Positions 1 through 37,654 of a DNA stretch of 37,654 nt are shown one piece after another. The stretch lies in IMG/VR virus record IMGVR_UViG_3300034355_000265, positions 1-37,654 of that record. One strand, written 5' to 3'. Positions within the stretch are counted from its first letter, which is position 1, and every line of letters starts with the position of its first letter. The notes beneath the pieces were generated by a model that had not been told where the DNA came from, made no database searches, and saw nothing but the letters and a program-made list of their open reading frames with translations. The DNA comes from a virus. The translations under genes and the position numbers were made by a program.

Positions 1-127
1 ACCTCGCTCTCCGTCAACCTGCTGAGCGGCCGCTGGGCCGACTTCGCAACCAGTGATCGGGGCGGGGATCTCATCAGCCTGTACGCGGCGATCCACGAAC
101 TCACGCCCGGCGAGGCGTACCGCGAGC
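1..127. repeat. terminal direct repeat, left copy
   Basis: These 127 bases are identical to the last 127 bases of the window (37528-37654). The reading frame of the primase gene runs through the repeat without change, so the two ends overlap and the sequence closes into a circle of about 37,527 bp. A length of exactly 127 equals a commonly used assembler k-mer, so the repeat is more likely an assembly overlap of a circularly permuted or concatemeric genome than a physical terminal repeat. Confidence 0.93.
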
Positions 128-2199
128 TCGACGACGGCAGCACGGCCGAGCCGCCAACACGACCGACGAAACCGACGAAACCCGCCCGCACTGTGGTCAC
201 GCCCGTCCCCGAGGCGGCAGCGGACTGCGAGTGCGTCCACCCGGCATACGGCGCACCGTCGGCCCGTTGGACGTACTTCGACGGCAACGGCGACGTGCTG
301 GGCTACGTGGCCCGGTACGACCCGCCTGGGCAGCGCAAGCAGATCGTGCCGTGGACGTACGACGGCACCCAGTGGGGCATGGGCCAGTGGCCCGTCCCGA
401 GGCCGCTGTACCGGCTGCAGGAACTCGAGGCCCGCAGTGCCGATCCGGTCCTGATCGTTGAGGGCGAGAAAGCCGCAGACGCGGCGGCGGGGTTCAGCGG
501 ACCGTACGTCGTGACGACGTGGCCTGGTGGAGGTCAGGCCGTCAACCGCGCCGACTGGCGACCGCTGCACGGCCGAAAAATCCTCCTGTGGCCCGACGCC
601 GACGACGCGGGCATCGCAACGATGCAGCGCTTGGCGGCGATGCTGGCGCCGCACTGCCCCGAGGTCAAGATTGTCGACCCGGCAGGGATGCCAAACGGCT
701 GGGACGCTGCGGATTCTGGGTTCGCCAGCTGGCAGGACGCACGGGCCTGGATCGTGCCACGCTACAGCGTGTTTGCGCAGCAGCCGGAACCCGAGCCGCC
801 GAAACCGGCGGGGCCGGACGAGCCGCAGGCCGAGCCCGGGCCAGACACCGATCAGGCCATGGTAGAAAACCTCGAGCCGGCAGATTGGTACAAGCGTTTC
901 GCGTTCCTGCTGGCTAACGCCGACTTCTTCGACATGGCGCGCCGCAAACTGGTCGAGCGTAAGGCTTTCGACGCGATGTATCGGCACCACAAACTTTTCA
1001 GTATCCACGTCAACGGCAACGGCGGCGCGCCTCGCGTCACGGCTAGCGTGGCCTACGACGAGAATCGGGTGGCCATGCGGGGCCGCACACTGGCGGGCCT
1101 GATCTATGCGCCTGGGCAAGGCGTTTTCGTCGGCCACGAAGACGACGTGTACGGCAATACTTGGCGCGACGGCAGGCCGGCAGGGATACCCGGCGACGTT
1201 TCAATGTGGCTGGAGCACGCCGAGCGGATGATCCCCGATCAGCAGGAGCGCGAGCACTGCCTAGACTGGATGGCCTACAAGGTCCAGCACCCGTCAGCGA
1301 AAATCAACCACGGCATCCTGCACGGCGGCAGGCAGGGCAGCGGCAAAGACACCCTCTGGGTGCCGTTCCTGTACGCGGTCGGCGGTCGCGGGTGGCAGAA
1401 CGTCAGGACAGTGACGACCGAGGAGATCCAGAGCAATTTCCACTACCATTTGCTCAGCGAAGTCTGCGTCCTGAACGAACTGCGCGAGCCGGCACTAGCC
1501 GACCGCAGAGCACTGGAAAACAAGCTCAAGCCCCTGCTGGCAGCGCCGCCGGAGGTTTTCTCGATCAACGAGAAGGGCCGGCACCCGTACCCGGCCTTGA
1601 ACCGTCTGTCAGTGCTCGGATTTTCGAATGAGCGGGTTTCGCTTTCCCTCAGTGCCGACGACCGTCGATGGATGGTTCTGTGGTCAGAGGCCGGAATCCT
1701 GCCGCAGGATAGTGCCAAACGCCTATGGGGCTGGTACGAGGCGGGCGGGCTGGATCACGTCGCCTACTGGCTGCGGCAGCGCGACGTGTCGGCATTCGCG
1801 CCTGGCGAGCGGCCCCTGATGACGGACGCCAAGGCGGTGATGCTCGAAGGCGGGCTATCGCCTGGCGAGGCGCTGCTAGCGCAGGCCATGCGGGACCGCG
1901 TCGGGCCGTTCCGGCCTGGGGCCGTGATGGGTCCGTGGCAGCCGCTGGTTGATGCGCTGCAGGCCGAACAGCAGCAGCACAAGATATCGATCCAGTCGCT
2001 CTACGTCGCGGCGCAGCACGCTGGATGGCTCGACCTAGGCAAGATCCGAACGAAGGCCGAACATAGCGTGAAAAAGCACATTCTGTGCAGTCCGGAGACG
2101 CTGGAAAAGTACGGGCATAACCGCAGCGAGATCCGCAGGATATTGGAAACCCTCGGGCCGACGAAGGCCACGGTCCACGAATTCCGGCGCGCGGAGTGA
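1..2199 (+). CDS. primase-helicase (TOPRIM + DUF5906/SF3-like), 3' part
   Basis: This is the main part of a 776-residue replication protein whose first 44 codons lie at 37396-37527; the frame is open from base 1. Residue numbers are for the joined protein. A TOPRIM primase core shows as VEGEKAAD (about 197-204, with catalytic-type E198) and WPDADDAG (D243, D245). A proline- and glutamate-rich linker near residues 305-330 leads to a helicase half with Walker A GGRQGSGKDT (486-495), matching the DUF5906/D5-type ATPases found in many phages. The N-terminus resembles the DFA-GGDLISLY region of zinc-less primase heads. Family knowledge predicts primer synthesis and fork unwinding in one chain. The gene is coupled by ATGA to the nuclease before it. 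The primase-helicase call is firm; the exact helicase superfamily is inferred. Confidence 0.9.
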   Translation, partial: TSLSVNLLSGRWADFATSDRGGDLISLYAAIHELTPGEAYRELDDGSTAEPPTRPTKPTKPARTVVTPVPEAAADCECVHPAYGAPSARWTYFDGNGDVLGYVARYDPPGQRKQIVPWTYDGTQWGMGQWPVPRPLYRLQELEARSADPVLIVEGEKAADAAAGFSGPYVVTTWPGGGQAVNRADWRPLHGRKILLWPDADDAGIATMQRLAAMLAPHCPEVKIVDPAGMPNGWDAADSGFASWQDARAWIVPRYSVFAQQPEPEPPKPAGPDEPQAEPGPDTDQAMVENLEPADWYKRFAFLLANADFFDMARRKLVERKAFDAMYRHHKLFSIHVNGNGGAPRVTASVAYDENRVAMRGRTLAGLIYAPGQGVFVGHEDDVYGNTWRDGRPAGIPGDVSMWLEHAERMIPDQQEREHCLDWMAYKVQHPSAKINHGILHGGRQGSGKDTLWVPFLYAVGGRGWQNVRTVTTEEIQSNFHYHLLSEVCVLNELREPALADRRALENKLKPLLAAPPEVFSINEKGRHPYPALNRLSVLGFSNERVSLSLSADDRRWMVLWSEAGILPQDSAKRLWGWYEAGGLDHVAYWLRQRDVSAFAPGERPLMTDAKAVMLEGGLSPGEALLAQAMRDRVGPFRPGAVMGPWQPLVDALQAEQQQHKISIQSLYVAAQHAGWLDLGKIRTKAEHSVKKHILCSPETLEKYGHNRSEIRRILETLGPTKATVHEFRRAE

Positions 2200-2234
2200 A
2201 AAAAAGCCCCCGGGAGCGAACTCAACCGGGGGCT
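2199..2234 (-). terminator. intrinsic terminator of the leftward accessory operon
   Basis: A perfect 9-bp stem, AGCCCCCGG (2205-2213) with CCGGGGGCT (2226-2234), encloses a 12-base loop. Read on the minus strand it is followed directly by a run of T (complement of the A run at 2199-2205). It lies immediately past the primase stop and downstream of the methyltransferase and the 20-residue peptide, so it should stop leftward transcripts. Rightward it lacks an immediate T run and would work poorly. Confidence 0.85.
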
Positions 2235-2264
2235 GAACGGGTTTTCACCCGAGGAGACAGACGA

Positions 2265-2280
2265 CCGGCCCGCAGGCCGG
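2265..2280. other. small perfect stem-loop
   Basis: CCGGCC (2265-2270), loop CGCA, GGCCGG (2275-2280) is a perfect 6-bp hairpin between the 20-residue peptide gene and the operon terminator. There is no T run on either side, so it is not itself a terminator. It could protect the 3' end of the leftward message. Confidence 0.4.
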
Positions 2281-2288
2281 CGGGCGCA

Positions 2289-2351
2289 TTATAAATCGAG
2301 CAGCAGGGCCAGCAGTAGCGCGATCAGGATCGCGATCAGCGCGGCGATCAT
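2289..2351 (-). CDS. 20-residue hydrophobic membrane peptide
   Basis: The frame encodes MIAALIAILIALLLALLLDL, almost entirely Ala, Ile and Leu: one membrane helix with a single acidic residue at the C-terminus. Its ATG overlaps the methyltransferase stop as ATGA, the arrangement used throughout this phage, and the frame ends TAA 54 bases before the operon terminator hairpin. I do not recognise the peptide. Very short hydrophobic phage peptides can act on the host membrane or on lysis timing, but that is only a possibility. The coupling and the pure transmembrane composition are the evidence; the length makes chance a real alternative. Confidence 0.5.
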   Translation of the reverse strand: MIAALIAILIALLLALLLDL

Positions 2352-2899
2352 GCGTCACCCCACTGATCAGCCATCGCTGCGGCGATGCCGGCATATGTCG
2401 CGCTGCGGATCTTCCAGCGATCCGCTGAGGGCGGAAGGCGATGAACACGCGCCTCTCGTCCGTCTACAACGTTCGTCGGTTTGAGCGCCGGAAGGCCCTT
2501 CAGCCACAGACAGGTCGCCTTCGTCTCGCCGTGCCCGAACTGCCACGGCTGGATGATCTGATCGGGCTTGCGAATCCTGCTGCTGATAACGCTCACAGGA
2601 TTCTCCACGGCAATGCGTGGAATTGGCGCATCCATCAGCAGTCGCACGAAGTCGAGGGCCTCGGCTTGCTCCTGCCGCTTCAGGTGAAACCACCGTGCGC
2701 CACTGACCGCCAAATGCGTGCAGGGCGGGTGCGCGATCATCAAATCCCACCCATCACCCAGCACGTCGCGCACGTCGCCCTGATAGTGCGGGCCGGGAAC
2801 ATCTGTCGGCAACAGGTCGCACGACATCGCATCATGGCCGGCAGCGCGGAACGCGTCGCGCACCGTGCCGCTGTATTCGCAGGCTACCAATACTTTCAC
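2348..2899 (-). CDS. DNA C5-cytosine-methyltransferase-like protein
   Basis: This 183-residue protein starts at GTG 2899, preceded by GGAG at 8 bases. The N-terminal VLVACEYSGTVRDAF fits the SAM-binding motif I of C5 methyltransferases. HPPCTHL matches the catalytic PPC motif and VENP the ENV-type motif that follows. The family is common in phages and shorter than true C5 enzymes, with little room for a target-recognition domain. It may methylate phage or host DNA, or be a relic acting with another specificity protein. The GTGA overlap with the upstream gene and the ATGA overlap with the 20-residue peptide place it second to last in the leftward operon. The fold assignment is good; activity and target are unknown. 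Confidence 0.8.
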   Translation of the reverse strand: MKVLVACEYSGTVRDAFRAAGHDAMSCDLLPTDVPGPHYQGDVRDVLGDGWDLMIAHPPCTHLAVSGARWFHLKRQEQAEALDFVRLLMDAPIPRIAVENPVSVISSRIRKPDQIIQPWQFGHGETKATCLWLKGLPALKPTNVVDGREARVHRLPPSADRWKIRSATYAGIAAAMADQWGDA

Positions 2900-3153
2900 G
2901 GTTCGAACTCCAGTGCAGCCGCGAGCGGCGCATCGCGCCAAGAGCCGCAGGCAGTGCGCACGGCGGCATCCTCTGCTGCGTACCAGAGGCGCACCAAGGG
3001 CGGCGAGAAAATCAGCCCGTCGCGGCGCAATAGCGCGTGACGGTACGCCACCTCGGGCGAGACACCGGCCCGCTCGAACACCGCAGCAGCAGCAGCGAGG
3101 CCGCGCGCTAGGTCTTCGGGCGGTCGTTCAAGATTTTTGAATGCTAGGGGCAT
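2896..3153 (-). CDS. small conserved phage protein, unknown
   Basis: An 85-residue protein starting MPLAFKNLERPPEDLARG. ATG 3153 is chosen because GAGGA lies 9 bases upstream; a TTG at 3168 in the same frame has no such site. It has an alanine-rich helix near residues 19-32, then VSPEVAYRHALLRRDGLIFSP and an alanine-rich end. It contains no metal-binding cluster or membrane segment. Its stop overlaps the GTG of the methyltransferase (GTGA), so the two are translated together. The function is not recognised. Confidence 0.7.
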   Translation of the reverse strand: MPLAFKNLERPPEDLARGLAAAAAVFERAGVSPEVAYRHALLRRDGLIFSPPLVRLWYAAEDAAVRTACGSWRDAPLAAALEFEP

Positions 3154-3164
3154 GGGGCGGATCC

Positions 3165-3323
3165 TCAAAACAAAGCCGCTGGCGTGTCCGGCGGCGGCGG
3201 GCTATAGCGCGGCGCAGGGCGCGCGCAGGGGGGCTGGCTGGGGTAGTCCAGCAGCGCGGGCGGGAAAGGCCACAGGGGCCGTTCTGCGGGCTGCTGGTGG
3301 GTGTCAGGCGCGACGGGCAGCAT
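3165..3323 (-). CDS. possible proline-rich 52-residue peptide
   Basis: The gap between two firmer leftward genes holds an open frame starting MLPVAPDTHQQPAERPLWPF and ending just before the ribosome site of the next gene. About a quarter of the residues are proline, as expected from chance reading of C-rich DNA, and no Shine-Dalgarno precedes the ATG. It overlaps the upstream gene's end by 20 bases. It is listed because the stretch would otherwise be empty in a tightly packed operon; it may well be non-coding. Confidence 0.25.
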   Translation of the reverse strand: MLPVAPDTHQQPAERPLWPFPPALLDYPSQPPCARPAPRYSPPPPDTPAALF

Positions 3324-3612
3324 TGATGCGCGCCAGCAGATCGGCGTTCGTGCTTTCGTCTGGAGCGATGAACTCCCAGTATTCGACGCTGGGCGTGTCG
3401 TGCTTTCCGATGCGTACCAGCCACGTGTATAAGTCGGCTGTCTGCGGTTCGTCAACTGCAAAGCACTCGAATTCGTCAGACGCTGGGCAGCGCCAGTTCC
3501 GGGGATACATGACTTCCAGCATGTCCCACCAGCGTTCTTCGTCTACGCGTTTCGGCGTGCTGCCGTTGTTTGCGCGCAGGGCGTCCCAGTATGCGGGGTC
3601 ATAGTCGCTCAT
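3304..3612 (-). CDS. hypothetical protein, acidic, Trp-rich
   Basis: A 102-residue protein beginning MSDYDPAYWDALRANNG, with AGGAGAG about 8 bases before ATG 3612. It is rich in Trp, Tyr, Asp and Glu (ERWWDMLEVMYPRNW, DLYTWLVRIG, VEYWEFIAPDES). It shows no signal peptide, membrane segment or known motif. The composition suggests a soluble, acidic protein, perhaps one that binds a host protein, but no function can be assigned. It is in the middle of the leftward accessory operon, after the 29-residue peptide. Confidence 0.75.
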   Translation of the reverse strand: MSDYDPAYWDALRANNGSTPKRVDEERWWDMLEVMYPRNWRCPASDEFECFAVDEPQTADLYTWLVRIGKHDTPSVEYWEFIAPDESTNADLLARINAARRA

Positions 3613-3635
3613 CGTCTTCTCTCCTCTCGTCAGTG

Positions 3636-3725
3636 TCAGATCCCGAACGCCACCAAGGCGCCGAGGGCGAGGCCGAGCGCGCAGGCGAACAGCGCATCGC
3701 GCAGGGTCAGGGGAACGTCATGCAT
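3636..3725 (-). CDS. 29-residue single-pass membrane peptide
   Basis: ATG 3725 is preceded by GGAGATAGACC, the leader shared with neighbouring genes. The frame reads MHDVPLTLRDALFACALGLA followed by LGALVAFGI and TGA: a short polar head and one hydrophobic helix of about 18 residues. The shared leader and tight spacing (23 bases to the next gene) make it likely to be translated. It is probably an inner-membrane peptide. Function unknown. Confidence 0.6.
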   Translation of the reverse strand: MHDVPLTLRDALFACALGLALGALVAFGI

Positions 3726-3781
3726 GGTCTATCTCCAGTGAACCCGGGGAATCCGGGCGGGTCAATCATCGGTGCGTGGGC

Positions 3782-4126
3782 TTACGCGGGGCTGACGCCT
3801 GCGTACGCCTTACGCGCGGCCTCGAGGCGCGCATTCCACTCGGCCGGTCCGCCGCTCCTGCGCACCAGGCTGGCCACGGCCTCACGCGCGGTTGCAGTGG
3901 CCTCGCGCACGCCCATGCCCTTCGACGATACCGGCATGCCCTTGTAGCTGCCGTTGACGCTGCAGATACCGCCGCCGCATACGGGGTCGGAAACGCGCCA
4001 GTACCCGGCAGACTGGTGCAGCGCGAGCGTATGCTCGGTGTCGCCCACGGTCACCTTCAGCGGCCGGTATTCGACCGGCAGGGTTCGCGCGCCGGTCAGG
4101 CGATCCAAAATCAGGAACGTTTTCAT
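3782..4126 (-). CDS. hypothetical protein with a two-Cys centre
   Basis: A 114-residue protein starting MKTFLILDRLTGARTLPVEY; the GGAGATAGAC leader lies before ATG 4126. A beta-rich N-terminal half ends in DPVCGGGICSVNG (two Cys about residues 50-55, perhaps a disulphide or metal pair). A C-terminal helical part follows (VREATATAREAVASLVRR, AEWNARLEAARKAYAG). It shows no transmembrane segment. I do not recognise the family. Its leader closely matches those of the 4508 and 3725 genes, which suggests shared translational control. Confidence 0.75.
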   Translation of the reverse strand: MKTFLILDRLTGARTLPVEYRPLKVTVGDTEHTLALHQSAGYWRVSDPVCGGGICSVNGSYKGMPVSSKGMGVREATATAREAVASLVRRSGGPAEWNARLEAARKAYAGVSPA

Positions 4127-4172
4127 CTTCGTCTATCTCCAGGGTTATCGGCGCCGATTGGCGCCGGGGTTT

Positions 4173-4508
4173 TCACGCGTTACAGCATCCGCAGCACGGG
4201 GCATCCTCACACAGTCCACGCCGGTTCCGGTAATACTCCCGGCCCGTGCTCGAGCGCCAGATATCAGACACTCCGCGCGCCATCGACTGGCGCAGGTATC
4301 GGCCAGCCGCAGCTGCAGCTTCGGGTTCAGCGGCCGCCGTTTCGGGGTCGATCAACGCAGCCAGCGCGAGATCAGGGTCTACGGGTTCCACGGGCTCGGC
4401 GCGCGACACGAGCGCGTATCGGCCGCGCGCGACACTGCGCACAGTGTCACCGGGAACAATCGGCGCGCCAGTCTGCGCGCATCGGCCAAGGTATCGGGCA
4501 GTAAACAT
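4173..4508 (-). CDS. hypothetical protein with C-terminal Cys cluster
   Basis: A 111-residue protein from ATG 4508, with GAGGATAGACC upstream. The N-terminus (MFTARYLGRCAQTGAPIVPG) resembles the short beta domains in which C-x-x-TG marks a zinc-ribbon-like turn. The middle is Ala- and Glu-rich. The C-terminus ends CEDAPCCGCCNA, five Cys within 12 residues, suggesting a metal site. The family is not recognised. Its leader also contains the stop region of the upstream gene, so the two genes are tightly packed. Confidence 0.7.
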   Translation of the reverse strand: MFTARYLGRCAQTGAPIVPGDTVRSVARGRYALVSRAEPVEPVDPDLALAALIDPETAAAEPEAAAAAGRYLRQSMARGVSDIWRSSTGREYYRNRRGLCEDAPCCGCCNA

Positions 4509-4524
4509 CGGTCTATCCTCTAGG

Positions 4525-4728
4525 TTATCGGGCAGGAATCAGCGTCGACGCAAACCACTCTGCGTTTTCCCGCGTGGAAAACACGCGCGATTCGATTACG
4601 CGCTCGGCGTCCGTGTCGCAAAACACTACGCGCCAGGTTCCCAGTAGCGTACGCGTGAGCGTGACACTGAGGCCATCGGACGCGTCGACGCGGCGCGTAA
4701 TCGGGGTGTCGTTCGAAGGGATCATCAT
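4525..4728 (-). CDS. small hypothetical protein
   Basis: A 67-residue protein with two adjacent ATG codons (4728, 4725) behind AAGGATAGACC; the first is used here. It begins MMIPSNDTPITRRVDASDGL, continues with beta-strand-like segments (LSVTLTRTLLGTWRVVFCDT) and ends in a helix (STRENAEWFASTLIPAR). It is soluble and compact, possibly a small alpha/beta fold. No known motif is visible. It is part of the leader-sharing gene set of the leftward operon. Confidence 0.65.
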   Translation of the reverse strand: MMIPSNDTPITRRVDASDGLSVTLTRTLLGTWRVVFCDTDAERVIESRVFSTRENAEWFASTLIPAR

Positions 4729-4764
4729 TGGTCTATCCTTTCATCGCGCGGGATCGCACGTTGA

Positions 4765-4782
4765 TACCCGGCGCGCCGGGTA
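4765..4782. other. 18-bp perfect palindrome
   Basis: TACCCGGCGCGCCGGGTA is perfectly self-complementary. It lies in the gap between the 253-residue gene and the 67-residue gene, 37-54 bases upstream of the latter's start. It could be an operator or form a strong RNA hairpin. There is no T run, so a simple terminator is unlikely. Confidence 0.6.
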
Positions 4783-4793
4783 ACGGCCTGAGA

Positions 4794-5555
4794 TCAAGCG
4801 GCAGGCTGGATCGCGATAACCCGTCGCGCAAAGCCCGCCGCGTGATCGGCAATCACAATCGACCGCGCGCGCTTCGTCGTCCCCGCGCAGAGCATGCAAT
4901 CGGAACACTGCGCTTTGCGGCCGCCTTCGGCACTCGCCGGGCAAGTCACTTCGCGATCTTGCCGATCGACGCCGTTCGAGACCCGGAAATAGCGCATGCC
5001 AAGCGCTTCGGCCTGCAGCGTTTCGGCGCGGGTATCGGCCGAGGCCATTACCAATGGTGCCCAAGCTGCAGCATCGAAGCCCACGGCCTGCCATTGGTGC
5101 GTATAACCAACGTGGCCATCGGCCATCGATGCCAGCATGCGCCACAGGTCGACCGGCGCAGCTGCAGGGTCACCATATGACCCGATACGCAACCGACGAC
5201 CCTGCAGCGCTTCGCGCACCTGATCAACCGTCTCGGCGCGCGCATACGACCCGCGACGGAAAGCGCGGTAGATCGACAATGGGGCTTCGCCCGTTTTGAC
5301 ATAACACGGGGACGACGGCAGACCCGCGCGCGCCAGCATGCTGGCCAGCAAGGGGCGATGCGGACACTGTCCGCATACGCTAGCGTCATCTCCAGTCTTC
5401 GCCGCAGTGTGCGGTTCAACATCGGCGCGCAGAATCCACGACTGGATCAACTCGCCGGTCTTCGAATTCTTCGACCCGCGACGGGCCTGCAGGCCCGTCA
5501 GGATCACCACAATCGGCCTGCCGTCAATCGCCGACGGTCCCTGATACACGATCAT
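4794..5555 (-). CDS. cysteine-rich conserved phage protein, unknown
   Basis: A 253-residue protein with AGGAG 8 bases before ATG 5555. Two cysteine groups stand out: C61-x2-C64-P-H with C84-Y-V, and C205, C217-x2-C220-x2-C223. RIGSYGDPAAAP and a THQW motif lie between them. The spacing suggests two metal or iron-sulphur sites. The GSYGDP plus CYV pattern recalls radical-SAM-like phage proteins, but the classical CxxxCxxC motif is not seen, so this is only a resemblance. It sits in the same leftward operon as the C5-methyltransferase-like gene, which makes nucleic-acid modification one hypothesis. It is clearly a real gene of unknown role. Confidence 0.75.
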   Translation of the reverse strand: MIVYQGPSAIDGRPIVVILTGLQARRGSKNSKTGELIQSWILRADVEPHTAAKTGDDASVCGQCPHRPLLASMLARAGLPSSPCYVKTGEAPLSIYRAFRRGSYARAETVDQVREALQGRRLRIGSYGDPAAAPVDLWRMLASMADGHVGYTHQWQAVGFDAAAWAPLVMASADTRAETLQAEALGMRYFRVSNGVDRQDREVTCPASAEGGRKAQCSDCMLCAGTTKRARSIVIADHAAGFARRVIAIQPAA

Positions 5556-5593
5556 CGCCTGTACTCCTGAACGGGTCTATCGCCCGTAGTGTG

Positions 5594-5632
5594 TGCGCCA
5601 CCATGGCGCATCCCAGAACCCCGCGCGCGGGG
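5594..5632. other. two adjacent palindromes in an intergenic gap
   Basis: TGCGCCA (5594-5600), loop CCA, TGGCGCA (5604-5610) forms a perfect 7-bp hairpin. CCCCGCGCGCGGGG (5619-5632) is a perfect 14-bp palindrome. Both lie between the 58-residue gene and the 253-residue gene and would be part of the leftward transcript. No T run follows. They may be RNA processing or attenuation structures, or a repressor site. Confidence 0.5.
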
Positions 5633-5645
5633 CTCGGTGGATGCG

Positions 5646-5822
5646 TCATTCAACCGCGATCACGATCTCGATCACGCCGTCGTCCGCGACCTCGAGGTCA
5701 GTCCAATAGGCGCCGGGATAGCCCGCAGCGAATGCATGCGCGGCTTCCAGGTCAGCGAACTCAACCATCACCATGCGTGCCGTGTCGGCGCCCACGTTCA
5801 CGATCTCGATCCGTGCTTCCAT
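5646..5822 (-). CDS. small hypothetical protein, first gene of leftward operon
   Basis: A 58-residue acidic protein starting MEARIEIVNVGADTARMVMV. ATG 5822 is chosen because AGGAG stands 8 bases before it; an in-frame ATG at 5846 has no such site. The alternating pattern (beta, helix FADLEAAHAFAAGY, beta WTDLEV, beta GVIEIVIAVE) suggests a small ferredoxin-like alpha/beta fold. It is the promoter-proximal gene of the leftward accessory operon and faces the repeat-rich control region. Function unknown. Confidence 0.7.
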   Translation of the reverse strand: MEARIEIVNVGADTARMVMVEFADLEAAHAFAAGYPGAYWTDLEVADDGVIEIVIAVE

Positions 5823-5917
5823 CTCGTCTGCTCCTGTCACCGGCACCGGACATCGGCGCCACAGAACGAACTCTATGCGCCAATCCTGACGCGAACCTTA
5901 CAGCTTCCAGGCGGAGC

Positions 5918-6227
5918 GAGGGGTACCGCAGTGGGTGCCCCTTCTGGAGGCGGATTGGGGTGGTCAGCACAGAAAACGCGGTTGCCCTCTGGGTGCCCCT
6001 AGTACCCCTGTTTAAAGCCATCACTTTCGCGAACGTGTTGGTCGAGCTGCTAGTAAATGGAGGGGTACTGAGGGGTACCGAGGGGTACCGAGGGGTACCA
6101 CCTGATCACGGCGTGCCGGTACCCCTAGTACCCCATGTCCACCAACACTCGGCGCAAACACCCTCCGGACCCGGTACCCCTAGTACCCCTCCAGATCGAG
6201 AATCGGCGCGGTACCCCTAGTACCCCT
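5918..6227. repeat. iteron-like GGGGTAC array with four dyads
   Basis: Five GAGGGGTACY units occur, one at 5918-5927 and four in exact 10-bp tandem at 6060-6099. In the other orientation there are four 17-bp elements GGTRCCCCTAGTACCCC at 5992, 6118, 6173 and 6210; each holds two GTACCCC cores 9 bp apart. A partial GGTGCCCC lies at 5934. The last three dyads alternate with a short TCGGCGC element (near 6148, 6202, 6239). No convincing gene covers this stretch. Such phased, oppositely oriented repeats in a divergent intergenic region are typical of replication origins (iterons), packaging sites or multi-copy regulator sites; which one applies is not decided by sequence alone. Confidence 0.85.
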
Positions 6228-6313
6228 CGGACACCAGAGTCGGCGCGAGGATCGAGGGGAATCAGGCCTGCGCAGCGCTGCCGCCCAGGCGCGCAGGGAT
6301 ACGGTACGGGGTA

Positions 6314-6412
6314 GGGTATCGGGGCCGGGGAGCGGATACCCTCCGGGGTATGACCCCCCCACCCCTAGCCCCGGTGGGGTCCGAGCGACGGCCCGGCAAT
6401 GGTACGGACCCC
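6314..6412. other. GC-rich inverted repeats
   Basis: Two long-range inverted repeats lie between the iteron array and the late operon. One is GGGTATC (6314-6320) with GATACCC (6335-6341). The other is GGGGTCCG (6376-6383) with CGGACCCC (6405-6412). The whole stretch is G- and C-skewed with runs of C. It is non-coding on both strands as far as I can see, and may be part of an origin or of the pac region next to the terminase genes. Confidence 0.5.
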
Positions 6413-6415
6413 CCG

Positions 6416-6481
6416 CACAAATTTTTTCACCCCACAAATTTTTTGAACGCTGCGTAAGTTGCCCCCAGACAAATTTTTTCT
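6416..6481. repeat. three ACAAATTTTTT boxes
   Basis: ACAAATTTTTT occurs at about 6417, 6435 and 6469 in otherwise GC-rich DNA, directly upstream of the first late gene. The three identical 11-mers are separated by 18 and 34 bases. They could be AT-rich UP-type promoter elements, melting elements next to an origin, or regulator sites for late transcription. Confidence 0.65.
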
Positions 6482-6494
6482 TTTTGCGCTGCAT

Positions 6495-6500
6495 TACACT
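6495..6500 (+). promoter_or_regulatory. possible -10 box of the late operon
   Basis: TACACT lies 7 bases before the ATG of the terminase small subunit, with no matching -35 at the usual distance. If real, transcription would begin at or next to the start codon and the message would be leaderless, which would explain why no Shine-Dalgarno is seen there. This is a weak match. Confidence 0.25.
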
Positions 6501-6506
6501 CGCGTT

Positions 6507-6965
6507 ATGTTCCGCGACCTCCCCATCACTGCCAGAGAGCTAAAAGCCACGCCCGCGACGTTGGAGCGCATATACGACGGCGCGAAGCTGGGATTGCGTG
6601 GAGATTCGCTTGCGCTGGCTGCGGGTTTGTTGCCGGTGGAGTTGGCCCGGCTGAAGCTCATGGACCCGATTGCGGAGATCGCGGAGATGAAGGGCCGCGC
6701 CGACAGCGAGATGACGATGTCGCGCACGCTGTACGAGGCGGCCGAGGCTGGGGATTCGAAGGCGGCGCTGGAGTTCCTGCGGCACAGGCACGACTGGGTA
6801 GCGAAGCAGCAGGTGCAGGTCGACGTCGCGCAGTCGATCAGTATCACTGCGGCGCTGGAGATGGCCGAGAAGCGCGTGCGTGCTGCAGAAGCAATAGAGG
6901 ATGCGGTGGAAATCCGTAGACCGCTGGCGCGGCCGCAAACACTGGCGGAAATGGGCCCGATTTGA
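6507..6965 (+). CDS. terS: terminase small subunit
   Basis: A 152-residue protein, close to P22 gp3 (162). It starts MFRDLPITARELKATPATLE and has an N-terminal helical DNA-binding region (residues about 10-50). The segment MSRTLYEAAEAGDSKAALEF plus LRHRHDW is typical of phage small terminases, and a basic-acidic C-terminal tail follows. It recognises the packaging site and loads the large subunit. No Shine-Dalgarno precedes ATG 6507; an in-frame TTG at 6459 would add 16 residues but lacks one too. It is followed by the zincin gene and then the large subunit. The function is well supported by context; the start is less sure. Confidence 0.8.
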   Translation: MFRDLPITARELKATPATLERIYDGAKLGLRGDSLALAAGLLPVELARLKLMDPIAEIAEMKGRADSEMTMSRTLYEAAEAGDSKAALEFLRHRHDWVAKQQVQVDVAQSISITAALEMAEKRVRAAEAIEDAVEIRRPLARPQTLAEMGPI

Positions 6966-7012
6966 GCCGATACGCGCCGATATGAGCCGTTGACGATATA
7001 AATGAGGACCGT

Positions 7013-7681
7013 ATGGCCACAGGACTGAAAAAAACGTCTGGCGGGTTGCCCGCGTTGCGGTCAGCAAATGCGTTGGCGCCGGCGCCAGTAAATGCGTTGA
7101 CGCCGGCGGCGTCAAATCCACTGCAAAGATTGTTGCAAGAAGCTGGCAAAAATCAGCAATATCAAGATATGTCGGATTATTTGTCTAAACAACAAATGAT
7201 GCCTCCAATAGGATATGGAGACACAACAAGAGACGATTTTCTTGGAGTTTACCGGCGAGGTCCAGGTTTGCCAAAAAGTGGCGTCATAAATTTTGCAAGC
7301 GATGCCACTCCAAGAACTGCAGTGCACGAACTCACACACGCTGCGGACTATGCAATACAAGATCAATACCGTGATCTCAAGAATAAAAAAGGCGGGCTAA
7401 ATTCTCTTGAGCGTCAATTTATTGACGGGTATGAAAAGCTAGTTGGGCGTAATTTTTCCAAGCGTCGTGAATTTGTTGAACGCATAGCCCCTGACTTTTC
7501 TTACTTTAACAGGGACTATAGGTCTAGTGGCCCAGAGTTGGCGGCGTTTGGCATTGGCAGCACAGAATGGCCAAACGATGAAAATCCAGCCCCATTGCAT
7601 GTAGATTCAACATACGCTACAAAGTTTGCTGTTTTGCTTGATCTTGCAAGGCGTTTACAAAAACCTGCGGCAAAGAAATAA
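7013..7681 (+). CDS. zincin-like metalloprotein between terminase genes
   Basis: A 222-residue protein with GAGGAC before ATG 7013. Residues about 101-107 read AVHELTHAADY, an HExxH zinc-protease signature. GPELAAFGIGSTEW further on could supply the third ligand (Glu). The first 40 residues are Ala/Pro-rich and low-complexity. From about 7130 the DNA is clearly AT-richer than its neighbours and codon use changes, pointing to separate acquisition. It has no signal peptide, so it would act in the host cell or inside the virion, for example as a head-maturation or host-directed protease; both are inference. The gene ends one base before the terminase ATG. Confidence 0.75.
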   Translation: MATGLKKTSGGLPALRSANALAPAPVNALTPAASNPLQRLLQEAGKNQQYQDMSDYLSKQQMMPPIGYGDTTRDDFLGVYRRGPGLPKSGVINFASDATPRTAVHELTHAADYAIQDQYRDLKNKKGGLNSLERQFIDGYEKLVGRNFSKRREFVERIAPDFSYFNRDYRSSGPELAAFGIGSTEWPNDENPAPLHVDSTYATKFAVLLDLARRLQKPAAKK

Positions 7682-9214
7682 ATGCAGACCACGAAATACA
7701 CCCCGCAGGAAGAACAGGCGCTGATGAGTCGCCTGTGGAGCGCAAAGCTCCGCGACGACCCCGAAGCGTTCGTGATGTTTGTGTTTCCCTGGGGCGAAAA
7801 GGGTACGCCGCTGGAAAAGCGCAGCGGCCCGCGAAAGTGGCAGCGGGAGATTCTGCGGAAGATACGGGGTCACATCGAAGAAAACGGCGACCGCGATATG
7901 TACGAGGTATTCCGCTTGGCGGTGGCCTCGGGGCGGGGGATCGGAAAGTCGGCGCTGGTCAGTTGGCTGGTGCTCTGGATGCTGAGTACGCGGATCGGCG
8001 CGAGCGTGATCGTCAGTGCGAACAGCGAAGCGCAGCTGCGCAGCGTGACCTGGGCCGAGATTACGAAGTGGCTGGCGATGCTGATGAATTCGCACTGGTT
8101 CGAGATCAGCGCGACGCGTATCGTGCCGGCGAAGTGGCTCACAGAACTGGTGGAGCGCGACCTGAAGAAGGGTACGCGTTACTGGGGCGCGGAGGGCAAG
8201 CTCTGGAGCGACGAGAATCCCGATGCGTACGCTGGCGCGCACAACGACGACGGCATGATGGTCGTGTTCGACGAGGCCAGCGGTATCCCCGACAGTATCT
8301 GGAGCGTGGCTGCGGGGTTTTTCACGGAAAACACGCCGCACAGATTCTGGTGCGCGTTCAGTAACCCGCGGCGAAACTCTGGGTATTTTTTCGAGTGTTT
8401 TAACGCCAAGCGGAACTTTTGGAAGACGCAGAATATTGACGCCAGAACGGTGGAGGACACTGATAAAGGCGTGTACCAGGTGATTATTGACGAGTACGGC
8501 GAGGACTCGCCGCAGGCAATGGTCGAGGTATACGGCGAGTTTCCCGGCGCGGATGAATACCAGTTCATCCCGCTGGGGCTGGTGGAAGAAGCCGGCAAGC
8601 GGCCCCCGATGCGCGACCCGGAGGCACCCGTGGTGCTGGGGGTGGACCCCGCGCGGTACGGGGCGGACGCGACGATTATCGTGGCGCGACGGGGGCGGGA
8701 TTTGCTCGAAGTGCGACGGTTCCGGGGCGATGACACGATGACGGTGGTGGGGCACGTCATTGAGGCGATCGAGGATTTCCGGCCGGTGCTGACAGTGATT
8801 GACGAAGGCGGCCTGGGCGCGGGCGTGCTGGACAGACTGCTGGAGCAGCGGTATAAGGTGCGCGGGGTGAATTTCGGCTGGAAGGCCAAAGATCAAAAGG
8901 CGTACCAGAACAAGCGGGCCGAGATGTGGGGCGCGATGAAACAGTGGCTGCGCACGGCGTCGATCAAGGACGACAGGAACCTGAAGAAAGACCTGTGCGG
9001 CCCGAGAACGCGACCGAACTCATCGGGGGCGATTGCGCTGGAGACGAAGGAGCAGATGAAGGCCCGGGGTTTGGCTTCGCCTGATGCTGCTGACGCACTG
9101 GCAGTGACGTTTGCGTTTCCCGTGGCGCACAGGGAGTACAATCCGCGCAGCCAGCACCGGGTGGTTACGACGCACGGGGGAGCCATGCAGTCGGCCGGGT
9201 GGATGGCACACTGA
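7682..9214 (+). CDS. terL: terminase large subunit
   Basis: The 510-residue packaging motor has ATPase and nuclease halves. Walker A is SGRGIGKS (83-90, K89). Walker B is MMVVFDEAS (192-200, D197/E198). The RNase H-like nuclease shows GVDPARYG (D322), TVIDEGG (D374) and SPDAADAL near the C-terminus. The length agrees with P22 gp2 (499). It pumps DNA into the prohead through the portal and cuts concatemers, most likely by the headful mechanism given the P22-like context. The start follows the zincin stop directly with no clear Shine-Dalgarno, suggesting translation by re-initiation. Confidence 0.95.
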   Translation: MQTTKYTPQEEQALMSRLWSAKLRDDPEAFVMFVFPWGEKGTPLEKRSGPRKWQREILRKIRGHIEENGDRDMYEVFRLAVASGRGIGKSALVSWLVLWMLSTRIGASVIVSANSEAQLRSVTWAEITKWLAMLMNSHWFEISATRIVPAKWLTELVERDLKKGTRYWGAEGKLWSDENPDAYAGAHNDDGMMVVFDEASGIPDSIWSVAAGFFTENTPHRFWCAFSNPRRNSGYFFECFNAKRNFWKTQNIDARTVEDTDKGVYQVIIDEYGEDSPQAMVEVYGEFPGADEYQFIPLGLVEEAGKRPPMRDPEAPVVLGVDPARYGADATIIVARRGRDLLEVRRFRGDDTMTVVGHVIEAIEDFRPVLTVIDEGGLGAGVLDRLLEQRYKVRGVNFGWKAKDQKAYQNKRAEMWGAMKQWLRTASIKDDRNLKKDLCGPRTRPNSSGAIALETKEQMKARGLASPDAADALAVTFAFPVAHREYNPRSQHRVVTTHGGAMQSAGWMAH

Positions 9215-9223
9215 GGGTCTGTT

Positions 9224-9478
9224 ATGGCGAAGTCGGTGTCTTTGAGCGTTGGTCGAGGCGAAAAGCTGCCCACGAAGCAGGGCGCTGGCCTGACGGCCAA
9301 AGGCCGCGAGAAGTACAACCGCGAAACCGGGTCGAACCTGAAGGCGCCGGCGCCGAACCCGAAGACTGAGGCCGACAAGGGCCGAAAAGCGTCGTTTTGC
9401 GCCCGCATGGGTAGCGTGGCTGCGAAGGCCGAGAACGGCGAGCGGGCCAAAGCGGCGCTCAAACGGTGGAAGTGCTGA
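9224..9478 (+). CDS. small conserved basic protein (DUF6321-like)
   Basis: An 84-residue basic protein with GAGGG six bases upstream of the ATG. The segment KLPTKQGAGLTAKGREKYNR followed by ETGSNLKAPAP and KGRKASFCARM is a highly conserved phage signature that I associate with the DUF6321 family. The many Lys, Arg and Gly residues suggest nucleic-acid binding or an extended packaged protein. It leads a trio of small basic genes between terminase and portal. Molecular role unknown. Confidence 0.75.
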   Translation: MAKSVSLSVGRGEKLPTKQGAGLTAKGREKYNRETGSNLKAPAPNPKTEADKGRKASFCARMGSVAAKAENGERAKAALKRWKC

Positions 9479-9480
9479 TC

Positions 9481-9651
9481 ATGCCGCAAAAAAAACCCAA
9501 CAGCCCAGGGCTGTACGCAGCAATCCACGCCAAGCGCGAGCGAATTGCTGCCGGCAGCGGCGAGAAGATGCGCAAGCCAGGCGCCAAGGGCGCGCCTACC
9601 GCCAAGGATTTCCGCGAGTCGGCCAAGACGGCCAAACCAAAGGGGAAATGA
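9481..9651 (+). CDS. small basic phage protein
   Basis: A 56-residue protein beginning MPQKKPNSPGLYAAIHAKRE. ATG 9481 lies two bases past the upstream stop. It is rich in Lys and Arg, with KMRKPGAKGAPTAKDFRESA toward the end. This sequence type is frequent next to terminase and portal genes in phages of this build, where it is annotated only as hypothetical. It is probably disordered and nucleic-acid- or capsid-associated; that is inference from composition. Confidence 0.7.
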   Translation: MPQKKPNSPGLYAAIHAKRERIAAGSGEKMRKPGAKGAPTAKDFRESAKTAKPKGK

Positions 9652-9652
9652 C

Positions 9653-9799
9653 ATGCCTCTGGTGAAATCCGCGTCCAAAGACGCGTTTCGCAAGAATGTG
9701 AAGACCGAAATGGCGCACGGCAAGCCGCAAAAACAGGCTGTGGCGGTAGCGTACAACACGCAGCGCATGGCCAAAGCGCCTGCGAAGGGCAAGAAGTAA
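9653..9799 (+). CDS. small basic phage protein (DUF6496-like)
   Basis: A 48-residue protein starting MPLVKSASKDAFRKNVKTEM, with AAGGGG seven bases before ATG 9653. The motif GKPQKQAVAVAYNTQR resembles the small DUF6496-type phage proteins, so the family name is tentative. It is strongly basic. It ends just before the portal start, so all three small basic genes are transcribed and probably translated with the head genes. Confidence 0.7.
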   Translation: MPLVKSASKDAFRKNVKTEMAHGKPQKQAVAVAYNTQRMAKAPAKGKK

Positions 9800-9800
9800 C

Positions 9801-11954
9801 ATGGCACGCGACGACGGCATCAACGGGGCTCGGCGGGTAGCCGACGGCGGCTCGGACAAGTCTGAACTGCTGGCAGAAATGCGCACGCGGATGCAGTCCG
9901 CGCAGTCGGCGTTCTCGCTCACGCGGCAGGCTGAGTTGGACGACCTGCGGTTTATGGCCGGCAGTCCGGACAACAACTGGCAGTGGCCGCAGGACGTGCT
10001 TGCGACGCGCGGCAGCGTGCAGGGCCAGACGGTGAACGCCAGGCCGTGCCTGACGATCAACAAACTGCCGCAGCACGTTCGCAACGTCACCAACGAGCAG
10101 CGCCAGAACCGCCCCAGCGGCAAGGTCATCCCTGCGGACGATCAAGCCGACCCCGAAGTTGCCGAGATTTTCGACGGCATCGTGCGGCACATCGAGTACA
10201 TGTCTGACGCCGACGTGGCGTACGACACGGCCTGCGACAATCAAGTCACGTTCGGCGAAGGGTATATCCGCCTGCTGACGGAGTACTGCGACGAGGACAC
10301 GTTCGATCAGGACATTCGCATCGGCCGCATTCGCAACGCGTTCAGCGTGTACATGGACCCGATGATCCAAGACCCCTGCGGGTCGGATGCGCGGTACTGC
10401 TTTATCACGCAGGACATCACTGTCGACGAGTTCGAGCGGATGTTCCCCGATGCCACGCCGATCACGACGCTGCGCACGCAGGGCGTGGGCGATGCGTCGA
10501 TGGGGTACTGGCTGAACGAAAACACGGTGCGGATTGCCGAGTATTTCCGCATCGAAGAAGAACGCGCCACGCTGAACCTCTATCCTGGCGGCTTGACGGC
10601 GTTCAAAGGGTCGTTTGAGGCCCGCCAGATGGAAGCGATGGGCATGGAACCCGTGCGCACGCGGGAGTCGTCCAAGCGCGTTGTGAAGTGGATGAAGACC
10701 AACGGTTTCGAGGTTTTGGAGGAGCAGGACTGGGTCGGGAAGTACATTCCCGTGGTGCGCGTGGTCGGCAACGAGTTTGAGGTGGACGGCGAGATCCACG
10801 TCTCGGGCCTGGTGCGCAACGCCAAGGACGCCCAGCGCATGTACAACTACTGGGTGTCGCAGGAAGCCGAGATGCTGGCGCTGGCCCCGAAGGCGCCGTT
10901 CATCGGGTACGGCGGGCAGTTCGAGGGCTACGAGAACCAGTGGAAGACGGCCAACACGCAGAACTGGCCGTATCTGGAGGTAAACCCTGATGCCACAGAC
11001 GGAGCCGGAAATTCTTTCCCGCTTCCTCAGCGAGCGCAGCCGCCGATGGCACAGCAGGGGCTTATCGCCGCCAAGATGGGCGCCGCAGACGACATCAAGG
11101 CAACCACGGGCCAGTACGACCCGTCCCTCGGCGCGACTTCCAACGAACGATCGGGCCGCGCTATTCTGGCTCGTCAGGCTCAAAGCGATACCGGAACCTA
11201 CCACTATGTGGATAACTTGGCCCGGGCCATACGGCATGTGACGCGCCAGATTATCGACATGATCCCGAAGATCTACGACACGCAGCGCATCGCGCGAATC
11301 ATCGGCATGGACGGCCAGACAACGATGGCCAAGATCAACCCGATGCAGCCCGAGCCGGTGCGCGAGTTGAAGGACCAGAACGGCGTCACCATCGAGAAAA
11401 TTTACAACCCCGGCGTCGGCCGATACGACGTTGTGGTCACCACAGGCCCGTCGTACCTGACCAAACGCCAAGAAGCGATGGATGCCATGTCGCAGATCCT
11501 GCAGGGCTCGCCGCAGCTGTGGGCCGTGGCCGGCGACCTGTTTGTAAAGAACATGGACTGGCCGGGAGCGGAAGAACTGGCTGAACGCCTGCGCAAGACA
11601 ATCGACCCGAAGTTGCTGCAGGATCAGGACGACCCGGCGCTGCAGGCCGCGAACCAGCAGATTCAGGTGCTGACGCAAGAGATGCAGGCCATGCAGCAGA
11701 TGCTGCAGAACGTCCAGCAGTCGATGGAAGCGCAGAAGATGAAGGTCGACACGTTCAAGGCCGAGTCTGACGCCGAGATCAAGGCGTACGAGGCCGAGAC
11801 GCGTCGCTTGCAGGCTGTGCAGACCGGCATGACGCCTGAGCAAGTGCAGGAGATCATCATGCAGACCATGCGTGACATTGCCACTGTGGGTGACATGTCG
11901 ATTGCCATGCAGGGCCAAATGCCTACGGCTGCACCACAGGGGATGCCAGTATGA
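9801..11954 (+). CDS. portal protein (P22-like)
   Basis: The 717-residue protein is close to P22 gp1 (725). Typical portal sequence is seen early: LTINKLPQHVRNVTNEQRQN, then SDADVAYDTACDNQVTFGEG. The C-terminal region from about residue 610 to 690 is a long Gln-, Met- and Glu-rich coiled coil (QIQVLTQEMQAMQQMLQNVQ), matching the helical barrel that P22 portals carry into the capsid. Twelve copies form the DNA channel at one vertex, to which terminase docks and later the gp4- and gp10-like tail factors attach. It overlaps the next gene by ATGA. Confidence 0.95.
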   Translation: MARDDGINGARRVADGGSDKSELLAEMRTRMQSAQSAFSLTRQAELDDLRFMAGSPDNNWQWPQDVLATRGSVQGQTVNARPCLTINKLPQHVRNVTNEQRQNRPSGKVIPADDQADPEVAEIFDGIVRHIEYMSDADVAYDTACDNQVTFGEGYIRLLTEYCDEDTFDQDIRIGRIRNAFSVYMDPMIQDPCGSDARYCFITQDITVDEFERMFPDATPITTLRTQGVGDASMGYWLNENTVRIAEYFRIEEERATLNLYPGGLTAFKGSFEARQMEAMGMEPVRTRESSKRVVKWMKTNGFEVLEEQDWVGKYIPVVRVVGNEFEVDGEIHVSGLVRNAKDAQRMYNYWVSQEAEMLALAPKAPFIGYGGQFEGYENQWKTANTQNWPYLEVNPDATDGAGNSFPLPQRAQPPMAQQGLIAAKMGAADDIKATTGQYDPSLGATSNERSGRAILARQAQSDTGTYHYVDNLARAIRHVTRQIIDMIPKIYDTQRIARIIGMDGQTTMAKINPMQPEPVRELKDQNGVTIEKIYNPGVGRYDVVVTTGPSYLTKRQEAMDAMSQILQGSPQLWAVAGDLFVKNMDWPGAEELAERLRKTIDPKLLQDQDDPALQAANQQIQVLTQEMQAMQQMLQNVQQSMEAQKMKVDTFKAESDAEIKAYEAETRRLQAVQTGMTPEQVQEIIMQTMRDIATVGDMSIAMQGQMPTAAPQGMPV

Positions 11955-12313
11955 GTTGCGAGAAGTTCATCGGCCAGCTGTTTCTGGCGCGTGATGTCAC
12001 GCACAGCGTGCATCTGAACACACGCTCGTACGCCAAGCACAAGGCGCTAGCCAAGTTCTACGACCAGATCATTGACTTGGCAGACAGTTTTGCCGAGGCG
12101 TATCAGGGCAAGTACGGCCTGATTGGCCCGGTGGAACTGCAGCAGGCCACCAAGACGAACAACGTGGTGGAGTTTCTTGAGGACATGGTGCAGACCATCA
12201 TGGACACCCGTTACGATGTGGTCGAGAAGGAATGCACGCCGCTGCAGAACATCATCGACGAGATTCTGGCGCTGTTTTACAGCACCCTGTACAAGCTGAA
12301 ATTCCTGGCGTAA
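11951..12313 (+). CDS. conserved helical protein (DUF5856-like)
   Basis: A 120-residue, mostly helical protein starting MSCEKFIGQLFLARDVTHSV. HLNTRSYAKHKALAKFYDQI and DLADSFAEAYQGKYG are characteristic of the DUF5856 group, which is thought to have a ferritin- or Dps-like four-helix bundle. It is often found beside phage portal or head genes. It is coupled to the portal by ATGA. A role in head assembly or DNA protection is possible but unproven. Confidence 0.75.
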   Translation: MSCEKFIGQLFLARDVTHSVHLNTRSYAKHKALAKFYDQIIDLADSFAEAYQGKYGLIGPVELQQATKTNNVVEFLEDMVQTIMDTRYDVVEKECTPLQNIIDEILALFYSTLYKLKFLA

Positions 12314-12323
12314 GGAGCCCATT

Positions 12324-12626
12324 GTGGAACTGCTCAACCCCCTTGACGACGCAACGTTTACCGCACGCACGGCGTCGTTTACCGGCACTGCTGGCAACAC
12401 CGCAACCTGGCCCGCAGGCCCGCAGGGCGTGGTGGTGTGGTGCTCTGTGGCCGCTTACGTCCGCGTGGGCGAGGGCGTTACGGCTACCACGGCCGACACG
12501 CCAATCCCGGCGAACACGCCGATCCCGTTCAAGGTGCCCGGCGGCACCGGCGCCCCGTGGCGCGTGAGCGCGATTCAGATTTCCGGCGGCGGCACCGTGT
12601 ACGCCAAGCCCATTAACATCCAGTAA
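12324..12626 (+). CDS. small beta-rich structural protein
   Basis: A 100-residue protein with a GTG start, AAGGAG six bases before it. It begins VELLNPLDDATFTARTASFT and has alternating hydrophobic beta strands (GVVVWCSVAAYVRVGEG, PWRVSAIQISGGGTVYA). No membrane segment is present. The position among head genes and the beta-sandwich look suggest a minor head or decoration protein. Its family is common but uncharacterised in similar phages. Confidence 0.65.
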   Translation: MELLNPLDDATFTARTASFTGTAGNTATWPAGPQGVVVWCSVAAYVRVGEGVTATTADTPIPANTPIPFKVPGGTGAPWRVSAIQISGGGTVYAKPINIQ

Positions 12627-12638
12627 CGAGGGCCTGAC

Positions 12639-12878
12639 ATGCCGTTTTTTGGCGTCCCCATTCGCAATGGAATTCCGCTGGGTTTGGGGTCTGTTGTTGG
12701 TTTTGGTATAGCGGTAGCCGCTGCGCCACCTCCGCCACCAAACACATTTGATGTACTTCCGTCGTCTGGTTCGCCAACGTACACGGTTACAAACAACGTG
12801 CTTAATAGCTCGGGAACTGTTTTTGCTGTTTCGGCTACGGTGCTAAGCAGCGACGGAACGAGCTATTCCCCGATTTAA
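12639..12878 (+). CDS. small protein with hydrophobic Gly-rich segment
   Basis: A 79-residue protein, GAGGG before ATG 12639. Residues about 10-30 form a Gly/Val/Ala-rich hydrophobic stretch (NGIPLGLGSVVGFGIAVAAA), followed by five prolines and a Ser/Thr-rich beta tail (TYTVTNNVLNSSGTVFAVSA). The DNA becomes AT-richer in the second half, like the fibre gene that follows. It may be a fibre-anchoring or minor virion protein. No family recognised. Confidence 0.55.
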   Translation: MPFFGVPIRNGIPLGLGSVVGFGIAVAAAPPPPPNTFDVLPSSGSPTYTVTNNVLNSSGTVFAVSATVLSSDGTSYSPI

Positions 12879-12887
12879 GGAAACATC

Positions 12888-14624
12888 ATGGCCGCACTTG
12901 AAGTAATTGCCCTTGACACTGCAACGCCGCAGCTTCGTGCTCCAGGCGCTGGAGACACCTACACGTTCCCGCGTGCGGTTGCAATGACGGGGGCGCTGAC
13001 CTATGGCGGCGTAACGTTGAACAACGCTGTCACGGGCACTGGCAACATGGTGTTGTCTACGAGCCCAACGTTTACAACTCCAGTTCTTGGCACGCCGTCC
13101 AGTGGTACTTTGACAAGTTGCACGGGATTGCCAATTAGTACTGGTGTTGCAGGTCTTGGAACGGGCGTTGCAACGGCTCTTGCTGTAAATACAGGCTCTG
13201 CTGGCGCGTTTGTTGTCAATGGCGGGGCGTTGGGTACGCCATCTAGCGGCACCCTTACGAACGCCACTGGCCTTCCTCTGTCCACCGGCGTGACTGGCAC
13301 ACTGCCTGTTGCCAATGGCGGCACTGGACAAACCAGCTACACCGATGGGCAGCTTCTTATTGGTAACACCACCGGTAACACGCTGGCTAAGGCGACGTTG
13401 ACGGCTGGCGCCAACGTTACCATTACCAACGGGTCCGGCAGCATCACTATTGCCGCATCGGGAGGTGGCGGTTCTTCGACGTTGACTATTAGCGACAAGA
13501 CCGGCGCCTACACCGTCGTTGCGGGGGATCTCGGGACCATCATCAACTGCACATCTGGCACGTTCACTGTGTCGCTGACAGCGGCGGCTACGCTTGGGTC
13601 TGGGTTCAATTGCTGGATCTGGAATACTGGTACAGGCGTCATTACTATTGATCCAAATGGGACAGAAACGGTAGATGGCGTTGATCCAACTACTGAATTT
13701 AAACTTACGCAAGGTACGGGCGTAAGACTTGTCTGCACTGGTACTAATTGGCTTACAGGAGACAATAGAACTACCGGAACAGCATCTATTGGCGTGCTGG
13801 GAACACAAATTGGAAGAAACTCAACAGGCGACATGGCTGTCGCAATTACAGGACAAGGAGCTATGGCTCTCGGCGGCTCCTACGCCTCCGGCGTCGACAG
13901 TTTTGCGGCGGCTGTTGCAAACAATACGGTTACTTATGGAGCACAAAATGCAAATGCACTTGCTATGGGAAGCCTTTCTAAGGCAAACGGCTCTTCGTCC
14001 GTAGCGATTGGCAGGCAAAATACTGCTAGCGGCACAAGAAGTTTAGCGTTGGGAAATTTATCAAACGCAAGTGGTACTGGAAGTGTCGCAATTGGCTGTG
14101 GCTCAGCCGTTGGTTTTGGCGCAAACGCCAGTGGAGTTGACGCAATAGCTTTTGGGGATAGTGCGACTGCCTTACAAATAAAAAAATATGCTTTTGCCGG
14201 ATGGGGTTCTGCCTCCGCAGGCAGTTCTCAAATGGGTATTTTGTTGTTGTGCAAAACAACAACAAATGACACTGCAACGGTTCTTACATCTGACACGGGC
14301 GTTGCCGCAACGTCAAACCAAGTTATTCTCTCCAACAGCAGCGCCTACGCTTTCACAGGAACCGTTGTCGCCCGCCAACAAGCCGCAGACGGCACAGACT
14401 CTGCTGCGTGGAAAATCGAAGGTTTGATTCGCAGGGAAGCTAACGCCGCGAGCACGACGCTGGTGGCCTCAACCGTCACCGCCATCGACAACACCCCAGG
14501 CTGGACGCTGGCGCTCAGCGCTGACACCACCAACGGCGGTCTTGCAGTAACCGCAACCGGCGCAGCAGCAACTGATATTCGGTGGGTTGCCACTGTGCAA
14601 ACCTCTGAAGTCATCTACGCATAA
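12888..14624 (+). CDS. fibre-like protein with YadA-type head repeats
   Basis: A 578-residue protein with AAGGAA before the ATG. The N-terminal third has the phage-fibre pattern GTPSSGTLTNATGLPLSTGV and TLPVANGGTGQTSYTDGQLL. A beta domain follows, then a YadA/Hep_Hag-type stretch of short repeats (SSVAIGRQNTASGTRSLALG, GSVAIGCG). This predicts a trimeric, rigid, outward fibre. Finding it between portal and scaffold genes rather than with the tail genes is unusual and suggests a head fibre. The repeat section is AT-richer than its surroundings, as expected for exchanged receptor-binding parts. Confidence 0.8.
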   Translation: MAALEVIALDTATPQLRAPGAGDTYTFPRAVAMTGALTYGGVTLNNAVTGTGNMVLSTSPTFTTPVLGTPSSGTLTSCTGLPISTGVAGLGTGVATALAVNTGSAGAFVVNGGALGTPSSGTLTNATGLPLSTGVTGTLPVANGGTGQTSYTDGQLLIGNTTGNTLAKATLTAGANVTITNGSGSITIAASGGGGSSTLTISDKTGAYTVVAGDLGTIINCTSGTFTVSLTAAATLGSGFNCWIWNTGTGVITIDPNGTETVDGVDPTTEFKLTQGTGVRLVCTGTNWLTGDNRTTGTASIGVLGTQIGRNSTGDMAVAITGQGAMALGGSYASGVDSFAAAVANNTVTYGAQNANALAMGSLSKANGSSSVAIGRQNTASGTRSLALGNLSNASGTGSVAIGCGSAVGFGANASGVDAIAFGDSATALQIKKYAFAGWGSASAGSSQMGILLLCKTTTNDTATVLTSDTGVAATSNQVILSNSSAYAFTGTVVARQQAADGTDSAAWKIEGLIRREANAASTTLVASTVTAIDNTPGWTLALSADTTNGGLAVTATGAAATDIRWVATVQTSEVIYA

Positions 14625-14636
14625 AGGAGCCACATC

Positions 14637-14936
14637 ATGGCAATTCAAATCGACCTCACCAATTCTCAGTACGGCGTCCCGTTCGCCGGTGCCTACTTCC
14701 GCATCGTCACCGCTGCCATCACCCGCCAGCGCTCTGGCGGGCCAAAGTTCTCCGTGATAATCGACATCGCAGGCTACGGCACGGCCACGCCCGGTGACGA
14801 CACGCGGGATGTGGAGTTCCGGCGCTACCACACGTCGCTGGATGACATCGAGGCGCAGGCCGGTGCGGCGTTCCTCGACAAGTGCTACGCCTGGGTGATG
14901 GCGCAGGCTGACATGGCTGGGTCTGTTGGAGTGTGA
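14637..14936 (+). CDS. small conserved virion-region protein
   Basis: A 99-residue protein with AAAGGAG before ATG 14637. It starts MAIQIDLTNSQYGVPFAGAY and has beta strands (FSVIIDIAGYGTATPG), an acidic turn (DDTRDVEFRRYHTS) and a C-terminal helix (IEAQAGAAFLDKCYAWVMAQ). It is a compact alpha/beta protein without motifs I can place. It directly follows the fibre gene, so a fibre-attachment or assembly role is conceivable. Confidence 0.65.
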   Translation: MAIQIDLTNSQYGVPFAGAYFRIVTAAITRQRSGGPKFSVIIDIAGYGTATPGDDTRDVEFRRYHTSLDDIEAQAGAAFLDKCYAWVMAQADMAGSVGV

Positions 14937-14943
14937 GTATTTA

Positions 14944-14960
14944 GCGAAGATGTACTTCGC
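14944..14960. other. stem-loop before the scaffold gene
   Basis: GCGAAG (14944-14949), loop ATGTA, CTTCGC (14955-14960) is a perfect 6-bp hairpin just after the stop of the preceding gene. It lacks a T run. It may dampen read-through or stabilise the upstream message. Confidence 0.45.
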
Positions 14961-14970
14961 ACAATTTGCG

Positions 14971-14979
14971 TGGTATATT
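14971..14979 (+). promoter_or_regulatory. possible extended -10 promoter for scaffold and coat
   Basis: TGGTATATT is a good extended -10 (TGnTATATT) in the only sizeable gap (about 90 bases) of the head operon, 47 bases upstream of the scaffold ATG. The -35 region (TGTACT, 14951-14956) is poor. GATTCC-AC-GGAATC near 15010-15023 gives a small hairpin close to the ribosome site. A separate promoter here would boost scaffold and coat, the proteins needed in most copies. Confidence 0.4.
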
Positions 14980-15025
14980 CCGCGCCATCGTACCGGCCCG
15001 TTGACCGGGGATTCCACGGAATCAA

Positions 15026-15796
15026 ATGGACGCAGATCAACTGCCCGTAGCGGACACCGCGCCAGCGGAAACCGTGCAAGCGCCCGAGGTGACGGCCACC
15101 CCGGATGTCGCTACTGATGCGCCGGCTGAACAGTCAAAGACTTTTTCGCAAGACGAAGTCGACGCACTGATCACCAAGCGGCTCGCAAAAGAGCAGCGCA
15201 AGTGGGAAAGGAAGCTCACGCAACCTGCCCAGCAACGACCCTTTACCGCTTCCGCACCTACTGCGGATCAGTTTGCCAACGTCGACGAATACGCGCAAGC
15301 GCTCGCCGAACGCAAGGCGCAAGAACTGGTTCAGCAGCGTGAGCAGCGGCAGCAACAGGAAACTTTGCTGGAGAACTATCAGGAGCGCGAAGAAGCGGCC
15401 CGGGAAAAGTACGACGACTTCGAGCAAGTCGCGCTGAATCCGAAGCTGCCGATCACGACCCTGATGGCGCAGACCATCCAAGCCTCTGACGTGGGGCCGG
15501 ATGTTGCGTACTACCTTGGGAGCAATCCCAAGGAAGCGGAGCGGATTTCTCGGCTGCCGGCTTATTTGCAAGCCAAGGAAATCGGCAGGATCGAAGCCAA
15601 AGTGCAGTCGAGCCCGCCGGCAAAGAAAACCTCTGCGGCCCCCACGCCGATCACGCCCGTTACCGCCAGGTCTGCGTCTACGACGTACGACACCACTGAC
15701 CCGAGGTCTGTGAAGAACATGACCACCAGCCAGTGGATCGAGGCCGAGCGGCAGCGGCAAATGAGGCAGTGGGAAGCCAAGAATCGCGTTCGTTGA
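15026..15796 (+). CDS. capsid scaffolding protein
   Basis: A 256-residue, highly charged helical protein. The first 35 residues are acidic and Ala/Pro-rich. FSQDEVDALITKRLAKEQRK is a motif of many phage scaffolds, followed by Gln/Glu/Arg-rich coiled coil (ERKAQELVQQREQRQQQETL). The basic C-terminus (EAERQRQMRQWEAKNRVR) fits the coat-binding helix-turn-helix end of P22 scaffold (303 residues there). It directs coat assembly and leaves before or during packaging. It lies directly upstream of the coat gene as expected. Confidence 0.88.
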   Translation: MDADQLPVADTAPAETVQAPEVTATPDVATDAPAEQSKTFSQDEVDALITKRLAKEQRKWERKLTQPAQQRPFTASAPTADQFANVDEYAQALAERKAQELVQQREQRQQQETLLENYQEREEAAREKYDDFEQVALNPKLPITTLMAQTIQASDVGPDVAYYLGSNPKEAERISRLPAYLQAKEIGRIEAKVQSSPPAKKTSAAPTPITPVTARSASTTYDTTDPRSVKNMTTSQWIEAERQRQMRQWEAKNRVR

Positions 15797-15812
15797 TTGA
15801 AAGGAATTTGTC

Positions 15813-17024
15813 ATGGCTCAAAATCTGTTGACCATCGACATGATCACCAACAAGGCGTTGGAGATCCTGGAGAACAATCTGGTCATCACCCGCAACGTGA
15901 ATCGTCAGTACGACGATTCGTTCGCCGTCGAAGGCGCCAAGATCGGCGACACGCTGCGCATCCGCCTGCCGGATCGCGCTCTGGTCACCGACGGTGCTGC
16001 GCTGCAAGTGCAAGAGGTGCAGCAGCAGTTCACCACGCTGACGATTGCTTCGCAGAAGCACATCGGCGTCAACTTCACCTCTGCCGAGATGGCCCTGTCG
16101 CTGGACGACTTCGCTGATCGCGTGCTCAAGCCTCGGGTTTCGCAACTCGCGGCCAGCATCGACGCCGATGTCGCCAATTCGTACAAGGACATCTTCCAGT
16201 CTGTCGGCACCCCCGGCACGACGCCGGCCACCTCGCTGGTGCTGCTGCAAGCGCAGCAGAAGCTCAACGAGGCTGCCGCTGTCATGTCGCCGCGCTACGC
16301 CACCGTCAATCCGGCGGCCAACGCGGGCTTGGTGGAAGGCATGAAGGGCCTGTTCAACCCGACCAGCACGATCTCGCGCCAGTTCAAGAACGGCATGATG
16401 GGCGAAGGCATCCTCGGCTACGAGGAGATCAACATGTCGCAGTCCATCAAGGTGCACACCACCGGCTCGGCCTTGCGCTCGGACACCCCGATCGTCAAGA
16501 CCACGCTGACCAACGGTGCGACCAAGCTGACGCTGGACAACGTGACCGACGGCAACACGCTGGTCCCGGGCGACGTGTTCACCATTGCTGGTGTGTTTGC
16601 GGTCAACCCGCAGACCCGCGAGTCCACCGGCTCGCTGCAGCAGTTCGTGGTGCAGAACACGGTCACCTCGGCTTCCACCGAGTTCGTCGACGTGGACTTC
16701 CTGCCGGCCGTGTACGCGCCCACGCAGGCTCTGGCCACGGTCAGCAAGCTGCCGACCGCCAGCGATATCGTCACCTTCTTGGGTGCGGCTTCGACGGGCT
16801 ATCCGCAAAACCTGATCTACCACAAGGACGCGATCACGTTCGCCACCGCTGACCTGATGCTGCCGCAGGGCGTCGACATGGCCAGCCGGAAGGTTCACAA
16901 CGGGATCTCGATGCGGATCGTGCGACAGTATGACATCAACAACGACCGGATGCCGTGCCGGATTGACGTGCTGTACGGGTACAGCGTCATCCGCCCGCAG
17001 ATGGCCGTTCGCATGTGGGGGTGA
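15813..17024 (+). CDS. major capsid protein (P22 coat-like)
   Basis: A 403-residue protein, AAAGGA before ATG 15813. Features of the P22 gp5 coat family include the N-terminal MAQNLLTIDMITNKALEILE, then NLVITRNVNRQYDDSFAVEG and GDTLRIRLPDR, a central insertion-like beta region (NGATKLTLDNVTDGNTLVPG) and the end SMRIVRQYDINNDRMPCRID followed by VLYGYSVIRPQMAVR. It forms the HK97-fold icosahedral shell. The length is slightly under P22's 430. Confidence 0.93.
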   Translation: MAQNLLTIDMITNKALEILENNLVITRNVNRQYDDSFAVEGAKIGDTLRIRLPDRALVTDGAALQVQEVQQQFTTLTIASQKHIGVNFTSAEMALSLDDFADRVLKPRVSQLAASIDADVANSYKDIFQSVGTPGTTPATSLVLLQAQQKLNEAAAVMSPRYATVNPAANAGLVEGMKGLFNPTSTISRQFKNGMMGEGILGYEEINMSQSIKVHTTGSALRSDTPIVKTTLTNGATKLTLDNVTDGNTLVPGDVFTIAGVFAVNPQTRESTGSLQQFVVQNTVTSASTEFVDVDFLPAVYAPTQALATVSKLPTASDIVTFLGAASTGYPQNLIYHKDAITFATADLMLPQGVDMASRKVHNGISMRIVRQYDINNDRMPCRIDVLYGYSVIRPQMAVRMWG

Positions 17025-17029
17025 TGAAA

Positions 17030-17278
17030 ATGCCGAACACCAAAGCAATTGGTGTGGCATTCGAGGATCCCGAACTCGACGGTGCAATCATCGGCAAAGC
17101 CGGTGGCACCGCCGGGTTCTACGGAACCACGCCTGTCACGCAGCGCTCCAGCGCAGCCCAAGCAACGTCCGCCGTTGGCACTGCCAGCAGCGCGGACGTG
17201 ACGACTGCCCTCAAGGCCGCCGTCATCGAGATCATGAACACGCTGCAGGCCATTGGTCTGTGGAAGGGTGGCGCTTAA
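17030..17278 (+). CDS. small head-region protein, paralogue A
   Basis: An 82-residue protein starting MPNTKAIGVAFEDPELDGAI. ATG 17030 has GGGGG 8 bases upstream; an in-frame ATG at 17024 overlaps the coat stop but would leave only 2 bases of spacing. The C-terminal half, GFYGTTPVTQRSSAAQATSA then SSADVTTALKAAVIEIMNTL, is nearly repeated in the next gene. The helical end and glycine-tyrosine motif suggest a trimer-forming decoration or fibre-like protein. Related small proteins sit after coat genes in other phages, without known function. Confidence 0.72.
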   Translation: MPNTKAIGVAFEDPELDGAIIGKAGGTAGFYGTTPVTQRSSAAQATSAVGTASSADVTTALKAAVIEIMNTLQAIGLWKGGA

Positions 17279-17296
17279 GCGCCAGAAAGGAACATC

Positions 17297-17590
17297 ATGT
17301 CCAACGCAAACTTTGAAGCGCCCAAGATTGGCGACGGCCAGCAGATGGGCGACGGCAACGTCGAGGAAACCCTCAACGTCGGCCGCAGCGGCCAGCCCGT
17401 GCAGATGCAACCCACTGCCACCGGCAAGGTCGGGTTCTACGGCACAACGCCGATCACGCAGCGCACCGCTGCCGTGGCTACCTCAGCAGTCGGCACCGCG
17501 TCGTCTGCTGATGTCACCACGACGCTGAAGGCTGCCGTGATTGACATCATGAACACGCTGGCCGCTCTCGGCCTGGCCAAGGCTGCGTGA
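17297..17590 (+). CDS. small head-region protein, paralogue B
   Basis: A 97-residue protein with AAAGGA before ATG 17297. Its last about 50 residues repeat those of the upstream protein (GFYGTTPITQRTAAVATSAV, then SSADVTTTLKAAVIDIMNTL), while the N-terminus is different (MSNANFEAPKIGDGQQMGDG). This looks like an old tandem duplication with exchange of the N-terminal half. The shared part may be the multimerisation or capsid-binding module. It ends in a GTGA overlap with the methyltransferase gene. Confidence 0.75.
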   Translation: MSNANFEAPKIGDGQQMGDGNVEETLNVGRSGQPVQMQPTATGKVGFYGTTPITQRTAAVATSAVGTASSADVTTTLKAAVIDIMNTLAALGLAKAA

Positions 17591-18096
17591 TCAAGGTGCT
17601 TCATGCGGGATGCGGCCGAGAGCCGCTTCCCGAGTGGATACAGGGTCAGGAGACTCGTCTGGACATTGACCCAGGCGTCTCTCCTGACTTTGTTGCTCCC
17701 ATGACCGACATGGGGGACATCGGCGAATATCACATCGCATACTGCTCGCATGTGCTGGAACACATGCCGCCGCACGAAATCGTGCAAGCGTTGAGCGAAC
17801 TGCACCGCGTGCTGATGCCGGGTGGGTTTTTCATCGCCGTGGTGCCGGATCTGGAGGGCATCAAGCCCGACAACACCGTCGTCTACGAATCGCCAGCAGG
17901 CCCGGTCACGGGGCTGGACATGTACTACGGCATGGCCAGACTGGTTCAGAGCAATCCGTACATGGCGCACAAATACGGGTTCGTCCGCAAGACGCTGATC
18001 GACTTTGTCGAGCACGCCGGGTTTAAGGTCCGCCATGCTGGCCCGTCCATCAATCACCAACTCATGATCACCGCACAAAGGCCCGTGACGCAATGA
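17587..18096 (+). CDS. SAM-dependent methyltransferase (class I)
   Basis: A 169-residue protein, GTG start overlapping the upstream stop. Motif I is VLHAGCGREP. LDIDP ends strand 2. CSHVLEHMPPHEI and LHRVLMPGGFFIAVVPD are hallmark post-I segments of the Methyltransf_11 group. The substrate cannot be read from the sequence. It is coupled by ATGA to a glycosyltransferase and embedded in the head operon, which suggests modification of a sugar or of virion or host surface components. The fold is sure; the substrate is not. Confidence 0.87.
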   Translation: MIKVLHAGCGREPLPEWIQGQETRLDIDPGVSPDFVAPMTDMGDIGEYHIAYCSHVLEHMPPHEIVQALSELHRVLMPGGFFIAVVPDLEGIKPDNTVVYESPAGPVTGLDMYYGMARLVQSNPYMAHKYGFVRKTLIDFVEHAGFKVRHAGPSINHQLMITAQRPVTQ

Positions 18097-18782
18097 AAGT
18101 CGTCTTGTGTGTGCCTACCCTCACCCGCCCGCATTCGGCGCTTCTGGAGGCCATAGAGGCCGCCGTACCGGCACTGGATGCGGCGGGCATCACGCACCAG
18201 ATGGTGATGGAAGTCGGCAACCCCTACATCAGCCAAGCGCGCAACGTCATGCTGCGCAAGGCGCTGGATGCGGGCGCGGATCAGATCATATTCCTTGACC
18301 ACGATGTGTCGTTCCCGCCGGATGCGTTGCTGAAGCTCATCCAGACGGAAGGCGACGTTGTGGCCGGAACGTACCGCTTTAAGCGGGACGAGGAAGACTA
18401 CATGGGCTGCCTGTTTACCGACGCGGGTGGGCATCCCATCGTGCGCTTGGCGGACGGCGCTATCCACGCGGAATGGGTGCCGGCCGGGTTTTTGCGCGTG
18501 ACCGAGGCGGCAGTCGAGAAGTTCATGCGTGCGTACCCGCACCTCATGTACGGCAAGGCGCACAAGCCGCACGTTGACCTGTTCAACCACGGCGCGCACA
18601 AAGGCATCTGGTACGGCGAGGATTACTCTTTCAGCCGCAATTGGAACGACTGCGGTGGATCTATCTGGCTGATCCCCGACGCGGACATCACGCACCACAG
18701 CGCCGACAAGGCGTATCCCGGCAACTATCACATGTACCTGCGCCGCAGGCCCGGAGGCGACCTATGCCCGTCATCTACATGA
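18093..18782 (+). CDS. glycosyltransferase-like (GT-A, family 2 type)
   Basis: A 229-residue protein starting MKVVLCVPTLTRPHSALLEA. SQARNVMLRKALDAGADQII followed by FLDHDVSFPPDAL contains the D-x-D nucleotide-sugar/metal motif (DHD). GEDYSFSRNW with TWO downstream elements (CGGSIWLIPDADITHHS) gives the acidic acceptor-side residues and a late His seen in GT-A enzymes. It would transfer a sugar from a nucleotide donor. The preceding methyltransferase may act on the same glycan. Targets could be virion proteins, DNA or the host surface; none is shown. Confidence 0.78.
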   Translation: MKVVLCVPTLTRPHSALLEAIEAAVPALDAAGITHQMVMEVGNPYISQARNVMLRKALDAGADQIIFLDHDVSFPPDALLKLIQTEGDVVAGTYRFKRDEEDYMGCLFTDAGGHPIVRLADGAIHAEWVPAGFLRVTEAAVEKFMRAYPHLMYGKAHKPHVDLFNHGAHKGIWYGEDYSFSRNWNDCGGSIWLIPDADITHHSADKAYPGNYHMYLRRRPGGDLCPSST

Positions 18783-18955
18783 AGCACCCGATCCACGGCA
18801 CCAAGGTTGCCACGATGGATCTGGAGGCCGAAGAAGATGAACGCAACGGGTGGGAGCGGTATACTCCGGGCGAGGAATCGCCCCAGGTTGCCGTCAACGA
18901 ACTGACTGCGCGCAGGCGGCGACGGGAGTCCGCCGATGTCTACCACAGCCGGTGA
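18764..18955 (+). CDS. small conserved phage protein
   Basis: A 63-residue protein beginning MPVIYMKHPIHGTKVATMDL. ATG 18764 has GGAGG six bases before it, and the gene lies in the last codons of the glycosyltransferase. The KHPIHGTKVA sequence recurs in phage structural operons ahead of tail genes. Acidic middle, Arg-rich end (NELTARRRRRES). It overlaps the gp4-like start by 20 bases. No role known. Confidence 0.7.
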   Translation: MPVIYMKHPIHGTKVATMDLEAEEDERNGWERYTPGEESPQVAVNELTARRRRRESADVYHSR

Positions 18956-19655
18956 CCAGATCAACGCCGCACTGCGGCTGATCGGCCAGCTTGCCGAGGG
19001 CGAAACGCCCTCCGCCGCCACGTCACAGGATGCACTGGCGGCTTTGAACCAGATGCTCGATTCGTGGAGCATTGAGCGCCTAGCGGTGTACGCCACGCAG
19101 GATCAGGTGTTCACTTGGCCGGCCAACACCGCCACGCGCACGCTGGGGCCGACGGGCAACTTTGTCGGCAACCGGCCGGTGCTGCTGGACGACTCGACGT
19201 ACTTTCGCGACACCGAATCTGGTGTGTCGTTCGGCATCGCCATGATCAACCAGCAGCAGTACAACGGTATTGCGCTGAAGACCGTGGGGTCGACGTACCC
19301 GCAGGTCATGTTCACCAACATGACGTTCCCCGACATCACGATGACGCTGTACCCGGTGCCCAGCAAGGATCTAGAGTGGCACATCATCAGCGTGCAGGAA
19401 CTGTCGCAGCCGGCGCTGCTGAACACCACGCTGTCGTTTCCGCCGGGCTACCTGCGGTGCTTCAAGTACAACCTAGCCAGCGAAATCGCGGCCGAGTTCG
19501 GCGTTGAAGCTCCACCCACGGTGCAGCGCATCGCCATGTCGTCCAAGCGCAATCTGAAGCGCATCAACAACCCGGATGACCTGATGAGCATCCCGTACAA
19601 CCTCGTCAACCGCAGGCTGCGCCGGTTCAACGTGTACGCGGGTACGCCGACGTGA
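18936..19655 (+). CDS. tail accessory factor, P22 gp4-like head-closure protein
   Basis: A 239-residue protein with GGGAG before ATG 18936. TAGDQINAALRLIGQLAEGE at the start, then LNQMLDSWSIERLAVYATQD and FPPGYLRCFKYNLASEIAAE near the C-terminus, match the gp4 / packaged-DNA-stabilisation family (166 residues in P22; longer relatives are usual). Twelve copies extend the portal after packaging, close the head and connect it to gp10. The neighbours (gp10-like next) support this. Confidence 0.88.
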   Translation: MSTTAGDQINAALRLIGQLAEGETPSAATSQDALAALNQMLDSWSIERLAVYATQDQVFTWPANTATRTLGPTGNFVGNRPVLLDDSTYFRDTESGVSFGIAMINQQQYNGIALKTVGSTYPQVMFTNMTFPDITMTLYPVPSKDLEWHIISVQELSQPALLNTTLSFPPGYLRCFKYNLASEIAAEFGVEAPPTVQRIAMSSKRNLKRINNPDDLMSIPYNLVNRRLRRFNVYAGTPT

Positions 19656-21481
19656 AGACGCCCATCCTCGGATCATCCTATGTGGCCCGCAGCGTCAATG
19701 CTGCGGACAGCCGCATGGTCAACCTGTTCCCGGAAATCGTGCCGGAAGCGGGCAAAGAGCCTGCGTTCTTGCAGCGGTGCCCTGGGTTGCGCCTAGTGGC
19801 GACAGTGGGGCAAGGCCCGATCCGTGGGATGTGGAAGTTCGGCGACTTTTTGTACGTCGCGTCCGGCGGCAAACTGTACCGCGTAGACGGCAACTTTGCC
19901 GTGACGGAACTGGGGCTGATCAACGGCAGCGGGCCGGTGAGCATGTCGGACAACGGCACGCAGCTGTTTGTGGCCTGCAACCCTGACGCGTTCATCTACA
20001 ACGCCAGCACGGGCGTGTTCGCGCAGATCACTGACGTCGATTTTCCTGGCGCGGTGACGGTGGGCTACCTCGACGGGTACTTCGTGTTCAACGAACCCAA
20101 CAGCCAGCGCTTCTGGGTTACATCGCTAAACGACGGCACGCAGATTGACCCGCTGGACTTTGCCAGCGCTGAGGGCAACCCGGACAACATCGTGTCGCTG
20201 ATGGTTGACCACCGCGAGGTCTGGCTGTTCGGCAACAACACCATCGAGGTTTGGTACAACGCCGGGGCCGCGGACTTCCCGTTGGCGCGCATTGAAGGCG
20301 CGTTCATGGAAACCGGTTGCCTTGCGCCGTACAGTGTTGCCAAGCTCGACAACAGCGTGTTCTGGCTGGGCTCTGACGCTCGCGGCAACGGCATCGTGTA
20401 CCGCAATCAGGGCTACAACGCCCAGCGCGTTAGCACGCACGCTGTGGAGTGGCAAATCCAGCAGTACGCCGTGCTGAACAATGCCATCGGCTACTCGTAC
20501 CAGCAGGACGGGCACTTGTTCTACGTGTTGACGTTCCCGACGGCGCAAGCTACGTGGGTGTTTGACGTTGCTACCGGCGCGTGGCATGAGCGTGCGGCGT
20601 GGGACGGAGTGCAGTACCGGCGGCACCGGAGTAACTGCCAGGCGAATTTTGCGGGGCAGGTAGTTGTTGGCGACTGGGAAAATGGGCGCATTTATGCGTT
20701 TGACCCCGAGGTGTACCAGGACGGCGGCGACACGCAACGGTGGCTGCGGTCGTGGCGGGCGCTGCCTACGGGGCAAAACTCGCTGAAGCGCACGGCGCAT
20801 CACACGCTGCAGTTGGATGTTGAGGCGGGATCTGTCTCAAAACCAACTGATGTAGAACTGATACCAAACCCCGGCGGTCCATTCTCAAGCCCAGTGGGGT
20901 GGACTGCTGGGCCAAATACTTCCATAAGTATTAACGGCAAAAATTTGCAAATTACAGCATTGTCTTCAACTGCGCCTTACGCTTACGCGAGCTTTGAAAG
21001 CGGAGTTGGCGAGCTTGTAAGCATTTCTTTTAGGATGCAAAGACAAGGGTCTGCTGCAACAGTTTTCCGATTTGGCACTTCGCCAAATTCAGCAGGGCTG
21101 TATTCGTTTGCAAACTCAACTTCCGACACTGGAGTAATAACAAATTCTTTTGTGTCGCCAGGTGGAACAATATACGCAACATTCGGGCAGCCGACAAGTG
21201 TTGGCAGTTCTGATCTTGTTTTTGGGTCTGCTACGGCGGTTAGAATTCCAAACATTGACCCCCAAGTCATGCTCCGCTGGTCCGACGACGGCGGCCACAC
21301 CTGGAGCAATGAGCACTGGGCCAGCACTGGGAAAATTGGCGAGTACGGCAAGCGCGTTATCTGGCGCCGCCTTGGCATGACGACCAAACTGCGGGATCGG
21401 GTGTACGAGATCAGCGGCACAGATCCGGTGAAGATTGCCATCATGGGCGCTGAACTGACGGCAACGCCGACGAGCGCCTGA
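19652..21481 (+). CDS. P22 gp10-like tail hub with inserted domain
   Basis: A 609-residue protein, GTG start overlapping the gp4-like stop. The family pattern is clear: ILGSSYVARSVNAADSRMVN, NLFPEIVPEAGKEPAFLQRC, VSLMVDHREVWLFGNNTIEV, then the late MLRWSDDGGHTWSNEHWAS. P22 gp10 has 472 residues. The excess is explained by one insert at about residues 391-533 (20824-21250), between LQLDVEAG and DPQVMLRW, whose DNA is AT-richer and whose residues are Ser/Thr/Gly-rich beta (GLYSFANSTSDTGVITNSFV). The core joins portal and gp4 to the spikes and needle; the insert may be a surface-exposed binding domain. Confidence 0.9.
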   Translation: MKTPILGSSYVARSVNAADSRMVNLFPEIVPEAGKEPAFLQRCPGLRLVATVGQGPIRGMWKFGDFLYVASGGKLYRVDGNFAVTELGLINGSGPVSMSDNGTQLFVACNPDAFIYNASTGVFAQITDVDFPGAVTVGYLDGYFVFNEPNSQRFWVTSLNDGTQIDPLDFASAEGNPDNIVSLMVDHREVWLFGNNTIEVWYNAGAADFPLARIEGAFMETGCLAPYSVAKLDNSVFWLGSDARGNGIVYRNQGYNAQRVSTHAVEWQIQQYAVLNNAIGYSYQQDGHLFYVLTFPTAQATWVFDVATGAWHERAAWDGVQYRRHRSNCQANFAGQVVVGDWENGRIYAFDPEVYQDGGDTQRWLRSWRALPTGQNSLKRTAHHTLQLDVEAGSVSKPTDVELIPNPGGPFSSPVGWTAGPNTSISINGKNLQITALSSTAPYAYASFESGVGELVSISFRMQRQGSAATVFRFGTSPNSAGLYSFANSTSDTGVITNSFVSPGGTIYATFGQPTSVGSSDLVFGSATAVRIPNIDPQVMLRWSDDGGHTWSNEHWASTGKIGEYGKRVIWRRLGMTTKLRDRVYEISGTDPVKIAIMGAELTATPTSA

Positions 21482-21482
21482 G

Positions 21483-22445
21483 ATGCAAACGCTGCCCCGC
21501 GTCCCAGCATCCCGCGACCCGCTGGTGGACCGTGGGGCAATCACCACGCGCGCGTGGTTTCGGTTCTTTTCACTGCTGCAAGACAGCATCGGCCAGGCCA
21601 GCAGAGAGACGTTTACGCTGGTGCAGAACTCCACTGGCGCAACTCTGTTCAAGGGCACTGTGGTGGGCTTTGCCGGCGTCGGCGCGGCAAACCTGCTGTC
21701 GGTGTCCAAGTACCTTGCTGACGGCTCTACGCCCTCGCTGTACATCCTTGGCGTGCTGGATGAAACCATCCCCGACAGCGGCGCCACGGGCCTGTGTAGC
21801 GTCTGGGGGCCGGTAACGGGCATCGACACCAGCGCGTTCAACGTGGGCGACATCCTGTACGCCAGCCCCACGGTGGCGGGTGCGTTCACCAACGTAAAGC
21901 CCACGGCGCCTGACAACGTGATCCCGGTGGCGGCGGTGCTGATCAAAAGCGCCACTGACGGCGTGATCTTCGTGCGGCCGACGATTGAGCAGCAGAAGTA
22001 TTACGGCGAGTTCACCAAAACCAGCGACCAATCGCCCGCAGTCATCAACACGGCTTACGCGCTGACGTTCGACAACACCGAAATCGCCGAAGGCATCAGC
22101 ATCGGCTCGCCTGCGTCGCGCATTGTGGTGGTGCAGTCTGGCCTATACCAATTTGACGCCACCGTTCAGATCGGCAGCAGTAGCAGCAGCGCCAAGACGG
22201 TTTGGCTGTGGTTCCGCAAAAACGGCACGGACGTTGCCAACTCTGCCAGGCTGGTGACAATCAACATCAACAACGGGTACACCGCTGTGTCCATGAGCGA
22301 GTTTTTTTCGCTTGCCGCCAACGATTACATCGAGATCATGTTTGCCGCAGACGCTACGGCCATCACGGTGGATAATGTCGCAGCCACGGCTTTTGCGCCA
22401 GCAGCACCTGCCGTCGTGCTGGCGGTGAGCCAGATTCAACAGTGA
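21483..22445 (+). CDS. tail protein with C1q/TNF-like C-terminal knob
   Basis: A 320-residue protein. The N-terminus contains RGAITTRAWFRFFSLLQDSI, found at the base of many phage tail proteins. The middle has beta repeats (GDILYASPTVAGAFTNVKPT). The last about 130 residues look like a C1q/TNF-type jelly roll (SGLYQFDATVQIGSSSSSAK, YIEIMFAADATAITVDNVAA). It follows gp10, where P22 has its tail needle gp26. Sf6-type needles also end in a TNF-like knob, so this may be the needle's counterpart, although no long coiled coil is visible. A receptor-binding fibre is the alternative. Confidence 0.7.
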   Translation: MQTLPRVPASRDPLVDRGAITTRAWFRFFSLLQDSIGQASRETFTLVQNSTGATLFKGTVVGFAGVGAANLLSVSKYLADGSTPSLYILGVLDETIPDSGATGLCSVWGPVTGIDTSAFNVGDILYASPTVAGAFTNVKPTAPDNVIPVAAVLIKSATDGVIFVRPTIEQQKYYGEFTKTSDQSPAVINTAYALTFDNTEIAEGISIGSPASRIVVVQSGLYQFDATVQIGSSSSSAKTVWLWFRKNGTDVANSARLVTININNGYTAVSMSEFFSLAANDYIEIMFAADATAITVDNVAATAFAPAAPAVVLAVSQIQQ

Positions 22446-22452
22446 GAGCACC

Positions 22453-23724
22453 ATGAGCGTTTCGCTTTCCCCATACGCTGGCGCCGGGGCGCAGTTCTTC
22501 GACAACAACGGCAACCCGTTGGCCGGGGGTAAAATTTTTACTTATGCCGCCGGCACGACGACGCCGCTAGCAACCTACACGGATTACACGGGCAACACGG
22601 CTAATCCCGTGTATCCGGTGGGCATCGTGCTGGACAGCGCCGGCCGAACGCCCGCGCAGATCTGGCTGACAGAGGGATCGTCGTACAAATTCGTGCTGGA
22701 AACGGCTCTTGGCGTCACGATCAAGACCGACGACAACATTTTTGCGTCGTTTGAGCTGGCGGTGGCGGTTGGCGTGCCGGTTGGTAAAGGTGGCAGCGGA
22801 GTCAACGAGAACATCGCCGTCGGGTTGACTGCGCTGGACAGCAACACCACGGGGTCGAACAACACTGCCGTGGGCTACAACGCCCTGACGGCCAACACGG
22901 ACGGCTTCCAGAACACCGCCGTTGGCTCCGAGGCGCTGGATGCGAACACCTCGGGCGACTACAACACTGCGGTGGGCTATCAGGCGCTGACGGCAGCGAG
23001 CACGGCGAACTACAACACCGGGGTAGGTTACCGGACGTTGAATGCGGCAACGTCTGGCGCAGGAAACACGGCGCTGGGCAGCGATGCGCTGTTGCTGGTG
23101 TCCACGGGAGCGGACAACGTGGCGGTGGGCTACGCGGCGCTGGACGCCTACACCGGCAGCGATGCCGTGGCCGTAGGCCGCTCGGCGCTGGGGGCAAATA
23201 CCAGCGGCACCGGCAACACTGCGGTGGGCAAGGATGCGGCTCTGCTGGTGGTTACGGGCGCGTACAACGTTGCCATCGGGTGGACTGCGCTAGATGCGGC
23301 CACCACCAGCAACAACACGGCGGTGGGCGCGTCGGCACTGGGGGCGCTGACCTCTGGCGCAAACAACGTGGCTCTGGGCTTTCAGGCCGGCGACTCGCTC
23401 ACAACCGGCAGCAACAACACGGTCATCGGCTACGAAGCCGATGTGTCGGCGGCAGGCGTTAGCAACGAAGTCACCATCGGCAACAGCAGCGTTACCTCGC
23501 TGCGCGCGCCAGGCCTGACGCTGACTGTCGGCTTGAAATGGATCAACAACGGCACGCACACTGTTGCGGACTTGCTTGCAAATGCTCCAGCCGCTACTGT
23601 TGGCGCAGGCGCACGGGCCGTGGTGACCGACGCCAACGCAACCACGTTCCACTCGATTGTGGCGGCCGGCGCCGCAAACGTCGTGCCGGTGTTCAGCGAC
23701 GGCACTAACTGGCGGATTGGGTGA
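22453..23724 (+). CDS. tailspike/fibre with head-binding N-terminus and YadA-type repeats
   Basis: A 423-residue protein. The N-terminal about 110 residues (NGNPLAGGKIFTYAAGTTTP, GIVLDSAGRTPAQIWLTEGS) are the widely shared virion-attachment domain of podovirus spikes and fibres. Residues about 120-345 are some ten repeats around NTAVGYNAL / NTAVGSEALDANTSG, the left-handed YadA-head type that forms trimers. A C-terminal tip of about 70 residues (GLKWINNGTHTVADLLANAP) follows. It is expected to contact the host surface. It has no enzymatic pectate-lyase-like core, so binding rather than degradation is likely. Confidence 0.83.
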   Translation: MSVSLSPYAGAGAQFFDNNGNPLAGGKIFTYAAGTTTPLATYTDYTGNTANPVYPVGIVLDSAGRTPAQIWLTEGSSYKFVLETALGVTIKTDDNIFASFELAVAVGVPVGKGGSGVNENIAVGLTALDSNTTGSNNTAVGYNALTANTDGFQNTAVGSEALDANTSGDYNTAVGYQALTAASTANYNTGVGYRTLNAATSGAGNTALGSDALLLVSTGADNVAVGYAALDAYTGSDAVAVGRSALGANTSGTGNTAVGKDAALLVVTGAYNVAIGWTALDAATTSNNTAVGASALGALTSGANNVALGFQAGDSLTTGSNNTVIGYEADVSAAGVSNEVTIGNSSVTSLRAPGLTLTVGLKWINNGTHTVADLLANAPAATVGAGARAVVTDANATTFHSIVAAGAANVVPVFSDGTNWRIG

Positions 23725-23732
23725 GGTGAATC

Positions 23733-26030
23733 ATGGCAAAGCTAACGTCAAAAGGCACTTACGCCGTTTCTGACTGGTCGAACGTTGACGCCCTGTTCCC
23801 AAAGACGCGGATGGGGACTGGCGCGGAAGACTCTGACGTCACCTACCAGAATGACGCCTACACGCAATTCAAGAACCTAGAGAGCGGCTACTGGCTCCAG
23901 TTTTTGCCGCAACTTGGGTTTACTGGGCCGACTACCAAAGAGGTTGTCAACTTCCCCGGCACGGAAAACGAAGAAAGAACGACGACGATTTCCGACGAGG
24001 CTGCTGCTGCAATCCAGCAGTTCAAGGCGCAAGGTTACGATGTTGTCATCAATCCCAATAAGATTGATTCTGGCAGTAAAAGCGTAACCGAGTTTGCGTT
24101 CAAGACGCCAGACGGCAAGTTTCAAAAGACTTGGGAATACACCGGTGGCGCATGGTACGAGCAAGTTGCTCCGTACCTTGGGCTTGTGCTGCCCGGAATT
24201 CTCGGCATGGCGGGCATTACCGCCGGTAGTCTTGGCGCGTCTATCACAGGGCAAACGTCCAACGCTCTGTTAAACAACGCGGTCGGCGGCGCGATTATTG
24301 GCGGCGCAAAAGAACTGATTACCAGCGGCGGCGATTTTGAGTCCGCCATCAAAGGCGCACTGACTGGCGGCGCGTTGGGTGCTGCGGCGGAGTTGGCGCA
24401 GCCATACATCAAAGACGCCGCAAACGCGCTATCCAATCTGACCGGCGAAGAAGTCGCGCGGTTGGCCAGCACCGATGTTGCGGCGACAGACGTTGCTGTC
24501 GACTTGGGCGACGTGGATGTGGGTGGCGGAACGTCTGTGTCTGGCTATGGCGGCGCGGGCGACGTAAGCATTCAAGATGTGGCTCTTGGCGCTGACCCGC
24601 TGTACGGCGGCGCATATACCGGGTTCAACACGGCGCAGAGCTACAGCAGCCTGACGGACTATGGCAAGGACGTTTACGCGGGAGAACTTGCGCTGGGCAA
24701 GTCTCCAGATGCTGCGCTGATCAGTGCGTTTCGGGCAGAGTCGCTGAACTTTCCGACGACCGGCAACGCGCTGGCGACGGGCGGGGCTGCGACGCCCGTT
24801 ACTCCGCCGCCTAGTGGTGGAACGTCTGTGTCTGGCTATGGTAACGCAGGCGACTTTCAAGCCATGGATGTTGCAGGAGTGGGCGCAACAACGGGCGTAA
24901 CAAATGCCTTGGCTGGCGGAACGGTTGTTCCCGTCAACGCTGGAGGTGTCGCCGACACGCTATCCACCGGAATGCAGGAAGAACTCGGCCGGACCGGCGC
25001 CTACACTGGGGGTAACGCTGCTGCCGACGCAGCATTGGGCCTTGGTGCCGCAGGCACTGCCGCAGGCGTAGCGGGTGCGGGTGTGGCTGCCGGTGCAGCA
25101 GGTGCTGCCGGTGCAGCAGGTGCTGCTGGCGCAGGCGGCGTGATTACCGAAGCGGATCTGGCAGGACTAGACCCCAACCTCACGCTAGGCGGCGGCTCTG
25201 ACGTGCTAGGCGGCACTGATGTCGGCGGCGGCACAGGCGCAATCATCACGGGCGCAGCAGGCGGCGCTGGTGCGGGCGCTCTCACTGCGGGTGGCGCTAC
25301 TGCCGGCCTCACCGGCATCAAAGCCGTAGACGACTTCCTCAACTACATCGGCACGCCCGCAGGCGCTGCGGCGCTGGGTGCGTTCGGCAGCCTGGCAGGC
25401 GGGTATCTAACGGGCCAAGCGGCGAAGGACGCGGCGAACATCCAGGCGCAGTCGGCGCAGAACGCGTTGGCGCTGCAACGCGAGCAGTTTGAGTACCAAA
25501 AGGGCTTGCTGGAGCCGTATCGCAAGGCGGGCGAATCGGCGCTGGGCAGACTAAGCGGCGTGATGGGCCTCGACGGCCAACCCGCCCAGCCCCAGCAACT
25601 GCTGGACATGGACCCCGGCTACGCTTTCCGCTTGGGCGAGGGCATGAAAGCGCTGGAGCGCGTGCAGGCCGCGCGGGGCAACATGCTGTCTGGCGGGGCG
25701 ATCAAGGCAGGCCAGCGGTACGCGCAGGACTTTGCCTCGGGCGAGTACGGTAACGCGTACAACCGCCTAGCCAACATCGCCGGATTGGGGCAAACTGTCG
25801 GCGGTCAGTTGGGCTCTGCGGCCCAGCAGTTTGGCCAGACGGCAGGGGAAACGATGTCTCAGGGCGCGAATGCACTGGCGGCGGGGCGCGTGGGCCGCAC
25901 CAGCGGCTACATGGGTGGCATCGGTGGCGCTGTAGGCGCCTATCAGAACTACCAGAACCAGCAGCAGCAGAACCAGCTGTTTGGAAGGTTTCTAGACATC
26001 TACGGCCGCTCCGTCGGCGCTGGGGGCTGA
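23733..26030 (+). CDS. putative DNA-ejection (injected) virion protein 1
   Basis: A 765-residue protein with GAGG before the ATG. A hydrophobic Gly/Ala segment at about residues 150-170 (LGLVLPGILGMAGITAGSLG), an extended Gly/Ala-rich middle (about 430-540) and a conserved C-terminus (NALALQREQFEYQKGLLEPY, GYAFRLGEGMKALERVQAAR, GNMLSGGAIKAGQRYAQDFA) are typical of phage internal DNA-transfer proteins. An exact 23-base repeat (24528-24550 and 24819-24841) encodes a GGTSVSGYG motif twice. Family context suggests it is packaged in the head and forms part of the periplasmic conduit. The role is inferred from this and from position. Confidence 0.7.
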   Translation: MAKLTSKGTYAVSDWSNVDALFPKTRMGTGAEDSDVTYQNDAYTQFKNLESGYWLQFLPQLGFTGPTTKEVVNFPGTENEERTTTISDEAAAAIQQFKAQGYDVVINPNKIDSGSKSVTEFAFKTPDGKFQKTWEYTGGAWYEQVAPYLGLVLPGILGMAGITAGSLGASITGQTSNALLNNAVGGAIIGGAKELITSGGDFESAIKGALTGGALGAAAELAQPYIKDAANALSNLTGEEVARLASTDVAATDVAVDLGDVDVGGGTSVSGYGGAGDVSIQDVALGADPLYGGAYTGFNTAQSYSSLTDYGKDVYAGELALGKSPDAALISAFRAESLNFPTTGNALATGGAATPVTPPPSGGTSVSGYGNAGDFQAMDVAGVGATTGVTNALAGGTVVPVNAGGVADTLSTGMQEELGRTGAYTGGNAAADAALGLGAAGTAAGVAGAGVAAGAAGAAGAAGAAGAGGVITEADLAGLDPNLTLGGGSDVLGGTDVGGGTGAIITGAAGGAGAGALTAGGATAGLTGIKAVDDFLNYIGTPAGAAALGAFGSLAGGYLTGQAAKDAANIQAQSAQNALALQREQFEYQKGLLEPYRKAGESALGRLSGVMGLDGQPAQPQQLLDMDPGYAFRLGEGMKALERVQAARGNMLSGGAIKAGQRYAQDFASGEYGNAYNRLANIAGLGQTVGGQLGSAAQQFGQTAGETMSQGANALAAGRVGRTSGYMGGIGGAVGAYQNYQNQQQQNQLFGRFLDIYGRSVGAGG

Positions 26031-26031
26031 C

Positions 26032-27243
26032 ATGCCAATTGACGCAAGCATCATCTCGCAAGCGCGAAACATCCCGCAGATCCGGTATCAGCCGGAGTCG
26101 CAGTTTGAGTCGTTCGCCAAAATCCAGCCGACGCTGAATGCGATGCGCCAGATGCGGCAGGAGGAGATGCAGTCGCAGCAAAGCATGGCGGAACAGCAAG
26201 CGCTGCAAGAGATTCGCCAGCGCGGCTACGATCCAGAGGAGATTGGCACGCTTTTGCAGATGCACGGCAAGACACAAGCGCAGATGGAGCTGGGTGTCAA
26301 AATGGTGCAAGCGGCCCGCGCCGGGAGAGCTGATCAGCGACCGTCAGTGGTTAGGCCGGGAGAAGCTCTTGTGTCGCCGGCAGGGCAGGAGTTGTACCGT
26401 GCGCAAGCGGATCAAAAGCCAAAGCTGGAGAAGGTGCAGCTTGGAGACAGGGTGGCGTTTATTGACATGAACCCATCCAGTCCGACGTTCCGGCAAGAGG
26501 TTGTGTCGCAAGCGATGGGCGCGGCGCCGGAAGCGCCGGGAGCGGCAGAGGCGCGAGGGATTAACCGGCAACGCGCCGAGTTAGAGGCGCAGCGGCTAGA
26601 CCTTGAGCGTCAGCGCGTTCAAGCGCAGGCGAGCAGAGATGCGCAGGCTACCGCAAGGCTTGACCAACAACTTGCGCAAAATGCGGAGCGTTTACAGCTT
26701 GAGCGCAGGCGCGTGGAGTTGGCCGAAGGGCGTCCTACGCCAGCGGCGGAAAAAGCGCAAATGGATGCAAGGCAACGGGTGACTAACCTTGAAACCACAA
26801 TCAAAGAGCTTCGGGACATTAGCGCGCCTGGCGGTCTAATTGACCAGTCCACAGGAAGTGGCGTCGGCGCCGCAACGGACGTTGCTGCCGGCATGGTTGG
26901 TATTGCAACGCCTGGTGCGATTGCTATTGGCAAGTTGCAACCAATTGCAGACTTGGTGTTGAAAAGCGTTCCGCGTTTTGAGGGCCCGCAGTCTGACAAA
27001 GACACGCAATCGTACAAAGAGGCCGCTGGCCGCTTGGCAGATCCGACTGTCCCTACAAAAATTCGCAAAGAGGCAGCGCAAACCATAATTCGCCTGATGG
27101 AAAAGTCTAAGACTCAGGCGCAGGCCGCAGCCGCACAGCCTGCGGTTCGCGCCGCAACACCCCAGTCATCCGCAGTTCCTGCTGGCGTTGACGCCGAAGA
27201 CTGGAAGTACATGACCGACGAGGAGAAATCGCTGTGGAAATGA
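26032..27243 (+). CDS. putative ejection protein 2, coiled coil
   Basis: A 403-residue helical protein, GGGGG before ATG 26032. It opens with MPIDASIISQARNIPQIRYQ and a Gln/Met-rich helix (MRQMRQEEMQSQQSMAEQQA). Residues about 175-260 form a long Arg/Gln/Glu coiled coil (ELEAQRLDLERQRVQAQASR). The end (DAEDWKYMTDEEKSLWK) is short and acidic. Position between the 765- and 688-residue proteins fits the three-gene ejection set of P22-like phages (gp7, gp20, gp16). There is no direct motif proof. Confidence 0.6.
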   Translation: MPIDASIISQARNIPQIRYQPESQFESFAKIQPTLNAMRQMRQEEMQSQQSMAEQQALQEIRQRGYDPEEIGTLLQMHGKTQAQMELGVKMVQAARAGRADQRPSVVRPGEALVSPAGQELYRAQADQKPKLEKVQLGDRVAFIDMNPSSPTFRQEVVSQAMGAAPEAPGAAEARGINRQRAELEAQRLDLERQRVQAQASRDAQATARLDQQLAQNAERLQLERRRVELAEGRPTPAAEKAQMDARQRVTNLETTIKELRDISAPGGLIDQSTGSGVGAATDVAAGMVGIATPGAIAIGKLQPIADLVLKSVPRFEGPQSDKDTQSYKEAAGRLADPTVPTKIRKEAAQTIIRLMEKSKTQAQAAAAQPAVRAATPQSSAVPAGVDAEDWKYMTDEEKSLWK

Positions 27244-29300
27244 CTGTTGAGCAGCAGCGCGCACTTGCGGTTGCGCGTGCGCGTCGCCGCAGAGCAGAAA
27301 CTTCTACAACACCGCCGGGCCAAATTCCTGGCGCTGGGCCGCATCAGGCGCCGCCTGCGGCCGAGATTTCTGTTGGGCGCAGGGTTGCGCAAGGTGTGCA
27401 ACGTAACGTCGGTCAGATCGTCAGCGCGCTTCAACCATCCGCAGAAATGCTTGCAGCTGCAGGAGGCGCCGTTCGCGGAGCCGCTGCGATGGCCCCCGCT
27501 GGTCCGGTAGCAGCGGCTGCAGGCGGCGTTGCTGGCGGCATCGCCGGCTTTACTGGGGCGCGTACTGGGGCTGAATTGCTGCAAGGCCAGCAGCCTGACG
27601 TGCAAGGCGCGGTGCAAGAAGCGGTTGCCGGCGAACTGATTGGGCGAGGTGCCGCGTCTGCGATTCGCACCGGCGCGCGTGGACTGGACTATTTGCGATC
27701 GCTGCCGCAGAACAAAGCTGTCAACATCGCTCGGCAGGCGGCAGGGCCGGAAGCAAAAAACATTCGCGCCGCACTGCAAGGCGCAGAACCCGGCATGACG
27801 CCGGCCCAAGCGACGGCGGGGTCGCCTCGGCAGGCTTGGCAAGCGCTGTTGGCCTTTGAGCCCACAGACTTTGCTGCGGACGTTGCGCGCCGGCAGAAGG
27901 CTCTGTCTCAGTCTCAATTGGCCGGCCTAGCGGGCGGCCCATCTGCCACTGCGGCACGCGAGACTGCGGAAGCAGGCAAACAGCAGCTGACCGATATTAC
28001 GTCGCCGATGCGCGAAACGGAACTTGCTGCGGCGAACGAAGCCCAGCGAGTGATGAATGCGCTGGTGCCGCGCAGGCAGCAAAAGCAGGGCTCAATGGTA
28101 TCGGCCCTGCAAGAATCAGGACGTACAGGCACTGAAGCCGCGCAACGCACAGAGTCTGCCGTTCAGCAGTTGCAGCGCGTGGTTCCCGGGCAAATTCCAT
28201 CCGTCAGCGCCCGGCAAACGGCGCGCGTGCAAGCGGCGGCTGGAGCCCAGCAGCAGGAGGCGTCGAATCTGTTTGCCGACATTTCCCGTCAACGTCGAGC
28301 GGAGCGGGATTTCATTGATCGACAGATTGGCAGCCTAGAGGCGTATGGACTGCGGCCGCTGGACATCAATCCTGTGGTGCAGCGCATTGACACAACGCTG
28401 AATACGCCAGGCATTCGCGCCAGCACGGATGTGACGCGAGTCATGTCGCTGCTGAAAGACGATTTGCTGAATTTGGCAGAGCGGAACGGTGGCGTCATTG
28501 ACGCGCACGATCTGTACACGCTGCGGAAGGAAGGCGTGGCGCAGCGCGTGCGGGATGTTCTGAAGCAGGACGACCCGAAAGCGGCAGCCAAAGTCACTGC
28601 GGCAGTGGTGGACAAGTTTCGCCCGCTCATTGACAACGCAATCGAGCAGGCGGGCGGCACTGGATGGCGTCAATATCTTGACACCTACAGCAAAGGCATG
28701 GACGTTATTGCGCGCAAGCAGATGGCCGCGCAGGCGCTGGACATGTTCAAGGGCAACCCGCAGGATTACGTCAGGCTGGTGCGCGGCGACAACCCTGACG
28801 CGGTGGAGGCGATCTTCGGGCCTGGCCGCTACAGCATCTTTAAAGAGATGACTGCAGAGATGCCAACGCTGGACAAGGTTGCGCGAATTGTCGAGGCCGA
28901 CAAACTGGCAGCAGAAAAGGCTGCCGGCGGCAGGGGCGAATTGGCGCAAATCTTGGAAGCCAATCGCGCAAAGTTGCGGCTTCCCAACTGGTTCAGTCCG
29001 ACCATCACTGCTGCAAACATGCGACTTGCCGACGTTGAGAAGCGCGTCAACAAGAAAACCATCGACATGATCCGCAAGGCGGCCGAGTCCAACCAAGGAA
29101 TGATTGACTTGCTGGACGGCTTGCCAATCAAGGAGCGCCAGAAGCTGTTGCGGCTTGTGACCGACATTTCCACGTCTGGCGTCGGTCAAGCAGTCATTCC
29201 TGCGGCGCGCGCAGCAGTTGCGCCGACAATCGGCGAACTGTTTCGCAAGGCAGAAAACGCCCTCGCCCCCGAACCCATCAACGCCCTGACCGCGCCATGA
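27234..29300 (+). CDS. putative ejection protein 3
   Basis: A 688-residue protein; GTG 27234 is chosen because GAGGAG stands 8 bases upstream (an in-frame ATG at 27240 also overlaps the upstream stop). The N-terminus is basic and Ala/Gln-rich. About residues 75-110 hold a Gly/Ala hydrophobic stretch (MAPAGPVAAAAGGVAGGIAG). The rest is long amphipathic helices (DVTRVMSLLKDDLLNLAERN, LDKVARIVEADKLAAEKAAG). I see no lysozyme or transglycosylase motif. Position and composition suit the largest injected protein of the set. Confidence 0.62.
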   Translation: MEMTVEQQRALAVARARRRRAETSTTPPGQIPGAGPHQAPPAAEISVGRRVAQGVQRNVGQIVSALQPSAEMLAAAGGAVRGAAAMAPAGPVAAAAGGVAGGIAGFTGARTGAELLQGQQPDVQGAVQEAVAGELIGRGAASAIRTGARGLDYLRSLPQNKAVNIARQAAGPEAKNIRAALQGAEPGMTPAQATAGSPRQAWQALLAFEPTDFAADVARRQKALSQSQLAGLAGGPSATAARETAEAGKQQLTDITSPMRETELAAANEAQRVMNALVPRRQQKQGSMVSALQESGRTGTEAAQRTESAVQQLQRVVPGQIPSVSARQTARVQAAAGAQQQEASNLFADISRQRRAERDFIDRQIGSLEAYGLRPLDINPVVQRIDTTLNTPGIRASTDVTRVMSLLKDDLLNLAERNGGVIDAHDLYTLRKEGVAQRVRDVLKQDDPKAAAKVTAAVVDKFRPLIDNAIEQAGGTGWRQYLDTYSKGMDVIARKQMAAQALDMFKGNPQDYVRLVRGDNPDAVEAIFGPGRYSIFKEMTAEMPTLDKVARIVEADKLAAEKAAGGRGELAQILEANRAKLRLPNWFSPTITAANMRLADVEKRVNKKTIDMIRKAAESNQGMIDLLDGLPIKERQKLLRLVTDISTSGVGQAVIPAARAAVAPTIGELFRKAENALAPEPINALTAP

Positions 29301-29503
29301 GCCTGACACTTGAACAGAAGTCCGACATCGTGACGGAAGTCACAAAGGCCGCGCCTCCTGTGACGGTAGCGGGTGCCACAATCGCCGGCATGCAGGTCAA
29401 CGACATGATCCTCTGGGCGACACTGCTCTACCTCGTACTTCAGATCGGCTTTCTGCTGTATCGCTGGGGTCGACTGCATTTCCAAGGCAGGGAAGGCGAA
29501 TGA
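29297..29503 (+). CDS. single-pass membrane protein, holin candidate
   Basis: A 68-residue protein coupled by ATGA. A soluble head (VTKAAPPVTVAGATIAGMQV) leads into one membrane helix (MILWATLLYLVLQIGFLLYR, about residues 38-57) and a basic tail (WGRLHFQGREGE). This small family is frequent at the start of lysis cassettes and is often called holin. With a second, three-helix holin type two genes on, it may be a pinholin, antiholin or accessory lysis protein. Confidence 0.7.
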   Translation: MSLTLEQKSDIVTEVTKAAPPVTVAGATIAGMQVNDMILWATLLYLVLQIGFLLYRWGRLHFQGREGE

Positions 29504-29772
29504 AACACGCGGCACTGGCCCTTCTGATTGCGGCCGGTGCTGCAAACGCCAACGTCGTGGCCATCGCCACGCACGAGAACATCCGCCTTGAGTTGCACAA
29601 CGTCGCAGGCCCGTGTCAAGAGCGTGCGTTGTGGGCCGTCATCACTGACGGCAAACGCACCATCAGCGGATGCTGGGTGCCAAAGCCGCCAGATCAGGTC
29701 GCCATTGCTTGGCTGGACGGCGACTACACCACGCTGCCGATTGCCGTGTTTCGTGAACCGGAGAAGCTATGA
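29500..29772 (+). CDS. secreted lysis-cassette protein, unknown
   Basis: A 90-residue protein starting MKHAALALLIAAGAANANVV: a basic n-region, hydrophobic core and AxA-type cleavage site near residue 18 make a signal peptide likely. The mature part (about 70 residues) has two cysteines (GPCQERALW, SGCWVPKPP) that may form a disulphide in the periplasm. It lacks the lipobox of Rz1. It sits between the two holin candidates, joined by ATGA on both sides, so a role at the envelope during lysis is likely. The mechanism is unknown. Confidence 0.68.
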   Translation: MKHAALALLIAAGAANANVVAIATHENIRLELHNVAGPCQERALWAVITDGKRTISGCWVPKPPDQVAIAWLDGDYTTLPIAVFREPEKL

Positions 29773-30173
29773 ACCCGCTACTGGTAGGCCCGCTGTTCGA
29801 GGTGAGCAAGACGCTGATTGACCGTTTCTTCCCAGACCCGGAGAAGAAGCGCGAGGCCGAGGCGAAGTTCCTCGACATGGCCATGCAGGGTGAACTGAAG
29901 CAGGTCATCGCGCAACTGGAGATCAACGCCCGCGAGGCCGCTCACCCGACGATCTGGGTGGCTGGGTGGCGTCCGTTCGTCGGCTGGGTGGGTGGCCTGG
30001 GCCTGTTCTACGCCACGATTGGCCAGCCGCTGCTGACCTGGGCCGGCATGATCAAGGGCTGGCCTGCGCCGCCCGTGCTGGACACGGATCTGCTGTGGGT
30101 CGTGCTGTCTGGGATGCTGGGCATCGGCGGCCTCAGAACCTACGAGAAGTCGAAGGGAGTGGCGTCGAAATGA
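29769..30173 (+). CDS. holin (3TM / GTA-holin type)
   Basis: A 134-residue protein of the holin family known from gene transfer agents and many phages. A charged amphipathic N-terminus (FPDPEKKREAEAKFLDMAMQ) is followed by hydrophobic helices (WRPFVGWVGGLGLFYATIGQ, LLWVVLSGMLGIGGLRTYEK). It would form the inner-membrane lesions that release the endolysin at a set time. It overlaps the upstream secreted protein and the downstream endolysin by ATGA. Confidence 0.85.
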   Translation: MNPLLVGPLFEVSKTLIDRFFPDPEKKREAEAKFLDMAMQGELKQVIAQLEINAREAAHPTIWVAGWRPFVGWVGGLGLFYATIGQPLLTWAGMIKGWPAPPVLDTDLLWVVLSGMLGIGGLRTYEKSKGVASK

Positions 30174-30541
30174 GCGTTGAATGGAGCCGCTACCCGAATT
30201 TCAAGCGCGACGAATTCACCTGCCGCTGCGGCTGCGGCCGCAACGAGATGAAGCCCGAGTTCCTAGAACGCCTCCAGGCGCTGCGTGCGGCGTACGGTAA
30301 GCCTCTGCACATCACCAGCGGCTATCGCTGCCCACAGCACCCTGTAGAGGCCTCCAAGGCCGCGCCCGGCATGCACACCACCGGCCTAGCCGCTGACATC
30401 GGCATCAGCGGTGCCGAGGCCGTCGCGCTGCTGCGCCTGGCGCTGGATGCAGGGTTCCGGGGCGTCGGCGTGCAGCAGAAGGGCAACGGCAGGTTCTTGC
30501 ACGTCGATCTGCGGGAGACGCCGACGATCTGGAGTTATTGA
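30170..30541 (+). CDS. endolysin, M15-type peptidase
   Basis: A 123-residue peptidase M15 (VanY/DacA-like) endolysin. SGYRCPQHP (50-58), MHTTGLAADI (68-77) and FLHVDLRE (109-116) give the zinc ligands H69, D76 and H111. The CRCGCGR start is typical of this phage subgroup. It cleaves peptide bonds in peptidoglycan. There is no signal peptide, so it depends on the holin for release. It is the last gene of the late operon and runs 7 bases into the convergent leftward gene. Confidence 0.92.
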   Translation: MSVEWSRYPNFKRDEFTCRCGCGRNEMKPEFLERLQALRAAYGKPLHITSGYRCPQHPVEASKAAPGMHTTGLAADIGISGAEAVALLRLALDAGFRGVGVQQKGNGRFLHVDLRETPTIWSY

Positions 30542-31011
30542 GGAAGTTGTTCCAGTACACGCATCTGCCCACACTCCATCCTGCGTACAATCCGTTGCTC
30601 GGCGAGAAACTTCTCGCCCTGCGTCATGTCGGCCGTGGCCTCTGACCAAGCCGCAAACAGCGCCCGCAGGTCTGCCAGTTCCTGCGCCCGCACGGCACGC
30701 TGTCCGAGCCTGTAGCGCGTGGTGATGGCGATGCAGGCGTCCTCGGCGTGGCGCACGATGTCGTCAGGGTCGCGGGCCTTGCCGGCCTTGACCAGATCCT
30801 CCAGCAGCGCGGCGGCAGCGAAGATGCAGGACCACTGCTGCTGACTGGCTTTGCCCTGCGCTACGCTGGTGATGGCCGAGTCCAGCGCCAGCGCCCAGAC
30901 GGTGCGGTCGTCGATGTGCAGGGCGGCGGCGCCCATCATGGCGACGACGTGGGCTTTGGCGTTGATGCCATGGGGCTTGTACTGCTTGCGGGGTTTGGAT
31001 GACTTAGGCAT
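30535..31011 (-). CDS. hypothetical helical protein, last gene of leftward early operon
   Basis: A 158-residue protein starting MPKSSKPRKQYKPHGINAKA: a basic tail, then long helices (DRTVWALALDSAITSVAQGK, WSCIFAAAALLEDLVKAGKA, DIVRHAEDACIAITTRYRLG). KPHGINAKAH is a recurring feature of a phage family of unknown function. It overlaps the wHTH gene upstream by 8 bases, and its TAA is inside the endolysin's end, so two converging operons share bases. Confidence 0.72.
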   Translation of the reverse strand: MPKSSKPRKQYKPHGINAKAHVVAMMGAAALHIDDRTVWALALDSAITSVAQGKASQQQWSCIFAAAALLEDLVKAGKARDPDDIVRHAEDACIAITTRYRLGQRAVRAQELADLRALFAAWSEATADMTQGEKFLAEQRIVRRMECGQMRVLEQLPQ

Positions 31012-31213
31012 CTGGATGGTTCCAGTGGTAGACGTAATGCCTGCTGACTTTTTCGCAGCGCAACAGGCCTTCTTCTGTCATGAGACGCAGCCACCAGTGC
31101 AGCGCGGTGCGGTCCATACCCGTCAATTCAGACAACTCGGCTATCGTGCGCGGTGCGCGCACCAGCAGGCCAAGCATGTCCACGATTTTTGACCGATTGG
31201 GTGCGGCTCTCAT
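31004..31213 (-). CDS. small winged-helix/HTH protein
   Basis: A 69-residue protein from ATG 31213 (a GTG one codon earlier is equally well placed behind AAGGA). NRSKIVDMLGLLVRAPRTIA, ELSELTGMDRTALHWWLRLM and TEEGLLRCEKVSRHYVYHW give helices 1-3 and a beta wing, as in ArsR- and MarR-like folds. It probably binds DNA and may regulate the early operon or antagonise a host regulator. Its start region lies within the downstream part of the next gene's frame. Confidence 0.78.
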   Translation of the reverse strand: MRAAPNRSKIVDMLGLLVRAPRTIAELSELTGMDRTALHWWLRLMTEEGLLRCEKVSRHYVYHWNHPDA

Positions 31214-31367
31214 CACTTGGTATCCTTTGCTCGCACGGAACGCCCTCTAGCTCCCAAGGGCCTGTCCACGTCTGCCGATCATGCGGCGGGTCGGTGCGGC
31301 GTCGGCAGGTTGCGCACTCTGGCAGGTCAGTGCCGAGGCAGCGGGCTACGTCGGCGGGGAGGGTCAT
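31128..31367 (-). CDS. small Cys-rich protein, CxxC type
   Basis: A 79-residue protein with AAGGAG six bases before ATG 31367. PECATCRRRTDPPHDRQTW followed by PCEQRI fits a widespread small phage family with CxxCxRRT and a late Cys, probably a zinc site. Relatives usually end soon after the last Cys. Here the frame runs on for about 30 residues and overlaps the wHTH gene by 86 bases in another frame, so the C-terminus may be an unselected extension or mark a lost stop. Function unknown. Confidence 0.65.
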   Translation of the reverse strand: MTLPADVARCLGTDLPECATCRRRTDPPHDRQTWTGPWELEGVPCEQRIPSDESRTQSVKNRGHAWPAGARTAHDSRVV

Positions 31368-31447
31368 ATCTTGCTCCTTATCCACCGCCACAGCGGCAGC
31401 AGTGCTAGTCCGTTGACGAAACCGCGCAGGAAGGCGCGGAGTTTCAT
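31364..31447 (-). CDS. 27-residue membrane-associated peptide
   Basis: ATG 31447 has AGAGGA seven bases upstream and overlaps the previous stop (ATGA); the frame ends TGA in an ATGA overlap with the next gene. The peptide begins MKLRAFLRGFVNGLALLPLW and ends RWIRSKI: basic, with an amphipathic or short membrane helix. The two overlaps and the ribosome site make it very likely to be translated. Role unknown. Confidence 0.6.
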   Translation of the reverse strand: MKLRAFLRGFVNGLALLPLWRWIRSKI

Positions 31448-31656
31448 GGCTTGTTCCTCTCTGCCAGCATGGCGTCGGCCATTTTGTAAGCACGCGCCGC
31501 AGTCCAAGCGAAATCGCTTTCGTGTATGCCGTCGGTCATCTCTGCCTGCATCGCCTTCGCCGCGAAATAATCGCGCAGGGTCATGCCTACATCGCCGAGG
31601 TAATTGTCGTAGTTCGCTTTTGTCGTTGGAAACGCCGGTCCTCCGGTGTTTTTCAT
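31444..31656 (-). CDS. conserved small phage protein (GGPAFP family)
   Basis: A 70-residue protein from ATG 31656, AAGGAG six bases before it. MKNTGGPAFPTTKANYDNYL and GMTLRDYFAAKAMQAEM are diagnostic of a very widespread phage protein with no assigned function. The second half is helical (DFAWTAARAYKMADAMLAER). It overlaps both neighbours by ATGA. Its frequency in unrelated phages suggests a host-interaction role, but nothing is shown here. Confidence 0.8.
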   Translation of the reverse strand: MKNTGGPAFPTTKANYDNYLGDVGMTLRDYFAAKAMQAEMTDGIHESDFAWTAARAYKMADAMLAERNKP

Positions 31657-32009
31657 GTCTTGCTCCTTGCGCGGATGGCTGCGGCGCACTTACGAATAGC
31701 CGCCACTTCTACCGTAATAGGCATGTCAAATAGGTTCGTGGCGTCGCACTCCTTGGCACACGCCTCGCGCTCCATCAACACCTCAACCTCCAAGCCTTCC
31801 GAAATCTGCGTGCCGAGGTGGTCCAGCAGATCCTCTATCGTGTCGCCGTGGCCGGTGGCGTAGCCCATGCTGCGCATCCAGTGGGCGAGTTTCTCGCGCT
31901 CTGCTGCGGCGACGAGGGAGGCGAAGCGGGTAAGCAAAAACGTTTGGTCTGACGACCACCAGATAATTCCAGCCTCTCGCGCCATGCGCAGGATGTCTTC
32001 TTGGGTCAT
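31653..32009 (-). CDS. conserved small phage protein, helical
   Basis: A 118-residue protein starting MTQEDILRMAREAGIIWWSS, GAAGGAG before ATG 32009. LLTRFASLVAAAEREKLAHW and EREACAKECDATN are commonly seen in phage proteins that carry a start like this one. Cys pairs late in the chain (AKECD, IRKCAAA) might bind metal. Overlaps both neighbours by ATGA. Function not known. Confidence 0.78.
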   Translation of the reverse strand: MTQEDILRMAREAGIIWWSSDQTFLLTRFASLVAAAEREKLAHWMRSMGYATGHGDTIEDLLDHLGTQISEGLEVEVLMEREACAKECDATNLFDMPITVEVAAIRKCAAAIRARSKT

Positions 32010-32515
32010 GCGTTCTTCTCCTTCAGCGCGGCCTCGACGGCGCGGATTACTGGATGAATTTCTGGGGTCCAGCGGTCAATCTCCTCCTCGCTCAACGACT
32101 GCCACTCGCGGCGGGGCTGCGTTATCTCCTGCCTGCGCTCCTCAAGGAGCTTGGCGGCGTCATGCCTTGACCGGAGGTTTTGCGCGACGTCCTCCTCCGT
32201 CAGCCCCTGCCACTCGCGGCGGGGTGGGCGGGTGTAGAGGGGCACGTCGTCCTCGCTTGTTTTGCGTCGCCAAATCGTTCCGCCGACGGCCATCCAAGCG
32301 TAGGGCGCCACCGGCTCCTGCACCGGCTCGGCCTGCAAGGGGGGTGGCAAATTGCCCCCTCCCTTTGGCTCATCCTGCTGCTCCAGCGCGGCGCGGAGGG
32401 CTTCGATTGCTTGCCATCGTTCAGGTCTGTTCGCCTTTTGCGTAAAGCCCCATTCGTCTGCCATGAACTCCAACGCCTCCAGCGCCTGCTGGGCGGCGGT
32501 TCGTAGGTCACTCAT
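32006..32515 (-). CDS. hypothetical protein with repeated EWQ motif
   Basis: A 169-residue protein from ATG 32515, with GGGGG before it. An N-terminal helix (MSDLRTAAQQALEALEFMAD) leads to a Pro/Gln/Glu-rich linker, then two related segments, PRREWQGLTEEDVAQNLRS and PRREWQSLSEEEIDRWTPE. Proteins combining such an N-terminal ALEALE helix with EWQ-LTEEE repeats are typical of phage early operons; their role is unknown. Overlap by ATGA on both sides. Confidence 0.75.
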   Translation of the reverse strand: MSDLRTAAQQALEALEFMADEWGFTQKANRPERWQAIEALRAALEQQDEPKGGGNLPPPLQAEPVQEPVAPYAWMAVGGTIWRRKTSEDDVPLYTRPPRREWQGLTEEDVAQNLRSRHDAAKLLEERRQEITQPRREWQSLSEEEIDRWTPEIHPVIRAVEAALKEKNA

Positions 32516-32694
32516 CCCACTACCCCCAGCGCTACAGCCAGCGCAGCAACGGTGACCGCAGCGGCCACCCAGCACAGCACCTCAAACGCCACGTCGCGCT
32601 TCGGCCGAGGCGAGTTCTCCAGCGTGCAGGCCTCGCGGTACGGGCAGCGGCGCCCCTGTTCGCACAGGCCGTCGCAGCAGTTTCTGTCGGTCAT
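32512..32694 (-). CDS. small Cys-rich membrane protein
   Basis: A 60-residue protein; AAGGAGG lies 5 bases before ATG 32694. The N-terminus has five Cys (MTDRNCCDGLCEQGRRCPYR, then EACTLE) and is followed by a C-terminal membrane helix (VLCWVAAAVTVAALAVALGV). It is likely an inner-membrane protein with a small cytoplasmic metal-binding knob. No family name known to me. Coupled to its neighbours by ATGA overlaps. Confidence 0.72.
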   Translation of the reverse strand: MTDRNCCDGLCEQGRRCPYREACTLENSPRPKRDVAFEVLCWVAAAVTVAALAVALGVVG

Positions 32695-32840
32695 TTAATC
32701 CTCCTTGCCGGCACTGCCAGCAGCCAACGGTCACCCAGCAAGCGGATCGAGCGGATCCACTGCCGGGCGTTGTGTCGATCCGTCCGGCGGTCGCCGGATG
32801 CCCACAGGGTGCGCGCGCGGCGCAGCATTCGGGTGTTCAC
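32691..32840 (-). CDS. 49-residue Arg/Trp-rich protein
   Basis: GTG 32840 overlaps the upstream stop (GTGA), GAGGAG lies 8 bases before it, and its TGA overlaps the next ATG. The protein begins VNTRMLRRARTLWASGDRRT and continues DRHNARQWIRSIRLLGDRWL. It is strongly basic with four Trp. Similar short proteins appear in phages of related build. It may bind nucleic acid. The three translation signals make the gene convincing in spite of its size. Confidence 0.68.
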   Translation of the reverse strand: MNTRMLRRARTLWASGDRRTDRHNARQWIRSIRLLGDRWLLAVPARRIK

Positions 32841-33415
32841 TCTGCCTGCTCCTCAAAGCGCGTCACGCGGAATGTGCCGAACGGGCCACGCTTCTCCGGG
32901 CGGAAGTCGCCAATCCCAATGCTCAGGCCAGACTGCTCCAGCAGCATCTGCGCGTCTTCGACCTTCATCAGAGTATCGTCCACGCCGATGCTGAACTTCA
33001 GCCCCCAGCAGTCAAACCTGGGGCGGTGCCGCATCACGCGACCCTTGGTGGCGGGGATCGTGACCGGCCGTGAGTCCACCTCGTAATCGGTAGCGGGGCC
33101 GGAGCCGTTCATCACCGTGATGGTGGGCTCAAAGATGCGAATCGCACTGGGCACGATAAACCGCATCGACTTGCGCGACCCGGGCATTTTGTAGTTCGTG
33201 CCGGCCGCCCCCATCGCGTTGGGAATGGCAAACGCGCTGATGTAGAACGTGCCATCGGGGTGCCGGTAGGCAACCTTCTCCGCCTGCTCGCGTGGGGTGC
33301 CTCGGTTCTGCACAACGCCGCGCGCCTTGCCGCTGCTGGAGGTTTCCGCTTCCTCGCCAAAACGGTGCATCAGAAGAGGTTGAATGCCACGAATTTCAAT
33401 GTTGATCAGTTTCAC
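32837..33415 (-). CDS. conserved phage early protein, possibly RAMP/Cas7-like fold
   Basis: A 192-residue protein; GTG 33415 follows GGAG at 7 bases. It starts VKLINIEIRGIQPLLMHRFG. GTFYISAFAIPNAMGAAGTN and the C-terminal SGLSIGIGDFRPEKRGPFGT followed by FRVTRF are conserved in phage early regions next to recombination genes. The N-terminal beta strand with PLL-H and the GIGDFRP-G-F end recall the ferredoxin-like RAMP architecture (Cas7-type RNA binders); that is my structural impression only. It could bind nucleic acid in the RecT/exonuclease pathway. It is separated from its upstream gene by the GCCNN array. Confidence 0.65.
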   Translation of the reverse strand: MKLINIEIRGIQPLLMHRFGEEAETSSSGKARGVVQNRGTPREQAEKVAYRHPDGTFYISAFAIPNAMGAAGTNYKMPGSRKSMRFIVPSAIRIFEPTITVMNGSGPATDYEVDSRPVTIPATKGRVMRHRPRFDCWGLKFSIGVDDTLMKVEDAQMLLEQSGLSIGIGDFRPEKRGPFGTFRVTRFEEQAE

Positions 33416-33460
33416 GTCAAATCTCCGTTGGTTAAAACACACTCACATTTGGGCGAAATT

Positions 33461-33634
33461 GCCATGCCACGCCTCGCCGCGCCTCGCCACGCCAGGCCAG
33501 GCCTCGCCACGTACCATGCCTTGCCTTGCCGGGCCCCGCCCAGCCATGCCAAGCCTCGCCATGTACCTTGCCTTGCCATGCCACGCCTTGCCTCGCCCCG
33601 CCTTGCCTCGCCCCGCCTTGCCTTGCCATGTACC
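33461..33634. repeat. GCCNN pentanucleotide array in three blocks
   Basis: About thirty GCCNN units run head to tail, where NN is mostly TC, TT, AC, AT or CC. The array is divided into three blocks (about 10, 9 and 12 units), each closed by GCCAYGTACC (at about 33506, 33558 and 33625), after which the phase shifts by two bases. A period of five makes every frame read as a five-residue repeat, so open frames here (Ala/Arg/Gly/Trp-rich) need not be genes. On the transcribed minus strand it reads as NNGGC repeats in a 223-base leader between the HTH gene and the 192-residue gene. Confidence 0.9.
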
Positions 33635-33638
33635 ACGA

Positions 33639-33815
33639 TCATCGCTCGGCCTCAGCCTCGTAAGCCAGCACGTCGGCCAAGCGGTAGCGGGCCTGGCCGC
33701 CGATCTTTAGCCACGTCGGGCCTTTGCCTTGGTGTCGCCAGTTCTCCAGCGTGCCCACGGCGACCTTCCACCTGGTGGCCAGTTCTTCGGTGGTCAGCAG
33801 TTCGTCTTCGTTCAT
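33639..33815 (-). CDS. AlpA/excisionase-like HTH protein
   Basis: A 58-residue protein starting MNEDELLTTEELATRWKVAV. ATG 33815 overlaps the RecT-like stop (ATGA), with GAGGAG 8 bases upstream. LTTEELATRWKVAVGTLENW and KGPTWLKIGGQARYRLADVL are the signature of the HTH_17/MerR-like domain of excisionases and AlpA regulators. No integrase is seen, so a regulatory role for early genes is more likely than excision. It ends 5 bases before the GCCNN array, which it might bind. Confidence 0.85.
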   Translation of the reverse strand: MNEDELLTTEELATRWKVAVGTLENWRHQGKGPTWLKIGGQARYRLADVLAYEAEAER

Positions 33816-34558
33816 ACCGCGCCCTCCTCGGCGTCAATGATCTCGGCGTCCACGGGCGGTGCCTGCTCGGCGCGGATCTCGTCGGCGCGGCGCTGCACTG
33901 CGGCCACCACGCGGTCGCGCTCCTTGCCCTTGGGCACGCGGCGCATGTCGGGGCGCAACAGATCGAGGAACTCCAGCGTGCTGGCGTTTTCGATGCTTTG
34001 CACCAGTTTGTCCACGTCGATTGCCGCAGGGGGCGGGGGAGGCGCAACCTCCTCTGCGTCACCCATATCGCGCACCGTGCGCTGCGGGGCCATGTCCTCG
34101 GCTTCCTCTGGCGTGTAGGTGCCGATGGCCACGCCGGGGTAGATGGTGCGGATGCCCTCGCTGATGCACCTAGCGCGCAGCATCTGGCGCGGATAGGACT
34201 TCCACGTCGGGTTGCGGGTCAGACCGGCGCTGACGGCCATGTCGGTCGTCCACTCAATGCGAACTCTGCCGCCCTGCGGGTGGGTGAACGTGCCGACGAC
34301 CTTGCGGTCGGTGTACTCGCCCCATTCGACGCGGCCACCAGCCTGCTGGAACCGCGCCAGCATGGCGTCAGCGCGCAGCGTGGGTCGGCCGTTGATGACG
34401 TGGTAATCGCGGGCGGCGATGGCGGGGTGCATGCCCTCGGCCTGCGCGATCAGCATCAAGGCCATTGCCTGGTCGGGCGTCTTGACGCCGAACAGGCCAG
34501 ACTTGGCGACGGCCAGCGCCATGCGCTCGACTTGGTCTACGGGGATCAATGCGGTCAT
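33812..34558 (-). CDS. RecT-family single-strand annealing protein
   Basis: A 248-residue protein, AGGAG before ATG 34558. ALMLIAQAEGMHPAIAARDY, INGRPTLRADAMLARFQQAG, NPTWKSYPRQMLRARCISEG and IRTIYPGVAIGTYTPEEAED are the conserved core of RecT-like annealing proteins. After about residue 165 a Pro-rich linker and a charged helical tail follow. It anneals complementary strands produced by the YqaJ exonuclease of the same operon, supporting concatemer formation, repair and gene exchange. Confidence 0.9.
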   Translation of the reverse strand: MTALIPVDQVERMALAVAKSGLFGVKTPDQAMALMLIAQAEGMHPAIAARDYHVINGRPTLRADAMLARFQQAGGRVEWGEYTDRKVVGTFTHPQGGRVRIEWTTDMAVSAGLTRNPTWKSYPRQMLRARCISEGIRTIYPGVAIGTYTPEEAEDMAPQRTVRDMGDAEEVAPPPPPAAIDVDKLVQSIENASTLEFLDLLRPDMRRVPKGKERDRVVAAVQRRADEIRAEQAPPVDAEIIDAEEGAV

Positions 34559-34563
34559 GGGTG

Positions 34564-34854
34564 TTACTCCTGTGGTAGTTGAACGGTTTCAACATGCTCT
34601 TCATAACCTTGGCTGCGGCCGTATTCCTTTTCAAGCATTTCATCAATTTGCTCGCCAAGCTCAATTAGCTTGGCGCGGCCGCAGTGCCTTAAAACAAATT
34701 CAAAAATTAACTCCTCTATCTCAACTCGTTTGGACATTTCTATATCTGATTTTTTGCACTCTTCGTTTCTCTCCTCAACAAGTTGATCCTTCAGGCTTTT
34801 AACCAGCAAATCATAGGCTTCGGCCATAAACACCGGCGCGTATGCGTTTGACAT
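34564..34854 (-). CDS. AT-rich small coiled-coil protein
   Basis: A 96-residue acidic helical protein from ATG 34854 (GGAGA upstream). MSNAYAPVFMAEAYDLLVKS is followed by heptad-like charged helices (DQLVEERNEECKKSDIEMSK, LIELGEQIDEMLEKEYGRSQ). The DNA is distinctly AT-richer than both neighbours, with different codon choice. A perfect GNRA hairpin lies just upstream of the ribosome site. This points to insertion of a small cargo gene between exonuclease and RecT. No family recognised. Confidence 0.7.
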   Translation of the reverse strand: MSNAYAPVFMAEAYDLLVKSLKDQLVEERNEECKKSDIEMSKRVEIEELIFEFVLRHCGRAKLIELGEQIDEMLEKEYGRSQGYEEHVETVQLPQE

Positions 34855-34870
34855 TGGCGCTCTCCGAAAT

Positions 34871-34888
34871 GGGGCGGTTTCCCGCCCC
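34871..34888 (-). other. GNRA-tetraloop hairpin upstream of the 96-residue gene
   Basis: On the minus strand GGGGCGG-GAAA-CCGCCCC is a 7-bp GC stem with a GAAA (GNRA) tetraloop. It lies between the stop of the 82-residue gene and the Shine-Dalgarno of the AT-rich gene. No T run follows, so it is more likely an RNA-stability or attenuation element than a terminator. Confidence 0.6.
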
Positions 34889-34894
34889 GTGGAT

Positions 34895-35143
34895 TCAGTC
34901 AGTTAGGCCGGCGGATTCGTCGGCGGGGACGGCTTCGGGCAGGCCGACGGTTTCCACCATGACGCCAGAGGCCATCAGCGAGATGATGTCGTCGTGCGTG
35001 GCGGGCGCGATCACGAATTGCGGCGTGACGTGACGCAGCACGTCGGCCACGGTGTAAGCCCGCACCAGTCGCTCGTTGCCCTCTGCGTCCATCACAGTCC
35101 ACGCCTTCATCACGCGCGTGTAGGTGCGCTTCTTGTCGCTCAT
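34895..35143 (-). CDS. small early protein, unknown
   Basis: An 82-residue protein starting MSDKKRTYTRVMKAWTVMDA, with GGAAGGA before ATG 35143, overlapping the exonuclease stop by ATGA. Beta-type segments (AWTVMDAEGNERLVRAYTVA) precede helices (ADVLRHVTPQFVIAPATHDD) and an acidic tail. Its place next to exonuclease and RecT suggests an accessory to recombination, such as an exonuclease modulator. No motif proves this. Confidence 0.7.
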   Translation of the reverse strand: MSDKKRTYTRVMKAWTVMDAEGNERLVRAYTVADVLRHVTPQFVIAPATHDDIISLMASGVMVETVGLPEAVPADESAGLTD

Positions 35144-35775
35144 TGCTTTCCTTCCGCGAGGCGCCGCAGCGCCTCGACTTTGCTGCCGACCTCTTTGAGG
35201 AAAGCCGAGATCCCGAACGCCAGGTCGGCGATAGCTTTTGGGTCGGCGGGGATGCGCTGGACGTACAGCTGCAACGGCTCGGGCATACGCGGGTCGTACG
35301 ACACAAAATCGCACCACTGCCGGCCGGTGATCCACATCTGGCCCTGCACCTGCGGCATGTGCTCTGTGGGCATACCGCCCAGCAACGTCTCGATGTGGAC
35401 CGCGCTGTTGTACGGGCACTTGATCTCGATCAGGCCGTCCCAGTCCACCAAGCCATCCGGGCTGCAGCCTGCCAGCAGCGTGTCGTGCGCGACGAAGCCC
35501 GTCTCCTCGACGCTGATGCCGGTGACGCGCTCGTAAGCGGCACGCGCTGCGGCTTCCTGCTCGGTGCCCCAGAGCATGGCGGCAGTGGTGAACTTCTGGA
35601 CGGGCTGGCCGGTCAGGCGCTCGACGACCAGTTCGGTGAGGTAGTCGCGCTGGGCCTGTGCGGGCTGGCCGTTCTTCAGCGTGGCCATCGCGTCCTTGAA
35701 CCGGGATGCGGTGGCCTTGCCGCAGCGGGCGGCATACCAGTCGTCATCGCGCTGGGTGGCGGTTTCTAAAATCAT
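35140..35775 (-). CDS. YqaJ-family (lambda Exo-like) exonuclease
   Basis: A 211-residue protein; AAGGGG six bases before ATG 35775 supports this start over an upstream TTG. DDDWYAARCGKATASRFKDA is the YqaJ N-terminal signature. LLAGCSPDGLVDWDGLIEIK holds the PD-(D/E)xK residues (D of SPDG, E and K of EIK). HMPQVQGQMWITGRQWCDFV is the Q-x-Q-x2-M helix. It degrades one strand of double-stranded ends to give overhangs for the RecT-like partner. The pair forms a complete phage recombination module. Confidence 0.92.
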   Translation of the reverse strand: MILETATQRDDDWYAARCGKATASRFKDAMATLKNGQPAQAQRDYLTELVVERLTGQPVQKFTTAAMLWGTEQEAAARAAYERVTGISVEETGFVAHDTLLAGCSPDGLVDWDGLIEIKCPYNSAVHIETLLGGMPTEHMPQVQGQMWITGRQWCDFVSYDPRMPEPLQLYVQRIPADPKAIADLAFGISAFLKEVGSKVEALRRLAEGKQ

Positions 35776-35786
35776 GCTGCGCCCCT

Positions 35787-36191
35787 TCAAAACCAAAGGT
35801 GTGAATCGTCGTACTCGGCGCGCTTGAGGTCTTCCTCGTAGCGCTCCCAGGCCCGCGACGTGATGTCGCCGTCTTTAGCCCGCAGAAAGCGCACGCGCAA
35901 CTCATACACTGCGGGCACGATGCGGTCGATGTGACCGGCGAACACCAAGGCAATCAACTGATCGGCAGTGGCCTGCTGCAACTCAGCCGGCACGGCCTGC
36001 AGATCTACGGGCGTCTCGTCGGCGGTTGCCTCGTGGGCAAGCCAGTCGACGACGAACAGAGGCGTGCGGGCGATCTCGTCCTTGGCCGCCTCGATGTCGA
36101 GGTCGATGTCTTCGTAGTCATACCTCGGGTCATGGGGGTGACCCGTGAACGGGCCGTAGTCCGGGTCGTAGTAGGCTTGGCTGATTCTCAT
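35787..36191 (-). CDS. hypothetical acidic protein, first gene of early leftward operon
   Basis: A 134-residue protein starting MRISQAYYDPDYGPFTGHPH. ATG 36191 has AGGAG eight bases upstream; an in-frame start at 36233 does not. It is very acidic and Tyr-rich (DPRYDYEDIDLDIEAAKDEI), with helices (AELQQATADQLIALVFAGHI, WERYEEDLKRAEYDD). It is the promoter-proximal early gene, so it should be made first after infection, a position often used by proteins that target host machinery. Function unknown. Confidence 0.75.
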   Translation of the reverse strand: MRISQAYYDPDYGPFTGHPHDPRYDYEDIDLDIEAAKDEIARTPLFVVDWLAHEATADETPVDLQAVPAELQQATADQLIALVFAGHIDRIVPAVYELRVRFLRAKDGDITSRAWERYEEDLKRAEYDDSHLWF

Positions 36192-36223
36192 CGTCTGCTC
36201 CTGTTTTGTTCGGGGACGGACGA

Positions 36224-36252
36224 ATGTTGCCACGATGGCCCACGAAGGTCAA
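36224..36252 (-). promoter_or_regulatory. sigma70-like promoter of leftward early operon
   Basis: On the minus strand TTGACC (36247-36252) is followed at 17 bases by CAACAT (36224-36229). The -35 is strong and the -10 weak. The start would lie near 36217, giving a short leader before the AGGAG and ATG 36191. It is host-type, as expected for immediate-early phage genes. Confidence 0.55.
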
Positions 36253-36253
36253 C

Positions 36254-36259
36254 TACAAT
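36254..36259 (+). promoter_or_regulatory. possible -10 of rightward replication operon
   Basis: TACAAT matches five of six bases of a -10 on the plus strand, next to the leftward promoter. No good -35 is found at 16-18 bases. If used, the message would have a leader of about 80 bases before the HNH-like gene. Confidence 0.3.
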
Positions 36260-36347
36260 CGACACAATAACCCACTATTCCACGCGGGCTTTACGAGCGG
36301 CGGCGACGGTGGCATCATTGCGCCCCCCGACAACGATGGGACAGACG

Positions 36348-36908
36348 ATGGACAGGAAAACGAAAGCACTGATCGACGGACTGCCGCCTGCGCTGCGAAA
36401 CCTTATGCTTACCCGCACCGAGGAAGAGGGCGAGTGTTTGATATGGACCGGGATGACCTGCGTGGCGTTCACTCGAGTGCCGCGTTGCCATTACGACTCT
36501 ACCGGCACGCCGACGAAGGCGTCGCGCTCGCTGCGGCGCACCATCGTCGAGGCGATGGAGGGCAAGCCGCTGGGAAAAAGGGTGGCGTCATGCATGTGCG
36601 GCACGCCGCTCTGTGTGCATCCCGCTCACCTCAGTGTGATGACTCGAAAAGCCGCGATGCAGCGGGCGTCGGCCGCAGGCAAGATCAAGGGTGCGGCCAC
36701 GACTGCGCGCAACCGTCTGAGCGGGCTGCGTCGGCGCAAACTCACCGACGATCAGATCCGGGAGATCTTGGCCCGCAGCGAGGAATCGCAGTTGCGCCTG
36801 GCGCTGGAGTTTGGCGTTTCCCGCGCGACGATTGGCAGCATCCTGCACCGTAAACGGCGCGCGTCGGATGATATTTGGTCCGCTGTTTTTATGAGGCTGG
36901 CAGCATGA
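36348..36908 (+). CDS. HNH-like protein with C-terminal HTH, catalytic His replaced
   Basis: A 186-residue protein (an in-frame ATG at 36336 would add four). CLIWTG (30-35) and C82MC84GTPLC89VH91PAH94L follow the HNH_3-type homing-endonuclease pattern, normally H-x-C-(x4)-C-V-N-P-x-H-L. Here the first, catalytic His is Cys82 and the Asn is His91. The C-terminus (LTDDQIREILARSEESQLRL, then EFGVSRATIGSILHRKR) is the HTH commonly paired with this domain. The Cys substitution may abolish cleavage and leave a DNA-binding regulator. It heads the nuclease-primase operon and overlaps the nuclease by ATGA. Confidence 0.78.
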   Translation: MDRKTKALIDGLPPALRNLMLTRTEEEGECLIWTGMTCVAFTRVPRCHYDSTGTPTKASRSLRRTIVEAMEGKPLGKRVASCMCGTPLCVHPAHLSVMTRKAAMQRASAAGKIKGAATTARNRLSGLRRRKLTDDQIREILARSEESQLRLALEFGVSRATIGSILHRKRRASDDIWSAVFMRLAA

Positions 36909-37399
36909 CAGAACGAGGCAGACGCACCCTGCGCGAGCAGATGCTCGCGCACCAGAAATCCGAGGCGTTGTACGCAGCCCTGTCGGGAAAGCCGGTGCGG
37001 CAGATCGACATCCCGCCAGAGCCGAAGAAACGCGTCAAGCGCGAGCCGGCGCCGGCAGAGCAGCGGGAGCCGTCGGAGGCCGAGATCCTGCGCGCCATCA
37101 TCCAACTGCTGAAGCGTCATCCGCGCGTGGCGAAGTGCTGGAGGCAAAACTCCGGGACTTTTCAGGAGCGCAACCGGGACGGCAGCGTCAGGTACATCCG
37201 CGCGAACACCCAGAAGGGAATGAGCGACATCATGGGCGTCCTGAAGGACGGCCGGACGCTGGCGATCGAGGTCAAGTCGCGCACCGGACGCATGCGGCCT
37301 GGGCAGGAGGAGTTCCTGCAGACGATCCGGCAGGCCGGAGGCGTGGCTGGGGTTTGCCGTAGTGTCGAAGACGCGCAGAAACTGCTGGGGGACGCATGA
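36905..37399 (+). CDS. VRR-NUC domain nuclease
   Basis: A 164-residue protein from ATG 36905 (overlaps the upstream stop; a TTG at 36875 is less likely). After a basic N-terminus, residues 58-162 form a VRR-NUC domain of the PD-(D/E)xK group: SEAEIL (E60), KGMSDIMG (D108), AIEVK (E122, K124) and GRMRPGQEEF (Q134). It probably cuts branched or flapped DNA during phage replication or resolves recombination intermediates. It sits directly before the primase-helicase (ATGA overlap). Confidence 0.88.
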   Translation: MTERGRRTLREQMLAHQKSEALYAALSGKPVRQIDIPPEPKKRVKREPAPAEQREPSEAEILRAIIQLLKRHPRVAKCWRQNSGTFQERNRDGSVRYIRANTQKGMSDIMGVLKDGRTLAIEVKSRTGRMRPGQEEFLQTIRQAGGVAGVCRSVEDAQKLLGDA

Positions 37400-37654
37400 A
37401 ACTCGACTTCTCCGCGCTCGCGCAGCGCCTGCTTCTCGGCAGCGAAACCCTCGTCCCGCAGTGGCTACCTGGCGGCAGGCGTCGCGGCCACGAATGGGTC
37501 TGCGGCGATCTCAGCGGCGGCGAGGGCACCTCGCTCTCCGTCAACCTGCTGAGCGGCCGCTGGGCCGACTTCGCAACCAGTGATCGGGGCGGGGATCTCA
37601 TCAGCCTGTACGCGGCGATCCACGAACTCACGCCCGGCGAGGCGTACCGCGAGC
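37396..37654 (+). CDS. primase-helicase, 5' part
   Basis: ATG 37396 overlaps the nuclease stop as ATGA and opens the frame that continues at base 1 once the 127-base end overlap is merged. The first 44 codons (starting MKLDFSALAQRLLLGSETLV) are unique to this end. The next 42 codons repeat those at bases 1-127, and the frame is cut by the window end. The segment GHEWVCGDLSGGEGTSLSVN with RWADFATSDRGGDLISLYAA corresponds to the N-terminal primase head lacking a full zinc finger. See the entry at base 1 for the remainder. Confidence 0.88.
   Translation, partial: MKLDFSALAQRLLLGSETLVPQWLPGGRRRGHEWVCGDLSGGEGTSLSVNLLSGRWADFATSDRGGDLISLYAAIHELTPGEAYRE
37528..37654. repeat. terminal direct repeat, right copy
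   Basis: Identical to bases 1-127. When the copies are merged the primase-helicase becomes one uninterrupted 776-residue frame, which supports circular closure of the genome. Confidence 0.93.

What the first reader, a model, noticed from the sequence alone, without database searches (positions are those of the whole stretch)
7013..7681. Zincin-like HELTH protein inserted between terminase subunits
An HExxH protein of foreign base composition splits the usual adjacent terS-terL pair. Terminase ATPs and head-maturation proteases are not normally of the zincin type, so this could be a host-directed toxin-like or anti-defence protease, or a new head protease.
Basis: partly seen in the sequence, partly recalled or inferred. 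Interest (0 to 1): 0.55.

Follow-up and report, generated by a model that had tools for sequence, protein, structure and literature searches.

The report
Tagged virus protease beside packaging genes
An environmental bacterial virus carries a zinc-protease gene wedged into its DNA-packaging genes, and the protein bears a short end-tag that also ends one of the virus's probable injected proteins, which suggests that it rides inside the virus particle and is injected into the bacterium.

Summary
In detail: a 222-aa ORF (7013-7681) with HELTH lies between putative terS and terL and is AT-rich against its neighbours. Its sequence and predicted fold are those of a zincin: HExxH and a downstream Glu are invariant in 18 aligned homologues; a pLDDT-90 model aligns best with lethal-factor/PPEP-type peptidases; a profile comparison links it to the peptidase domain of phage N4's virion RNA polymerase.

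It is accessory: absent from the 10 relatives nearest in terL; 17 of 80 relatives have a homologue downstream of terL instead.

The unexpected part is residues 19-29, NALAPAPVNAL. Nearly the same peptide ends the third gene of the window's putative ejection cluster (29256-29288). A capped scan of viral contigs for NALAPxxxNAL gave 113 sites; of 98 in frames of at least 100 codons, 41 end ejection-like proteins and 52 begin proteins of 11 mutually unrelated families, 51 of these near terS, terL or portal; 5 were set aside. A permuted-motif control lacks this pattern.

Best reading: NALAP is a virion-loading tag, like T4's capsid targeting sequence, and the terminase region is a cassette for swappable injected effectors, here a zinc protease. 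Loading and proteolysis are inferred, not shown.

The parts
7013..7681 (+). zincin-like metallopeptidase gene, 222 aa
7013..7117 (+).
7067..7099 (+). NALAPAPVNAL (residues 19-29), the bipartite NAL tag
7118..7681 (+). zincin domain (residues 36-222), AT-rich (GC 0.434)
7325..7339 (+). HELTH: predicted zinc-ligand His105, His109 and catalytic Glu106
7535..7537 (+). Glu175, predicted third zinc ligand, invariant in 18 of 18 aligned sequences
7598..7606 (+). HVD (His196 invariant in 18 of 18; Asp198 in 17 of 18), family-specific motif
6507..6965 (+). putative terminase small subunit (left border of the slot)
   Evidence: by position and conservation
7682..9214 (+). terminase large subunit (right border of the slot)
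   Evidence: phrog_2
9801..11954 (+). P22-type portal; the terL-portal interval is the second cargo site
   Evidence: P22_portal E 4.7e-180
27234..29300 (+). putative third ejection protein (P22 gp16-like by position only), 688 aa, ending in the same tag
29256..29288 (+). NALAPEPINAL (residues 675-685 of 688), C-terminal copy of the tag

Best explanation
The gene encodes a single-domain zinc metallopeptidase that is loaded into the phage head by a short N-terminal peptide (NALAP-x3-NAL) and injected with the DNA, where it cleaves a bacterial protein early in infection. The peptide is the same docking signal with which the phage's putative third ejection protein ends. Because the tag, not the domain, carries the address, foreign enzyme domains can be swapped in behind it; the places beside terL act as the cassette. 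Shown by sequence: conserved zincin site and predicted zincin fold, the tag, its position bias, its linkage to the terminase region, the swapping of domains. Inferred: that the tag loads proteins into the virion, that the partner is the coat, the portal or another head protein, that the protein is injected, and that it cuts a host (perhaps defence) protein.
For: Zincin: invariant HExxH plus downstream Glu in 18 of 18; model pLDDT 90.5, pTM 0.88; nearest solved folds in the second look are zincins: lethal factor Z 10.1, 154 residues, rmsd 4.1, and PPEP-2 Z 7.2. Virion link of the domain: hhalign to the N4 virion RNA polymerase peptidase region, prob 76, E 2.3e-5, over both zinc-site motifs; a homologue lies inside an 1837-codon frame, L104; weak fold matches to named internal proteins, E 0.07-0.3. 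Tag: of 24 ejC homologues, the 21 whose end is in view and undisturbed all end in two NAL-like triplets, with variable linkers; all 10 residues shared by the two window tags use different codons, so the peptide and not the DNA is alike. Scan: of 98 sites in frames of at least 100 codons, 78 fall in the first or last tenth, against 1 of 19 for the permuted motif; 41 end ejection-like proteins and 52 begin proteins of 11 families; 51 of these 52 have terS, terL or portal as nearest recognised gene on at least one side, two of them over 1 kb off; with the 5 sites set aside it is 51 of 57. Hint that the tag follows the capsid: records with terL 76-79% but portal and coat only 23-28% identical to the window carry another N-terminus (MATGLxxTAVSPHTM) on their cargo, and the ejection-like homologue found in two of them does not end in NAL.
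Against: No experiment shows any tagged protein in a virion. One contig (L010, L100, L166) holds the zincin with the tag replaced by the start of a neighbouring small gene, and the distant homologue in L169 has no tag. Of nine records without a strict C-terminal tag but with tagged cargo of the NAL type (G009, G011, G012, G019, G020, G021, G023, G028, G037), six have an ejection homologue with a degenerate or single-triplet end and three (G009, G012, G037; two of them clearly partial records) gave none. Two records with similar coat and portal, G005 and G017, show no tag: no ejection homologue was found in G005, and that of G017 ends without NAL, so a like coat is not enough. The window protein carries a hybrid N-terminus (MATGLKKT... 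then NALAP). No host target is known. ejC has no PHROG match, so 'ejection protein' rests on position.
Confidence: 0.6

Rival explanations
1. Ordinary moron: a peptidase expressed in the infected cell from its own ribosome-binding site, acting on host or defence proteins; the tag has some other use and the protein is not packaged.
For: Accessory, foreign composition, hot-spot position shared with DNA-modification-like genes and a nuclease. Untagged relatives exist.
Against: Does not explain why the same terminal peptide ends the putative ejection protein and begins 11 unrelated families near the terminase.
Confidence: 0.17
2. Head-assembly protease: the zincin processes a head or ejection protein in the procapsid.
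For: Sits in the head module here, and in an unrelated phage also between a non-homologous terL (phrog_38) and a portal (phrog_15554), L169. N4 and P1 precedents for virion-linked zincins (PMC5512222, section 8 read in full).
Against: Of 10 loci with terL at least 98.4% identical, none has it; unrelated domains take the same places in other relatives. The next nearest, L010 and L011 (98% in the rounded list), do have a 40-41% homologue after terL.
Confidence: 0.1
3. The tag is a remnant: cargo domains were once C-terminal extensions of the ejection protein and the NALAP stretch is the old linker, without present function.
For: The tag sits at the C-terminus of one and the N-terminus of the others, as a split linker would; zincin domains do occur in large frames.
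Against: Tag kept in both partners with different codons and in records whose portal is only 65-79% identical to the window's; a dead linker should decay.
Confidence: 0.08
4. The tag is the zincin's own recognition or cleavage sequence.
For: The fold resembles Pro-Pro endopeptidases, and the window tag holds an Ala-Pro-Ala-Pro-Val stretch.
Against: The tag ends the ejC homologue of G014, which has no zincin near its terL, and begins 10 other cargo families; only one Pro of the tag is fixed in the scan pattern.
Confidence: 0.05

Closest known systems
Zincin-like MPTase domains of phage polyvalent proteins (Iyer et al. 2017, PMC5512222; passages and section 8 read), e.g. a C-terminal region of N4 virion RNA polymerase
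   Same: HExxH plus Glu in the next conserved helix; Asp three residues after HExxH in the window protein; detectable profile similarity to the N4 domain; phage virion context
   Different: Stands alone as a 222-aa protein instead of inside a large multidomain polypeptide; no conserved His at the end of strand 2; no Pfam match
T4 capsid targeting sequence with internal proteins IPI-III (PMC9026906; passages read)
   Same: Short N-terminal peptide on poorly conserved, mostly dispensable cargo proteins that are packed into the head; many are injected, and IPI inhibits a restriction enzyme
   Different: Unrelated phage group; bipartite NAL motif; the motif also ends a putative ejection protein; cargo genes sit beside terL; no prohead protease step was looked for
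Encapsulin cargo-loading peptides (search listing and starts of abstracts only; details recalled)
   Same: Short terminal peptide that addresses cargo into an HK97-fold shell
   Different: Bacterial compartments, not virions; no sequence comparison was made
Lethal-factor and PPEP-type zincins
   Same: Closest solved folds in the second look
   Different: 10-15% identity over the aligned residues; fold likeness only, no statement about substrate

Membership tests
zincin-like metallopeptidases (gluzincin type) | HExxH conserved in homologues | tested here: met
   H, E, H invariant in 18 of 18 aligned sequences
zincin-like metallopeptidases (gluzincin type) | third ligand Glu in the following conserved helix | tested here: met
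   E175 invariant in 18 of 18, in helix 142-154 of the second model (its residue 144)
zincin-like metallopeptidases (gluzincin type) | three-stranded sheet, N-terminal helix, two C-terminal helices | tested here: met
   AlphaFold2 model pLDDT 90.5, pTM 0.88; zincins lead the structural second look. A prediction, not a solved structure
zincin-like metallopeptidases (gluzincin type) | zinc binding and proteolysis | not testable with these tools
   no experiment
polyvalent-protein MPTases | homology to the N4 virion RNA polymerase MPTase domain | tested here: met
   hhalign prob 76, E 2.3e-5, 97 columns with both zinc-site motifs aligned; single comparison, moderate strength
polyvalent-protein MPTases | part of a multidomain polypeptide | tested here: not met
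   solo 222-aa ORF; only the homologue in L104 lies in a large frame. It is therefore filed as a solo relative, not as a polyvalent protein
polyvalent-protein MPTases | clade marks: His at the end of strand 2 and Asp three residues after HExxH | tested here: inconclusive
   Asp112 present in the window but Glu or Gln in 4 of 18 rows of A3 (L041, L098, L099, L169); no conserved His near strand 2. The paper gives these marks for one of its MPTase groups only
T4-type capsid targeting sequence system | short N-terminal peptide shared by different cargo proteins | tested here: met
   11 families, 52 sites
T4-type capsid targeting sequence system | peptide directs packaging into the head | not testable with these tools
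   needs virion proteomics or fusions
T4-type capsid targeting sequence system | peptide removed by the prohead protease; homology of the peptide to T4's | not tested
   no cleavage data; no sequence comparison with T4 was made
head-maturation proteases | core gene conserved in the head module | tested here: not met
   not found in 63 of 80 relatives' loci (many are partial) and in none of the 10 with terL at least 98.4% identical
P22 gp16-like ejection proteins (27234-29300) | profile match to an ejection protein family | tested here: inconclusive
   no PHROG family at E 0.1; assigned by position, two genes after a 'DNA ejection' match (phrog_598, 23733-26030)

The most novel reading that the evidence does not exclude
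P22-like phages of one broad environmental group use a common terminal address peptide (NALAP-x3-NAL) to load proteins into the virion: lastingly on the C-terminus of the third ejection protein and, as a plug-in N-terminus, on a large, exchanged repertoire of single-domain effectors coded beside the terminase. It would be the podovirus counterpart of T4's capsid targeting sequence and a viral analogue of encapsulin cargo-loading peptides. The partner may be the inner face of the coat or portal: in the few records compared, a different cargo start goes with a different coat and portal under a like terminase.
Probability: 0.47. Interest if true: 0.82.

Novelty: new variant of a known kind. Interest (0 to 1): 0.66.

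Why it matters
If right, proteins that these phages inject could be read directly from sequence by their end-tag, which turns many unnamed small genes beside terL into candidate injected effectors; 8 of 10 tagged family members scanned have no Pfam match at E 0.1. It makes a testable question of how short-tailed phages choose what goes into the head, and it offers a simple address peptide for loading proteins into P22-type heads in the laboratory.

Tried and rejected
Profile and sequence searches that gave nothing usable for the window protein: Pfam, PHROGs, PDB sequences (only rows with E 0.69 or more), phage records by tblastn with three queries of the family, plasmids, viral contigs with the single sequence, genome contigs with A2. 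Homologues gave weak PHROG matches: phrog_1233 best E 0.0005 (6 of 11 members), phrog_4415 'peptidase', phrog_2206 'virion RNA polymerase'. Pfam hits of members at E 0.05-0.4 (WLM, Aspzincin and others) were taken as chance. The first Foldseek PDB search gave no E under 1; only the second look showed zincins, and families that it does not list are not excluded.

ssrA-like degradation tag: the C-terminal tags listed end in AQ, AP, AR, VE, TAP, NAQ and the like after NAL, none in the ALAA that I recall for ssrA, and the N-terminal copies could not act so. Rejected.

Recombination seam as the cause of the shared peptide: rejected for the two window copies because all 10 shared residues use different codons. 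The GC contrast between tag and domain is partly due to the Ala/Pro codons of the tag; GC3 (0.629 against 0.335) is the fairer figure and rests on 35 codons. For other N-tagged genes the contrast varies, and in F7 the domain is richer in GC than the tag.

Control detail: the permuted motif gave 81 sites; 43 of them also lay 3 or fewer residues before a stop, but these are in short frames (13 or 43 codons in the printed rows), mostly one repeated reading out of the longest frame of another gene; only 11 of 81 sites lie in the longest open frame, against 88 of 113 for NALAP. Three of the 52 N-terminal sites (zincins) start with GTG and were counted with their family. The scan for the second tag (TAV-x-PHTM) gave 15 stretches, 7 of them true N-termini next to terL (some from contigs already known) and 8 chance.

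Full report
What is in the window. The window is a 37,654-base virus record. Its head module is P22-like: terL (phrog_2), portal (P22_portal, E 4.7e-180), scaffold, coat (phrog_283), head-closure protein and a 'DNA ejection' gene (phrog_598). Between the putative terS (6507-6965) and terL (7682-9214) lies the 222-aa ORF of the finding, 7013-7681, with its own GAGG site.

It is a zincin by sequence and predicted fold. Single-sequence searches found nothing. Going through terL gave 80 related loci (the best 80 of 142), 17 of which hold a 39-45% homologue, all downstream of terL, and before the portal in all 15 where the portal is in view. Alignment searches added more, up to an 1837-codon frame (L104) and a phage with non-homologous terminase and portal (L169), where the zincin again lies between terL and portal. 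In 18 aligned sequences His105, Glu106, His109, Glu175 and His196 are invariant. The second model reaches pLDDT 90.5 and pTM 0.88, with three strands, the HExxH helix and the Glu helix. The structural second look is led by lethal factor (Z 10.1, 154 residues, rmsd 4.1) and PPEP (Z 7.2). hhalign aligns the family with the N4 virion RNA polymerase MPTase region over both motifs (prob 76, E 2.3e-5).

It is accessory and mobile. Of 74 relatives with terS and terL in view, 59 have a gap of at most 150 bases and 15 a longer insert. The inserts differ: PAPS-reductase-like (below Pfam's cut-off), Mom-like, HNH plus methyltransferase, methyltransferase, small DUF6321-type genes, and a 144-aa protein whose first residues resemble those of the window zincin. 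None of the 10 loci with terL at least 98.4% identical to the window's has the zincin; the next, L010 and L011, have a 40-41% homologue after terL. The window domain is AT-rich (GC3 0.335), its first 35 codons are not (GC3 0.629). Homologues evolve under purifying selection (dN/dS 0.09-0.29 in 8 of 10 pairs; the 2 window pairs were saturated).

The tag. Nine of the 11 zincins in alignment A1 begin with two NAL-like triplets (such as NALAPRPQNAL, NALTPKAQNAL; L010 and L046 do not). A scan of six-frame ORFs with a strict pattern found the same in one other window protein, at the end of the 688-aa product of 27234-29300...NALAPEPINALTAP. Of its 24 homologues in IMG/VR, two are cut off by the contig (L126, L127), one has a disturbed end (L123), and the other 21, one of them a fragment (L125), end in two NAL-like triplets; linkers vary, as in NALAPLAEPTNAL and NALSPESENVNAL. 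All 10 residues shared by the two window copies use different codons.

An unbiased test. Among 113 sites, 98 lie in frames of at least 100 codons; 41 of these end a protein of the ejection type (one blastp cluster of 40, plus one), 52 begin proteins of 11 families without mutual blastp similarity at E 1e-4 over 50 residues, 5 were set aside as probable chance. Of the 52, 22 lie between terS and terL, 17 between terL and portal, and 12 more have terS, terL or portal as nearest recognised gene on one side (L266 and L279 more than 1 kb off); one has none in view. With the 5 set aside the count is 51 of 57. The permuted motif ANLPAxxxANL behaves otherwise: 81 sites, 19 in frames of at least 100 codons, 1 of these in the first or last tenth, against 78 of 98. 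Families include a second HExxH-type protein (HESMH, F5) and an LPD23 protein; of 10 members scanned, one per family without the zincins, 8 have no Pfam and 7 no PHROG match at E 0.1.

Same genomes, both ends. The window and G001 hold both a tagged cargo and a strictly tagged ejection homologue. In G011, G019, G020, G023 and G028, the ejection homologue ends in variant forms such as YNALAR, NNLAPGEQNQNALAR and NALAPQDQNNLNRR; G021 keeps only NNLNRR; none was found in G009, G012 and G037. The named phage DSL-LC05 has ...NMLAPASEVQNSL near the end of its 'putative DNA transfer protein', and no strict tag.

Does the tag go with the capsid? Tag-positive records share terL, portal (65-96%) and, where in view, coat (70-98%) with the window. 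Another group shares terL at 76-79% but has portal and coat at only 23-28% (coat seen in three records); its cargo begins with MATGLxxTAVSPHTM or MADLRETAVDPMTG joined to different domains (LPD23 with HELQH; a weak ART-PolyVal match, E 0.071; a KGYFG protein; a zincin), and the ejection-like homologue in G007/G008 ends without NAL. Against a simple rule: G005 and G017 have like coat and portal but no tag; in G005 no ejection homologue was found, and that of G017 ends without NAL. The window protein has a hybrid start, MATGLKKT... followed by NALAP. So this is a hint from few records.

How it most likely works. T4 packs internal proteins into its head by N-terminal capsid targeting sequences, and one of them, IPI, inhibits a restriction enzyme (PMC9026906, passages read). 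Polyvalent phage proteins with zincin domains are thought to be injected; the N4 region with the domain is needed for encapsidation (PMC5512222, section 8). By analogy I infer that NALAP loads the zincin into the head with the ejection protein, that both leave with the DNA, and that the peptidase cuts a host protein. The last residues of T7 gp16 are needed for infectivity (PMC8954989, passages read), a precedent for a functional end. None of the loading or cutting steps is shown here.

Against. L010 (and L100, L166 from the same contig) has the same zincin domain as L011 with a different start, so either the tag can be lost or that copy is a chimera; L169 lacks the tag. The identity of the ejection protein is positional. 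A literature search for NALAP gave one paper, on a resistance gene, and the listings of searches on packaging signals and injected proteins show no title or abstract start that describes this tag; I did not read those papers apart from the ones named, PMC12373910 on injected phage proteins among the unread; preprints and most subscription journals were not searched.

Noticed in passing
L007 5150-5716, L041 5418-5873; alike by eye: L017 832-1287, L046 5545-6000: Mom-family-like proteins (Pfam Mom, E 8.8e-4 for L007 and 2.7e-8 for L041) as recurrent cargo between terS and terL, without the NAL tag.
   Followed up: partly
L052 7538-8698, L057 3001-4107, L048 2313-3263: A second, different constant N-terminus (MATGL.RTAVSPHTM or MADLRETAVDPMTG) joined to LPD23 with HELQH, an ART-PolyVal-like domain (weak) or a PITEKDF stretch, beside terL.
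   Followed up: partly
L010 7971-8636 against L011 2605-3270: Zincin domains alike from VRQTDEVQ onward but with different starts (MPLVKSASKDAFRK against MPLNALTPKAQNSL): a join at the tag-domain boundary.
   Followed up: partly
window 12888-14624: Tail-type protein with YadA head repeats (Pfam E 1.4e-12) and lower GC3 (0.49) than its neighbours, between portal and scaffold.
   Followed up: no
L080 3643-4072, L081 5572-6001: The small DUF6321-type and neighbouring small genes that follow terL in the window lie before terL in these records: gene order around terL is shuffled.
   Followed up: no
L272 2116-2847 (family F5): Second NAL-tagged HExxH-type family (HESMH) between terS and terL, not similar by blastp to the window zincin.
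   Followed up: partly
window 17587-18096: Weak methyltransferase match (phrog_6636, E 3.5e-5) between coat and head-completion genes.
   Followed up: no

Follow-up and report, generated by a model that had tools for sequence, protein, structure and literature searches.

A GCCNN repeat array in a P22-like phage genome very probably encodes VIPR guide RNAs for the Vipr-like RAMP protein downstream

A chain of GCC triplets, each followed by two variable bases, fills the gap between a small helix-turn-helix gene and a gene of the family phrog_4652, so far listed as of unknown function, in the virus record IMGVR_UViG_3300034355_000265 (37,654 nucleotides, the whole of which is referred to here as the window). 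The question it raises is which of its letters carry information and which molecule reads them. We consider it very probable that the array represents three guide RNAs (vrRNAs) of the VIPR type (Viral Interference Programmable Repeat), and that their partner, a Vipr RAMP protein, is the product of the gene downstream. A preprint of April 2026 describes VIPR, a relative of CRISPR, as a minimal locus made up of a phage-borne RAMP protein of ~20 kDa and vrRNAs of 9-16 GGY/NN repeats, also written YNNGG, the NN letters of which pair with double-stranded DNA with one base skipped, so that the transcription of competing phages is repressed (PMC13142463).

Counting the steps between triplets gave 31 GCC triplets on the plus strand between 33461 and 33625, spaced by 5 nt throughout except for two steps of 12 nt, in blocks of 10, 9 and 12 units along that strand. 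The coordinates, unit, block sizes and joints given in the preliminary description were all reproduced by this count. The array is informative on the minus (coding) strand, on which it reads GGTACAT-(GGCNN)12-GGTACAT-(GGCNN)9-GGTACGT-(GGCNN)10-TTTCGCCC and on which each joint, GCCA[CT]GTACC on the plus strand, becomes GGTACRT followed by GGC. As the longest period-5 GCC chain elsewhere in the window has 3 units, a chance origin of the array is excluded. The features of the locus are as follows.

33461..33642, minus strand: putative vrRNA guide array, led by GGTACAT, with joints GGTACAT and GGTACGT; GGC every 5 nt, NN variable
33568..33627, minus strand: putative guide block A, 12 units, NN = AA AA GG GA AA GG GA AA GT AT AA AA
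33516..33560, minus strand: putative guide block B, 9 units, NN = GA TT AT TG GG CC AA AA AT
33459..33508, minus strand: putative guide block C, 10 units, NN = GA CT CT GT GA GC GA GT AT AA
33416..33463, minus strand: 3′ flank of the last block, a conserved GGCAATTTC(T)GCCC element and then the vipr RBS, identical across the clade
32837..33415, minus strand: vipr gene (phrog_4652), 192 aa, GTG start after GGAG, Cas7/Csm3-like RAMP by profile match to PDB 36pp and AF2 model
33639..33815, minus strand: small DNA-binding protein of the HTH_17 (AlpA/excisionase-like) type, 58 aa (Pfam HTH_17, E 1.9e-10)
33812..34558, minus strand: RecT-like single-strand annealing protein, upstream neighbour (phrog_561, E 2.6e-32)
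35140-35796, minus strand: YqaJ exonuclease, farther upstream in the same minus-strand run of genes

In VIPR an invariable structured 3′ tail comes after the repeats. Here the GGCAATTTC(T)GCCC element is found only behind the last block, the internal blocks having just the GGTACRT joints and no long 3′ tail. It could form a small hairpin, which in the L141 version is GGCA-ATTTC-TGCC. None of the Rfam families, hammerheads included, reached the gathering threshold in the window or in 12 other loci. Misassembly of the repeat is very unlikely, since near-identical contigs from other samples keep the same GGC frame with different NN and similar arrays occur in two phages known as isolates, LESphi2 and UmaThurman. 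A connection had also been proposed, through a shared GGTAC, with the array at 5918-6227, and this appears to be coincidental. That region (5908-6236) consists of AGGGGTAC(C/T) repeats in both orientations, with four 28-nt copies around GGTACCCCTAGTACCCC and with GAGGGGTACC in tandem. From their sequence these repeats look like iterons or operators and give no sign of a link with a guide array.

The identity of the protein was approached through both its family and its fold. A profile of the family (98 members) matched the entry 'SUSP1 Vipr protein' (PDB 36pp) with an E value of 2.5e-42 in an alignment covering approximately the whole chain. With the AlphaFold (AF2) model of the 192-residue protein, for which the pLDDT is 93, Foldseek returned Csm3/Cas7 RAMPs as the top folds (E 1.4e-6), and VIA gave a Z of 12.5 to Csm3/Cas7, with an rmsd of 4.2 across 169 residues. 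The family consensus includes the G-loop-like motif GIGDxRPxxxGxFGxF. The family phrog_4652 can, therefore, take the label Vipr.

Along the minus strand the genes run in the order YqaJ exonuclease, RecT-like protein, HTH_17 protein, array and vipr, in a virus record that also carries P22-like portal and coat genes. The vipr gene stands as a single gene in a minimal phage-borne locus. The array had been described as part of an early operon leader; it does lie within the recombination operon, in the intergenic region between the HTH_17 and vipr genes, but it is not a leader at the operon start. The suggestion that the AlpA-like protein might bind the array found no support in the sense of an AlpA operator, the partner being the RAMP protein encoded just downstream. 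As some types of VIPR have DNA-binding accessory proteins, the HTH_17 gene is a possible candidate for a vipr-accessory protein (vap).

To relate array and gene independently of one another, the survey was carried out from both directions. A gene-blind scan of viral contigs for eight GCCNN units gave 120 stretches. Degenerate arrays were found on 110 viral contigs, of which 82 have the phrog_4652 (Vipr) gene as well, for the most part at a distance of tens to hundreds of bases from the array on either side, and all but one of 121 arrays (120/121) were on the coding strand of the vipr gene. Starting instead from the protein, a GGY chain in the sense orientation was found within 1 kb in 51 of 54 distinct contigs, compared with 0/54 after shuffling; one of the 54 had an antisense chain only. 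Vipr homologues in bacterial genomes had a nearby chain on the strand of the gene in seven cases out of eight. The entropy of the NN letters was near-random in phage arrays (above 2.2 bits in 151/164), whereas matches to the pattern in bacterial genomes were mostly uniform repeats (below 1.5 bits in 97/129). Taken together, the two surveys and the NN statistics indicate that GGC is the fixed part, that NN is the informative part and that the partner is phrog_4652. It follows that a plain DNA pattern, at least eight GGCNN units with diverse NN, is able to detect such systems without a protein search. Arrays on the strand opposite to vipr are rare, the examples being L176, where the array is upstream of the gene, and L097. 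Multi-block GGY arrays also lie beside Vipr homologues in bacterial genomes, probably within prophages (L353, 2086-2310, and L335, 2083-2345, minus strand).

The surveys also bear on whether the array might simply be a DNA element for recombination, a tract bound by RecT or a hotspot that grows and shrinks by annealing. The recT-like gene is only two genes upstream and the number of blocks differs among relatives, as this would predict, but what stays with the array in diverse phages is vipr (found by local profiles at 167 loci, compared with 26 for recT), and both the strand bias and the NN diversity would be left unexplained. We regard this as extremely improbable. That the array is a plain microsatellite, or coding DNA that is repetitive, has next to no probability either. 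Frames are open across the array, giving a 76-residue ORF at 33412-33642, and there is an ATGA start/stop overlap in the window; relatives, however, do not keep the frames, several of them having TTG in place of the ATG or lacking it, while the dinucleotide TA, a possible stop, occurs 124 times in the arrays generally. The units are, moreover, degenerate where a microsatellite would be uniform. The preliminary view that the array is not selected as a reading frame thus holds, the frames not being conserved in relatives, and its proposal that the constraint acts on the RNA is most likely right. Slippage, which it had offered as another possibility, would yield uniform repeats like most of the matches in bacterial genomes; the phage arrays hold GGC and vary NN.

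The comparison across related phages that the preliminary description had proposed proved decisive. On contigs where the vipr and HTH genes are ~95-100% identical to those of the window, between 3 and 5 blocks are present with different NN strings, and the GGC spacing is almost always kept. In L136 both genes are identical to those of the window and a single unit of guide C differs, with AC instead of CT. L137 and L138 have an array of four blocks upstream of vipr with letters almost wholly unlike those of the window, though the protein is 99% identical. This turnover fits with guide letters under selection from targets that themselves change. It is conceivable, though on balance unlikely, that in this clade the array acts as a fast-evolving modular memory in which blocks bounded by GGTAC are gained, lost or rewritten, as whole blocks or as single NN pairs, by recombination between joints, in which the neighbouring RecT perhaps helps. 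If true, this would be a simple route to the acquisition and diversification of guides without Cas1.

The same pattern weighs on the proposal of a cis-acting RNA element for autoregulation, in which the neighbouring RAMP protein would bind triplets every 5 nt in the manner of TRAP and no guide would be involved. The array is on the same strand as vipr and just upstream of it, and 9-12 repeats would suit an oligomeric RNA binder. Regulation, however, has no need of NN diversity, and here the NN letters are near-random and turn over between near-identical phages; in addition, 85 of the 121 surveyed arrays are downstream of the gene, and the vrRNAs of SUSP1 act in trans (PMC13142463). An element of this kind would seem very improbable. 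TRAP-type regulation as such was rejected, as the neighbour has a RAMP fold and not a TRAP fold and the spacers are the variable part, with turnover.

Returning to the guide RNA reading, the defining sequence features of VIPR that are found here are the RAMP protein, the blocks of GGY/NN repeats (12, 9 and 10 units) on the same strand upstream of the gene, the hypervariable NN and the minimal viral locus. The locus is clearly a new example of a system described very recently and does not amount to a new kind. The present analysis covers the anatomy of the array, the identity and fold of Vipr, the linkage and strand of gene and array, and the turnover of the guides; transcription, RNP assembly, the skip code and silencing we infer for this locus from the experiments on SUSP1 and P. 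fulva (PMC13142463). By analogy with these, the array region would be transcribed together with the minus-strand genes and Vipr subunits would polymerise on the repeats, presumably at one per 5 nt (the assignment of one subunit to each repeat is our own). Each subunit would grip a GGC (GGY) triplet and leave the next two bases exposed. The exposed NN pairs would then read double-stranded DNA with one target base, usually a codon wobble position, skipped between pairs (NNxNNx...), such that 9-12 units would provide an address of 18-24 letters spanning ~26-35 bp. The bound complexes would be expected to shut off transcription in rival phages or prophages.

To look for targets the guides were compared with viral contigs, with 1 nt skipped between pairs. 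None of these contigs matched guide B exactly. For guide A a single 20/20 match turned up, in a gene of a low-GC phage, and it breaks down over the last two units. Three distinct sites matched guide C at 18/18, and one of them (L327/L329) extends to 20/20 with the skips at wobble positions. The matched gene is small-terminase-like (TerS-like) and directly precedes a GpA-type terminase large subunit. This may be a target, though it may also have arisen by chance; the match is not strong, because guide C had three distinct 18-letter matches and the phage seems unrelated to that of the window. The matches from these exact scans were few and at a level that chance could produce, and one shuffled guide used as a control gave 0. 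Relatives of the TerS-like candidate with matches to variant guides were limited to the two contigs L327 and L329. When skips of 0-3 nt were compared for 215 guides against 2.4 Mb, the real guides could not be told apart from order-reversed controls at any skip and 1 nt was not singled out. The composition of the NN pairs agreed best with codon positions 1-2 in sense, with a rho of 0.36 that is not significant. Guide A, with up to 3 mismatches allowed, had no match in 400 genomes from the family of Roseateles, and the guides of the clade gave nothing above background against the partial sequences of the related phages DSL-LC05, MW202483 and P26218.

VIPR is only months old in print, with two loci characterised in depth. 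The window adds an array-rich clade of uncultivated P22-like phages that combine near-identical backbones with different guides, a natural series in which the origin and the targets of guides can be followed.

The closest known systems are the VIPR loci of Escherichia phage SUSP1 and of a Pseudomonas fulva prophage (PMC13142463; PDB 36pp), with which the window shares the small RAMP protein and the sense GGY/NN arrays in flanking intergenic space. It differs from them in that its three blocks follow one another head to tail through GGTACRT joints with no long 3′ tail on each, and in its neighbours, recT, the HTH_17 gene and, farther upstream, the YqaJ exonuclease. Staggered arrays with overlapping vrRNAs receive a mention in the preprint, and the joined blocks of the window may correspond to these (fig. 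S18, PMC13142463). A phrog_4652 (Vipr) homologue, which the annotation calls no more than a hypothetical protein, is likewise present in Pseudomonas phage LESphi2 and in Gordonia phage UmaThurman, and GGY/NN chains accompany it there on its own strand. In LESphi2 (P. aeruginosa LES prophage 2; L346, 2839-2930) a chain of 10 units lies ~110 nt upstream of the homologue and is followed by a strong hairpin, while in UmaThurman (L347, 3087-3400) several chains begin just after gp39, the Vipr homologue, and continue through gp40, which makes gp40 doubtful as a coding gene. More distantly, the Csm3/Cas7 backbone of type III CRISPR-Cas shares the fold and the principle by which RAMP subunits form a filament along a guide RNA. 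Those systems, however, have a 6-nt period and a contiguous spacer, whereas the window has a 5-nt GGC period and a noncontiguous guide, and neither CRISPR repeats nor further cas genes were seen among the genes examined.
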